From positions 3,086,501 to 3,150,500 of the forward strand of contig NZ_VWNA01000001.1 in the NCBI RefSeq assembly GCF_009600605.1: 64,000 nucleotides of DNA, given 5' to 3'. Numbering within the stretch: position 1 is the stretch's first letter; every line of letters starts with the position of its first letter. Under the pieces are notes generated by a model, which had not been told where the DNA came from, made no database searches, and saw only the letters and a list, made by a program, of their open reading frames with translations. Below, piece after piece: positions 1 to 64,000 of this stretch. The position numbers were made by a program, and so were the translations under genes. The DNA comes from Segnochrobactrum spirostomi. GTDB lineage: Bacteria > Pseudomonadota > Alphaproteobacteria > Rhizobiales > Segnochrobactraceae.

Positions 1-78
1 GTCCGCGGTCGGTGACAAATCGATCGCACCAGCAGGGCGCCGGCGAAAAGCCTACCAAACGCGAGCAGGCCAGAGTCT

Positions 79-276
79 ATGGCGAAATCCAATCCATTCG
101 TGTTCCTCCAGCAGGTCCGCTCGGAGGCTGCGAAGGTTGCGTGGCCGACCCGCCGCGAGACCGCGATCACGACTCTGATGGTGTTCGTCATGGTCGCGAT
201 CGCTGCCGTGTTCTTCCTGATTGCCGACCAACTGATGAGCTTCGGCGTGAGCTGGCTCATCGGCATGGCGCGCTGA
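79..276 (+). CDS. secE: Preprotein translocase subunit SecE
   Basis: 65-residue inner-membrane protein, the usual short SecE of alphaproteobacteria with one membrane span (about residues 33-55). It clamps SecY in the SecYEG export channel. The conserved amphipathic stretch with the EAAKVAWPTR motif lies just before the span. Its place directly before nusG and the rplKAJL-rpoBC genes is the standard bacterial order. The 78 bases upstream hold no tRNA that I can recognise. Confidence 0.96.
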   Translation: MAKSNPFVFLQQVRSEAAKVAWPTRRETAITTLMVFVMVAIAAVFFLIADQLMSFGVSWLIGMAR

Positions 277-305
277 TCGCGGCTTTCCAGGGGAGCGGAC
301 GCGTC

Positions 306-839
306 ATGACGAAGCGCTGGTACATCGTTCACGCTTATTCGAACTTCGAGAAGAAGGTCGCCGAGTCGATCCGCGAGCAGGCTGCTCAGCGCGGGCTCGA
401 GCACCTCTTCGAGCAGATCCTCGTGCCGACCGAGAAGGTCGTCGAGGTGCGCCGCGGCCGCAAGGTCGATGCCGAGCGCAAGTTCTTCCCCGGCTATGTC
501 CTCGTGAAGATGGACATGACGGACAACGCCTATCATCTCATCAAGAACACCCCGAAGGTGACCGGGTTCCTCGGTTCCGATAACCGGCCGATGCCGATCG
601 CGGAATCCGAGGCGATGCGCATTCTGCAGCAGGTGCAGGAAGGCGTCGATCGCCCGAAGCCCTCGATCTCGTTCGAGGTCGGCGAGCAGGTGCGTGTGTC
701 CGACGGCCCGTTCGCCTCGTTCTCGGGGCATGTCGAGGAAGTCGACGAGGAGCGCGCGCGCCTCAAGGTCGCGGTGTCGATCTTCGGGCGTCCGACGCCG
801 GTCGAACTCGAATACGGCCAGGTCGAAAAGGTCGCGTGA
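306..839 (+). CDS. nusG: Transcription termination/antitermination factor NusG
   Basis: 177 residues. The N-terminal NGN domain begins MTKRWYIVHAYSNFEKKVAE and binds RNA polymerase. The C-terminal KOW domain (about 125-177, with GEQVRVSDGPFASFSG) contacts Rho or S10. The ATG at 306 was chosen because it gives the family-typical N-terminus; the frame stays open further upstream but that part overlaps secE and does not resemble NusG. It lies 29 nt after secE and is probably co-transcribed with it. Confidence 0.97.
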   Translation: MTKRWYIVHAYSNFEKKVAESIREQAAQRGLEHLFEQILVPTEKVVEVRRGRKVDAERKFFPGYVLVKMDMTDNAYHLIKNTPKVTGFLGSDNRPMPIAESEAMRILQQVQEGVDRPKPSISFEVGEQVRVSDGPFASFSGHVEEVDEERARLKVAVSIFGRPTPVELEYGQVEKVA

Positions 840-1081
840 TCGTCCGATCGAGCGCGCCGCCCGCGAGGGAGGCGCGTTCTCGGGCGTCGTGCCGTTCGAC
901 CGAGACGTGAATTCCGACCCGCGCGCGTCGCGGTGCGGTGCAAGCGAGGCGGGAGGCCCAAAGGATGCTGTCGCCGGCATTCGCGGTCCGCACCGCCTCG
1001 GTTCCCTGACCGGCTGGGCCTTCGGGTCCGCTCGGTCGTCGATGCCGGGGCGCGAGCGCCGGCAACGGGAGTAGAGAGACA

Positions 1082-1513
1082 ATGGCGAAGAAAATTGACG
1101 GCTACATCAAGCTGCAGGTGAAGGCGGGCTCCGCTGCCCCGTCTCCCCCGATCGGCCCCGCGCTCGGTCAGCGCGGCCTGAACATCATGATGTTCTGCAA
1201 GGAGTTCAACGCTCGCACGCAGGACCTCGAGAAGGGCCAGCCCTGCCCGGTCGTGATCACCTATTTCTCGGACAAGTCCTTCACGTTCGAGATCAAGACC
1301 GCCCCGGTCAGCCACTTCCTCAAGCAGGCGGCCGGCATCGGCTCGGGTTCCAAGACCCCGGGCAAGGGCGGCTTCGTCGGCAAGGTGACGAAGGCGCAGG
1401 TGCGCGAGATCGCCGAGAAGAAGATGAAGGACCTCAACGCCACCGACATCGAGGCGGCGGCGAGCATGATCGAAGGTTCCGCCCGCTCCATGGGCCTCGA
1501 GGTGGTGGGCTGA
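1082..1513 (+). CDS. rplK: 50S ribosomal protein L11
   Basis: 143 residues, full length. It binds the GTPase-associated region of 23S rRNA and is needed for the stringent response. Visible signatures are the proline-rich N-terminal segment ([13 protein letters not shown]) and the C-terminal [14 protein letters not shown]-binding loop. A 242-nt untranslated leader separates it from nusG. In other bacteria L1 represses the L11-L1 mRNA; I could not assign an L1 site here. Only 4 nt separate it from rplA, so translation is probably coupled. Confidence 0.97.
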
Positions 1514-1517
1514 TCCG

Positions 1518-2216
1518 ATGACGAAAGTTGCCAAGCGCATCCGCGCGACCCGTGAAGGCGTCGACCGCACGAAGCTCTATTCCCTCGACGAGGCGATCGG
1601 CCTCGTGAAGGAGCGGGCGACCGCGAAGTTCGACGAGACCGTCGAGGTCGCGATCAATCTCGGCGTCGATCCGCGCCACGCCGACCAGATGGTCCGCGGC
1701 GTCTGCATCCTGCCGAACGGCACCGGCCGCACCGTGCGCGTCGCCGTGTTCGCCCGTGGCGACAAGGCCGACGAAGCGCGCGCCGCCGGCGCCGACATCG
1801 TGGGCGCCGAAGACCTGGTCGAGCAGATCCAGGGCGGCACCATCGATTTCGACCGCTGCATCGCGACCCCCGACATGATGCCGCTCGTCGGCCGTCTCGG
1901 TAAGGTGCTCGGCCCGCGCGGCCTGATGCCGAACCCGAAGGTCGGCACCGTCACGACGGACCTCAAGACCGCCGTGCGCGACGCCAAGGGCGGCGCCGTC
2001 GAGTTCCGCGTCGAGAAGGCGGGCATCGTGCACGCCGGCATCGGCAAGGCCTCGTTCGGCACCGACGCGCTGCTCCAGAACATCCGCGCCTTCGCGGATG
2101 CGGTGGTGCGCGCGAAGCCCGCTGGCGCCAAGGGCACCTATGTGCAGCGCGTCGCGGTGTCCTCGACCATGGGTCCGGGCGTGAAGGTCGATCCGTCGAC
2201 CCTCGCCGGCGCCTGA
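1518..2216 (+). CDS. rplA: 50S ribosomal protein L1
   Basis: 232 residues, full length. It forms the mobile L1 stalk that guides tRNA out of the E site and also acts as a translational repressor of its own operon in many bacteria. The signature [18 protein letters not shown] is present near residue 135. It follows rplK by 4 nt. Confidence 0.97.
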
Positions 2217-2224
2217 TTGCGATT

Positions 2225-2256
2225 GCGACGCCGGCGCCCTCGCGGGCCGGCGTCGC
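2225..2256 (+). terminator. GC-rich hairpin after rplA (possible terminator or attenuator)
   Basis: An 11-bp perfect inverted repeat (2225-2235 with 2246-2256) with a 10-nt loop begins 8 nt after the rplA stop. Only two T residues follow, so it is a weak intrinsic terminator. It may instead attenuate, or protect the rplA 3' end, ahead of the rplJ leader. Confidence 0.45.
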
Positions 2257-2299
2257 TTCGTTCGCCTCGGGCGGACGAGACGAGTTTCCATCCCGCCGG

Positions 2300-2480
2300 C
2301 TTCCGGCGGCGATGGCGAAGGCCTCGGGGGTTCGCCCCCGGGGGGACTACCTGTCCGAGACTGCAGGTGTGGCGATCCGATCCGTCGGACGCCGCTTAAG
2401 CCAGATGGGCCTGCATAGGCGGGAAACAACCGATTTTTCTTCGGCGTATCGTTCGAGGGAGCCGGTTCGTGACCGTTTAG
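2300..2480 (+). promoter_or_regulatory. Probable L10 leader (ribosomal protein L10-L12 autoregulation site)
   Basis: The 411-nt gap between rplA and rplJ holds no gene. Within it, 2349-2369 reads ACCTG-tccgagact-GCAGGT, a short helix around a purine-rich internal loop of the kind bound by the L10(L12)4 complex. Further small stems follow (around 2375-2395 and 2408-2423). Position and motif fit the L10 leader family that represses rplJ-rplL translation when L10 is in excess. The boundaries are estimates. A covariance-model scan with the Rfam L10 leader would settle it. Confidence 0.6.
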
Positions 2481-2627
2481 CTTGCGGCGTCGCTCAATCC
2501 CGAGCGCGCCCGCGGGTGGGCAGGCATAGAGCGCCGTCCTCATTCCACGGGCAAGTCTTCGGGGCGCAGGGACGGCAACGGCAACCGGCGGGGGGAATGA
2601 GCCCTTCCGCCAATCGGAGTGTGGCAA

Positions 2628-3146
2628 GTGGACAGAGCTGAAAAGCGAGAGCTCGTCACGGCCCTCCACGAGGTGTTCGAGAACACCGGCGTGGTGGTCG
2701 TGGCCCACTACCAGGGCCTCACCGTCGCCCAGATGTCCGCCCTGCGCGGGCGGATGAAGGCGGCCGGTGCGTCCCTGAAGGTGGCCAAGAACCGTCTCGC
2801 GAAGCTCGCCCTTCAAGGCACCGACAGCGAGAGCATCTCAGGCCTTTTCACGGGGCCGACCGTCATCGCCTATTCGACGGATCCCGTGGCAGCGCCGAAG
2901 GTGGCGGTCGAGTTCGCCAAGACGACGGACAAGTTCGTCGTCCTCGGCGGTGCGCTCGGCCGACAGGCCCTCAATGCGGATGGAGTTAAGGCGCTCGCGA
3001 CCCTGCCGTCGCTGGACGAGCTGCGTGCTCGCCTGCTCGGCATGATCAACACGCCCGCCACGCGGATCGCCGGGGTGGTTCAGGCCCCCGCGGCGCAGCT
3101 CGCGCGCGTGTTCAACGCCTACGCCAAGAAGGACGAAGCGGCGTGA
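2628..3146 (+). CDS. rplJ: 50S ribosomal protein L10
   Basis: 172 residues, the usual length in alphaproteobacteria. L10 anchors the L7/L12 dimers to the ribosome. I chose the GTG at 2628 (protein begins [10 protein letters not shown]) over an in-frame GTG at 2619: a GGAG lies at 2616-2619, 8 nt before 2628, and the shorter form matches the family N-terminus. The C-terminal helix that binds L7/L12 is present. rplL follows after 51 nt. Confidence 0.95.
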
Positions 3147-3197
3147 GCCGTTCCCCCGTCACTCACTTAAACGGTACGAACCGACTGGAGACTACAA

Positions 3198-3578
3198 ATG
3201 GCTGATCTTGCGAAGCTCGTCGATGAGCTGTCGACCCTGACCGTGCTGGAGGCCGCCGAGCTCTCCAAGCTCCTCGAGGAGAAGTGGGGCGTGTCCGCCG
3301 CTGCTCCGGTCGCCGTGGCGGCGGTTGCCGCCGGTGGCGGCGAGGCGGCTCCGGCCGTCGAGGAGAAGACCGAGTTCGACGTCATCCTGATCGACGCCGG
3401 CGACAAGAAGATCAACGTGATCAAGGAAGTGCGCGCGATCACCAGCCTCGGCCTGAAGGAGGCCAAGGACCTGGTTGAGGGCGCGCCGAAGCCGGTGAAG
3501 GAAGCCGTCTCGAAGGCCGAAGCCGAAGAGCTGAAGAAGAAGCTCGAAGAGGCCGGCGCCAAGGTCGAGATTAAGTAA
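3198..3578 (+). CDS. rplL: 50S ribosomal protein L7/L12
   Basis: 126 residues. N-terminal dimerisation domain (1-33), an alanine- and glycine-rich flexible hinge (about 35-55), and a C-terminal domain that recruits EF-Tu, EF-G and IF2 ([20 protein letters not shown] and the [18 protein letters not shown] helix). Strong codon bias, as expected for a protein present in several copies per ribosome. It is followed by an attenuator-like hairpin before rpoB. Confidence 0.97.
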
Positions 3579-3609
3579 GACCCGCTTTCGCGGATCTTAT
3601 CGAGACATT

Positions 3610-3645
3610 CCGGGGCGCCGAAGGGCGCCCCGGATATCGGTTTTT
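3610..3645 (+). terminator. rplL-rpoB attenuator-like hairpin
   Basis: Perfect 10-bp stem (3610-3619 with 3624-3633), GAAG tetraloop, then ATATCGG and five T residues. The 7-nt gap before the T run suggests partial termination. That would suit a site that lets ribosomal proteins be made in excess over RNA polymerase subunits, as is known for the rplL-rpoB attenuator of enteric bacteria. Confidence 0.65.
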
Positions 3646-3710
3646 CGGGGCGTGGGCGGCGTGTCCGCGCACCGGGGCGGCGGGCTGCAGCCCGCAGGCC
3701 AGGGGCAGTG

Positions 3711-3757
3711 GGACGACTCTCAGAGGCGGCGGCTTTCGCCTCCTCCGACGGTCGTCC
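3711..3757 (+). other. Long interrupted hairpin in the rpoB 5' region
   Basis: An outer stem of 7 bp (3711-3717 with 3751-3757) and an inner stem of 6 bp (3723-3728 with 3737-3742) are separated by an internal loop. It lies 25 nt upstream of rpoB. Position and shape recall the RNase III processing hairpin between rplL and rpoB in enteric bacteria. That role is inference; nothing in the bases proves cleavage. Confidence 0.35.
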
Positions 3758-3781
3758 ACCGAGCGAGGCGAGGAGCGACTT

Positions 3782-7945
<4,164 letters not shown>

Positions 7946-7955
7946 GACACCGACA

Positions 7956-7977
7956 GGGCGGGCCCCGCGGCCCGCCC
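7956..7977 (+). other. Hairpin between rpoB and rpoC
   Basis: Perfect 9-bp GC stem (7956-7964 with 7969-7977) with a 4-nt loop, 11 nt after the rpoB stop. No T run follows, so it is more likely an mRNA-stabilising or pausing structure than a terminator. Confidence 0.4.
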
Positions 7978-8099
7978 GCTCCGGCACCCGGCAGGGGTCG
8001 TGTGCCGGCACGACAGGAATGCACGGATTTCACGGGTCCCTTTGACCGCGGCGCGCGCCCGGTGCCGCTTCAGGACCCTCGAAACGAAGGAGAGAGCCG

Positions 8100-12299
<4,200 letters not shown>

Positions 12300-12334
12300 G
12301 CGGAACGGTCATAGGGATCGCGATCCCGACTGCG

Positions 12335-12370
12335 AACGGCCGGAGCCCCAAGCTCCGGCCGTTTTCGTTT
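12335..12370 (+). terminator. Rho-independent terminator after rpoC
   Basis: Perfect 12-bp stem (12335-12346 with 12352-12363), 5-nt loop, then a TTCGTTT tail, 35 nt after the rpoC stop. It closes the secE-rpoC block and isolates it from the accessory genes downstream. Confidence 0.85.
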
Positions 12371-12783
12371 GGCGGATGCGGCTCATAGATGGGGTGCCGG
12401 GGGATCGGCCGGTCTCGCAAGCAGGTTGTCCACCGCGGCTATGAGGAAGCGATTGCCCGGTCCGCGGGGCGGGTGCGCGACGGATACCACCATGCGCGCA
12501 AAGGCCGGTGCCGAGGCCGCAATCGGCGGCTTCGATGCGTTATCGAAGTACGCGCAGCGCCCTATAATCGCTTATAATTTATAAGTTATCCCGCGAAGCG
12601 ATAACGAACGGTACTAAATAGTATGATAAAATTGTGACGCTATAGATACAGCGTGTTGTGAATCGTCATCCAGCCTCTTGCTCGGCCTTCTGGTACACGC
12701 TCTAGTTCCATCTCATTTTGATTTTGCGTGAAGCCACGGTGGTCGACCGTCGCTCGCCGCAAAAAGTCTGGGGTGGCAATTCG
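12371..12783 (+). promoter_or_regulatory. AT-rich promoter region of the autotransporter
   Basis: No gene found in this 413-nt gap. At 12540-12568 there is TTATCG, a 17-nt spacer and a perfect TATAAT. A second TATAAT (12573-12578) lies inside a perfect 15-bp palindrome (12571-12585, CTTATAA-T-TTATAAG). An adjoining inverted repeat GTTATC...GATAAC spans 12585-12605. The stretch 12560-12660 is far more AT-rich than anything around it. The arrangement suggests a sigma70-type promoter under control of a DNA-binding regulator or nucleoid protein. Confidence 0.6.
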
Positions 12784-15700
12784 ATGATGTTCGCGTCCAA
12801 ACAGGTGCCCGCTGTGCGTGCCCGCCATAATGCGGCGCGGGCCTTCAAACTTTGTTTGCTGGCGTCGGCCGCCGCGGGGCTTCTCGCCACATATAGCGTT
12901 CGCCCGGCCTTTGCCGCGCCGGCAACGCCGGTTACGCCCTATTCAGGCGGCGGCGGCGCAGGCGGCTCCGAGACGGGGACCGGGGCCACCGCCGGGGGCG
13001 CTGGTCACGTGATCGTGGGTCAGGACGGAGATGAAGGGGCGTCTCCCGACGCCGGCGGTGGCGGCGGGGGATCGTCGTTCGGCGATGGCGGCGCGGGCGG
13101 TGCCGGCGCCCTCGGCGGTGCGGGGGGAACATTCGACGGGGCCGCTGGAAGCGACGGCGCCGATGGCGACCCAGGGCAGACGTCCGGTGGCGGCGGCGGC
13201 GGATCCGGCAGGCGGGGTGTATCGGGCACCCTGAGCGACGTGACCGCGGCCCACACGGGTGGCGCCGGCGGAAGCGGGGGCCACGGCGGCAACGGCGCGG
13301 GTGTGGGCGGCGGCGGCGGTGGTGGTGGCGGCGCTCCGGGCGCCGCGCTGACATCCGCGTTATACTCCGGCCGTGTCACGATTTCGGCCGACCAGACGGG
13401 CGGCGCCGGCGGCGCCGGTGGTGCGGGCACGGGCGTGGCCTATGGCGGAAACGGTGGCACGGGCGGTGCCGGCATCGTCCTCTACAGCACGGTCAATACG
13501 CCCATGGCGGGTTACGTGACGATCTCCAGCACGACCACGATCGCGGGCGGTGCCGGCGGGGCCGCCGGGACGTCGGCGACGAGCGGTCACGAAGGGATTG
13601 CCGGCAATGGCGGGGCCGGCATCGAGGTGGCGGAGGGCACCGGGACCTATACGCTTTGGGTCCGGGGGACGGTGACGGGGGGCGCCGCCGGTGGCGCTGG
13701 GGCGTCTGGCGGACCGGGCATCGTCGGCGCCAATTTGTCGATTGCCATCTTCGACGGCGGCACAGTCAGTGGCGGCGGGGGCACGACGCCGGGGGCCGCG
13801 ATCCAATTCACCGGCGGCTCCAACGTCCTGGATTTGTACGCCGGCGCGACCCTGGTGGGGAACGTCGTCGGCGCCGGGGCGGGGGACATCCTCGAGTTGG
13901 TCGGCGAGGGGCAAGCCACGCTCAACATGTCCCAGGTCGCGGGCTTCGGCTCGTACAATATGGCGTCATCCGGGACCTGGACGCTGAATGGCCCGACGAG
14001 TGCAGCGACGCAGTGGTATTTCCAGACGGGCATCCTCTCGATCTCGGATTTCGCGTCGCTCGGCTCCGAGGCCAGCAATTTGGCCTTCTACGGTGGCACG
14101 CTTGCGGTGACGGCGTCGTCGGCGACGGCGATGCCGGTGTCGCTTGAAACGTCGGGCGGCACCGTTCAGGTCGTGGGGACGTCGACCGCCGCGACGATGG
14201 CGGGTGTGATCTCGGGTGAGGGCGGGCTGACCAAGACCGGCGCCGGCACGCTGATCCTGCTCGCGGACAACACGTACACGGGCGGCACCACGATCTCCGA
14301 GGGCACGCTGCAGCTCGGCAACGGCGGGACGACCGGTTCGATCGTCGGCAACGTCGTCAACAACGCCGCCCTCGTCATCAACCGTTCCGGCACCTACGAC
14401 TTCCCCGGCACCATCACCGGCTCGGGCTCGGTGACGATCGTCGGCGGCACGGTGAACTTCACCGGCGAGGGTGGCTATTCCGGCCAGATCAACGTCGCCG
14501 ATGCCTCGCTCGTGCTGTCCCAGGGCTCGACCAGCGCGTCGAGCTTCGCCATCGGCCCCGGCGGCACCATCAGCGGCACGGGCACCATCGGCGGGCTCGC
14601 GGTGCTCGAGGGCGGCACGGCCTCGCCGGGCTATTCGCCGGGCACGCTCACCGTCAACGGCAACGTCGCGTTCTCTCCGGGCTCGGTCTACCAGGTCGAC
14701 ATCACGCCCGCGGGCGCCCACGACCTGATCACCGCGACCGGCACGGCCACGATCGGCGGCGGCACGGTGCAGGTGGTGGCGACCCAGGGCACCTATGCCC
14801 CGGGCACGACATACACGATCCTGACCGCCCAGGGCGGGGTGAGCGGGCAGTTCGCCTCGGTCACGGCGAACTATGCCTTCCTCGACCCGGTGCTCTCCTA
14901 TGACGCCAACGACGTCTACCTGACGGTGGTGCGCAACACGGCCGCCTTCCCGGACGTCGCCTACACGGTGAACCAGAAGGCGGCGGCGGGCGCGGTCGAG
15001 AGCCTCGGGGCGGGCAATGCGGTCTACGACGCCGTGCTGCAGCTCTCGGCGTCGGCGGCCCCGGCGGCGTTCGATGCGCTGTCGGGCGAGATCTACGCCT
15101 CGGCGTCCTCGGTGATGCAGCAGCAATCGATCTATCTGCGCGAGGCAGTCGGCACCCGCGTCCGCCAGGGCCTCGCCGGCCAGTCCGGCGGCGGGCAGTC
15201 GACGGCGAAGCTCGCGCCGGGCTATGACGCGACGGTGTGGGCGCAGGGTTACGGCGGCTGGGGCCAGATCGCGAGCGACGGCAACGCCGCGAGCCTCGAT
15301 TCCTCGATCGCCGGCTTCCTGATGGGCGTCGATGCGGCGGTCGCCTCGTCGGCCCGGGTCGGCCTCGTCGGCGGCTACAGCCGCTCGACCCTGAACGTCG
15401 ATGCCCGCTCGTCCTCGGGCGACATCGACAATTACGATGTCGGCCTCTATGGCGGCGCGCAGTTCGGCGCGCTGTCGCTGCTCGCCGCCGCGTCCTACAC
15501 GTGGCACGACCTCTCGGTCGACCGCACGGTGGCGTTCTCGGGCTTCTCGGGGCTCAATTCGGCGGACTACAAGGCCGGCACGGCGCAGGTGTTCGGCGAG
15601 GCGGCGTGGCGGGTCGGGCTCGACAAGACGCTCGATCCGAAGACGTTCGGGGCCGCGTCGGTAACGCCGTTCGTCGACCTCGCCTATGTCAACCTGTCGT

Positions 15701-16080
15701 CGGACAACTTCACCGAGACGGGCTCGGCGGCGGCTTTGACCGGCTCGGCCGACACCGAGAACACCTTCTACTCGACGCTCGGCGTCCGGGCGGCGACGAC
15801 GTTCCAGATGGCGAACGGGGCGGCGTTGACGCCGCATCTGAGCCTCGGCTGGCAGCACGCCTTCGGCGACGTCAACGCGAACGCGAACCTCGCCTTCGTG
15901 GGCGGCGGATCGGCGTTCTCGGTCTCGGGCGTGCCGATCGCCCGCGACAGCGCGCTCGTCGGGGCGGGGGTCGAGTACGCCTTCTCGAAGACGGTCTCGG
16001 CCTCGCTCTCCTACAACGGCCAGTTCGCCTCGGGCACCGAAGACAACGCCTTCAAGGGCGCCATCAGCATCAAGTTCTGA
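12784..16080 (+). CDS. Glycine-rich autotransporter (type Va secretion)
   Basis: 1098 residues from the ATG at 12784, chosen over an in-frame TTG at 12718 because GGGGTGG precedes it by about 8 nt and a signal peptide then starts correctly. Basic, long signal peptide with likely cleavage after residue 44 (PAFA/APAT). Residues about 53-232 are a low-complexity Gly/Ala passenger made of GG-x-GG runs. Residues about 480-760 contain passenger-associated repeats (GGLTKTGAGTLILLADNTY, then TYTGGTTISEGTLQLGNGG) forming a beta-helix. Residues about 812-1098 are the outer-membrane beta-barrel, ending in phenylalanine (ISIKF). No protease triad seen in the passenger. Probably a surface or adhesive protein; the ligand is unknown. 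Own promoter upstream and terminator downstream. Confidence 0.9.
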   Translation: MMFASKQVPAVRARHNAARAFKLCLLASAAAGLLATYSVRPAFAAPATPVTPYSGGGGAGGSETGTGATAGGAGHVIVGQDGDEGASPDAGGGGGGSSFGDGGAGGAGALGGAGGTFDGAAGSDGADGDPGQTSGGGGGGSGRRGVSGTLSDVTAAHTGGAGGSGGHGGNGAGVGGGGGGGGGAPGAALTSALYSGRVTISADQTGGAGGAGGAGTGVAYGGNGGTGGAGIVLYSTVNTPMAGYVTISSTTTIAGGAGGAAGTSATSGHEGIAGNGGAGIEVAEGTGTYTLWVRGTVTGGAAGGAGASGGPGIVGANLSIAIFDGGTVSGGGGTTPGAAIQFTGGSNVLDLYAGATLVGNVVGAGAGDILELVGEGQATLNMSQVAGFGSYNMASSGTWTLNGPTSAATQWYFQTGILSISDFASLGSEASNLAFYGGTLAVTASSATAMPVSLETSGGTVQVVGTSTAATMAGVISGEGGLTKTGAGTLILLADNTYTGGTTISEGTLQLGNGGTTGSIVGNVVNNAALVINRSGTYDFPGTITGSGSVTIVGGTVNFTGEGGYSGQINVADASLVLSQGSTSASSFAIGPGGTISGTGTIGGLAVLEGGTASPGYSPGTLTVNGNVAFSPGSVYQVDITPAGAHDLITATGTATIGGGTVQVVATQGTYAPGTTYTILTAQGGVSGQFASVTANYAFLDPVLSYDANDVYLTVVRNTAAFPDVAYTVNQKAAAGAVESLGAGNAVYDAVLQLSASAAPAAFDALSGEIYASASSVMQQQSIYLREAVGTRVRQGLAGQSGGGQSTAKLAPGYDATVWAQGYGGWGQIASDGNAASLDSSIAGFLMGVDAAVASSARVGLVGGYSRSTLNVDARSSSGDIDNYDVGLYGGAQFGALSLLAAASYTWHDLSVDRTVAFSGFSGLNSADYKAGTAQVFGEAAWRVGLDKTLDPKTFGAASVTPFVDLAYVNLSSDNFTETGSAAALTGSADTENTFYSTLGVRAATTFQMANGAALTPHLSLGWQHAFGDVNANANLAFVGGGSAFSVSGVPIARDSALVGAGVEYAFSKTVSASLSYNGQFASGTEDNAFKGAISIKF

Positions 16081-16128
16081 GCGGGGCGCGGGCGCTCCCC
16101 GCGCGCCACTTTCGACCGCGAACACGAC

Positions 16129-16164
16129 ACGGCCCGGACGCCCCCGTCCGGGCCGTTGTCGTTT
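16129..16164. terminator. Bidirectional terminator between convergent genes
   Basis: Perfect 12-bp stem (16129-16140 with 16145-16156) with a CCCC loop, followed on the plus strand by TGTCGTTT. It lies between the autotransporter stop (plus) and the stop of the small secreted protein (minus), so it can serve both. Confidence 0.75.
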
Positions 16165-16183
16165 CAGGGGCGGAGAGCTCGTC

Positions 16184-16684
16184 TCAGGGCGGACTGAGGC
16201 GATCCTTCACCAGGAAGTCGACCGCGCGCACGTACGCGGCCTCGGTATCCCCGCGGAACTGGGTCTGAGCCCGGGCGACATAGGTCTTTGTCTCGAGGTC
16301 GGCGACGGAGATCGTCAGCGTCTGGACCAAGGTTGAGACCTTGTGGGCGACGGCGATGACCGCGTAGCGCGCCCCGGCCTTCTCGGCGACCGCGACCCAG
16401 CAATCGCCACAGCGATAGCGTTCCGGCAGGGCCTCGATCTCGGTCTTGAACGGGCCGAGATCGACGGGGCGATAACGGCCCGTCGCCGCGAGATCCTTCG
16501 CGAGGGCGGCGGTCGCCGCGGCGAGCCGCTCCGTCTGCCCCGGCTTCGCGCCCTCGCCGCTGGTGTCGTAGAGCTCGACCGGAAAGACCGCTGTCTGGGC
16601 GGGGGCCGCTGCGGACGGCGAGGAGCCGTACACAAGAGCCGCAAGGCCGATGAGACAGACGCCCGCTCTGCGCGTCCCGGTCAT
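16184..16684 (-). CDS. Small secreted protein, DUF3280/DUF2380-like
   Basis: 166 residues from the ATG ending at 16684, chosen because it gives a clean signal peptide (MTGTRRAGVCLIGLAALVYG, Ala-rich cleavage region at about 25-28). The mature part resembles small periplasmic proteins of Hyphomicrobiales carried under DUF3280 or DUF2380: an AVFPVELYDTSGEG start, a GRYRPVDL segment, a conserved cysteine pair (RCGDCW), and a KVSTLVQTLTI strand. The two cysteines could form a disulfide. Function unknown. It is convergent with the autotransporter; no functional link is evident. Confidence 0.7.
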   Translation of the reverse strand: MTGTRRAGVCLIGLAALVYGSSPSAAAPAQTAVFPVELYDTSGEGAKPGQTERLAAATAALAKDLAATGRYRPVDLGPFKTEIEALPERYRCGDCWVAVAEKAGARYAVIAVAHKVSTLVQTLTISVADLETKTYVARAQTQFRGDTEAAYVRAVDFLVKDRLSPP

Positions 16685-16863
16685 GTGCGTTCCAATCGAT
16701 GTTCGGCGCTCGCAGCCGTGGTGCCAATACGCAGCGGCGGCCAAAGCGCCCCGGCGCCGAACGCAGCGTAGCGGGCGTTGGGGGATAAGTGTATCACAAT
16801 CAAAAGATGTCCACGTCGTGAATCACACCCGTACCCTCATCCGCATGGAAATGGGGGTATGTC

Positions 16864-17322
16864 ATGGACGGATCGGGAGGCGGCGCGGGGGATGCGAGGC
16901 GCCATGAGGCGCGCCTTGCCGCGGCCATCGCCGGGGGTGCGCTCACGATTGCCGCTTGGCGCTTCAGCCTCGCGCTCAAGGCTCATTTCAACCCGTTGCA
17001 ACCGCGGGTGCCGGCGGGACGACGTGACGGGGGCCAATGGACCGACGGCGGGAGCGGTGGCGGCCCGGCCTTTTGGCACCGGAGAACGCCTGGCTCACGG
17101 CCCGCTCCGCGCGAGAGAGATGTCCGTCTTGATATCATCCGCGTGGGAGACCGGACGCCCTCCCCGGACGCCCCACCCGCGCAGGAGCGGGAACCGCTCG
17201 ACCTCTACATCACGAAGCGCGCGCGTGAAAATGCGGCCGCGCCTGATGTCTCGGTCCCGGAGGATATCCGGAAATCGCCGACCGTGCCTTCCATCCGCCC
17301 CCTTCCCAGGGTGCGCAGCTGA
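16864..17322 (+). CDS. N-terminal part of a probable toxin gene (DGGQWT-linker protein)
   Basis: 152 residues; a GGGGG ribosome site lies about 8 nt before the ATG. It has a short hydrophobic segment (about 19-35) and then NPLQPRVPAGRRDGGQWTDG near residues 43-62. I know this type of linker from alphaproteobacterial phage-related and polymorphic-toxin-like proteins, where it precedes a variable C-terminal domain. Here the frame stops at 17322, and the expected C-terminal domain continues at once in another frame (open from 17247, read as the next gene). A single missing base between 17247 and 17322 would restore one protein of about 300 residues. So this is either a separate small protein or, more likely, the front half of a frameshifted toxin. 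Confidence 0.55.
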   Translation: MDGSGGGAGDARRHEARLAAAIAGGALTIAAWRFSLALKAHFNPLQPRVPAGRRDGGQWTDGGSGGGPAFWHRRTPGSRPAPRERDVRLDIIRVGDRTPSPDAPPAQEREPLDLYITKRARENAAAPDVSVPEDIRKSPTVPSIRPLPRVRS

Positions 17323-17357
17323 GGCTCGCGCGTCGGATCGCGATTTGGGCTTTCAGG

Positions 17358-17765
17358 GTGATCCGCTTTGGTATGCCGAGCGCCGTCAGTCTCGTCTTCG
17401 ACGCTATCGACGTCGCGCACTGGCTGGTGGAATTCTATCCCTATATCCGTTCCTATCTCGACGAGCCGAAATCCCTCCAAGAGTTGCGGGCGGATGCAGA
17501 CGCACGCAGAAAGGGGTATGATCTCCACCACATCGTAGAGCAGTCGGCGGCTCGTGCGGCGGGTTTTCCTGAGTCCCTGATCGAGGGACCGGAGAACCTC
17601 GTTTGGGTGCCGAGATTCAGGCATTGGCAAGTCACAGGATGGTTTATGGAGCCGAGTGCGGCCTATGGCGGCCTTTCTCCACGAAAGTATCTCGTAGGGA
17701 AAGATTGGGCCGAAAGACGTAGAGTTGGAATTGATGCTTTTCGAATCAACGGAGTGCTTAAATGA
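17358..17765 (+). CDS. HHIVEQ-type (HNH/LHH-like) nuclease domain, probable toxin C-terminus
   Basis: 135 residues from the GTG at 17358. The frame is open from 17247 with no good start, which supports its being the rear half of the preceding gene. The core GYDLHHIVEQSAA, then GPENLVWVPRFRHW and YGGLSPRKYL, matches a His-His nuclease fold of the HNH/endonuclease VII type found in polymorphic toxins; the paired histidines would be catalytic. The stop overlaps the next start as ATGA (17762-17765), so the putative immunity gene is translationally coupled. Nuclease activity is inferred from the motif only. Confidence 0.65.
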   Translation: MIRFGMPSAVSLVFDAIDVAHWLVEFYPYIRSYLDEPKSLQELRADADARRKGYDLHHIVEQSAARAAGFPESLIEGPENLVWVPRFRHWQVTGWFMEPSAAYGGLSPRKYLVGKDWAERRRVGIDAFRINGVLK

Positions 17766-18133
17766 AGGCTTCGGCACTTTCGGTTTTGAGTGATGATGAG
17801 ATCGTAGATCTATTCATCCAATATTCGATTGAGCAGGAAAACATGAGCCTTGAGATGCGCTCACGGAGCGTCGCGCGGCTCTATCACAAGATCGACGCTC
17901 TCGTCACAGAACTGCGGTTCCGCGAGGGTGACCGCCGCCATGTGCTTCTGCCACTCCTGAAGCACGCTAATCCTCAGGTCCGGCTCAAGGCGGCGCAATC
18001 CTTGCTGGCCGTCGCGCGGGACGAAGCTCTGGCGGCCCTCAAGGAGCTGTCCGATCCCCAGCTCTATATGCAGGCACTGGATGCCGGCATGACGCTTATC
18101 AATCTCGACCGCGGCATCCTTATTCCGGAATAG
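17762..18133 (+). CDS. DUF2019-type putative immunity protein, copy 1
   Basis: 123 residues, mostly helical and HEAT-like. Landmarks are LSDDEIV near the start, LLPLLKHANPQVRLKAA in the middle and QALDAGMTLINL near the end. This pattern fits DUF2019, often found directly after toxin genes of this kind. It overlaps the nuclease stop by ATGA. The role is inferred: it would bind and block the nuclease next door. It is the only copy coupled to the toxin and the one most likely to be its cognate partner. Confidence 0.7.
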   Translation: MKASALSVLSDDEIVDLFIQYSIEQENMSLEMRSRSVARLYHKIDALVTELRFREGDRRHVLLPLLKHANPQVRLKAAQSLLAVARDEALAALKELSDPQLYMQALDAGMTLINLDRGILIPE

Positions 18134-18277
18134 CGGTTGCTCGAAAAAGGGGCGCGGACGAGCCGCACAAGCGTCCCCGGAGCGTGTTCGTAGCTCCTAA
18201 CGGAGATGAAGCGATTCCATCGTACCGCGCGGCGCGATGTGGAGACCGAGGCCCAGCAACGCAACGGGGGTACACAC

Positions 18278-18649
18278 ATGAAGCGCGTGGCGCTCTCCCG
18301 CTTGAGTGACGACGAGATCGTGGGTCGGTTCATCGACTACTCGATCGAGCAGGAAGACATGATCCTTGAGGGGCGCATCGGAAAAGTGAATCGCCTCTAC
18401 GATCGGATCGAAAAACTGATCGAGGAATTGCGCTCCCGCGAGGGCGATCATCGCCATGCGCTTCTGCCTCTTCTGAAGCACGCTAATCCGCAGGTGCGGC
18501 TCAAGGCGGCGTGGGCGACGCTGTCCCTCGCGCCGGACGACGCGCTGGCGGCGCTGAAAGAACTCGCGGACGCTCAACTCTATATTCAGGCGTTGGATGC
18601 GGGCATGACGCTCATCAATCTCGAACGCGGGATCTTCGTTCCGAAATAG
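18278..18649 (+). CDS. DUF2019-type putative immunity protein, copy 2
   Basis: 123 residues from the ATG at 18278, preceded by an ACGGGGG ribosome site. The frame is open upstream to 18206, but that part is unlike the other copies. It aligns without gaps to copies 1 and 3; the LLPLLKHANPQVRLKAA and QALDAGMTLINL blocks are unchanged, while positions about 29-50 differ most. It has its own upstream segment resembling that of copy 3. No toxin gene sits beside it. Confidence 0.68.
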   Translation: MKRVALSRLSDDEIVGRFIDYSIEQEDMILEGRIGKVNRLYDRIEKLIEELRSREGDHRHALLPLLKHANPQVRLKAAWATLSLAPDDALAALKELADAQLYIQALDAGMTLINLERGIFVPK

Positions 18650-18790
18650 GCCGCCGCTTGCAGATAAGGCGGGGCCGTGCGGCCACGCCGCCGCGGAGCC
18701 GGCTCTCTTCCAGATGAGGAATGAAGCGATCTCATCGCCTCCTGCGAGGCAAGGCGGCGATAGAAATCGACGACGTAACGGAGCACTCGA

Positions 18791-19162
18791 ATGAAGAGGC
18801 TGCCGCTCTCCCGCTTGAGTGACGATGAGATCGTCCGACGGTTCGTCGACTACGCGATCGAGCAGGAAAATATGAACCTCGAACTGCGCTGGCGGAGCGT
18901 CGCGCGGCTCTTTCACAAAATCGCGGCGCTCGTTGCGGAGTTGAGGTCCCGCGAGGGGGACCATCGCCATGTCCTTTTGCCGCTTCTCAAGCACGCCAAT
19001 CCTCAGGTCAGGCTCAGGGCCGCCAAGAACCTATTGGCCGTGGCGCCCGACGAAGCCCTGGCGGCGCTGCAGGAGCACGCAGATCCCCAGCTCTATGATC
19101 AGGCCCTTGATGCGGGCATGACGCTTTGGAATCTCGAAACCGGCGTCTTCGTCCCGAAATAG
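18791..19162 (+). CDS. DUF2019-type putative immunity protein, copy 3
   Basis: 123 residues, ungapped against copies 1 and 2 and about 70 percent identical to copy 1 by eye. It shares LSDDEIV, EQENM, LLPLLKHANPQVRL and QALDAGMTL. The upstream segment (18721-18790) begins with a stretch resembling that before copy 2 (GAAGCGAT-CATCG), so the duplicated unit included the leader. As an orphan immunity gene it could protect against toxin variants of neighbours; that is inference. Confidence 0.68.
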   Translation: MKRLPLSRLSDDEIVRRFVDYAIEQENMNLELRWRSVARLFHKIAALVAELRSREGDHRHVLLPLLKHANPQVRLRAAKNLLAVAPDEALAALQEHADPQLYDQALDAGMTLWNLETGVFVPK

Positions 19163-19857
19163 CGGGATGCCGGTGAAGGGCGCCGAGTCCCCGGGAGCGC
19201 CGAGTCGCGGGAAAGCCGAGTCGGCGACCGGGCGGCGCCACCGCCCACCAGCGTCTCGATTCCCGCCACCACCCGAGTCGCACCGCCGAGAATCGAGTCG
19301 TTGCGCTCCCGAGTCCGTCTCCCTGCGACCTCGCACCGGAGAGGGAATCGGGTGCGGGGGAGGGCGGACGGAGACCGGCCGCACCGCGTGCGCCGCGCGG
19401 ACGTTCACTTTGTGTTAGGAACTTGCGCGCTGGGTGCGCGTCACGCCATATTCGCAAAGCGCACGCGTTGCATCATGACGCTTCGTTGTCAGGCATGAAT
19501 TTGGCCGAAGACCGGGCCTTTCCCTATTGACGTCCCCGAAACGACGGACTAGGTTCCGCCCACTTCAACGGCAGGCGGTAAGCCTCGATCGCGCCTCGGA
19601 GCGCTTCCCGAAGTTCGGCCGAAAGGGCGAATGGGACGCACAAAGCTCAGAAGCAATCGGCTTAAACGCTGCCGCGTGCATAGGGTTACATGACGACCAA
19701 ACCATGATCGCGCGGCCTGCGCCACGCGATCCTCTGGATTGTGGGCCCCGTTCACAGCAGAAAGCTGCGGACGGCGGTCCTTCGTTCGTGCGGCCGGTCG
19801 CCTTTGTGCGTCCCCGCGGCAGACGGAACGCTTGAGCTAGAGTTACGGAACTGAAGC
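19163..19857 (+). other. 695-nt gap before rpsL; contains GANTC cluster and possible str promoter
   Basis: No coding sequence or tRNA recognised. The first part carries the GANTC array (separate entry). At 19527-19555 there is TTGACG, a 17-nt spacer and TAGGTT, a possible promoter for rpsL-rpsG-fusA-tuf, which would give a leader of about 300 nt. Since rpoC ends in a terminator 7.5 kb upstream, the str operon needs a promoter in this gap. The exact site is uncertain. Confidence 0.45.
19185..19349. repeat. Cluster of nine GANTC sites with about 17-bp spacing
   Basis: GANTC sites begin at 19185, 19202, 19218, 19258, 19275, 19290, 19295, 19311 and 19345. Six are GAGTC, two GAATC and one GATTC. 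Most gaps are 15-17 nt or about twice that, so the stretch looks like a decayed tandem repeat of about 17 bp. GANTC is the target of the cell-cycle methyltransferase CcrM in alphaproteobacteria. At this base composition about one site per 330 bp is expected. It lies between the third immunity gene and rpsL. Confidence 0.75.
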
Positions 19858-20229
19858 ATGCCGACGATCAACCAGCTGATCCGCCACCCGCGGAAAGCCC
19901 CTGCGAAGCGGAACAAGGTTCCGGCTCTGGAGCAGAACCCGCAGAAGCGCGGCGTCTGCACCCGCGTCTATACGACGACGCCGAAGAAGCCGAACTCGGC
20001 GCTCCGCAAGGTGGCCAAGGTTCGCCTCACCAACGGGTTCGAGGTGATCGGCTACATCCCTGGTGAGGGTCACAACCTCCAGGAGCACTCGGTCGTCATG
20101 ATCCGTGGTGGCCGCGTGAAGGACCTTCCGGGCGTGCGCTATCACGTGCTGCGCGGCGTTCTCGACACCCAGGGCGTCAAGGACCGCAAGCAGCGTCGTT
20201 CGAAGTACGGCGCCAAGCGCCCGAAATAA
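19858..20229 (+). CDS. rpsL: 30S ribosomal protein S12
   Basis: 123 residues, full length. S12 sits at the decoding centre. The streptomycin-related loops are wild type by inspection ([16 protein letters not shown] and [12 protein letters not shown], with both key lysines). First gene of the str operon; rpsG follows after 80 nt. Confidence 0.98.
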
Positions 20230-20309
20230 GTTCGAAGTCGCAATCAGCGGCGCTGGCGGGCACCTCGCCCCGGCGCCGACGCTAAGAGTTAAAGGCGAAG
20301 GATCGAGAC

Positions 20310-20780
20310 ATGTCTCGTCGTCACAGCGCAGAGAAGCGGGAGATCATGCCGGACCCGAAGTTCGGCGATCTGACCGTGTCGAAGTTCATGAACAGCGTGA
20401 TGCGCGACGGCAAGAAGTCGGCCGCAGAAACGATCGTCTACGGCGCTTTCGACATCGTTCGTGCCAAGACCCGTCAGGAGCCCCTCGAGGTGTTCCACGC
20501 TGCTCTCGAGCGTGTGATGCCCTCGATCGAGGTGCGCTCCCGTCGCGTCGGCGGCGCCACCTATCAGGTGCCGGTCGAGGTTCGCCACGAGCGTCGTCAG
20601 GCCCTGGCGATCCGTTGGCTGATCACCGCGGCCCGTGCCCGCAACGAGAAGACCATGGTGGAGCGTCTGTCGGGCGAGCTGCTCGACGCCTCCAACAACC
20701 GCGGCACCGCCGTGAAGAAGCGTGAAGACACGCACCGGATGGCGGAAGCCAACCGCGCGTTCTCGCACTATCGCTGGTAA
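20310..20780 (+). CDS. rpsG: 30S ribosomal protein S7
   Basis: 156 residues, full length. Primary binder of the 3' major domain of 16S rRNA, near the E site. Signatures [10 protein letters not shown] and [11 protein letters not shown] are present, with the C-terminal basic helix intact ([10 protein letters not shown]). In enteric bacteria S7 represses the str operon; no operator was identified here. fusA starts 30 nt downstream. Confidence 0.98.
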
Positions 20781-20810
20781 TCCCGGTTCGAGCTCAAGAG
20801 GCACCCACTC

Positions 20811-22886
<2,076 letters not shown>

Positions 22887-22937
22887 CCCTCGCCCCCCTC
22901 AGGACCCTGAAACGACAGATTTGACGGAGTACGCCCG

Positions 22938-24128
<1,191 letters not shown>

Positions 24129-24156
24129 TCTGAGCGAAGACGAAACCAAGCGTACG

Positions 24157-24180
24157 GCCCGCTCCGATAGCGGAGCGGGC
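24157..24180 (+). terminator. Hairpin between tuf and rpsJ
   Basis: Perfect 10-bp stem (24157-24166 with 24171-24180) with an ATAG loop, 28 nt after the tuf stop. No proper T run follows, so termination is probably partial. It marks the border between the str and S10 units. Confidence 0.5.
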
Positions 24181-24227
24181 TCGTCCCTGACTTCCTAGAC
24201 TTTTGGCGCTTATTCGAGGGCGCATCC

Positions 24228-24536
24228 ATGAACGGTCAGAACATTCGGATTCGCCTGAAGGCGTTCGACCACCGCGTGCTCGATGCATCGACGCGTGAAA
24301 TCGTGAACACGGCTAAGCGCACGGGTGCGCAGGTTCGTGGTCCGGTTCCGCTGCCGACCCGCATTGAGAAGTTCACGGTGAACCGGTCGCCTCACATCGA
24401 CAAGAAGAGCCGTGAGCAGTTCGAGATCCGCACCCATAAGCGGCTGCTCGATATCATCGATCCGACCCCGCAGACCGTGGACGCGCTGATGAAGCTCGAC
24501 CTCGCTGCCGGTGTCGACGTCGAAATCAAGCTTTAA
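24228..24536 (+). CDS. rpsJ: 30S ribosomal protein S10
   Basis: 102 residues, full length. Assembly protein of the 30S head and, as NusE, a partner of NusB and NusG in antitermination. Signatures [14 protein letters not shown] and [16 protein letters not shown] are present. First gene of the S10 operon. Confidence 0.97.
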
Positions 24537-24566
24537 TCGGCTTGGGATCGTAGAGAGGTCTGACCC

Positions 24567-25301
24567 ATGCGTTCAGGGTTGATCGCCCAGAAGGTCGGCA
24601 TGACCCGCGTCTATAATGACGCTGGTGAGCATGTGCCGGTGACCGTGCTGCGCGTCGAGAACTGCCAGGTGGTTTCGCACCGCACGGCGGATAAGGACGG
24701 CTACACGGCGCTGCAGCTCGGCGCCGGCCGCGCCAAGCCGAAGAACACCACGAAGGCCATGCGCGGCCATTTCGCCGTCGCGCAGGTCGAGCCGAAGCGC
24801 CAGATCGTCGAGTTCCGGGTTTCCCCCGAGAACCTGATCGAGGTGGGCGCCGAGCTGACCGTCGACCATTTCGTGGTCGGCCAGTTCGTTGACGTGACCG
24901 GCACGTCGATCGGTAAGGGCTTTGCTGGCGTTATGAAGCGCCACAATTTCGGCGGCGGCCGCGCCAGCCATGGTAACTCGGTCTCGCACCGCGCCCATGG
25001 TTCGACCGGCCAGCGCCAGGATCCGGGCAAGGTCTTCAAGGGTAAGAAGATGGCCGGCCACATGGGCCAGGTCCGTGTGACGACCCAGAACCTGAAGATC
25101 GTCCAGACCGACCTCACCCGCGGGCTCATCCTCGTCGAGGGTGCCGTGCCGGGCTCGAAGGGCGGCACCATCCTGGTCCGCGACGCTGTGAAGCGTCCGC
25201 CGAAGGACGTTCCGCTGCCGGGCAAGTTCCGGACGCGCGACGCCGCCAACGGCAACGCTGCGGTCGAGGCTCCGGCCGCGACTGAAGAGGGGAATGCGTG
25301 A
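24567..25301 (+). CDS. rplC: 50S ribosomal protein L3
   Basis: 244 residues; longer than the 209 of E. coli because of an Ala/Glu-rich C-terminal tail (ending in EEGNA) usual in alphaproteobacteria. It binds near the peptidyl-transferase centre. The loop with [20 protein letters not shown] is present. The stop overlaps the rplD start (TGATG). Confidence 0.97.
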
Positions 25302-25921
25302 TGGAACTCGAGGTCAAGACGCTCGACGGCGCCTCGGCCGGCTCGATCACGGTCTCTGACGAGATCTTCGGGCTCGAGCCGCGCTCCGACATCCTTCACC
25401 GGGTGGTGCGCTGGCAGCTCGCCAAGCGCCAGGCCGGCACTCACAAGGCGAAGATTCGCTCTGAAGTGCTGCGTACCGGCAAGAAGATGTACAAGCAGAA
25501 GGGCACCGGTCGTGCCCGTCACGGCGATCAGAGCGCCCCGCAGTTCCGCGGTGGTGGCAAGGCCTTCGGTCCGGTTCCGCGCAGCCATGCGCATGACCTG
25601 ACCAAGAAGGTCCGTGTCCTCGGCCTGAAGCACGCCCTTTCGGCGAAGCTGAAGTCCGAGAGCCTGATCGTGGTCGACGATGCGACCGCGGCCGAGCCGA
25701 AGACGAAGGCGCTGAAGGCGCGTTTCGAGAGCCTCGGCCTCGGCAACGTGCTCGTGATCGGCGGTGCCGAGCTCGATCAGAACTTCACGCTTGCGGCGCG
25801 CAATCTGCCGTTCGTCGATGTTCTGCCGGTGCAGGGCATCAACGTGTACGACATTCTGCGCCGCGACAAGCTGGTCCTGACCCGCTCGGCGGTCGAGAGC
25901 CTCGAGGAGCGGTTCAAATGA
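25301..25921 (+). CDS. rplD: 50S ribosomal protein L4
   Basis: 206 residues from the ATG at 25301. An in-frame GTG one codon earlier is less likely, since the ATG overlaps the rplC stop as TGATG and follows a GAGGGGA ribosome site. The extended loop that lines the exit tunnel ([20 protein letters not shown]) is intact. In enteric bacteria L4 represses the S10 operon. The stop overlaps rplW as ATGA. Confidence 0.97.
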
Positions 25922-26211
25922 CCAACCTCAAGCACTATGACGTGATCCTTTCGCCGGTGATCACCGAGAAGGCGACGCTGCTCACTGAACAGAGCAAGGT
26001 CGTGTTCAAGGTGGCGAACACTGCGACGAAGCCTGAGATCAAGGCCGCGGTCGAAGCGCTGTTCGGCGTCAAGGTCACGGCGGTCAACACTCTGGTCCGC
26101 AAGGGCAAGGTGAAGCGGTTCCGCGGCACGATCGGGCGTCAGTCCGACGTGAAGAAAGCGATCGTCACCCTCGCTGAGGGCCAGACGATCGACATCACGA
26201 CGGGCCTCTGA
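25918..26211 (+). CDS. rplW: 50S ribosomal protein L23
   Basis: 97 residues. It lies at the tunnel exit and docks trigger factor and the signal recognition particle. The start [17 protein letters not shown] is typical. Translation is coupled to rplD by the ATGA overlap. rplB follows after 17 nt. Confidence 0.97.
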
Positions 26212-26228
26212 GTTTACGAGCGGACGCC

Positions 26229-27059
26229 ATGGCACTGAAACATTACAAGCCGACGACGCCGGGCCAGCGACAGCTCGTCATCGTCGACCGTTCCGACCTC
26301 TGGAAGGGCGCGCCGGTCAAGTCCTTGACCGAAGGGCTCTCGAAGTCGGGCGGGCGCAACAACAACGGCCGCGTGACCGTCCGCTTCCGTGGCGGTGGCC
26401 ACAAGCGCACCTACCGCGTCGTCGACTTCAAGCGTCGCAAGCTTGACGTCGCCGCGGTGGTGGAACGCCTGGAATACGACCCGAACCGGTCGGCGTTCCT
26501 TGCGCTCATCCGCTACGCGGACGACGAGCAGGCCTACATCCTGGCGCCGCAGCGCCTTGCCGTCGGCGATCAGGTGATTGCCGGCACGCAGGTCGACGTG
26601 AAGCCCGGCAACGCGATGACGCTGGCGGCCATGCCGGTCGGCACCATTGTGCACAATGTCGAGCTGAAGCCGGGCAAGGGCGGTCAGGTCGCCCGTTCGG
26701 CTGGCACCTACGCTCAGATCGTCGGCCGCGACCAGGGCTACACGATCCTGCGCTTCAACTCGGGCGAGCAGCGCCGCGTTCTCGGCACCTGCTTCGCCAC
26801 GGTCGGCGCGGTGTCGAACCCGGACCACGCCAACGTGAGCCTGGGCAAGGCTGGTCGCAGCCGTTGGCTCGGCTTCCGCCCGCACAATCGCGGCGTGGCC
26901 ATGAACCCGGTCGACCATCCGCACGGCGGTGGTGAAGGCCGCACCTCGGGCGGCCGTCATCCGGTCACCCCGTGGGGCAAGCCGACCAAGGGCAAGAAGA
27001 CGCGGCGCAACAAGGCCACGGACAAGTTCATCGTCCGCAGCCGGCACGCCAAGAAGTAA
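26229..27059 (+). CDS. rplB: 50S ribosomal protein L2
   Basis: 276 residues, full length. Core protein of the peptidyl-transferase region. The conserved C-terminal loop [20 protein letters not shown] contains the histidine implicated in activity. rpsS follows after 12 nt. Confidence 0.98.
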
Positions 27060-27071
27060 GAGGGCAGAATC

Positions 27072-27350
27072 GTGACGCGTTCCGTTTGGAAAGGTCCGTT
27101 CGTCGACGGCTATCTCCTCAAGAAGGCTGAGAAGTCTCGCGCTTCCGGTCGCTCCGAGGTGATCAAGATTTGGTCGCGGCGTTCGACGATCCTGCCGCAC
27201 TTCGTGGGCCTCACGTTCGGGGTCTACAACGGCCAGAAGCACATCCCTGTCCTCGTGCAAGAGGACATGGTCGGTCACAAGTTCGGCGAGTTCGCTCCGA
27301 CGCGCACCTTCTACGGGCACGCGGCCGACAAGAAGGCGAAGAGGAAGTAA
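27072..27350 (+). CDS. rpsS: 30S ribosomal protein S19
   Basis: 92 residues, starting at a GTG (27072) that gives the family-typical [20 protein letters not shown]. It forms a complex with S13 in the 30S head. Only 2 nt separate it from rplV. Confidence 0.97.
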
Positions 27351-27352
27351 CG

Positions 27353-27733
27353 ATGGGCAAGCCGAAGCGCGAGCGGGCGCTGAAGGAGACCGAGGCGAAA
27401 GCCGTCGCCCGGTCGCTTCGCGTTTCGCCTCAGAAGCTCAACCTCGTCGCGCAGCTCATTCGCGGCAAGAAGGTCGGGGCGGCGCTCGCCGATCTCACCT
27501 TCTCGCAGAAGCGGATCGCCCGCGACGTGAAGAAGACCCTCGAGTCCGCGATCGCCAACGCCGAGAACAATCATGATCTCGACGTCGACGCTCTGGTCGT
27601 GGCCGAGGCGTTCGTGGGCAAGGGCCTTGTCATGAAGCGCTTCTCGCCGCGCGGTCGCGGCAAGGTCGGGCGCATCGAGAAGGCGTTCTCGAACCTCACG
27701 ATCGTGGTTCGCGAAGTCGAGGAGACGGCCTGA
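27353..27733 (+). CDS. rplV: 50S ribosomal protein L22
   Basis: 126 residues from the ATG at 27353 ([20 protein letters not shown]). The open frame reaches further up, but that part lies inside rpsS. The tunnel-lining beta-hairpin is intact near the C-terminus ([20 protein letters not shown]). The stop overlaps the rpsC start as TGATG. Confidence 0.96.
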
Positions 27734-28443
27734 TGGGTCAGAAAGTCAATCCGATCGGCCTCCGGCTCGGCATCAACCGGACCTGGGATTCTCGCTGGTA
27801 TGCCGACCGTCAGCAGTACGGTCAGCTCCTCCACGAGGATCTGAAGATCCGCGAGCTCCTGATGAAGGAGCTGAAGCAGGCCGGCGTGTCGAAGATCGTC
27901 ATCGAGCGCCCGCACAAGAAGTGCCGCGTGTCGATCCACACCGCCCGTCCGGGCGTCGTGATCGGCAAGAAGGGCGCGGACATCGACAAGCTGCGCAAGC
28001 GGATCGGCAACATCACCGACTCCGAAGTGCACCTCAACATCGTCGAGGTGCGCAAGCCCGAGATCGACGCCAACCTGGTGGCCGCCTCGATCGCCCAGCA
28101 GCTCGAGCGCCGCGTGGCGTTCCGCCGGGCCATGAAGCGCGCCGTCCAATCGGCGATGCGTCTCGGTGCCGAGGGCATTCGTATCAACTGCTCCGGCCGT
28201 CTCGGTGGTGCCGAGATCGCGCGCATGGAGTGGTACCGCGAGGGCCGCGTGCCGCTGCACACGCTGCGTGCCGACGTCGATTACGGCGTGGCGACGGCGA
28301 AGACCGCGTATGGCACCTGCGGCGTGAAGGTGTGGATCTTCAAGGGCGAGATCCTCGAGCACGACCCGATGGCTTCCGAGCGCCGCGCGCTTGAAGGCCC
28401 GGCGAGTGAAGGTGGCAATCGCCGGCGTAGCGAAGCGGCGTAA
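27733..28443 (+). CDS. rpsC: 30S ribosomal protein S3
   Basis: 236 residues. It lines the mRNA entry tunnel and contributes to helicase activity. The KH domain has [18 protein letters not shown]; the C-terminal domain has [20 protein letters not shown]. Coupled to rplV. Confidence 0.98.
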
Positions 28444-28481
28444 TCCGCCGCATCGCTGACGATAGAGGCTAGAGACGTACC

Positions 28482-28895
28482 ATGCTGCAACCGAAGCGCA
28501 CGAAGTTCCGCAAGCAGTTCAAGGGGCGCATTCACGGCGTCGCGAAGGGCGGGTTCGACCTGAACTTCGGCGCGTTCGGATTGAAGGCGTTGGAGCCCGA
28601 GCGCGTCACCGCGCGGCAGATCGAGGCGGCTCGCCGCGCGATCACCCGCGAGATGAAGCGCCAGGGTCGAGTTTGGATCCGCGTATTCCCGGACGTTCCG
28701 GTTTCGGCGAAGCCGACCGAAGTCCGAATGGGTAAGGGCAAGGGCGCCCCCGAATATTGGGCGGCCAAGGTGAAGCCGGGCCGAATCGTGTTCGAGATCG
28801 ATGGTGTGAGCGAGGAGACCGCCCGCGAGGCGTTGCGTCTCGGCGCCGCCAAGCTCCCGATCCGGACGCGCTTCGTTCAGCGCATCGCCGAGTGA
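28482..28895 (+). CDS. rplP: 50S ribosomal protein L16
   Basis: 137 residues, full length, starting [19 protein letters not shown]. It organises the A-site region of the large subunit. The [19 protein letters not shown] loop is conserved. rpmC begins 29 nt later. Confidence 0.98.
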
Positions 28896-28924
28896 CGGCG
28901 TCGCAAGGCCGGAAGGAGAAGATC

Positions 28925-29122
28925 ATGAAGGCGAGCGACGTTCGCACGAAGACCGTCGATGAGCTGATCGACGAGGTCGCCAAGCTGAAGAAGGAGCAGT
29001 TCAACCTGCGCTTCCAGAAGGCGACCGGTCAGCTCGAGAACACCGCGCGCGTGCGGATCGTCCGCCGCGACATCGCGCGGCTCCAGACCATCCTGCGCGA
29101 AAAGCGCGGGCAGACTGCTTAA
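28925..29122 (+). CDS. rpmC: 50S ribosomal protein L29
   Basis: 65 residues of two long helices, starting [20 protein letters not shown] at the ATG at 28925. It lies near the tunnel exit and helps dock chaperones. The same frame is open upstream into rplP, but a GGAAGGAGAAG ribosome site directly before 28925 decides the start. Confidence 0.96.
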
Positions 29123-29132
29123 GGAGGCGAAG

Positions 29133-29393
29133 ATGCCGAAACGCGTGCTGCAGGGCGTCGTCGTCAGCGACAAGAACGACAAGACCGTCGTGGTGAAGGT
29201 GGAGCGTCGCTTCACCCATCCGCTGCTGAAGAAGACGGTCCGCCGTTCGAAGAAGTATCAGGCTCACGACGAGGCCAACACCTACAAGATCGGCGATACC
29301 GTGCTGATCGAGGAAGGCCGGCCGATGTCGAAGCTGAAGCGTTGGGTCGTGGTCGGCGCTGTGTCGCCGGCCGGTGAAGTTGTGGCGGGCTGA
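29133..29393 (+). CDS. rpsQ: 30S ribosomal protein S17
   Basis: 86 residues, an OB-fold primary binder of the 16S 5' domain. It starts [20 protein letters not shown] and contains a typical [10 protein letters not shown] segment. A GGAGG site lies directly upstream. 75 nt separate it from rplN. Confidence 0.97.
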
Positions 29394-29468
29394 TCCGCGA
29401 ACATTGAGTGACGGCACCGACGGCTTCGCCGCGGTGCAGGCGCAAGAACGAGATCAAGGCGGCCAGTC

Positions 29469-29837
29469 ATGATTCAGATGCAGACTAACCTCGATGTGGC
29501 GGACAATTCCGGCGCCCGTCGTGTCATGTGCATCAAGGTGCTCGGCGGCTCCAAGCGGAAATACGCCTCGGTCGGCGACGTCATCGTCGTCTCGATCAAG
29601 GAGGCCAATCCGCGCGGACGCGTCAAGAAGGGTGATGTGATGAAGGCCGTCGTCGTGCGCACGGCCAAGGACATCCGTCGCCCGGACGGCTCCGTCATCC
29701 GGTTCGACCGGAACGCGGCGGTGCTGATCAACAATCAGAAAGAGCCGATCGGCACCCGTATTTTCGGACCGGTGCCGCGTGAGCTGCGCGCGAAGAACCA
29801 CATGAAGATTATTTCGCTTGCGCCCGAGGTGTTGTGA
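29469..29837 (+). CDS. rplN: 50S ribosomal protein L14
   Basis: 122 residues, full length, starting [20 protein letters not shown]. It forms part of intersubunit bridges and the binding site of the silencing factor RsfS. The stop overlaps the rplX start as TGATG. Confidence 0.98.
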
Positions 29838-30154
29838 TGGCCGCGAAAATCAAGAAAGGCGACAAGGTCGTCGTCCTCGCCGGTCGTGACAAGGGTCGCA
29901 CGGGCGAAGTGCTCGAAGTGCAGCCGGCCGAGGAGCGGGCGCTTGTCAGTGGCGTGAACATGGTTCGCCGCCACCAGAAGCAGACCGCGAAGGAAGAGGG
30001 CGGGATCATCGCCAAAGAGGCGCCGATCCACCTGTCCAACCTGGCGGCGGCGGATCCGAAGGACGGCAAGCCGACCCGCGTCGGTTTCCGCGTCCTCGAC
30101 GACGGCAGCAAGGTGCGCGTCGCGAAGCGTTCGGGAGAGAAGATCGATGGCTGA
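29837..30154 (+). CDS. rplX: 50S ribosomal protein L24
   Basis: 105 residues. KOW-fold assembly-initiator protein. The ATG at 29837 (TGATG overlap with the rplN stop) was preferred to the GTG one codon earlier. It starts [20 protein letters not shown]. The last 8 nt overlap rplE. Confidence 0.96.
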
Positions 30155-30704
30155 GGCGACTTACGAGCCCCGGCTCCAGGCTCACTACCGGGATGTGGTG
30201 CGTCCGAAGCTCATCGAAGAGTTCGGCTACGCGAATCCGATGCAGGTTCCGGCGATCGACAAGGTCGTGCTGAACATGGGCGTCGGCGAGTCGACCGGCG
30301 ATTCCAAGAAGGCCTCGGTTGCGGCGGGCGATCTCGCCAAGATTGCCGGCCAGAAGCCGGTCATCACCCGCGCGCGGCTTTCGATCGCGACCTTCAAGGT
30401 CCGCGAGAACATGCCGATCGGCGCGAAGGTGACCCTTCGCCGCGCCCGGATGTACGAGTTCGTCGACCGCCTCGTCACGATCGCGCTGCCGCGCGTCCGC
30501 GACTTCCGCGGCCTGAATCCGAAGAGCTTCGATGGCCGTGGCAACTATGCCATGGGCATCAAGGAGCACATCATTTTCCCGGAGATCGATTACGACAAGA
30601 TCGATCAGGTCTGGGGCATGGACGTCATCGTCTGCACGACGGCGAAGACGGACGACGAAGCGCGGGCTCTGCTGCGCGCGTTCAACTTCCCGTTCCGGCA
30701 GTGA
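30147..30704 (+). CDS. rplE: 50S ribosomal protein L5
   Basis: 185 residues. It binds 5S rRNA and contacts P-site tRNA. Landmarks are [15 protein letters not shown] and [20 protein letters not shown]. The start overlaps the end of rplX by 8 nt, so translation is probably coupled. Confidence 0.98.
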
Positions 30705-30727
30705 TCGGGCGTCGCGAGGTTTGACCG

Positions 30728-31033
30728 ATGGCTAAGAAGAGCTCGATCGAGACCAATAACCGCCGGGCCCGGCTCGCCAAGAAGCACGCCGCGAAGCGCG
30801 CGCGCCTCAAGGCTGTGACGCAGGATCAATCCCTGCCGATCGAAGAGCGGTTCCAGGCGACCCTGAAGCTGGCCGAAATGCCCCGCAATTCGGCGAAGAT
30901 CCGTGTGCGCAACCGGTGTGAAGTCACCGGCCGTCCGCGGGCTTATTATCGGAAGCTCAAGATGTCGCGCGTTGCGCTACGCGAACTCGGCGGCCTCGGG
31001 CTCGTTCCGGGTCTCGTGAAGTCGAGCTGGTAA
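30728..31033 (+). CDS. rpsN: 30S ribosomal protein S14 (zinc-free type)
   Basis: 101 residues. This is the long form without the CxxC zinc ribbon. The C-terminal motif [21 protein letters not shown] is present. It lies in the 30S head with S10 and S19. Confidence 0.97.
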
Positions 31034-31045
31034 GGAGGGCGGACC

Positions 31046-31444
31046 ATGAACCTGACCGATCCCCTCGGCGATATGCTCACCCGTATCCGCAACGCGCAGA
31101 TGCGGCGGAAGAGCAAGGTGTCGACCCCGGCCTCGAGCCTCCGCGCTCGCGTGCTCGACGTGCTCGCCTCCGAAGGCTACATCCGCGGCTACGCGGCGGT
31201 GGATTTCGAGGACGGCCGTTCGGAGCTCGAGATCGAGCTGAAATATTACGACGGCGAGCCGGTGATCCGTGAGATCGAGCGCGTCTCGAAGCCGGGCCGC
31301 CGCGTTTATGCCTCGGTGAAGGCGCTGCCGCGCGTGGCGAACGGCCTCGGCCTGTCGATCCTGTCGACGCCGAAGGGCGTGATGGCCGACCACGACGCCC
31401 GTGAGAACAACGTTGGTGGCGAGGTCCTCTGCCGCGTCTTCTGA
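31046..31444 (+). CDS. rpsH: 30S ribosomal protein S8
   Basis: 132 residues, starting [18 protein letters not shown] and ending in the typical [12 protein letters not shown]. Primary binder of 16S helix 21 and known repressor of the spc operon in enteric bacteria. No operator assigned here. Confidence 0.98.
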
Positions 31445-31488
31445 CGCGGCGGGGTCTTGCGCCGGATTAAGAATTTGGTAGGTGAGCG

Positions 31489-32022
31489 ATGTCGCGGATT
31501 GGCAAGAAGCCTGTTGCGATTCCGAGCGGGATCACGGCGACCGTCGACGGGCAGACCGTTTCGGTGAAGGGCCCGAAGGGTGCCCTGTCCTTTGCGGTGC
31601 ATGATCTCGTCTCGGTCGAGAATACTGCGGATGGCATCAGTGTTCAGCCGCGCGACGAGTCGAAGAAGGCTCGGTCCCTGTGGGGCATGTCGCGCACCAT
31701 GGTTTCGAACCTGGTCGTCGGCGTGAGCAAGGGTTTCGAGCGCAAGCTCGATATTACCGGCGTCGGCTACAAGGCCGCCGTGCAGGGTAAGAAGCTGAAC
31801 CTGTCGCTCGGCTACAGCCACGACGTGGTCTACGATATCCCCGAGGGTATCACGATCGCCTGCGCTAAGCCGACGGAGATCCTGGTGTCCGGCATCGACC
31901 GTCAGAAGGTCGGCCAGGTCGCCGCGGAGATCCGCGAGTTCCGCGGTCCGGAGCCCTACAAGGGCAAGGGCGTGCGGTATTCGGACGAGTTCATCGTCCG
32001 CAAGGAAGGCAAGAAGAAGTAA
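31489..32022 (+). CDS. rplF: 50S ribosomal protein L6
   Basis: 177 residues with the duplicated L6 fold. It starts [15 protein letters not shown]; the C-terminal signature [20 protein letters not shown] supports the factor-binding site. rplR follows after 12 nt. Confidence 0.98.
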
Positions 32023-32034
32023 CGGGTGGCAGCG

Positions 32035-32397
32035 ATGGCGAAAAATCTCAGCTCACTGGAGCGTCGCCGCGCCCGCGTGCGGCGTGCGATCAAGGCGGCG
32101 GCGAACGGTCGTCCCCGGCTCAGCGTGTTTCGCTCGTCGAAGCACATCTATGCTCAGGTCATCGACGACGGCGAGGGCGTGACGCTCGTTGCGGCGTCCT
32201 CGATCGAAAAGGACCTGCGCGACGGTCTGAAGACCGGTGCCGACATCGGCGCGGCCCAGACGGTCGGCAAGTTGATTGCCGAGCGCGCGGTTGCGGCCGG
32301 CATCACGCAGGTCGTGTTCGATCGCGGCAGCTACATCTATCATGGGCGCGTCAAGGCGCTCGCCGATGCCGCCCGCGAGGGTGGGCTCGACTTCTGA
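32035..32397 (+). CDS. rplR: 50S ribosomal protein L18
   Basis: 120 residues from the ATG at 32035. An in-frame GTG at 32026 would add three residues, but the shorter form matches the family length. 5S rRNA binder. Landmark [20 protein letters not shown]. Confidence 0.95.
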
Positions 32398-32461
32398 CGG
32401 ATCTTGAGCCGTTGCGGCCCCGATATGCGGGTCGGTCCGGCAGGAACTGAGGGTTAAGGAC

Positions 32462-33028
32462 ATGGCTCGAGAGCGGGATCGGGATCGCGAACGGGAAGAG
32501 CGCGACAGCGAATTCGTCGACAAGCTCGTTCACATCAACCGCGTCGCCAAGGTTGTGAAGGGTGGCCGGCGTTTCGGCTTCGCTGCGCTCGTCGTCGTCG
32601 GTGACCAGAAGGGTCGCGTCGGCTTCGGTCACGGCAAGGCTCGCGAAGTGCCGGAGGCGATCCGCAAGGCCACGGATGCTGCCAAGCGCAGCCTGATCCG
32701 CGTGCCGCTGCGCGAAGGCCGCACGCTGCATCATGACGTGCAGGGCCGTCACGGCGCCGGTCGCGTGATCCTGCGCGCCGCGCCGGCCGGTACCGGCATC
32801 ATCGCCGGCGGCCCGATGCGCGCCGTGTTCGAGACGCTGGGTGTGCAGGACGTCGTGGCGAAGTCGCTCGGCTCCTCCAACCCGTACAACATGGTGCGTG
32901 CGACCTTCGATGCGTTGAAGCACGAGGACAGCCCGCGCTCGGTCGCCGCACGCCGCGGCATCAAAGTCTCGTCGCTGCAGGCTCGCCGCCGCGACGTCGA
33001 CGCGGATGCGGTCGCTGCCGAGGCGTAA
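32462..33028 (+). CDS. rpsE: 30S ribosomal protein S5
   Basis: 188 residues. It contributes to decoding accuracy and the mRNA entry helicase. The N-terminal tail is unusually rich in Arg, Asp and Glu (repeated RDRDRE-like residues 2-16), as in many alphaproteobacteria. Domains with [20 protein letters not shown] and [12 protein letters not shown] follow. Confidence 0.97.
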
Positions 33029-33067
33029 GCCCCGGCCGCGCCCACGCAAGTTGCGGGAATTCATTCG

Positions 33068-33262
33068 ATGACTCAGAGCCAGAAGATGGTCACGGTCGAG
33101 CAGACCGGCAGCCCGATCCGCCGGTCCGACGACCAGCGTGCGACGCTCATCGGCCTCGGCCTCAACAAGCTGCATCGTCGCCGTACGCTCGCGGATACTC
33201 CGCAGGTGCGCGGCATGATCGCCAAGGTTGCCCACCTCGTCCGCGTCGTGGACGAGGCGTGA
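33068..33262 (+). CDS. rpmD: 50S ribosomal protein L30
   Basis: 64 residues, complete. The core [20 protein letters not shown] is typical. It lies between rpsE and rplO, the usual place in the spc operon. Confidence 0.96.
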
Positions 33263-33279
33263 TCCCAGGAGTTCGATCC

Positions 33280-33768
33280 ATGAAACTCAACGAGATCCGG
33301 GACAATCCGGGCGCCACGAAGGAGCGCATGCGCGTCGGTCGCGGCATCGGCTCCGGCAAGGGCAAGACCGCCGGCCGCGGCGTGAAGGGACAGAAGTCCC
33401 GCACCGGCGTCGCGATCAAGGGCTTCGAAGGCGGTCAGATGCCGCTGCATCGTCGCCTGCCGAAGCGCGGCTTCAACAACATCTTCCGCAAGGACTTCAA
33501 CGTGGTCTCGCTCGGCCGCGTGCAGAAGGCGATCGATGCCGGCCTGCTCGATGCGGGTGCGGTGGTCGATGCGGCTGCTCTCAAGGCGGCTGGCGTTCTG
33601 AAGCGTCTGCGCGACGGCGTGCGCCTCCTCGCCGACGGCGAGCTGACCCAGGCGGTCAAGTTCGAGGTCGAGGGTGCGTCTGCCACGGCCATCGCCGCGG
33701 TCGAAAAAGCCGGTGGTGCGGTCGTCGTGAAGGCCGTTAAGGCCGCCGACGAGGCCTCCGCCTCTTAA
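33280..33768 (+). CDS. rplO: 50S ribosomal protein L15
   Basis: 162 residues from the ATG at 33280, with CAGGAG 8 nt upstream. The frame is open seven codons further, but those overlap the rpmD stop region and are not family-like. It starts [20 protein letters not shown]; the N-terminal tail reaches into the large subunit. Confidence 0.96.
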
Positions 33769-33957
33769 GTCGTGGCGGGGCGTGCCTATATTGAGGCCGT
33801 CGCCGAGGCACGGCTTCAGGGCCGCCGGGACAAGGCTTCACGCGGCGCCGCGCGCGCCGCAGGCGACGTCCAGGAGATCGGCCCGATCGCGGGAGACCGC
33901 GACCGGGCTTCCGCGCGCTTAAGGTGCGCTGGTCAAGGATCAGAGCGGTAGCGGACG

Positions 33958-35289
33958 ATGGCTTCGGCAGCGGAACAACTCGCGGCGAATTTGAACTTCT
34001 CGGCCTTCGCGAAGGCCGAGGATCTGAAAAAGCGGATTTGGTTCACGCTCGGCGCGCTGCTGGTCTACCGGCTCGGCACCTACATCCCGATGCCGGGCAT
34101 CAATCCCGATGCCCTCGCCCAGGCCTTCTCGGGCGCGCAGAAGGGCATCCTCGGGCTCTTCAACATGTTCGCCGGCGGTGCCGTCGGCCGCATGGCGATC
34201 TTTGCCCTCGGCATCATGCCGTACATTTCGTCTTCCATCATCGTTCAGCTCCTGACGACGGTCATCCCGTCGCTCGAGACGCTGAAGAAGGAAGGCGAAC
34301 AGGGTCGCAAGATCATCAACCAGTACACCCGCTATCTGACGGTGATTCTGGCGGTGGTGCAGGCCTACTCGATCGCGGTCGGCCTCGAGGCGGCGACGAA
34401 CGTCGTCATGGAGCCGGGCTGGTTCTTCCGCTTCACCACCACGGTGACGCTGACCGGCGGCACGATGTTCCTGATGTGGGTCGGTGAGCAGATCACCGCC
34501 CGTGGCATCGGCAACGGCACCTCGCTCATCATCTTCGCTGGCATCGTGGCCGGCCTGCCGACGGCGCTCGCCGGCACCCTCGAACTCGGCCGCCAAGGCG
34601 CGCTCTCGACGGGCGTCATCCTCGGCGTGATGGTCGTGGTCGTCGCCGTGATCGCCTTCATCGTGTTCATGGAGCGTGCCCAGCGCAGGCTCCTGATCCA
34701 GTACCCGAAGCGACAGGTCGGCAACCGCATCTTCCAGGGCGAATCCTCGCACCTGCCGCTGAAGCTCAACACCTCGGGCGTGATCCCGCCGATCTTCGCG
34801 TCCTCGCTGCTCCTGATCCCGGCGACGCTGTCGAGCTTCGCGGCGAGCCAGAATATCGGCTGGTTGTCGACGATGACGGCCATGCTCGGCCACGGACAGC
34901 CGCTCTACATGGCGCTCTATGCGGCGCTGATCGTGTTCTTCGCCTTCTTCTACACGGCGATCGTCTTCAATCCCCAGGAGACGGCCGACAATCTGAAGAA
35001 GCACGGCGGTTTCATCCCGGGTATCCGTCCGGGCGAGCGCACCGCGCAATATATCGATACCGTCCTGACTCGCATCACGGTGATCGGCGCGGGCTATCTG
35101 GTGCTCGTCTGTCTGCTGCCGGAGTTTCTGATCTCGGCCACCGGTGTGCCGTTCTATCTCGGCGGTACCTCGCTCCTGATCGTGGTCAGTGTCACCATGG
35201 ACACTGTGTCCCAGATACAGGGGCACCTTCTTGCCCATCAATATGAGGGCCTCGTGAAGAAGGCCAAGCTCGGGGGTAAGCGCCGATGA
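33958..35289 (+). CDS. secY: Preprotein translocase subunit SecY
   Basis: 443 residues with ten membrane spans, the pore of the SecYEG channel. Landmarks are [13 protein letters not shown] at the first span, [20 protein letters not shown] in the lateral gate, and a C-terminal cytosolic tail. 189 nt separate it from rplO. The stop overlaps adk as ATGA. Confidence 0.98.
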
Positions 35290-35867
35290 GACTGATCCTG
35301 CTGGGCCCGCCGGGTGCGGGCAAGGGCACCCAGGCGCAGCGCCTGGTCGAGCGGCACGGCATCGTGCAGCTCTCCACCGGTGACATGCTCCGCGCTGCGG
35401 TGCGCGAGGGCACGCCGATCGGCCTCAGGGCCAAGGAATTGATGGACCGGGGCGACCTGGTCCCGGACGAGGTGGTGGCGCAGATCGTCGCCGACCGCGT
35501 CGAGGCGCCGGACTGCGTGCGCGGTTTCATTCTCGACGGTTTCCCGCGCACCGAGCGTCAGGCGGAGCTGCTTGAAGAGATCCTGGCCTCGAAGGGGCTC
35601 AAGATCGATGTCGTCATCGAGCTCGTTGTTGACGAATCGGCCCTGCTCGGCCGGATCGAGAAGCGCGCGCGCGAATCGGCCGGCAACGCCCGTGCCGACG
35701 ACACGCCCGAGGCCCTGAAGAAGCGGCTCGACGTCTATCGCGCCCAGACCGCGCCGTTGTCGGCGCATTATGAGCGCATCGGCCTTCTGAAGAAGATCGA
35801 TGGCATGGCCGCGATGGACGAAGTGACGGCGGCAGTCGAAGAGGCGATCGCCGAATCCGTGGCCTGA
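35286..35867 (+). CDS. adk: Adenylate kinase
   Basis: 193 residues; interconverts ATP + AMP and 2 ADP. P-loop [12 protein letters not shown] at residues 7-18, AMP-binding [12 protein letters not shown] near residue 80. This is the short-lid form: it lacks the zinc or extended LID domain of the 214-residue enzymes, and the lid reads [20 protein letters not shown]. Coupled to secY by ATGA, a conserved pairing. Confidence 0.97.
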
Positions 35868-35898
35868 GCCGCGGCTTTAAGAATCTCGATCGCGCGGG

Positions 35899-35928
35899 TT
35901 GACGGCGCCCCGCGCGATCCGGTAATGA
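35899..35928 (+). promoter_or_regulatory. Possible promoter in the adk-rpsM gap
   Basis: TTGACG (35899-35904), an 18-nt spacer and TAATGA (35923-35928). It lies in the 269-nt gap after adk, where an internal promoter for rpsM-rpsK-rpoA-rplQ would be useful. Only the -35 is convincing. Confidence 0.35.
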
Positions 35929-36136
35929 ACGGCACCATTTCGCAATCGATGGGCGATCGGTGCCGGTAGCCGAAAGGTTAACGGAACCGGTCGCTGTGCC
36001 TTTGTGGCCTAGGGTTATTTTTCCCGGGGTGGCAAGGCGGCGGCGGCCTTATCGAGCGACCAGACCGGGCGATTGACATGCGCCGGCGGTGACAAAGCCG
36101 AACCCCCGAGCGGGTGAGGCCCAAGGAGATAGAAGC

Positions 36137-36505
36137 GTGGCCCGTATCGCAGGCGTCAACATCCCGACCAACAAGCGCGTCCTGATCGCGCTGCAGTACA
36201 TCCACGGCATCGGCCCGGCGAAGGCGCAGGAGCTCATCGACAAGGTGGGCATCGCGCCGCAGCGTCGCGTCAACGAGCTCAGCGACGCGGAAGTGATTCA
36301 GATCCGCGAGGCGATCGATCGCGATTATATCGTCGAAGGCGATCTGCGCCGCGAAGTCGCAATGAACATCAAGCGGCTCATGGACCTCGGCTGCTATCGC
36401 GGCCTGCGTCACCGCCGCGGTCTGCCGGTGCGTGGTCAGCGCACGCACACCAACGCGCGCACCCGCAAGGGTCCCGCGAAGGCGATCGCCGGCAAGAAGA
36501 AGTAA
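36137..36505 (+). CDS. rpsM: 30S ribosomal protein S13
   Basis: 122 residues from the GTG at 36137, decided by an AAGGAG ribosome site at 36123-36128. The N-terminus then reads [20 protein letters not shown], the family form; the open frame further up is not. It forms bridges to the large subunit and contacts P-site tRNA. Confidence 0.97.
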
Positions 36506-36596
36506 TTATTGTCATCCCACGGCGGTGCTGGGGTCGCGCGTCCGCTGGGACGGCGACCGCGGGCTGCCGGCAAAGGCCCTGAAGGAACGATAGATT

Positions 36597-36986
36597 ATGG
36601 CGAAGGAAGCCACGCGCGTTCGGCGTCGCGAGCGCAAGAACATCTCGTCCGGCGTCGCGCACGTGAACGCCTCGTTCAACAACACGATGATCACCATCAC
36701 CGACGCGCAGGGTAACGCGATCTCCTGGTCGTCGGCCGGTGCGATGGGCTTCAAGGGCTCGCGCAAGTCGACCCCCTATGCAGCGCAGGTTGCCGCCGAA
36801 GACGCCGCTCGCAAGGCGTCCGAGCATGGCATGCGCACCATTGAGGTCGAGGTTTGCGGTCCGGGTTCGGGTCGCGAATCGGCGCTGCGTGCGTTGCAGG
36901 CCTCGGGCTTCATGGTGACGTCGATCCGCGACGTGACCCCGATCCCGCACAATGGCTGCCGGCCGCGCAAGCGCCGCCGCGTCTGA
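36597..36986 (+). CDS. rpsK: 30S ribosomal protein S11
   Basis: 129 residues. It forms part of the platform near the mRNA exit. Landmarks are [18 protein letters not shown] and the basic C-terminus [13 protein letters not shown]. Confidence 0.98.
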
Positions 36987-37149
36987 TACTACGACGACGA
37001 CGCCGAGGCGCCGGGTTGGCCGGCGCCGGGCATCGCGGCATGACGGCGGCTCCCATGCCGTCATACCGCAGATTTCGGACCCCTGGCCGACCCGGGGGCG
37101 GACGGAAGGGCGCGCGACCCTCCGTCCGATGATGTGAAAGGATGCGACC

Positions 37150-38172
37150 GTGACCATCCAGAAGAATTGGCAGGAGCTGATCCGCCCGACCAAGCTCGAC
37201 GTCAAGGTCGGCGGCGATCCGAAGCGTGTCGCGACGGTTGTCGCGGAGCCTCTCGAGCGCGGTTTCGGCCTGACGCTCGGCAATGCGCTGCGCCGCGTGC
37301 TTCTGTCGTCTCTGCAGGGTGCGGCGGTGACCGCCGTGCAGATCGACGGCGTGCTGCATGAGTTCTCTTCGATCGCCGGCGTCCGCGAGGACGTGACCGA
37401 CATCATCCTCAACGTGAAGGAAGTCGCCGTGAAGATGCACGGCGAGGGCCCCAAGCGGATGGTGCTGCGCCGCCAGGGTCCGGGTGCCGTCGTGGCCGCC
37501 GACATCCAGACCGTCGGTGACATCGAGGTGCTGAACCCGGATCTCGTGCTGTGCACCCTCGACGAGGGCGCCGAGATCCGCATGGAATTCACCGTGAACA
37601 CCGGCAAGGGCTACGTCGCGGCCGACCGCAACCGCCCGGAAGACGCGCCGATCGGCCTGATCCCGGTCGACAGCCTCTATTCGCCGGTCAAGAAGGTGTC
37701 CTACCGCGTCGAGAACACCCGTGAGGGCCAGGTCCTCGACTACGACAAGCTGACGCTGTCGGTCGAGACCGACGGTTCGATCACGCCGGACGACGCGGTC
37801 GCCTATGCGGCGCGCATCCTGCAGGATCAGCTCGCCGTGTTCGTGAACTTCGAGGAGCCGCGCCGCGAGGAGCTGCGCGACGACGTTCCGGAGCTCGCCT
37901 TCAATCCGGCGCTGCTCAAGAAGGTCGACGAACTCGAGCTGTCGGTCCGCTCGGCGAACTGCCTGAAGAACGACAACATCGTCTATATCGGCGATCTGAT
38001 CCAGAAGACCGAGGCGGAGATGCTCCGCACCCCGAACTTCGGACGCAAGTCGCTCAACGAGATCAAGGAAGTTCTCGCGCAGATGGGCCTGCACCTCGGC
38101 ATGGAAGTGCCGAACTGGCCGCCCGAGAACATCGAAGAGCTCGCGAAGCGCTACGAGGATCACCACTACTGA
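37150..38172 (+). CDS. rpoA: DNA-directed RNA polymerase subunit alpha
   Basis: 340 residues from a GTG. The N-terminal domain (1-235) dimerises and nucleates enzyme assembly (LEPRGFG-type turn [20 protein letters not shown]). The C-terminal domain (about 255-330) binds UP elements and activators ([19 protein letters not shown]). It lies between rpsK and rplQ as in nearly all bacteria. Confidence 0.99.
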
Positions 38173-38290
38173 TCCCGCGGCCGGCCGGTGACGGCCGGCG
38201 GCGACGCCCCGGCCCCGGCCGGACCTTTTTTGGAGTAGGGCTCAGGCAGAAGCGCCGCGGCCCGGAACTTGAAGATCGAAGGAGAGGGCC

Positions 38291-38713
38291 ATGCGCCACG
38301 CCAAGAGCGGTCGCAAGCTCGGCCGGGAGACGGCCCACCGCAAGTCGATGTTCGCCAACATGGCGTCGTCGCTCATCGAGCACGAGCAGATCGTGACCAC
38401 GCTGCCGAAGGCGAAGGACCTGCGTCCGATCGTCGAGAAGCTGATCACGCTCGGCAAGCGCGGCGATCTGCACGCCCGCCGTCAGGCGATCTCCGAGCTG
38501 CGCGACCTCAAGAGCGTGCGCAAGCTGTTCGAGACCCTCGCTCCCCGTTACAAGGAGCGTCAGGGTGGCTACACCCGCGTCCTGAAGGCGGGCTTCCGCT
38601 ACGGTGACGGCGCCGCCGTCGCCGTCATTGAGCTCGTCGATCGCGATCCGGCCGCCAAGGGCGCCGCCGACCGCGCCCGCGCCGAGGCGGAAGCCGAGAC
38701 CGCCGCGGCCTGA
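38291..38713 (+). CDS. rplQ: 50S ribosomal protein L17
   Basis: 140 residues, starting [20 protein letters not shown]. The Ala/Glu-rich tail after residue 120 is usual in this class. Last gene of the ribosomal superoperon; a textbook terminator follows at 38770. Confidence 0.98.
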
Positions 38714-38769
38714 TCTTCGCGGGCGGCCAGCCTCCTTGGGGCGCCGCACGTCGTTCGACGGTGATCTTG

Positions 38770-38798
38770 AAAAGGCGGCTTCGGCCGCCTTTTCTTTT
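38770..38798 (+). terminator. Rho-independent terminator after rplQ
   Basis: Perfect 10-bp stem (38770-38779 with 38784-38793) closed by a TTCG tetraloop and followed by CTTTT. It ends the str-S10-spc-alpha supercluster. Confidence 0.93.
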
Positions 38799-38866
38799 CG
38801 TGCAATGCTTCCTTCGCGCGATCCCGCGGGCCGCGCGGCCCGCCCGACCGACGGTGCCGTACACCC

Positions 38867-39499
38867 ATGGACATGCCGTCCATCGTCACGATCCTCCTGA
38901 GCTACGGGCTCGTCGGCGTCGCCGCCGTGGCGCTGACGGAGAAGCTCGTGCCGATCGTGCCGTCCTATGTCGTCCTGGTGTTTCTCGGGATGACGGCGGC
39001 GGCGGGTTGGTCCGATCTCGGCCTTGTCGTGCTGGCGACGACGGCTGGGTCCACGGTGGGGGCGCTGATGTGGTACGGGCTTGGCCGGGGGCTCGGTCAC
39101 GACCGCGTGGAGCGCTTCGTGAGCCGCTGGGGCAAGTACGTCCTGCTGCCAGCGAGCCTCTATCGGAAGCTCGGTGAGAGCTATCGCCGCAACCAGTTCT
39201 GGGTGACTCTGACCGGACAGGTGATCCCCACGGTGCGGATCTATCTGCCGCTGCCGGCAGGCGTTCTGGAGCTCGATCCGCGCCCGTTCACGGTGGCGAC
39301 GGCGCTCGGAGCGGCGACCTGGAACGCGCCCTTTCTGCTGCTCGGCTTTCTCTTGCGCGACACCGGTCACGACCCGCTGACGGTCGGCCTCTGGGTCGTC
39401 GTCGGTCTGGTCGTCGGCGAAACGCTGATCCTGTTCAGCGTCCGCGCGCTGTCTCGTGTGCTTGCGAAGCGCCGGCAGGGGTCCGGCGAACGCGGGTGA
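38867..39499 (+). CDS. DedA/VTT-family membrane protein
   Basis: 210 residues with about four to five hydrophobic segments. The motif ALTEKLVPIVPSYVVLVFLG near residues 20-40 and the later TGQVIPTVRIYLPLPAGVLE are DedA (SNARE-associated, VTT) signatures, including the acidic residue and the arginine needed in characterised members. These proteins are implicated in moving undecaprenyl phosphate or other lipids across the membrane; the substrate here is unknown. Two close ATG starts (38867 and 38873) are possible. Confidence 0.85.
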   Translation: MDMPSIVTILLSYGLVGVAAVALTEKLVPIVPSYVVLVFLGMTAAAGWSDLGLVVLATTAGSTVGALMWYGLGRGLGHDRVERFVSRWGKYVLLPASLYRKLGESYRRNQFWVTLTGQVIPTVRIYLPLPAGVLELDPRPFTVATALGAATWNAPFLLLGFLLRDTGHDPLTVGLWVVVGLVVGETLILFSVRALSRVLAKRRQGSGERG

Positions 39500-39528
39500 A
39501 GTCCGCGGGCTCGTGCCAATCGCTCGGC

Positions 39529-39695
39529 CTCCCCTTCCTTCTCCCCGAACGGGGAGAAGGTGCCCCGAAGGGGCGGATGAGGGGACTCTATGTTCGTTAT
39601 TTCAATAGTTTATTTGCAGCGAGAGGGGCCGTTATAACCCCTCATCCGGCGCTTCACCCCTTCCTTCTCCCCGATCGGCAAGAAGGAAGGGGAGG
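39529..39695. repeat. Intergenic inverted-repeat element, copy 1
   Basis: The left arm (about 39529-39584) and right arm (39638-39695) are near reverse complements built on CCTTCTCCCC and CCCCTCATCC blocks, each with its own small hairpin. Between them lies an AT-rich core of about 50 bp, unlike the surroundings. Related arms occur at 52969-53122 and 58360-58543. It has the look of a non-coding miniature element; no transposase is present. It could also terminate transcription from both flanking genes. Confidence 0.75.
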
Positions 39696-39735
39696 CGAGG
39701 CCGATATACGGCACGCCGCCCTGGGACCGTGAGCC

Positions 39736-41451
39736 CTACGCGGTCTGCACGCGGGACAGGAAGCGCTGCACGGCGTCGGTGAGCACCTGGGACGAGGCCG
39801 ACAGGCTCGCCACGATCGAGCGGACGCGGGCCGCCTCTTCGTTGTTCGCCTCGGTTGCCCGGCGCACCTGACCGATGCTTGCCGAGACGGTCTGCGCCTC
39901 GGTCGCGGCCTGGGCCATGCCGGTGGCGATGGTCTGGCTCGCCGAGCCCTGCTCATGGGTGACGCTCGAGACCTCCGACGTGATGTCGTGCATCTTCGAG
40001 ATGGTGACCTCGATCGAGGCGATCGCACGGGCCGCGTCGTCGGTGATGCCGGAGATGGCGTCGATCTGGCGGCTGATGGTCTCGGTCGCCGCCTTGGTCT
40101 GGGCCGAGAGGGCCTTCACCTCACCGGCGACGACGGCGAAGCCGCGGCCGGCGTCGCCGGCGCGTGCCGCCTCGATCGTGGCGTTGAGGGCGAGCAGATT
40201 GGTCTGTCCGGCGATCCCGGCGATGAGCTCGACGACCGCGCCGATCTCCTGGGCGGCGGCCACGAACTGGCGCACCGTCTCGTTGTTGTGGCGGGTTTCG
40301 TTGAGGGCGTTGGTGACGATCTCGCTCGTGTAGTCGATGCGGTTCTGGATATGGTTCGCCGTGTAGGAGAGCTCCTCGCTCGACGCGGCGATGGTGTTGA
40401 CCGCCTGGGCGGCCTGATCGGCGGCGCGGGCGACCATGCCGGCCTGCTCGCGGGCTTCCTCGGAGGCCTCGGTCATGACCTGGGCGGCGCGCTCCATCTG
40501 CTCCGCGGTCATGACGAAGTTGCCGAGCGCACCCTGCGCCTCCTCCTCGAACATGCGTACCGCGTCGGCGAGGGCGACCATGCGGCGGTGCTCGGCCTCC
40601 GCCTGCTCGCGGGCGGCAACGTCGAGACGGCGGCGTTCGAGGAGGGCGAACTGGAACACCCGGATTGTGTCGGCCATCTCGCCGATCTCGTCGCGCCGGC
40701 CGTCGAACGGCACGGTGACGTCGAGATTGTCCTGGGCGAGCTCGGTCATGGCGTCCTTGAGGCGGTGCAGCGGCCGCTGGATCTGGCCGACGGCCACGAA
40801 CAGGGCGGCGACGAGGGCGGCCGCGATGCCGATCACCGGGATCGCTACGAGGGCGATGACGGCCTGCTGGCGGGCGGCATCGGCTTCGGCGCGCCGCTGC
40901 GACAGGATGGCGAGCTCCTTGTCGGCGAGCTGGCTGATGTTCTGAACCATGTGCTCGCGAGCCTTGATGGTCGGCTCGTCGGTCGCCTGGATCAGGGCGG
41001 CGGCCGGCGAAACGTCGAGGCCGAGCTTCGCGGTGTCTTCCTGGTAGAGGATGAATTCGCTGATGGCGTTATCGATCTTGCGCTTCTCTTGATCGGTGAG
41101 CTGGTCGTCCACCGCGGCGAAGAACGGCGCCTTGAGGGCCGTGACGCGACTGAGCGCGGCCTTCAGCGCCTCGAACTTCGGCTTGGCCGCTTCCTTGTCC
41201 TCGGCGGTGTAGACGGCGGTCGCCTGGACGACGGAGCTCTCTATGACCTCGGCGAGGAACTTCGCCTGGAAGGCACCGTTCCAGGCCGCTTCCATCTCCT
41301 TGGCGCGGGCGCGTTCGGCGGAGAGTTGCGACACGGCAAAGGCGGAGAGGCCGGCGGCGACGAGGGCGAGGAGACCGACCACCAGGGTCAACTTGCGGCC
41401 GATGGTGAAGCGAAGTGGTTTCAGGCGCAGCTTGCCGAAGGAGATACGCAT
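39736..41451 (-). CDS. Methyl-accepting chemotaxis protein
   Basis: 571 residues. First membrane span at about 20-40, a roughly 150-residue helical periplasmic sensor domain, second span at about 195-215, HAMP domain, then the signalling domain. The tip is [20 protein letters not shown] and continues [18 protein letters not shown]. It would control CheA at the pole. There is no C-terminal pentapeptide for CheR or CheB binding. The ligand is unknown. No other chemotaxis gene is nearby, so it is an orphan receptor. Confidence 0.95.
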
Positions 41452-41689
41452 CGTCGAAACTCCGGAGGCGGCCCCAGGGGGAGGCGGGCCGTTCGGGTGA
41501 GGGCTGGGATCGAGCGGTCCGGGGCCCAGGCGGGCCGCCGGTTGCGGCGAGCCTAAGCACGCCTCGGCTGCGGCTTGATGACGGTCAATGAACGGCTGTG
41601 CGTCTCATGGCCGGATCGCGCACCGCGCTGTGGATCATCACCGGCGCGGAGGGTTCGGGCCCGCGTATCGGCCCTAAAAGGAGAGAACG

Positions 41690-42958
41690 ATGCTCGAGAG
41701 TTTGATCGTGCGGCTCGGCATCGCGCTGTCGATCGGCTTCGTGGTCGGGGTCGAGCGCGGCTGGCGGGAGCGGGATGCGCCGTCCGGCAGCCGCACCGCC
41801 GGGGTCCGCACCTACGCCCTGAGCGGTCTTCTCGGCGGCGCCATGGCGGCGCTCGCCCAGGCCTTCGCGGCCCCGCTTCTCGTGGGCATCGCCTTCGCCG
41901 TGTTCGCCGGCGCCTTCGCCTGGTTCAAATACCATGAAATGGAACACGACCACGATTACAGCGTCACCGGCATCGTCGCGGCGCTCGTCGTCTTCGTGCT
42001 CGGGGCTCTGGCGGTCGTCGGCGATGTCCAGGCCGCCGCCGCCGGCGGCGTCGCCACCGCCGGCATTCTCGCCGGTCGTGAGAAGCTGCACGGGCTCCTC
42101 ACCCGGCTGACCTGGCCGGAGCTGCGCTCGGCGCTCCTCCTGATGGCGATGACGGCGATCGTCCTGCCGATCCTGCCGGACCGCACCATCGATCCGTTCG
42201 ACAGCCTCAACCTGCGTCAGGTTTGGATCTTCACCGTGCTCACCGCGGCGATCTCCTATGCGGGCTATGTCGCGCTCAAGGTCGCGGGACCCGAGAAGGG
42301 GATCCTGGTCAGCGGTCTCGCAGGGGCGATGGTGTCGTCGACCGCCGTGACCATCGCCTTCGCCCGGCGCGCGGCGGGCGGCGATCCGCCTCGCGTCCTC
42401 GCCGGCGGCGCGCTGCTCGCGGGCATGGTCTCGGCGCTGCGCGTCACCGTGCTCGTTCTCGTGGTCGCCCCCGTTCTGGCGGCGCATCTGGCGCCGCCCA
42501 TGCTCGCCGGCGCGGCGGTGCTCGGGATCGGGGGCTGGCTGCTGGTGCGGCGGCGCGAAAGCGGCGCCGCGGAGCCCGCGGCCGAGCTCGGCAATCCGTT
42601 CGACCTTCTGCCGCTCCTCGCCTTCGCCGCGATCTTCGCCGTCGTCGTGGTAGTCGGCGGCTGGTTGCGCGGCGTCGTCGGCGGGGCCGGGATCCTCGCA
42701 ACCTCGGCGGTGATGGGGCTCATCGACGTCGATGTCGCCTCGCTCAGCGCGGCCCGGCTCGCCGGCAATGGCCTCACGGCGGAAACGGCGGGGCTCGCGA
42801 TCCTGGCCGCGAGCGGGGTCAACGCCGCCGCGCGCGCAGCCTACGGAACCGCGATCGGGCCGCGCGGGTTCTCCCTGCCGCTCATGGCCGGCACTCTCCT
42901 TGCGCTCGCCGCCGCGGCCCTCGCGGCGGGAGCGACCGTCGGCCTCCTCCGGATCTGA
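41690..42958 (+). CDS. MgtC/DUF4010-type membrane protein
   Basis: 422 residues with about twelve hydrophobic segments. The N-terminal part (GIALSIGFVVGVERGWRERD, then RTAGVRTYALSGLLGG) is the MgtC/SapB fold; the C-terminal half (GLAGAMVSSTAVTIAFARRA and later spans) is DUF4010. The function of this family is unknown; a role in magnesium homeostasis has been proposed for MgtC relatives only. It is divergent from the chemoreceptor across 238 nt. Confidence 0.88.
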   Translation: MLESLIVRLGIALSIGFVVGVERGWRERDAPSGSRTAGVRTYALSGLLGGAMAALAQAFAAPLLVGIAFAVFAGAFAWFKYHEMEHDHDYSVTGIVAALVVFVLGALAVVGDVQAAAAGGVATAGILAGREKLHGLLTRLTWPELRSALLLMAMTAIVLPILPDRTIDPFDSLNLRQVWIFTVLTAAISYAGYVALKVAGPEKGILVSGLAGAMVSSTAVTIAFARRAAGGDPPRVLAGGALLAGMVSALRVTVLVLVVAPVLAAHLAPPMLAGAAVLGIGGWLLVRRRESGAAEPAAELGNPFDLLPLLAFAAIFAVVVVVGGWLRGVVGGAGILATSAVMGLIDVDVASLSAARLAGNGLTAETAGLAILAASGVNAAARAAYGTAIGPRGFSLPLMAGTLLALAAAALAAGATVGLLRI

Positions 42959-43141
42959 GACGATCCCGCGGACCTTTGTCGCCGCCCGCGGCCTGCTTAT
43001 ATCAACCGGCCGGAGAGCCTGCGCCGCGCCGATGCCTCGATCCCGTCCGCTTTGCGTGCTCGGGTTGTGTAACAGGCCCACAGCCCGCGCCGAAAAGGTC
43101 GAGGACCGAGGTCGGGTCAGGGAAAGGACGAGGATGTGTCG

Positions 43142-44614
<1,473 letters not shown>

Positions 44615-44654
44615 CCCCGCCGGGGTCCGCGCGGGCGATCGGACAGGGGATTTC

Positions 44655-45965
44655 ATGAGCGATCTTTTCGCCGCCGCCGGACTGGAGCGCAGCGCTCCGC
44701 GCCCGCTCGCCGACCGGCTGCGGCCGAAGGTGCTCGCCGACGTCGTCGGTCAGGATCATCTCGTCGGCCCCGATGGAACGCTGACCCGGATGCTGCGCTC
44801 GGGCAGCGTCGGCAGCCTCGTTTTCTGGGGTCCGCCCGGCACCGGCAAGACGACGGTCGCACGCCTCCTCGCCGGGGCAACCGATCTCCATTTCGAACAG
44901 GTCTCGGCGATCCACACCGGCATCGCCGATCTCAAGAAGCTGTTCGACGGCGCCCGTGGCCGCCGCATGGTCGGCAAGGGGACGCTGCTCTTCGTCGACG
45001 AGATCCACCGCTTCAACAAGGCCCAGCAGGACAGCTTCCTGCCGGTGATGGAGGACGGCACCGTCACGCTGATCGGCGCGACGACCGAGAACCCCTCCTT
45101 CGAACTCAACGCCGCGCTCCTGTCGCGGGCGCAGGTGCTCGTGTTCCGCTCCCTCGACGACGCGGCGATCGACCGCCTGCTCGACCGCGCCGAGGCGGTG
45201 GAGAAGCGGAGCCTGCCGCTCGACCGCGACGCCCGCGCCGCGCTCGTGCGCATGGCGGACGGCGACGGCCGCGCCGCCCTGACGCTCGCGGAAGAAGTCT
45301 GGCGCGCGGCGGGGGAGGGGGAAATCTTCGATCCCGCCCGGCTCGGGGCCGTGCTCCAGCGGCGTGCGCCGATCTACGACAAGTCCGAGGACGGCCACTA
45401 CAACCTGATCTCCGCCCTGCACAAATCGGTGCGCGGCTCGGACCCGGACGCGGCGCTCTATTATCTCTGCCGCATGCTCGATGCCGGCGAAGACCCGCTC
45501 TTCGTGGCCCGCCGCCTGGTTCGGATGGCGGTCGAGGACATCGGCCTCGCCGATCCTCAGGCCCTCGTCGTCTGCAACGCGGCGAAGGACGCCTACGATT
45601 TCCTCGGCAGTCCCGAAGGCGAACTCGCGCTCGCCCAGGCCGCGATCTATCTCGCGACCGCGCCGAAATCGAACGCGGCCTATGTCGCCTACAAGGCGGC
45701 CGTGCGCACCGCGAAGGAGAACGGCTCGCTGACGCCGCCGCGGCACATCCTCAACGCGCCGACGAAGCTGATGCGCGAGGAGGGCTACGGCTCCGGCTAT
45801 CGCTACGATCACGACGAGCCGGACGCCTTCTCGGGGCAGGATTATTTCCCCGAGGCGCTCGGCCGTCAGAGCTTCTACCAGCCGACCCCGCGGGGCTTCG
45901 AGCGCACCCTCGGCGACCGCCTCGCCCGCTGGGCCGAGCTGCGCCGCGAGCGCGGCGGGCGATAG
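44655..45965 (+). CDS. rarA: Replication-associated recombination protein A (AAA+ ATPase)
   Basis: 436 residues. Walker A GPPGTGKTT at about 59-67 and Walker B LLFVDEIHRFNKAQQD lie in the AAA+ domain; the C-terminal part holds the tetramerisation domain (SALHKSVRGSDPDAALYYL). It acts at stalled replication forks. Probably in one operon with the upstream protease, a gene pair recurrent in Hyphomicrobiales. Confidence 0.95.
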   Translation: MSDLFAAAGLERSAPRPLADRLRPKVLADVVGQDHLVGPDGTLTRMLRSGSVGSLVFWGPPGTGKTTVARLLAGATDLHFEQVSAIHTGIADLKKLFDGARGRRMVGKGTLLFVDEIHRFNKAQQDSFLPVMEDGTVTLIGATTENPSFELNAALLSRAQVLVFRSLDDAAIDRLLDRAEAVEKRSLPLDRDARAALVRMADGDGRAALTLAEEVWRAAGEGEIFDPARLGAVLQRRAPIYDKSEDGHYNLISALHKSVRGSDPDAALYYLCRMLDAGEDPLFVARRLVRMAVEDIGLADPQALVVCNAAKDAYDFLGSPEGELALAQAAIYLATAPKSNAAYVAYKAAVRTAKENGSLTPPRHILNAPTKLMREEGYGSGYRYDHDEPDAFSGQDYFPEALGRQSFYQPTPRGFERTLGDRLARWAELRRERGGR

Positions 45966-46090
45966 AGCGGAAAAGGAAACGGGATTCCGTCGAATCCGCC
46001 CCTATGCTATCGAGGGATATCCCGAGACATCGTCGACAGCGCCGCAGCGACGATCATTGAGACCTTTGCAGACGGGGCCCGAGCCGCCGC

Positions 46091-46351
46091 ATGTCCTTGA
46101 ACGAGCCGGTCGCCACGGAGACGCCGCGCGAGGAAGCCGCGGCCGAGCCGCCGCCGAAGCCGCGCCGTGAGCCTATGACGGGGCCGGGGCTGCGCACCCT
46201 CGTCGTCGCCTTCGTCGCGCTCTATGTGGTCGGCGGCTGGCTCGTGCCGGCCGCGCTCCACTCCGCCAAGCACAAGACCTCGTTCGTCTATTCGCTTTGC
46301 AAGCGCGGCGTGGTGATGACCCACTTGTGGACCGACGCGTCCTGCCGCTAA
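46091..46351 (+). CDS. Small single-span membrane protein of unknown function
   Basis: 86 residues. A Pro/Glu-rich cytosolic start (1-30), one hydrophobic segment at about 34-56 (LRTLVVAFVALYVVGGWLVP), then a short tail with two cysteines (SLCKRG and DASCR). Third codon positions are strongly G/C, which supports real coding. I recognise no family. It lies between rarA and crcB on the same strand. Confidence 0.65.
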   Translation: MSLNEPVATETPREEAAAEPPPKPRREPMTGPGLRTLVVAFVALYVVGGWLVPAALHSAKHKTSFVYSLCKRGVVMTHLWTDASCR

Positions 46352-46580
46352 GGCAAGCCCGCGGCGGTCTCCCGCCGTCGCGCCGCGGTGACGGTCGCCG
46401 GAAATCGCTCTCGGCACCGTGCGAAACGGGTTGAACCGGGCCGCCGCTCCGGCTTTGATCCTTGCCGCATTACATTGCCGCATCGCCCAGCCGACGTTCG
46501 TCGCTCGGCCGGGCATGCCCGTCTCGCCGTCTGCCCGTGCGCCCCGCGATCTCCCCGCGGGCCTGTGAAGGAAGCTCCCG

Positions 46581-46967
46581 ATGATCTCCGCGCTCGTTGT
46601 CTTTCTCGGCGGCGGCCTCGGAGCCGTGCTGCGTTATTTTCTCGGCATCGTGGCGACGCGGCTTGTCGGGGTGAACTTCCCGTGGGGCACGCTCTTCATC
46701 AACATCACCGGCTCGCTCGCCATGGGCCTGATCGTCGCCTGGCTCGCCTTCAGTGAACCGGTGACGGGCGGCAAGGCCCTGCGGCTTTTTCTGACGACCG
46801 GCATCCTCGGCGGCTACACGACCTTCTCGACCTTCTCGCTCGACGCCTTCTCGCTCTGGGAGCGGGGCGAGGTTGGCGCCGCCGCGGGCTACGTCGCGGC
46901 CTCGCTGATCATCTCGCTTGCCGCCGTCGCCGCCGGCGCCTTCTTCGGCCGCTGGGTCTGGCACTGA
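46581..46967 (+). CDS. crcB: Fluoride channel CrcB/Fluc
   Basis: 128 residues with four membrane spans. Motifs GGGLGAVLRYFLG, GTLFINITGSLAMG and TTGILGGYTTFSTFSLD (the phenylalanine box that lines the pore) are all present. Dimeric fluoride exporter. I looked for a fluoride riboswitch in the 229 nt upstream and found none. Confidence 0.95.
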   Translation: MISALVVFLGGGLGAVLRYFLGIVATRLVGVNFPWGTLFINITGSLAMGLIVAWLAFSEPVTGGKALRLFLTTGILGGYTTFSTFSLDAFSLWERGEVGAAAGYVAASLIISLAAVAAGAFFGRWVWH

Positions 46968-47005
46968 GCAGGGCGAACTCGGAGCGACGATCGATGCGCC
47001 GCTAA

Positions 47006-47175
47006 ACCCTCCCCTGTCAGGGGGAGGGTCGACGGCCGTCAGGCCGGCGGGGTGGGGTCGGCGCCGCAGGCGCCGTGCTCCAGGTGCGATGCGAACGGCG
47101 GCGGATCTGCGGGATCGGCGGTGGAGAACCCCACCCCGGCGCTGCGCGCCGACCCTCCCCCTGGCAGGGGAGGGT
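47006..47175. repeat. Intergenic inverted-repeat element, second family
   Basis: The left arm 47006-47060 and right arm about 47121-47175 are near reverse complements. The outermost 24 nt (an ACCCTCCCC...GGGGAGGGT hairpin) differ at one position, and a CCCCACCCCGG block lies inside. The arms differ from the CCTTCTCCCC family, so this is a separate type. It lies between the convergent crcB and ohrR stops and may end both transcripts. Confidence 0.7.
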
Positions 47176-47223
47176 GAGCCGCGTTTGCGGGGCACTCGTC
47201 ACCGCCCGGCAACAAGACGGCCC

Positions 47224-47706
47224 TCAGCCCTCCACCTCCCCGATCCCGTCGAGCCGCTCGCGCAGGCGGCCGAGGCTCGAGCGCAGGGTGTCGATGTCTT
47301 CCCGGCAGAGGCCGACCGCGGGAATCATGTGCTCCCAGATCGCCGCCGAACGGTCCTTGAGGGCGCGGCCCTCGTCCGTCAGCGTGATGTCGACCACCCG
47401 CTCGTCGTCCCGGTTGCGGGCGCGGCGCACGAGCCCGGCGGCTTCGAGCCGCTTCAAGAGCGGCGTCAGAGTGCCGGAATCGAGCCGCAGCCGCTCGCCG
47501 AGCACCTTCATCGTCAGCGCGTCCGCCTCCCAGAGGGCGGTCATGATCAGGAATTGCGGATAGGTGAGGCCGAGCTCGGACAGGAGCGGCCGATAGGCCC
47601 GGGTGAAGGCGTGCTCGGCCGAATAGATCGCGAAGCACAGCAATTCGTCGATCGTCGGAACGGACCGCGCGTCAGGGCGCGTCGAATTCGAAGCGTCATC
47701 GGGCAT
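47224..47706 (-). CDS. ohrR: OhrR-like MarR-family redox regulator
   Basis: 160 residues from the ATG ending at 47706; the open frame upstream is not family-like. Winged-helix core LGLTYPQFLIMTALWEADAL, then LRLDSGTLTPLLKRLEAAGL and the wing NRDDERVVDITL. Cys24 (in ELLCFAIYSA) is the peroxide-sensing residue of OhrR, and Cys134 fits the two-cysteine type that locks by a disulfide. These repress the organic hydroperoxide reductase ohr. No ohr gene is beside it here, so its target must be elsewhere. Divergent from the pseudouridine synthase gene. Confidence 0.85.
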   Translation of the reverse strand: MPDDASNSTRPDARSVPTIDELLCFAIYSAEHAFTRAYRPLLSELGLTYPQFLIMTALWEADALTMKVLGERLRLDSGTLTPLLKRLEAAGLVRRARNRDDERVVDITLTDEGRALKDRSAAIWEHMIPAVGLCREDIDTLRSSLGRLRERLDGIGEVEG

Positions 47707-47775
47707 GGCAGCACTCTCTCGGCAACACGCGCCTTGGGACCGCGCCACGGCCCCCGCCACCGCGCGCGTCGCATC

Positions 47776-47807
47776 ATTATATGGGGCGCGTTTCGATCGC
47801 GCGCAAT
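47776..47807 (-). promoter_or_regulatory. Candidate ohrR promoter with overlapping near-palindrome
   Basis: On the minus strand a perfect TATAAT (47776-47781) lies about 70 nt upstream of ohrR, with TTGCGC 19 nt further up. A near-palindrome ATCGCGCGCAAT (47796-47807; one mismatched pair) overlaps the -35. A MarR-type autoregulatory operator is plausible at this spot but the sequence is not the classic OhrR box. Confidence 0.4.
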
Positions 47808-47884
47808 CTTCATGAGGCGCGCCGAGGTCCGCCACATCCGCCTCTCCCCTTGCAAGCCCCGGGGGAACCTGCCACGAGAGCGCC

Positions 47885-48901
47885 ATGGCACAAGTCTATT
47901 CCATCACCGTCGGTCGCGACGAAGACGGCATGCGGCTCGACCGCTGGTTCAAGGAGCATTATCCGGGGCTCGGCTTCGTTCCGCTCCAGAAGCTCCTTCG
48001 CTCCGGCCAGATCCGGGTCGACGGCGCGCGCGCGAAGACCTCGACGCGGCTCGAGTCGGGTCAGGTCGTGCGCATCCCGCCGATGCCGAGCGACGCCAAC
48101 AAGGCTCCGGAACCCGGCGCCCCGCGCGAGAACCGCGCCAGCGGCAGCGGCCGGCCGAGCGATCGCGATTTCCTCGAAAGTCTGATCCTCTACGAGGACA
48201 AAGAGGTTTTCGTCTTCAACAAGCCGGCCGGGCTCGCGGTGCAGGGGGGCTCCGGGCTCACCCGCCACGTCGACGGCATGTTGGAAGCGTTCCGCGACGC
48301 CAAGGGCCAGAAGCCGCGGCTCGTCCACCGCATCGACCGCGACACGTCGGGCATCCTCGTCGTCGCCCGCACCCGCAAGGCGGCGGAGCTCCTCACCGGC
48401 TCGTTCCGCGCCCGCAACACCCGCAAGGTCTATTGGGCGCTGGTGCGCGGGGTGCCCAAGCCCCGCCAAGGCCGCATCTCGACCTTCCTCGCCAAGGAGC
48501 CGGGACCGGAGGGCGAGCGCATGCGCGTCGCCCAGCACGGCGAGGAGGATGCGGTGCACGCGCTCTCCTATTATGCCGTGGTCGATCAGGCGGCGCAGAA
48601 CCTGTCGTGGGTCTCGCTCCGACCGGTGACCGGGCGTACGCACCAGTTGCGCGCCCACATGGCCCACATTGAGCACCCGATCATCGGCGACCCTAAATAT
48701 TTCGAGGTCGAGAACTGGCAGTTGCCGGGCGGCATCCAGAACAAGCTGCATCTGCACGCCCGCCGCATCATGATCCCGCATCCATCGAGCGGGACGCTCG
48801 ACGTCTCGGCGCCGCTGCCGGACCACATGCAGCAATCGTGGAATTTGCTCGGTTTCGACGCCTCGGTCTACGATCCGATCGAGGAGGCACCCGACACGTG
48901 A
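47885..48901 (+). CDS. rluC: RluC-type 23S rRNA pseudouridine synthase
   Basis: 338 residues. N-terminal S4 RNA-binding domain (about 15-65), then the RluA-family catalytic domain. The catalytic motif is HRIDRDTSG with Asp151, and RPVTGRTHQLRAHMAHIEHP is a further family signature. It would convert uridines in 23S rRNA helices, as RluC does at 955, 2504 and 2580 in E. coli; the exact sites here are inferred. The stop overlaps the next start (GTGA). Confidence 0.88.
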   Translation: MAQVYSITVGRDEDGMRLDRWFKEHYPGLGFVPLQKLLRSGQIRVDGARAKTSTRLESGQVVRIPPMPSDANKAPEPGAPRENRASGSGRPSDRDFLESLILYEDKEVFVFNKPAGLAVQGGSGLTRHVDGMLEAFRDAKGQKPRLVHRIDRDTSGILVVARTRKAAELLTGSFRARNTRKVYWALVRGVPKPRQGRISTFLAKEPGPEGERMRVAQHGEEDAVHALSYYAVVDQAAQNLSWVSLRPVTGRTHQLRAHMAHIEHPIIGDPKYFEVENWQLPGGIQNKLHLHARRIMIPHPSSGTLDVSAPLPDHMQQSWNLLGFDASVYDPIEEAPDT

Positions 48902-50352
48902 GCGATTCGGTCGAAGCCGATACGGCATCGCCGCCCGTGCGGTTCGGGGCGATCGGACGGCTGTTCGCGGTCTACGGCAAGCGCCGCGTCGCCGTCATGC
49001 TCCTGCTCGGCTTCGCCTCCGGCCTGCCGCTCCAGCTCACCGCGTCGACCCTTCAGGCGTGGCTCACCGAGAGCGGCGTCAGCGTCGAATCGATCGGCTT
49101 GTTCGGCCTCGTCGGCATCGCCTACGGCTGGAAGTTCGTCTGGTCGCCGGTCATCGACGGCTTTCCGATTCCGGGTCTGTCGCGCCTTCTCGGCCACCGC
49201 CGCGCCTGGCTCCTCACGATCCAGATTCTCCTGATGCTGGCGATCGCCGGCCTCGGCTTCGTCGATCCGATGATCGATCGGGCCGGCGTCGCCGCGGTTG
49301 CCGTGGTGGTCGCCTTCCTGTCGGCGAGCCAGGACATCGCGGTCGACGCGCTGCGCATCGAATCCCTGAACGAGCAGGAACAGGCGGCGGGCACCGCGAA
49401 CTTCATCGCCGCCTACCGCATCGCCATGCTCGTCTCGTTCGGTGGCGCCGTCGGCATCGTGAGCTGGCTCGAGGCCGAAGGCATGCCGAAGGCCGCCTCC
49501 TGGCAGACCGGCTACCTCGTCATGGCCGGCCTCATCCTGGTCGGCATCCTCGGCACCCTCCTCGCCAAGGAGGAATGGGGCCGCGAGGCGGCGCGCTTCG
49601 TCGAGCCCTTCCGCCACCGCTTCGGGCGGGCGATCGTCGATCCCTTCCGCGACTTCCTCGCCAAGGATGCGTGGTGGGCGATCCTGCTCTTCGTCATCCT
49701 GTTCAAGCTCGGCGACGCCTTCACCTCCGAACTCAGGACCTATTTCTTCCTGACGAACGGCTACGAGAAGGCGACCTATGCCGGCTTGGTCTGGGGTTTC
49801 GGCTTCTTCTCGGTACTGATCGGCGGCTTCGTCGGCGGCGTGCTCGCCAACAAGCTCGGCCTGATGCGGGCGCTCTGGCTCGCCGCCGTCGCGCAGATGG
49901 CGACGAACCTCATCTTCATCTGGCCGGCGCTCGATCTGCCCTGGCTCACCGCCGAGATCGGCGTGCCGAACGCCGACGGCGTGCGCAAGCTGACGATGGC
50001 CGCGCTCTTCACCAACGGCGTCGACGGCTGGCGTGCGGCGGCGGCTTTGTGCGCCTCGGTCGCGCTCGAGAATTTCGCGACCGGCGTCGGCGGCACCATC
50101 ATGATCGCTTTCCTGTCGAAGCTCTGCTCCAACCGGTCCTATACGGCGACCCAATATGCGCTGCTGACCTCCCTCGAGGGGCAGGCTCGGGTGATGCTGG
50201 GCGCGCCGGCGGGCTTCGTCGTCAGTGCGCTCGGCTGGGTCAATTATTACATCATCGCGACGCTGCTCGCGCTTCCGGGCCTCGCGCTCCTCTGGTGGCT
50301 GCGCCGCCGCGAGGAGCGCCTGATGGGGACCGCGATCGAGGCGCGCGACTAA
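48898..50352 (+). CDS. ampG: AmpG-like muropeptide permease (MFS)
   Basis: 484 residues from the GTG at 48898, which overlaps the rluC stop as GTGA and follows GAGGAGG at 48881-48887. About twelve to fourteen membrane spans. The start LLLGFASGLPLQLTASTLQA is characteristic of AmpG, as is DIAVDALRIESLNEQEQAAG (the D-A-L helix). AmpG imports GlcNAc-anhydro-muropeptides for wall recycling and for induction of beta-lactamase. The substrate is inferred from similarity. Confidence 0.82.
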   Translation: MSDSVEADTASPPVRFGAIGRLFAVYGKRRVAVMLLLGFASGLPLQLTASTLQAWLTESGVSVESIGLFGLVGIAYGWKFVWSPVIDGFPIPGLSRLLGHRRAWLLTIQILLMLAIAGLGFVDPMIDRAGVAAVAVVVAFLSASQDIAVDALRIESLNEQEQAAGTANFIAAYRIAMLVSFGGAVGIVSWLEAEGMPKAASWQTGYLVMAGLILVGILGTLLAKEEWGREAARFVEPFRHRFGRAIVDPFRDFLAKDAWWAILLFVILFKLGDAFTSELRTYFFLTNGYEKATYAGLVWGFGFFSVLIGGFVGGVLANKLGLMRALWLAAVAQMATNLIFIWPALDLPWLTAEIGVPNADGVRKLTMAALFTNGVDGWRAAAALCASVALENFATGVGGTIMIAFLSKLCSNRSYTATQYALLTSLEGQARVMLGAPAGFVVSALGWVNYYIIATLLALPGLALLWWLRRREERLMGTAIEARD

Positions 50353-50364
50353 GGAGACATCCCG

Positions 50365-50655
50365 ATGGGATTGAGCACCCAGGACGAGATCCTGATCGAG
50401 ACCCGCGTGGCGAACGACGGCCCCAACGTCGTCCTCGCCTACGTGTTCTGGTTTTTCCTCGGCATCGTCTCGGCCCACCGCTTCTATCTCGGGCGGCCGG
50501 GCAGCGCGATCCTCCAGATCCTCACCTATTTCATCGCCATCGGCTTCGTCTGGTGGGTGGTCGATCTGTTCCTGATCCCGCGGCTGGTGTGGGACAAGCA
50601 GGAGCGGATCCGCCAGGATCTCGCCCTGCGGATGCTCTCGGGCCGCACGCTCTGA
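50365..50655 (+). CDS. TM2-domain protein
   Basis: 96 residues. Two membrane spans joined by the TM2 signature: FLGIVSAHRFYLGRPGSAIL, then WWVVDLFLIPRLV. Function unknown. It starts 12 nt after the AmpG stop and is probably in the same operon. Confidence 0.85.
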   Translation: MGLSTQDEILIETRVANDGPNVVLAYVFWFFLGIVSAHRFYLGRPGSAILQILTYFIAIGFVWWVVDLFLIPRLVWDKQERIRQDLALRMLSGRTL

Positions 50656-50677
50656 TCCGCGGCGAGCCGAGACGGCG

Positions 50678-51036
50678 TCAGCCGATTTCCTCGATGGTGA
50701 CCTTGTCCGGATAGAAGGCGAGGTAGCCCTCGATCGGCAGCATCGCCGGATAGGGCGTCTCATAGGACCACGCGGCGTCCTCGATCACGTCGCCGCCGAT
50801 GTTGAGGCTGTAATAGCTCGCGGTGCCCTTGTAGGGGCATTCGGACACGCGCCGGGTCTTGCCGAAGAAACCCATCACCACGTCGTCGCGGGGGATGTAG
50901 TAGACCGGCGGATAGCTCGCCTCCTGGAGCCGGATCGCCGCCTCGGTGTCGGCCACCGGGTGGCCGTCGTGGAGGACGCGGATGCGGGTCGGACATGGCG
51001 TCAACGTGATCGGATGATCGGGCCCGGGACTTTCAT
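50678..51036 (-). pseudogene. DUF427 protein gene with an apparent one-base deletion near the start
   Basis: From the second segment on, the protein is a normal small DUF427 domain (DHPITLTP, EASYPPVYYIPRDDVVMGFF, CPYKGTASYYSLNIGG) ending at 50678. The natural start is the ATG at 51034-51036, with a GGGAGA site 7 nt upstream, and reads MKVPGP. It then leaves the frame at a CCCGGGCCC run (about 51020-51028). The family start is MK-x-PGPDHPI, so one missing base joins the two parts exactly: 359 nt are present where 360 would make 119 residues. Either a real frameshift or a consensus error. Function of the family unknown. Confidence 0.75.
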
Positions 51037-51296
51037 CGCTTCGTCTCCCTTGCACGTTAAGTGATAGTGCGACAATGCGTTGGGTGTCGGCCGTGTTCCG
51101 GCGGACCCGGGGTGCGCATGGCCCCCGCCGTCGGAGCGCCCACCCGATCGAGAAGGCCCGGAGCCCGGCTCCGGCGCAAGAGCAAGACCAAGAAGCCGAG
51201 GGGCTGCGGGCAATTTCCGGTGCCGTGCCGCCGCTCCCGATCAAGCCGTTGCCGATTCCGCTGCTCCCAACCTTTGCCGTCACGTAGGAGGCCCAG

Positions 51297-52922
<1,626 letters not shown>

Positions 52923-52968
52923 GACATGGGGCGGGGGGCTTTGTCGTTCCCCGCCTGCGCCCATTCGG

Positions 52969-53122
52969 CCCCTCATCCGCCCCTTCGGGGCACCTTCTCC
53001 CCGCAAGCGGGGCGAAGGGGGAGGGTGCTCCGCAGAGAGCGCCGTTTTGTCCGAAAGTAAGGGGTCTTCACCAGAGAGACTCCCTCGCCCCGCTGTGCGG
53101 GGAAAGGGTTGGGGGTGAGGGG
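52969..53122. repeat. Intergenic inverted-repeat element, copy 2 of the CCTTCTCCCC family
   Basis: The left arm 52969-53026 starts CCCCTCATCCG and contains CACCTTCTCCCCG. The right arm 53080-53122 ends in GGGTGAGGGG. The core holds GTTTTGTCCGAAAGTAAG. The outer ends are inverted as in copies 1 and 3, but the right arm is more diverged. It lies between the convergent pgi and histidine kinase genes. Confidence 0.65.
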
Positions 53123-53176
53123 CGTGCCAAACCGCTCTCCGCATCCGAGCGACGACGTCGCAGCACTAGCCCCGCC

Positions 53177-56100
53177 TCACTCCGCCGCGGTGGCGTTGAG
53201 GCCGTGGTGGGCGAGGAGGGCGCGCAGGGCGGCGGGCTTCACCGGCTTGTTGAGGACGCCGATCTGCGCCGCCGCCGCGGCGGTCCGCAAGCCGGGTGAA
53301 CGGTCGGCGGTGATGAGGATCGACGGCAGGGCGGCGCCGTAGCGCGCCCGGAGCCGCGCGACCGCTTCGAGGCCGGTGGTGTCGTCGAGGTGATAATCCA
53401 CCAGCGCGAGCTGCGGCACGAGGCTCGCCTCCGCCGCCTTCGCCTCGAGCTCCGCCGCGCTCGTCGCCGTGACGATGGTGCAGCCCCAGCCCGACAACAG
53501 CACCTGCATGCCGTCGAGGATCGCCGGTTCGTTGTCGATGACGGCGATGACCAAGCGGTGGCGCGGCGGGCCGACCGGCGCCGCCGTGGCGGCGGGGGGC
53601 TCGGCGGCGACCCACTCCGCCTGCGCGATCGAGACCGCGAAGCGCGAGCCGTGGCCGGGGCGCGACCGCACGTCGAGCGGCAGCGTCAGCATATGGGCGA
53701 TGCGGTCGACGATCGAGAGTCCGAGCCCGAGGCCGCGGGCGTTGCCCTGGGCGGGTTCGAGCCGGCTGAACTCCCGGAACGCCTCGGCGAGCTTCTCCTC
53801 GGCGATGCCGATGCCGCTGTCCACGACCTCGATCCGCACGCCGCGACCGCGCCGCCGGCAGCCGACGACGACGCCGCCCTTCGCCGTATATTGGATGGCG
53901 TTGGAGATCAGGTTCTGGAGCAGCCGCCGCAACAGCCGCCGGTCCGTCGTCACCACGGCGGAGGTCGGCACGATGCGCAGGGCGAGGCCGCGCCCGCGGG
54001 CGATCGGCTCGAACTCGACCGCGAGGGTCGCGAACACGTCGGCGAGACGGAAGCGCGAAATCGCCGGCTTCAGGCCGCCCGCATCGAGCTGCGAGATGTC
54101 GAGCACCGCCGCGATGATCTCGTCGACGGATTCGAGCGAGGCCTCCACCTTCTCGGCGAGCTCGGCATAGTCGCTGCCGTCGGCGCGCTCGGCCAAGGTC
54201 GAGGCGTAGAGCCGCGCCGCGTTGAGCGGCTGGAGGATGTCGTGGCCGGCGGCGGCGAGGAAGCGCGTCTTGCCGAGATCCGCCGCCTCCGCCGCGGCCT
54301 TGGCGGCGGCGAGTTCGGCATTGAGGCGCTCGAGCTCGGCGGTGCGCTCCCGCACGCGGTGCTCCAGCGTTTCGTTGGCCCGCGCGAGCGTCTCCGCCGC
54401 CCGCACGCGCTCCGTCATGTCGACGACCATCAGCACGACGCCGCCGTCCGGCATCGGGTTCGAATGGACTTCGAGGACGCGGCCGAGCGGGCCGATGCGC
54501 CGTTCGAGGGTGGTGCGGTTCGGTGCCGCGAGCTGTGACATGCGGGCGTCGATGAGGCCGTCGGTGCGGCCCGGCCCCATGTCGCCGCGCTTGGCGATCA
54601 CGATCAGGATCGCCCGCAGCGGCACGCCGACATGGCCGAGCTCCGGCGGCAGGTCCATCAGCGCCAGGAACTGGCGGTTGCGCAGCGACAGGGTGAGGTC
54701 GCGGTCGAACACCGCGATGCCCTCCTCGACCTCCTCGATGGCGGTCTGGAGGAGGTCGCGGTTGTAGCGGATCGCCGCCGTCGCGTCGTCGAGCAGGCGG
54801 TGGGCGCGCTTGGCGGTCGGATCACGCCGCCGGATCAGGAGCGAAAGCACGAGCCGCGACGAGGCCGAACCGATGGCGCTCGCGAGCAGCCGTTCCGAAA
54901 AGCGCAGCAGCGCCGCATCGGCCGGGGCGCCCGGGGCGGGGAGTGCCGCGCCGCTCTCGCTCTGGCGCGCCGCGAAGCCGGCGAAGGCTTCGTCGACCCG
55001 CTCCTCGCCGAGATAGCGCGCGATGGTCGCCTTGAGATCGCCGACGGTGACGGCGGTGCGGCCCGGCCGCCGCGTCGGCGCGGGACCGATGTCGCTCGGC
55101 ACGAAGATCGAGGATTGCAGCCGCTCGCTGATGCCGGGCGGGCGCATCAGCGAGACGAAGACGAAGGTCGTCAGGTTGATCGCGAGGCTCCAGAACACCC
55201 CGTGGATGAACGGGTCGAAGCTGATGGCGAACAGCGCCTGGGGGCGCAGCAGCCACAGGCCGAACGGGCCGTTCGAGAGCAGGTCGGCCGGCAACAGCCC
55301 GGTCGCCACGATGTTCGGCACCAGCAGCGTATAGGCCCAGACGGCGAAGCCCGCGATCATGCCCGCCATCGCCCCGCGCGCCGTCCCCCGCCGCCAGATC
55401 AGGCCGCCGAAGAAGGCCGGGGCAATCTGGGCGATGGCGGCGAAGGAGAGCAGGCCCGTCTGGGCGAGCGCCGCCGCGTTGCCGACGGCGCGGTAGTAGC
55501 CATAGGCGCCGAGCATCAAAGCGAGGATCGCCGCGCGGCGGACCATGAGGATGATGCGGCCCATGTCGTCGCCGGTGTCGGCGCCGGCACCGGCCGCCGG
55601 GCGGGCGGCGTCGCGTCGGCGCAGCAGCGGCGGCAGCACGAGATCGTTGGAGATCATGATCGAGAGCGCCACCGCCTCGACGATGACCATCGCGGTCGCC
55701 GCCGACAGCGCGCCGGTGAAGGCGATCAGCGCGACGACGTCCGCGCCCGCCGCCATCGGCAGCGCGAGCACGAAGGTGTCCGCATCGACCCCTGGCCCGA
55801 AGCGCAACAGGCCCGCCGCGGCGACCGGCACCACGAACAGGTTGATGAGCACGAGATAGAGCGGAAACAGCCACGCCGCGCGCTTCAGTTCGCTCGGATC
55901 GGTGTTCTCGGTCACCGCGACATGGAATTGGCGCGGCAGCAGCAGCGCGGCGATGAAAGAGAGGCCGGATTGGACGATCCAGGTCGCGCCGTCGAGGGGC
56001 GCGGTGAAGACCTGGGCGATGTCCGGCCGCGCCGCGACCGCCCGGGCAAGCGAGCCGATGCCGCCATAGAGCCCGAAGGTGACGTAGAGGCCGACGATCA

Positions 56101-56752
56101 GGAAGGCGCCGAGCTTCACCAGGGATTCGGCGGCGATGGCGAGCATCATCCCTTCCTGGTGCTCGGTCGCGTCGGCGTGGCGGGTGCCGAACAGAACGGC
56201 GAACAGCGCCATGGCGAGGGCGACGAGGAGGGCGATGTCGCCGATCATCGGCACGTGGAGGCCGGTGATGTGGAACGCCGAGGTGCCGTTGCCGAGGTGG
56301 GCGATCAGCGTCTCGACCGAGATCGAGACCGCCTTGAGCTGGAGCGCGATGTAGGGGAGGAGGCCGATTACCGCGATCAGCGTCACCGTCGCTGCGACCG
56401 CCGGGCTCTTGCCGTAGCGGGCGGCGACGAAGTCGGCCATCGAGGTGATGCGCTCCTCCTTGGCGAGGCGGATCACCCGGCCGACGAGGGGGCGCAGCGG
56501 GCCGAACAGCAGGATCGGGCCGATATAGATCGTGAGAAACGACCACCCGCTCGCGGCGGAGAGGCCGACCGAGCCGAGGAAGGTCCACGAGGTGCAATAG
56601 ACCGCGAGCGAGAGCGCGTAGATCGAGCGCCGGCCGCGGCCCATCAGCGGCCGGCGGCCGCGCGCGGCGAGGCGGTCGCCGACGCTGGCGACCACGAAGA
56701 GCAGGCCGAGATAGAGAACGATCGTCAGAAAGACGACGGAGACCTGCAGCAT
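53177..56752 (-). CDS. Hybrid sensor histidine kinase with sodium/solute symporter-like sensor domain
   Basis: 1191 residues from the ATG ending at 56752. Residues about 1-500 form a PutP-like SSS transporter fold of some thirteen spans (YCTSWTFLGSVGLSAASGW near the start). A PAS domain (about 665-780) and a coiled coil follow, then HisKA with His836 (in AAGHDILQPLNAARLYA), HATPase (NLISNAIQYTAKGG; DSGIGIAEEKL; GLGLGLSIV), and a C-terminal receiver with Asp about 1118 (in LALVDYHLDDTTG). It resembles the NahK/ErcS group. It may sense a transported solute; no partner response regulator is adjacent. All catalytic motifs are intact. Confidence 0.92.
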   Translation of the reverse strand: MLQVSVVFLTIVLYLGLLFVVASVGDRLAARGRRPLMGRGRRSIYALSLAVYCTSWTFLGSVGLSAASGWSFLTIYIGPILLFGPLRPLVGRVIRLAKEERITSMADFVAARYGKSPAVAATVTLIAVIGLLPYIALQLKAVSISVETLIAHLGNGTSAFHITGLHVPMIGDIALLVALAMALFAVLFGTRHADATEHQEGMMLAIAAESLVKLGAFLIVGLYVTFGLYGGIGSLARAVAARPDIAQVFTAPLDGATWIVQSGLSFIAALLLPRQFHVAVTENTDPSELKRAAWLFPLYLVLINLFVVPVAAAGLLRFGPGVDADTFVLALPMAAGADVVALIAFTGALSAATAMVIVEAVALSIMISNDLVLPPLLRRRDAARPAAGAGADTGDDMGRIILMVRRAAILALMLGAYGYYRAVGNAAALAQTGLLSFAAIAQIAPAFFGGLIWRRGTARGAMAGMIAGFAVWAYTLLVPNIVATGLLPADLLSNGPFGLWLLRPQALFAISFDPFIHGVFWSLAINLTTFVFVSLMRPPGISERLQSSIFVPSDIGPAPTRRPGRTAVTVGDLKATIARYLGEERVDEAFAGFAARQSESGAALPAPGAPADAALLRFSERLLASAIGSASSRLVLSLLIRRRDPTAKRAHRLLDDATAAIRYNRDLLQTAIEEVEEGIAVFDRDLTLSLRNRQFLALMDLPPELGHVGVPLRAILIVIAKRGDMGPGRTDGLIDARMSQLAAPNRTTLERRIGPLGRVLEVHSNPMPDGGVVLMVVDMTERVRAAETLARANETLEHRVRERTAELERLNAELAAAKAAAEAADLGKTRFLAAAGHDILQPLNAARLYASTLAERADGSDYAELAEKVEASLESVDEIIAAVLDISQLDAGGLKPAISRFRLADVFATLAVEFEPIARGRGLALRIVPTSAVVTTDRRLLRRLLQNLISNAIQYTAKGGVVVGCRRRGRGVRIEVVDSGIGIAEEKLAEAFREFSRLEPAQGNARGLGLGLSIVDRIAHMLTLPLDVRSRPGHGSRFAVSIAQAEWVAAEPPAATAAPVGPPRHRLVIAVIDNEPAILDGMQVLLSGWGCTIVTATSAAELEAKAAEASLVPQLALVDYHLDDTTGLEAVARLRARYGAALPSILITADRSPGLRTAAAAAQIGVLNKPVKPAALRALLAHHGLNATAAE

Positions 56753-57149
56753 GGGTCCGGTCTTCGGGGCCTCGCGCCCGGAGCCCCCTCGTCGATCCCG
56801 CCCGCGGGGCGGAGGCTCGTGTTCCGCGGGCGTGCCGGGCGTCGGCCGCTCGGAACGTGTCCGGCATCGGACCACAGTGGCCCGACCCTGTCCATCGTCC
56901 CTCAGTCGACGTTAACCCGCCCGGCGCATGCTTTCCCGAGACGAAGCGCGGCGAGGGAGCGGACGCCCGCTTTCGGCGTTGACGAAAGCGCAGGGGAGCG
57001 CCGCGGCGGCGGGCCGGGAACGGTCACGACAGGGCGGCGCGGGGGCGGCGCATAACCAAGACGATCGGGTGCTTCGGCGGTCGTGGGAACGGCCGGAGCC
57101 TCGGGGCCAGGGACGCGGGCGATGCGTCCGCGATCGGAGAGGATCAGCC
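56753..57149. other. 397-nt divergent gap between the histidine kinase and mscL
   Basis: Contains no gene that I can support; the mscL frame is open here but without family-like sequence. It must hold the promoters of both flanking genes, but no convincing -35/-10 pair stands out in the GC-rich sequence. A GGAGAGGA ribosome site for mscL lies at the right end. Confidence 0.5.
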
Positions 57150-57605
57150 ATGCTCAAGGAGTTCCGCGACTTCGCCATCAAGGGCAACATGCTCGACATG
57201 GCGGTCGGCATCATCATCGGTGCGGCCTTCGGCACCATCGTGTCCTCGCTGGTGCAGGACATTCTGACGCCGCCGCTCGGGTTGGTGCTCGGCGGGGTCG
57301 ATTTCAGCGACCTCTTCGTCACCCTCAAGCACGGCAACCCGGCCGGCCCCTATGTCAGCCTCGACGCCGCCAAGGCGGCCGGCGCGGTGACGCTGAACAT
57401 CGGCCTCTTCATCAACGCCCTGATCAAGTTCGTCATCGTCGCCTTCGCCCTGTTCATGGTGGTCAAGGGGGCGAACCAGATGCGCCGCCTCGCCGAGCGG
57501 GAGAAGGCGGCCGCGCCGCCGCCGGCCCCGACCGAGGACGTCGTGCTCCTGCGCGAGATCCGCGACCTGATGGCCGAAGAGGCGAAGGCGAAGCCGCGCG
57601 GCTGA
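57150..57605 (+). CDS. mscL: Large-conductance mechanosensitive channel
   Basis: 151 residues from the ATG at 57150. First pore-lining span [20 protein letters not shown], a periplasmic loop, second span [20 protein letters not shown], and a C-terminal helix bundle ([16 protein letters not shown]). It opens on hypo-osmotic shock to release solutes. rnpB follows on the same strand. Confidence 0.96.
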
Positions 57606-57707
57606 CGGTGCGACGGCGCGGCGTTCGCCTCCCGCGAGCGGTTTCTGGGATCTCAGCCGGCTTTCTTGGGCGCGCCCCCTCGACATTGGGTCGGCGCGCC
57701 CGTAAGT

Positions 57708-58109
57708 GCGAGCGGCCAGCCGGCCGGACGGCCGCTCCGGCAAGTGCCGAAAGGCCGCCGGGGAGGAAAGTCCGGGCTCCACGGAAACACGGTGCCGGGT
57801 AACACCCGGCGGGGGTGACCCCAGGGATAGTGCCACAGAAAGCAAACCGCCGGCGCGTGCGCCGGTAAGGGTGAAAGGGTGGGGTAAGAGCCCACCGCGG
57901 ACCCGGCAACGGGGACGGCATGGTAAACCCCACCGGGAGCAAGACCGAATAGGGGCGGCGCGAGGGCAACCTCGGCCTGTTTCCGGGCTATGCCGCCCGG
58001 GTTGGTCGCGCGAGGCGTCCGGTAACGGGCGTCCCAGAGGAATGGCCGTCACGCGGGCGGGTTCGCCCGTCCGCCTTACAGAACCCGGCTTACAGGCCGG
58101 CTGGCGCAC
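57708..58109 (+). ncRNA. rnpB: RNase P RNA (bacterial class A)
   Basis: About 400 nt; the catalytic RNA that trims tRNA 5' ends. Conserved parts seen in order: GGAGGAAAGTCCGGGCTCCA; GGGGTAAGAGCCCACCGC; GGTAAACCCCACC; AGCAAGACCGAATAGGG; and ACAGAACCCGGCTTACA at the end. Helix P1 pairs 57715-57725 with 58095-58105 (11 bp). Ends are set by P1 and are accurate to a few bases. A perfect inverted repeat (57668-57676 with 57693-57701) lies just upstream. Confidence 0.97.
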
Positions 58110-58616
58110 GCCTTGTTATGGGCGGTCTCGGTGGAGGCCGCCCGGCAAGGGTGCAGCACCCAAGCGCTCACTTCGGACGCGCTCGACGCTTCACATCGTT
58201 CTGACCCGTTGCGAATGGCGACGGCGCGAGGCCGCGGGCGAGACGCGGCCAGATGGGACGGCATGGGCGCGTGGTGGACTCGTGAGCGATCCGTGGGACC
58301 GTATGGGAGAGGTCTTCCCAGCGCTCCGCGAGCCAGCTTTTGCCCGATCACCGCCGCTGCCTTCCTTCGCCCCAGCGGGGAGAAGGTGCCCCGAAGGGGC
58401 GGATGAGGGGGGCTTTTCAGCGCGTCGGCCGGGATTCGGGACGATTATCTAAATCGCTGAATATCCAATATTTTTCGTTCGAGTAAGCCCCTCATCCGGC
58501 GCTGCGCGCCACCTTCTCCCCGGCGGGGAGAAGCAAGAGGGGGCTTTCGACAGGCCACGCCGCGCGTGCCTACGCCAACCGCGGGCTCCTGCGCGTCGCC
58601 TGCTGAAACCCGTCCG
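58110..58616. other. 507-nt gap after rnpB
   Basis: No gene recognised. A weak 9-bp stem near 58119-58143 may end rnpB but has no T run. The right half is occupied by the palindromic element at 58360-58543. Confidence 0.5.
58360..58543. repeat. Intergenic inverted-repeat element, copy 3 of the CCTTCTCCCC family
   Basis: Left arm 58360-58410 (ending CGGATGAGGGG) and right arm 58488-58543 (starting CCCCTCATCCGG). They are near reverse complements, each with an internal GGGGAGAAGG-type hairpin. The core of about 75 bp includes an AT-rich stretch (58443-58480). Same layout as the element at 39529-39695. Confidence 0.75.
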
Positions 58617-58838
58617 TCAGACCCGCCGGCCGTGCTCGGTGAGCCAGATCTCGGCCGCGTGCATCGGCTCGACGAGCGGCCATTCGACGGCCTCGCCGGA
58701 CGTCGGGCGGCCGCGCATCGCCGCCGCGCCGGCGAGAACGCCGCGCAGCCTGTCTCGGTCGGCGCCGCTCGTCGCGGCAACCCGTTGGGCGCTCGCGAGC
58801 AGGGAGAGGGGCAACAACACTCTCATTCTGGACGCCAT
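58617..58838 (-). CDS. Small putative secreted protein
   Basis: 73 residues. The start MASRMRVLLPLSLLASAQRV is a likely signal peptide with cleavage near AVAA/TSG; a GGGGA site lies about 7 nt before the ATG. The mature part is about 50 residues, without cysteines. After the signal region third codon positions are almost all G or C, which favours true coding. I recognise no family. It is divergent from mraZ. Confidence 0.5.
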   Translation of the reverse strand: MASRMRVLLPLSLLASAQRVAATSGADRDRLRGVLAGAAAMRGRPTSGEAVEWPLVEPMHAAEIWLTEHGRRV

Positions 58839-59260
58839 GACGTTTCCCCATCTTGATTTGCGAGAAGCCTAGCAGAATCGCGGGATTCTGACGATCCGCA
58901 TCGTGCGTCTGCGTCAAATCGCACGGGATCCCTTCACGTTCGGTAAACCCTCCCCAGCGTATGCGCTTGCGGGCCGCTTCGGCGCGTGTGAACCAGTCCG
59001 GTCCATTGACGCCCATATGCTCCCATGCTATCCCAAATCGTCCCGGGATGAGGGGAGCGTGGCGCCCGCCGCGCCTCGTCGATCGGGTCGAGGTCTGGCC
59101 CCGAATCGGGCGCTCAGCCGATTGTGTCGTTCCAGTTGCGTCCTTTGCCGAACGCCGTGTGTTCCACGGCGCGCCTGCGATCGTGGCTCGGTCGCCGGAG
59201 CGTCGGGTCTCGGTCGGTGCGGATGCCGGAGCGGGTGAGGTGTCGGGACAAGGTGGGGCG
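58839..59260 (+). promoter_or_regulatory. mraZ upstream region with promoter and MraZ boxes
   Basis: A 422-nt gap without a gene. At 59006-59034 there is TTGACG, a 17-nt spacer and TATCCC. Over the spacer and -10 run direct repeats NCCCA at 59011, 59021 and 59031, exactly 10 nt apart, with a fourth TCCCG at 59041. Read on the minus strand these are TGGGN repeats with 5-nt spacers, the known binding site of MraZ. This predicts autorepression of the division cluster. The leader to mraZ is then about 215 nt. Confidence 0.8.
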
Positions 59261-59725
59261 ATGCACGGCTTCGTGTCTCACTTCACGACGAAGCTCGACG
59301 CCAAGGGGCGGGTCTCCGTTCCTGCGCCGTTTCGGGCCGCGCTCGTGAAGGATGGTTTCGAGGGGCTCTATTGCTTCCCCTCGCCCCATCTCGCGGCCGT
59401 CGATGCCGGGGGCAATCAGCTCATCGGCGAAATCGAGCGCCGCCTCGAGAGCTTCCGCACGCTCACGGCCGACCACGATTTCGTGGCCACGGCGCTGTAC
59501 GGCATCAGTGAGGTCCTCAAGATCGACGGCGAGGGGCGCGTGACTTTGACCGACAGCATCAAGGCGCATGCGGGAATCACCAGCGACCTCGTGTTCGTCG
59601 GGCAGGGCTACAAGTTTCAGATCTGGGAGCCGTCGCGCTTCGCCGAGCATCGTGCCGAGGCCATGCGCCGCGCGCTCGCGGTACTCTCGGGTGGCGGCCC
59701 CGCGCCCGCTGCGGGAGGGGCCTGA
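59261..59725 (+). CDS. mraZ: Transcriptional regulator MraZ
   Basis: 154 residues from the ATG at 59261 (AAGGTGGGG upstream). Two AbrB-like swapped-hairpin domains: [20 protein letters not shown], and a second with [20 protein letters not shown]. It binds TGGGN repeats in front of its own gene, and such repeats are present. One nt separates it from rsmH. Confidence 0.96.
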
Positions 59726-59726
59726 G

Positions 59727-60731
59727 ATGGCGGCCTCCGACGCGCTCGCGTCTCCCCACAAACCGGTCATGCTCGCCGAAGTCCTGGCTGCGCTTGCGGC
59801 CGGGCCCGGCAAGACGGTCGTCGACGGCACCTTCGGGGCCGGCGGCTATACGCGTGCGCTCCTCGCCGAGGGCGCGGACGTGATCGCGATCGACCGCGAT
59901 CCGACCGCGATCGCGGCCGGGCGCGCGCTCGAGGCCGAGAGCGCCGGCAGGCTTCGTCTCGTCCATGGCCGCTTCTCCGAGCTCGACCGCCATGCGGAGG
60001 CGCTCGGCGTCGCCGCGGTCGACGGCGTCGTCCTCGATGTCGGCGTCTCGTCGATGCAGCTCGACCGCGCCGAGCGCGGCTTCTCCTTCCGCCTCGACGG
60101 TCCGCTCGACATGCGGATGGCGACCGACGGTCCGAGCGCCGCGGATCTCGTCAACAACGTGGACGAGCGCGACCTCGCTTATCTCATCTCGACCTTGGGC
60201 GAGGACCGCAAGGCGCGCTTCATCGCCCGCGCCATCGCCGAGCGGCGCGCCGAGCGCCCGTTCGAGCGCACCCTCGACCTCGCCAATGTCATCGAAAAGG
60301 CGGTGTTCAAGGCCGGCGACGCCATCCACCCGGCGACGCGCACGTTCCAGGCGCTCCGCATCGCGGTCAATCACGAGCTCGACGAACTCGGCGAGGCGCT
60401 CGCCGCCGCCGAGCGGCTGCTCAAGGCTGGCGGCCGGCTGGTGGTCGTGGCCTTCCACAGCCTCGAAGACCGCATCGTGAAGCGCTTCCTCGCCGACCGC
60501 ACGCGCGATCGTCCGGGCGGTTCCCGCCACATGCCCGAGACCACCGTGCCCGAGCCGACCTTCCGCCTCGTCGACCGCGGCGCGGTGGCGCCGAGCGAGG
60601 CCGAAATTGCCGAAAATCCCCGCGCGCGCTCCGCCAAGCTGCGCGCCGCCGAACGCACCGACGCGCCCGCCCGTCCGCTCGATCTCGCGGCGATCGGCGT
60701 GCCGCATGTGCGCCTGAAAGGATGGTCCTGA
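59727..60731 (+). CDS. rsmH: 16S rRNA (cytosine-1402-N4)-methyltransferase
   Basis: 334 residues from the ATG at 59727, 1 nt after the mraZ stop. AdoMet-binding [15 protein letters not shown] near residue 29, then [20 protein letters not shown] and the C-terminal [20 protein letters not shown]. It methylates C1402 of 16S rRNA in the P site. ftsL follows after 3 nt. Confidence 0.97.
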
Positions 60732-60734
60732 GCC

Positions 60735-61169
60735 ATGCCCCGTATTCCGATTGGCCGGCTTTTCACCGTCCTGCTCGCGCTCGCGACCGTCGTGGCCGCG
60801 GCGGTGGTGTTCAACGAAAAGCGGGAATCGGCGAGCGCCGCGACCCAGGTGGTGCGGCTCAAGCGGGCGATCGCGCGCGAGCAGGATCGCATCTCGGCGC
60901 TCAAGGCCGAGTGGAGCCTGCTCGATCAGCCCGAGCGGCTCCAGGGCATCGTGACGAAGTACGACGGCGTGATGAACCTGCAACTGCTCGATCCGAAGCA
61001 GATCGGCACGCTCGAGGACGTGCCGGGCAAGGCGCCGGCCGGCGCCGATCCCTCGGTCGCGCTCGCCCAGCCGGGCGCCGCGGTCCCGCCGACAGCGAGC
61101 GATCTCCCCGACCAGGGCGAAACCGTGGACGAAGGCCCGGGCGCCGTGACCGGCGGCGGCAACGAGTGA
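60735..61169 (+). CDS. ftsL: Cell division protein FtsL
   Basis: 144 residues. One membrane span at about 8-27, a short coiled coil (about 30-62; EKRESASAATQVVRLKRAIA), and a Pro/Ala-rich C-terminal tail typical of alphaproteobacteria. It links FtsQ/FtsB to the FtsWI synthase at the septum. Assigned mainly by position between rsmH and ftsI and by topology. Confidence 0.85.
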   Translation: MPRIPIGRLFTVLLALATVVAAAVVFNEKRESASAATQVVRLKRAIAREQDRISALKAEWSLLDQPERLQGIVTKYDGVMNLQLLDPKQIGTLEDVPGKAPAGADPSVALAQPGAAVPPTASDLPDQGETVDEGPGAVTGGGNE

Positions 61170-61176
61170 GGGCGGC

Positions 61177-62919
61177 ATGACGACGATTTCCGCATCGCCC
61201 CAGTTCTTCCAGCCGCCGCAGCGCCGCCGCAGGAGCGCGATCGGTGGCGTCCTTAGGGGGCTCATCTGGACGCGCGCCGCGAGTGCCGCCGCGGCCCGCT
61301 CGCGCGTCACCGTCGTGATGCTGGGCTTCATGCTGTTGTTCTGCGTGTTCGTCGGTCGGCTCGTCTATTTCGGCGCGCTGCCGGAACACGGCTCCGCCGC
61401 ATGGCGCTCGGCGCAGGATTCGATCGCCGCCGCGCGCCCCGACATCCTCGACCGCAACGGCGACATCCTCGCCACGGACATCCGCTCGGTGTCCCTGTTC
61501 GCCGAGCCGCGCAAGGTGCTCGACGCCGACGAGGCGACGGAACTCCTCGCCTCGGTGCTGCCGGAGTTGGGTGATTCCGCCACCCGCGCCAAACTCGCCT
61601 CCAACGCCGGCTTCGTCTGGCTGAAGCGCGAGCTGTCGCCGGCGAAGCAGCAGCAGATCCACGATCTCGGCATCCCGGGCATCGGCTTCCTGCAGGAGAA
61701 CAAGCGCTTCTATCCGGGCGGCAACGTCGCGGCCCACGTGCTTGGCGGCGTCAACGTCGACAACCAGGGCATCGCCGGCCTCGAGAAGACGATCGACGGC
61801 CAGGGCCTCGCCGATCTCCACGCCCTCGGCTTCGCCCAGAACGAGGGCCTCGCGCCGGTCAAGCTTGCGCTCGACCTCAAGATCCAGCACGCCGTTCGCG
61901 ACGAGCTCATCCAGGGCATCCAGCGCTATCACGCGCAGGCGGCGGTCGGCATCGTACTCAACGTCCGCACCGGCGAAGTCGTCGCCATGTCCTCGGTGCC
62001 GGACTTCGATTCCAACGACCCGACCGAAGGGCTCGAGAAGGACAAGATCAACCGCGCCACCGCCGGCGTGTTCGAGCTCGGCTCGGTGTTCAAGATGTTC
62101 ACCATCGCGGCCGCCCTCGACACCGGCGCGACGACCCTGAGCTCGGTCTACGACGCTTCGGTACCGCTGCGGATCGGCCGCTTCACGATCCACGATTTCC
62201 ACGGCAAGCACCGGCCGCTGACCGTGCCCGAGGTGTTCATCTATTCCTCGAACATCGGCACCGGCCGCATGACCCTCGCCATGGGCGGCTGGCGTCAGTT
62301 CGAATATTTCAAGCGCTTCGGCTTCACCCACAAGCTTCAGACGGACCTGCCCGAGGTGGGCGCTCCGATCGTGCCGCGCCAGTGGAAGGACATCACCGCG
62401 GTCACCGCCTCGTTCGGCCACGGCATCTCGGTGAGCCCGATGCAGGCCGCCGCCGCGGCCGTGGCGCTCGTCAACGGCGGCATCTACATTCCGCCGACCT
62501 TCTTCCCGCGCACCGCCGAAGAGGCCGCCAAGATCGGCACCCGTGTGGTGTCGGCGCGCACCAGTGCGGAGATGCGCTACCTATTCCGCCTCAACGTCGA
62601 GAAGGGCTCCGGCCGCAAGGCCAACGTCCCGGGCTACGATGTCGGCGGCAAGACCGGCACGGCCGAGAAGGTCATCCACGGCCGCTATTCGAAGGATCAG
62701 AACCTGAACTCCTTCCTCGCCGCCGTGCCGATGGACAATCCGCAATATGTCATTCTGACGGTGCTCGACGATCCGCGACCGGAGACGCCGGGTGCGGGCC
62801 GTTCCTCGGGCGCCAACGTGGTGCCGCTCGCCGGCAACATCCTCCGCCGCATCCTGCCGATGCTGGGCATCCAGCCGAAGCCGGATACTCCGGCCGAATC
62901 CCTTCTCGCTGCGAACTGA
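61177..62919 (+). CDS. ftsI: Septal peptidoglycan transpeptidase FtsI (PBP3)
   Basis: 580 residues. One N-terminal span at about 45-66, a dimerisation/pedestal domain, then the penicillin-binding domain. Active-site motifs: SVFK with Ser303 and Lys306, SSN at 357-359, KTG at 492-494. It cross-links septal wall with FtsW. There is no PASTA domain, as usual in Gram-negatives. Starts 7 nt after ftsL. Confidence 0.96.
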   Translation: MTTISASPQFFQPPQRRRRSAIGGVLRGLIWTRAASAAAARSRVTVVMLGFMLLFCVFVGRLVYFGALPEHGSAAWRSAQDSIAAARPDILDRNGDILATDIRSVSLFAEPRKVLDADEATELLASVLPELGDSATRAKLASNAGFVWLKRELSPAKQQQIHDLGIPGIGFLQENKRFYPGGNVAAHVLGGVNVDNQGIAGLEKTIDGQGLADLHALGFAQNEGLAPVKLALDLKIQHAVRDELIQGIQRYHAQAAVGIVLNVRTGEVVAMSSVPDFDSNDPTEGLEKDKINRATAGVFELGSVFKMFTIAAALDTGATTLSSVYDASVPLRIGRFTIHDFHGKHRPLTVPEVFIYSSNIGTGRMTLAMGGWRQFEYFKRFGFTHKLQTDLPEVGAPIVPRQWKDITAVTASFGHGISVSPMQAAAAAVALVNGGIYIPPTFFPRTAEEAAKIGTRVVSARTSAEMRYLFRLNVEKGSGRKANVPGYDVGGKTGTAEKVIHGRYSKDQNLNSFLAAVPMDNPQYVILTVLDDPRPETPGAGRSSGANVVPLAGNILRRILPMLGIQPKPDTPAESLLAAN

Positions 62920-62931
62920 GCCCGAGGACCG

Positions 62932-64000
62932 ATGCTGCTCGCCGACCTCGCCCCGGACCTTCTCGCCGATCCCGCCGCCGGGCGGATCGCGATTGACGGT
63001 CTCACCGCCGACAGCCGCAAGGCGGGCCCAGGCGTCCTGTTCGCCGGCCTGCCCGGCGTCAAGGTCGATGGCGCGGCGTTCGCCGCGGCGGCGGTGAAGG
63101 CGGGATCGCCCGCGGTCCTCGTCGGGGCCGACGCCGTCGTGCCGGCCGATCTCGGCGTGCCGGTGCTGCGCGATGCCGATCCCCGCCGCCGCCTCGCCTT
63201 GATGGCGGCGCGCCTGCATGCCCCGCAGCCGGAAGTGGCCGTCGCCGTGACCGGCACGGCGGGCAAGACCTCGGTCGCCGCCTTCACCCGGCAGATCTTC
63301 GAGGCGGCCGGCCGCACCGCGGCGAGCGTCGGCACGCTCGGCATCGTCACTGCTGCCGGCACCCGCTACGGCAGCCTGACGACACCCGACCCGATCACCC
63401 TCCATGCCGATCTCGCCGCGCTCGCCCGCGACGGCGTCACCCACGTGGCGATGGAGGCTTCGAGCCACGGCATCGAACAGCGCCGCCTCGACGGCGTTGT
63501 GTTTCGCGCGGCCGCGTTCACCAATCTCGGCCGCGACCACATGGATTATCACGCGACGCCCGCGGATTATCTGGCGGCCAAGCTGCGCCTGTTCGAGACC
63601 CTGCTGCCCGATGGTGGCGCGGCGGTCATCGATCCCGATGCGCCGGCGGCCTGGCGGGTCGCCGAGGTGGTCCGCCGCCGCGGCCTGCGCCTGTTCACCG
63701 TCGGCGCCGACGGCAAGGACCTGCGTCTCGTCTCCGTCACCCCGGACGGCACCGCGCAGCGCCTCGTGATCGAGGCCTCCGACGGCCGGCACGAGGTGCG
63801 CCTGCCGCTCCTCGGCGATTTCCAGGTGACGAACGCGCTCATCGCCGCCGGCCTTGCGATCGTGGCCGGCGTCGCGCCGGCTGCCGCCATCGCCGCGCTC
63901 GCCGGGCTCGAAGGCGCGCCGGGCCGGCTCGATCTCGTCGGCCGCACGGCGGAGGGCGCGCCGGTCTTCGTCGATTATGCCCACAAGCCCGACGCGCTCG
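62932..64000 (+). CDS. murE: UDP-MurNAc-tripeptide synthetase MurE (5' part, cut by window end)
   Basis: 356 codons are visible from the ATG at 62932, and the frame is still open at the window edge. The Mur-ligase P-loop GTAGKTS lies at 108-114, followed by SLTTPDPITLHADL, MEASSHGIEQRRLDGV and FTNLGRDHMDYH, and the third-domain start FVDYAHKPDAL. It adds the third stem-peptide residue, probably meso-diaminopimelate, though the specificity motif (DNPR) lies beyond the window. Starts 12 nt after ftsI. Confidence 0.96.
   Translation, partial: MLLADLAPDLLADPAAGRIAIDGLTADSRKAGPGVLFAGLPGVKVDGAAFAAAAVKAGSPAVLVGADAVVPADLGVPVLRDADPRRRLALMAARLHAPQPEVAVAVTGTAGKTSVAAFTRQIFEAAGRTAASVGTLGIVTAAGTRYGSLTTPDPITLHADLAALARDGVTHVAMEASSHGIEQRRLDGVVFRAAAFTNLGRDHMDYHATPADYLAAKLRLFETLLPDGGAAVIDPDAPAAWRVAEVVRRRGLRLFTVGADGKDLRLVSVTPDGTAQRLVIEASDGRHEVRLPLLGDFQVTNALIAAGLAIVAGVAPAAAIAALAGLEGAPGRLDLVGRTAEGAPVFVDYAHKPDAL

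Follow-up and report, generated by a model that had tools for sequence, protein, structure and literature searches.

A GANTC cluster upstream of the rpsL promoter recurs across much of the Hyphomicrobiales and might be a methylation-dependent control region of the str operon

Several Caulobacter promoters, including those of ctrA, ftsZ, mipZ and other genes, are controlled by CcrM and GcrA. At GcrA-activated promoters the methylation site lies in the promoter itself. Dense methylation sites are also read in the enterobacteria, where SeqA binds clusters of GATC. Another protein of relevance here, MucR, prefers A+T-rich DNA.

The published work provides additional points of reference. The GcrA proteins of S. 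meliloti and B. abortus prefer fully methylated GANTC and form multiple complexes, according to the available text of PMC3667746, and an extended motif of the GcrA type, YGAKTCK, appears in the accessible part of PMC7987155. Excerpts of PMC5172544 describe how, in C. crescentus and S. meliloti, MucR protects GANTCs against CcrM, and excerpts from two other papers describe GANTC as an infrequent word whose density is about 1.5- to 2-fold higher in intergenic DNA (PMC3973325, PMC8725594). GANTC was sought upstream of cell-cycle genes in PMC2877005, in whose available portion fusA serves as a tree marker. Within the text available from the open-licence PubMed Central literature, no report of a conserved GANTC cluster before rpsL was found, which agrees with an earlier note on this DNA whose author likewise knew of none.

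The locus described here lies in a stretch of 64 kb (C1:3086501-3150500, hereafter the window) from the 5.4 Mb, four-contig genome of Segnochrobactrum spirostomi. Its main features are as follows.

19185-19349, no strand assigned: array of nine GANTC (CcrM) sites, positions by sequence count.
19350-19526, no strand assigned: stretch without GANTC that separates the array from the -35 box, by sequence count.
19527-19555, plus strand: putative rpsL (str operon) promoter, TTGACG-N17-TAGGTT, from a promoter-pattern search in relatives.
19569-19674, plus strand: putative transcribed rpsL leader with a conserved stem, CGGCAGGCGGTAAGCC ... GGCTTAAACGCTGCCG, a separate element.
19858-20229, plus strand: rpsL (ribosomal protein S12), an open reading frame and the first gene of the str operon.
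20310-24128, plus strand: the open reading frames rpsG (20310-20780), fusA (20811-22886) and tuf (22938-24128).

We take the names rpsL, rpsG, fusA and tuf from recognition of the sequences, and the last three genes would be transcribed from the same promoter as rpsL. The array resembles the CcrM- and GcrA-controlled promoters of Caulobacter in that it consists of GANTC sites in a genome with CcrM-type and GcrA domains, and some relatives carry GANTC in the -35/-10 stretch of their rpsL promoters. Unlike the Caulobacter promoters, it has nine sites placed upstream of the promoter rather than inside it, it stands at a translation operon rather than at a division or cell-cycle gene, and it is conserved by density and place, not by sequence. 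With the clusters bound by SeqA it shares dense adenine-methylation sites beside an important gene, but the methylase and motif differ. A further parallel is with promoters shielded by MucR, where GANTC methylation is set by competition with CcrM, but those promoters are MucR targets for which the available text gives no link to rpsL (PMC5172544).

The array occupies non-coding DNA between the third of three DUF2019 genes, which ends at 19162 and has a tenth GANTC within it at 19129, and rpsL at 19858. The nine site starts listed by the earlier note (19185, 19202, 19218, 19258, 19275, 19290, 19295, 19311 and 19345) were all exact on recount and correspond to positions -342 to -182 relative to the first T of the rpsL -35 box. 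About 0.5 sites had been said to be expected, which is right as a single-base expectation; the real rate is lower, about 0.2 per 165 bp, because GANTC occurs at only 1.47/kb in the window (94 in 64 kb) and 1.25/kb in a genome sample (2508 in 2.0 Mb, taken as 100 stretches of 20 kb, or 37% of the genome). Dinucleotide shuffles of the window give 386 occurrences against the 94 observed, and GANTC is therefore avoided there. The genome-wide density check that the note had proposed, when run on this 37%, left the array standing alone: it has 9 sites in 165 bp, and the sample maximum is 6, reached at two places, rather than the many similar clusters that might have made it unremarkable. Among the seven control words examined in the same sample, TC.GA also attains 9 in its densest 165 bp and the other six attain 4-6. 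Thus, nine per 165 bp is within reach of a common word, TC.GA occurring 2277 times in 800 kb as against 1004 for GANTC. In the first 800 kb of the sample, according to gene calls from a crude gene finder made for this analysis, GANTC stands at 1.82/kb in intergenic and 1.14/kb in coding DNA, and none of the 287 intergenic regions of at least 100 bp exceeds four sites per 165 bp.

The cluster ahead of the str operon is real, and such clusters recur before rpsL across much of the order. The comparison used 115 genomes from 43 families, drawn from the 182 of 199 genomes in the order that have an rpsL match (30 and 25 loci from searches, plus 60 chosen for family spread). In consecutive 100-bp bins from -1000 to 0, GANTC per 100 bp runs.22,.24,.18,.37, 1.00,.93,.47,.37,.15 and.13, with its peak at -600 to -500 (1.00) and -500 to -400 (0.93), and seven control palindromes of the same composition are flat over the same bins. 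Anchored instead on the promoter, the region from -320 to -60 holds a mean of 2.31 GANTC in 110 genomes compared with 0.45-1.05 for the control words, and five or more sites are found there in 16 of these genomes, compared with 0-1 for controls. With family averages as the unit, GANTC lies above the control mean in 31 of 43 families (Wilcoxon p 7e-6), and at least one genome reaching four or more sites per 165 bp is present in 12 of the 43. Eight of the 43 families have no GANTC in the block and 12 are not above controls; the trend across the order is strong, not universal. The excess over dinucleotide shuffles of each region is modest, with 292 sites observed and 198 expected (72 of 114 regions above expectation, 10 of 114 at 1% or less). 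Among words of the form XXNXX in the block, GANTC has the highest ratio of observed to expected occurrences (236 observed versus 88 expected from composition and 49 from the density further upstream), and the five most enriched 6-mers all contain it. The only other member of the family with an rpsL match, G001, has six sites in 142 bp at -622 to -485, embedded in different sequence.

The position of the cluster relative to the promoter can be judged in most of these genomes. A promoter of the form TTGAC-N17-TANNNT was found in 110 of the 115; a small number of these anchors are doubtful, among them those of G133, G083 and G009. The five genomes without this anchor (two of family f4 and three of f36) are absent from all promoter-anchored counts. 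The search favoured a 17-bp spacer; when spacing was scored by TATAAT identity alone, 17 was among the best values in 103 of 110. A plain sigma-70 consensus scan did not list the promoter at 19527-19555. Measured from the -35 box, GANTC is densest at -300 to -100 (0.7-1.4 per 100 bp), becomes sparse between -100 and -20 and increases again over the promoter; the scarcity of GANTC in the final 100 bp ahead of the promoter is common to the relatives and the window. The stretch spanning the -35 and -10 boxes contains GANTC in 26 of 110 genomes, versus 4-8 for control words; in the window, no GANTC lies between or next to these two boxes. The end of rpoC was located by a short motif, which did not place it in many genomes; where it was placed and the genome has at least four sites per 165 bp, it varies from -546 to -1266. 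In the window it is at 12299, which puts 6.9 kb between rpoC and the array. The clusters track rpsL, not rpoC.

Two neighbouring subjects deserve separate mention. In a good part of the relatives, no more than about 1.3 kb separates rpoC from the str operon; in the window, an autotransporter gene (Pfam PF03797, 12718-16080) and three tandem DUF2019 genes (Pfam, 17358-19162) stand between rpoC and the array. An open reading frame preceding the DUF2019 genes has no Pfam or NCBIfam match and looks like a small nuclease toxin; the group may be a toxin with repeated immunity genes that was inserted between rpoC and rpsL. Downstream of the promoter, the stem of the rpsL leader has 11 pairs. In an alignment of one genome from each of the 43 families, each of these pairs is standard in 31-42 of the 41-43 sequences compared, and compensatory changes of several types occur (alignment and folding were our own and were made without controls). 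The leader at 19569-19674 matches no Rfam family, and the published Pelagibacter rpsL motif is reported, in the available text, only from that genus and marine metagenomes (PMC2704228). The stem is a candidate for a new ribosomal-protein leader.

Other genes and other lineages help to define the scope of the enrichment. Upstream of rpsB (29 relatives, one of 30 loci having been dropped as incomplete) and rplJ (30 relatives, including two incomplete loci whose anchors may be off), GANTC shows no peak, and two per 165 bp is the maximum. Named-genome rpsL loci were taken as the best 80 among the matches listed and grouped by record title. The 19 Hyphomicrobiales-titled loci among them, which include Hoeflea, Brucella grignonensis, Aminobacter and Neorhizobium but also Parvibaculum and a Rhodobiaceae record, show the same peak, with 1.16 per 100 bp at -500 to -400. 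The 22 Beta/Delta records, one of which is titled Alphaproteobacteria (L185), do not show it, with 0.19 and 0.29 in the two peak bins; they reach 0.50 at -300 to -200, and hence the profile outside the order is not flat everywhere. In Rhodobacterales, 12 of 14 records have a GANTC, usually GACTC, next to the -10 box of the rpsL promoter as judged by eye (L132, L143-L147, L156, L157, L160, L164, L170 and L183). Because the Hyphomicrobiales have an upstream cluster and the Rhodobacterales a site within the promoter, the two lineages may mark the same rpsL promoter in two ways.

Retention of individual sites was examined in 21 species pairs whose blocks align at 60-97% identity. Of 108 directed comparisons, 64% retain the GANTC; for the seven control words the figure is 0-58%, one of them, GT.AC, being well retained too (58% of 24). 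The pairs behind these figures are non-independent, and every conserved site enters the count two times. Within GANTC, the N stays the same (0.81) as often as the fixed letters do (0.76-0.86). This equality departs from pure selection for a methylation site, and the site could therefore belong to something else. One alternative of this type is a transcription factor with GAATC, GATTC or GAGTC in its motif, for which methylation would be irrelevant or a side effect. Such a factor would fit the retention of N as well as the preference for GAGTC over GACTC on the rpsL strand (47 versus 14, the window supplying six of the 47). Against this, all four letters are used at N, the flanks vary so that only the GANTC core is common, and the window favours GAGTC whereas the pooled relatives have mostly GATTC and GAATC. 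We consider a methylation-blind factor unlikely. The extended motif YGAKTCK is matched by 101 of 254 block sites and by 125 of 404 sites elsewhere, a slight excess in the block.

The internal arrangement of the array bears on several other explanations. A spacing of about 17 bp had been described, and some gaps are indeed 15-17 bp, but others are not (17, 16, 40, 17, 15, 5, 16, 34), and no preferred spacing or helical phase was detected in the blocks of relatives (nine periods tried, resultant at most 0.112). The decayed tandem repeat of 16-17 bp that the earlier note had read from this spacing was rejected, as the units are unlike beyond the site itself. The 16 bases flanking each site have a mean identity of 0.31 between sites and 0.30 at random positions of the region, the sole similar pair being sites 1 and 2 (0.62), and Tandem Repeats Finder reports at most 2.6 copies of a 16-bp unit, confined to 19180-19222. 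The suggestion of a dispersed repeat family that carries GANTC by chance fared no better, since there is no convincing second copy of the array sequence in its own genome: the best other match spans 37 bp (E 6.4e-4), at a locus without a GANTC cluster. Searches of 40 relatives at E 0.01 likewise gave only short matches elsewhere, up to 63 bp. As a single strand, the array folds better than shuffled sequences (z -2.7, 1 of 200, DNA parameters), and a structural role may therefore be considered. No DnaA boxes or full CtrA boxes were found in the block, and all Rfam matches at the locus fall below the gathering score.

Dense clusters that tolerate any spacing are what a multivalent reader of hemimethylated DNA would need, and the blocks have no fixed spacing. 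A SeqA-like protein other than GcrA might thus bind the freshly replicated array and either hold the str promoter off or hold the sister copies together until CcrM remethylates the sites. The placement of the block can be argued both ways, as it is set back from the promoter, yet a sequestering site would be expected closer to it. To our knowledge, no such reader of hemimethylated GANTC is known in this class, and this explanation, too, we judge to be improbable.

A neutral origin, in which either a GAGTC-bearing unit was duplicated locally in one genome or the ordinary intergenic enrichment of GANTC produced a functionless cluster, is disfavoured and seems distinctly improbable. It could draw on the general intergenic excess, both in this genome (1.82 versus 1.14 per kb) and as published in the excerpts available (PMC3973325, PMC8725594), and on the resemblance of the first two units. 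However, the blocks average 7-14 sites per kb over the 200-bp peak compared with 1.8 for intergenic DNA of the S. spirostomi genome, and clusters of four or more sites per 165 bp recur in the 12 families noted above. Terminator hairpins were also rejected as a source of the blocks taken as a set, because only 22 of 254 block sites lie in hairpins with three or more extra pairs. Finally, a MucR-like protein that occludes the sites from CcrM and makes the array a local hypomethylated switch has precedent in the shielding already described for C. crescentus and S. meliloti, but it is very improbable here, as the array is G+C-rich, contrary to the known preference of MucR, and the paper on shielding makes no connection with rpsL in its available text.

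The preferred reading is methylation-dependent control, and the machinery it calls for appears to be encoded in the genome. The absence of CcrM, which the earlier note had named as evidence that would count against its proposal, is not what is seen: a RAMA domain (PF18755), as in CcrM, is matched at C1:3317148 (E 1.6e-19), and among 14 control genomes this profile matches in Caulobacter only. GcrA (PF07750) is matched at C1:1656804 (E 7.1e-54), with a second, weaker match, by a profile that among the controls matches in Caulobacter and, oddly, Sulfolobus. A RAMA match is present in 193 of 199 genomes of the order, and the lack of CcrM is therefore hardly usable as a natural control. Of the six genomes without one, the rpsL set includes only G028 and G048, which have two and no GANTC, respectively, within 1 kb.

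A conserved GANTC cluster is tied to the str promoter, and we infer methylation, hemimethylation and reading by GcrA from this arrangement. Because the patch has been kept in the same place while the surrounding sequence changed, the data suggest that the cell may use DNA methylation to control the str operon, and recurrence of the cluster before rpsL is what a regulatory role predicts. In the sequence of events we envisage, CcrM would methylate the sites of the array, and passage of the replication fork would leave it hemimethylated until CcrM acts again. GcrA, which acts with RNA polymerase, would load there to an extent set by how many sites are methylated, so that more polymerase is available locally to the str promoter. 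A large number of sites would give a strong, graded or switch-like response, for which density would matter and exact spacing would not. The synthesis of S12, S7, EF-G and EF-Tu might in this way be tied to replication and to cell-cycle state. The weak point of a GcrA reading is distance: the array is 178-342 bp away from the -35 box, on its upstream side, whereas known GcrA sites are inside the promoter, and hence action at a distance has to be assumed. Overall, the proposal that the array is a multi-site, methylation-dependent control region of the str operon, selected and conserved in position, with GcrA probably as the reader, is one that we are as ready to accept as to doubt.

Similar clusters are also found at other loci. 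One of the two six-site places in the genome sample, with its sites in 63 bp (L365:6162-6224, C1:1276162), directly precedes a gene for a PAS histidine kinase; among NCBIfam models this kinase matches DivJ best, though below the cut-off of the model. Three or more GANTC per 165 bp occur in the 1.5 kb before the matched part in 25 of 30 such kinase loci, this genome included, and 11 of the 30 have a triple of sites with steps of 9-10 and 14-16 bp. With clusters at 25 of 30 loci, recurrence appears to extend to a likely cell-cycle gene, a putative DivJ/PleC-like kinase. The other six-site cluster of the sample (L362, 14674-14819; C1:984674) runs from the start of a 556-aa open reading frame into the gap before a divergent large open reading frame with a weak DUF4114 match.

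If these patterns have a common basis, density-coded epigenetic elements might be general in the Hyphomicrobiales, in the form of clusters of CcrM sites that are kept in place, are free in sequence and spacing, and signal to selected genes that the replication fork has passed. One such gene set would be the str operon and another the DivJ/PleC-like kinase, and the Rhodobacterales would reach the same end through a single site in the rpsL promoter. This generalization is tentative, and we lean against it more than toward it. In the accessible part of the literature, CcrM methylation is linked mainly to division and cell-cycle genes. The proposed link to translation can be tested by site replacement in a laboratory strain. 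If it holds true, investment in ribosomes and elongation factors, the control of which is a long-standing question, would be tied directly to the replication state of the cell.
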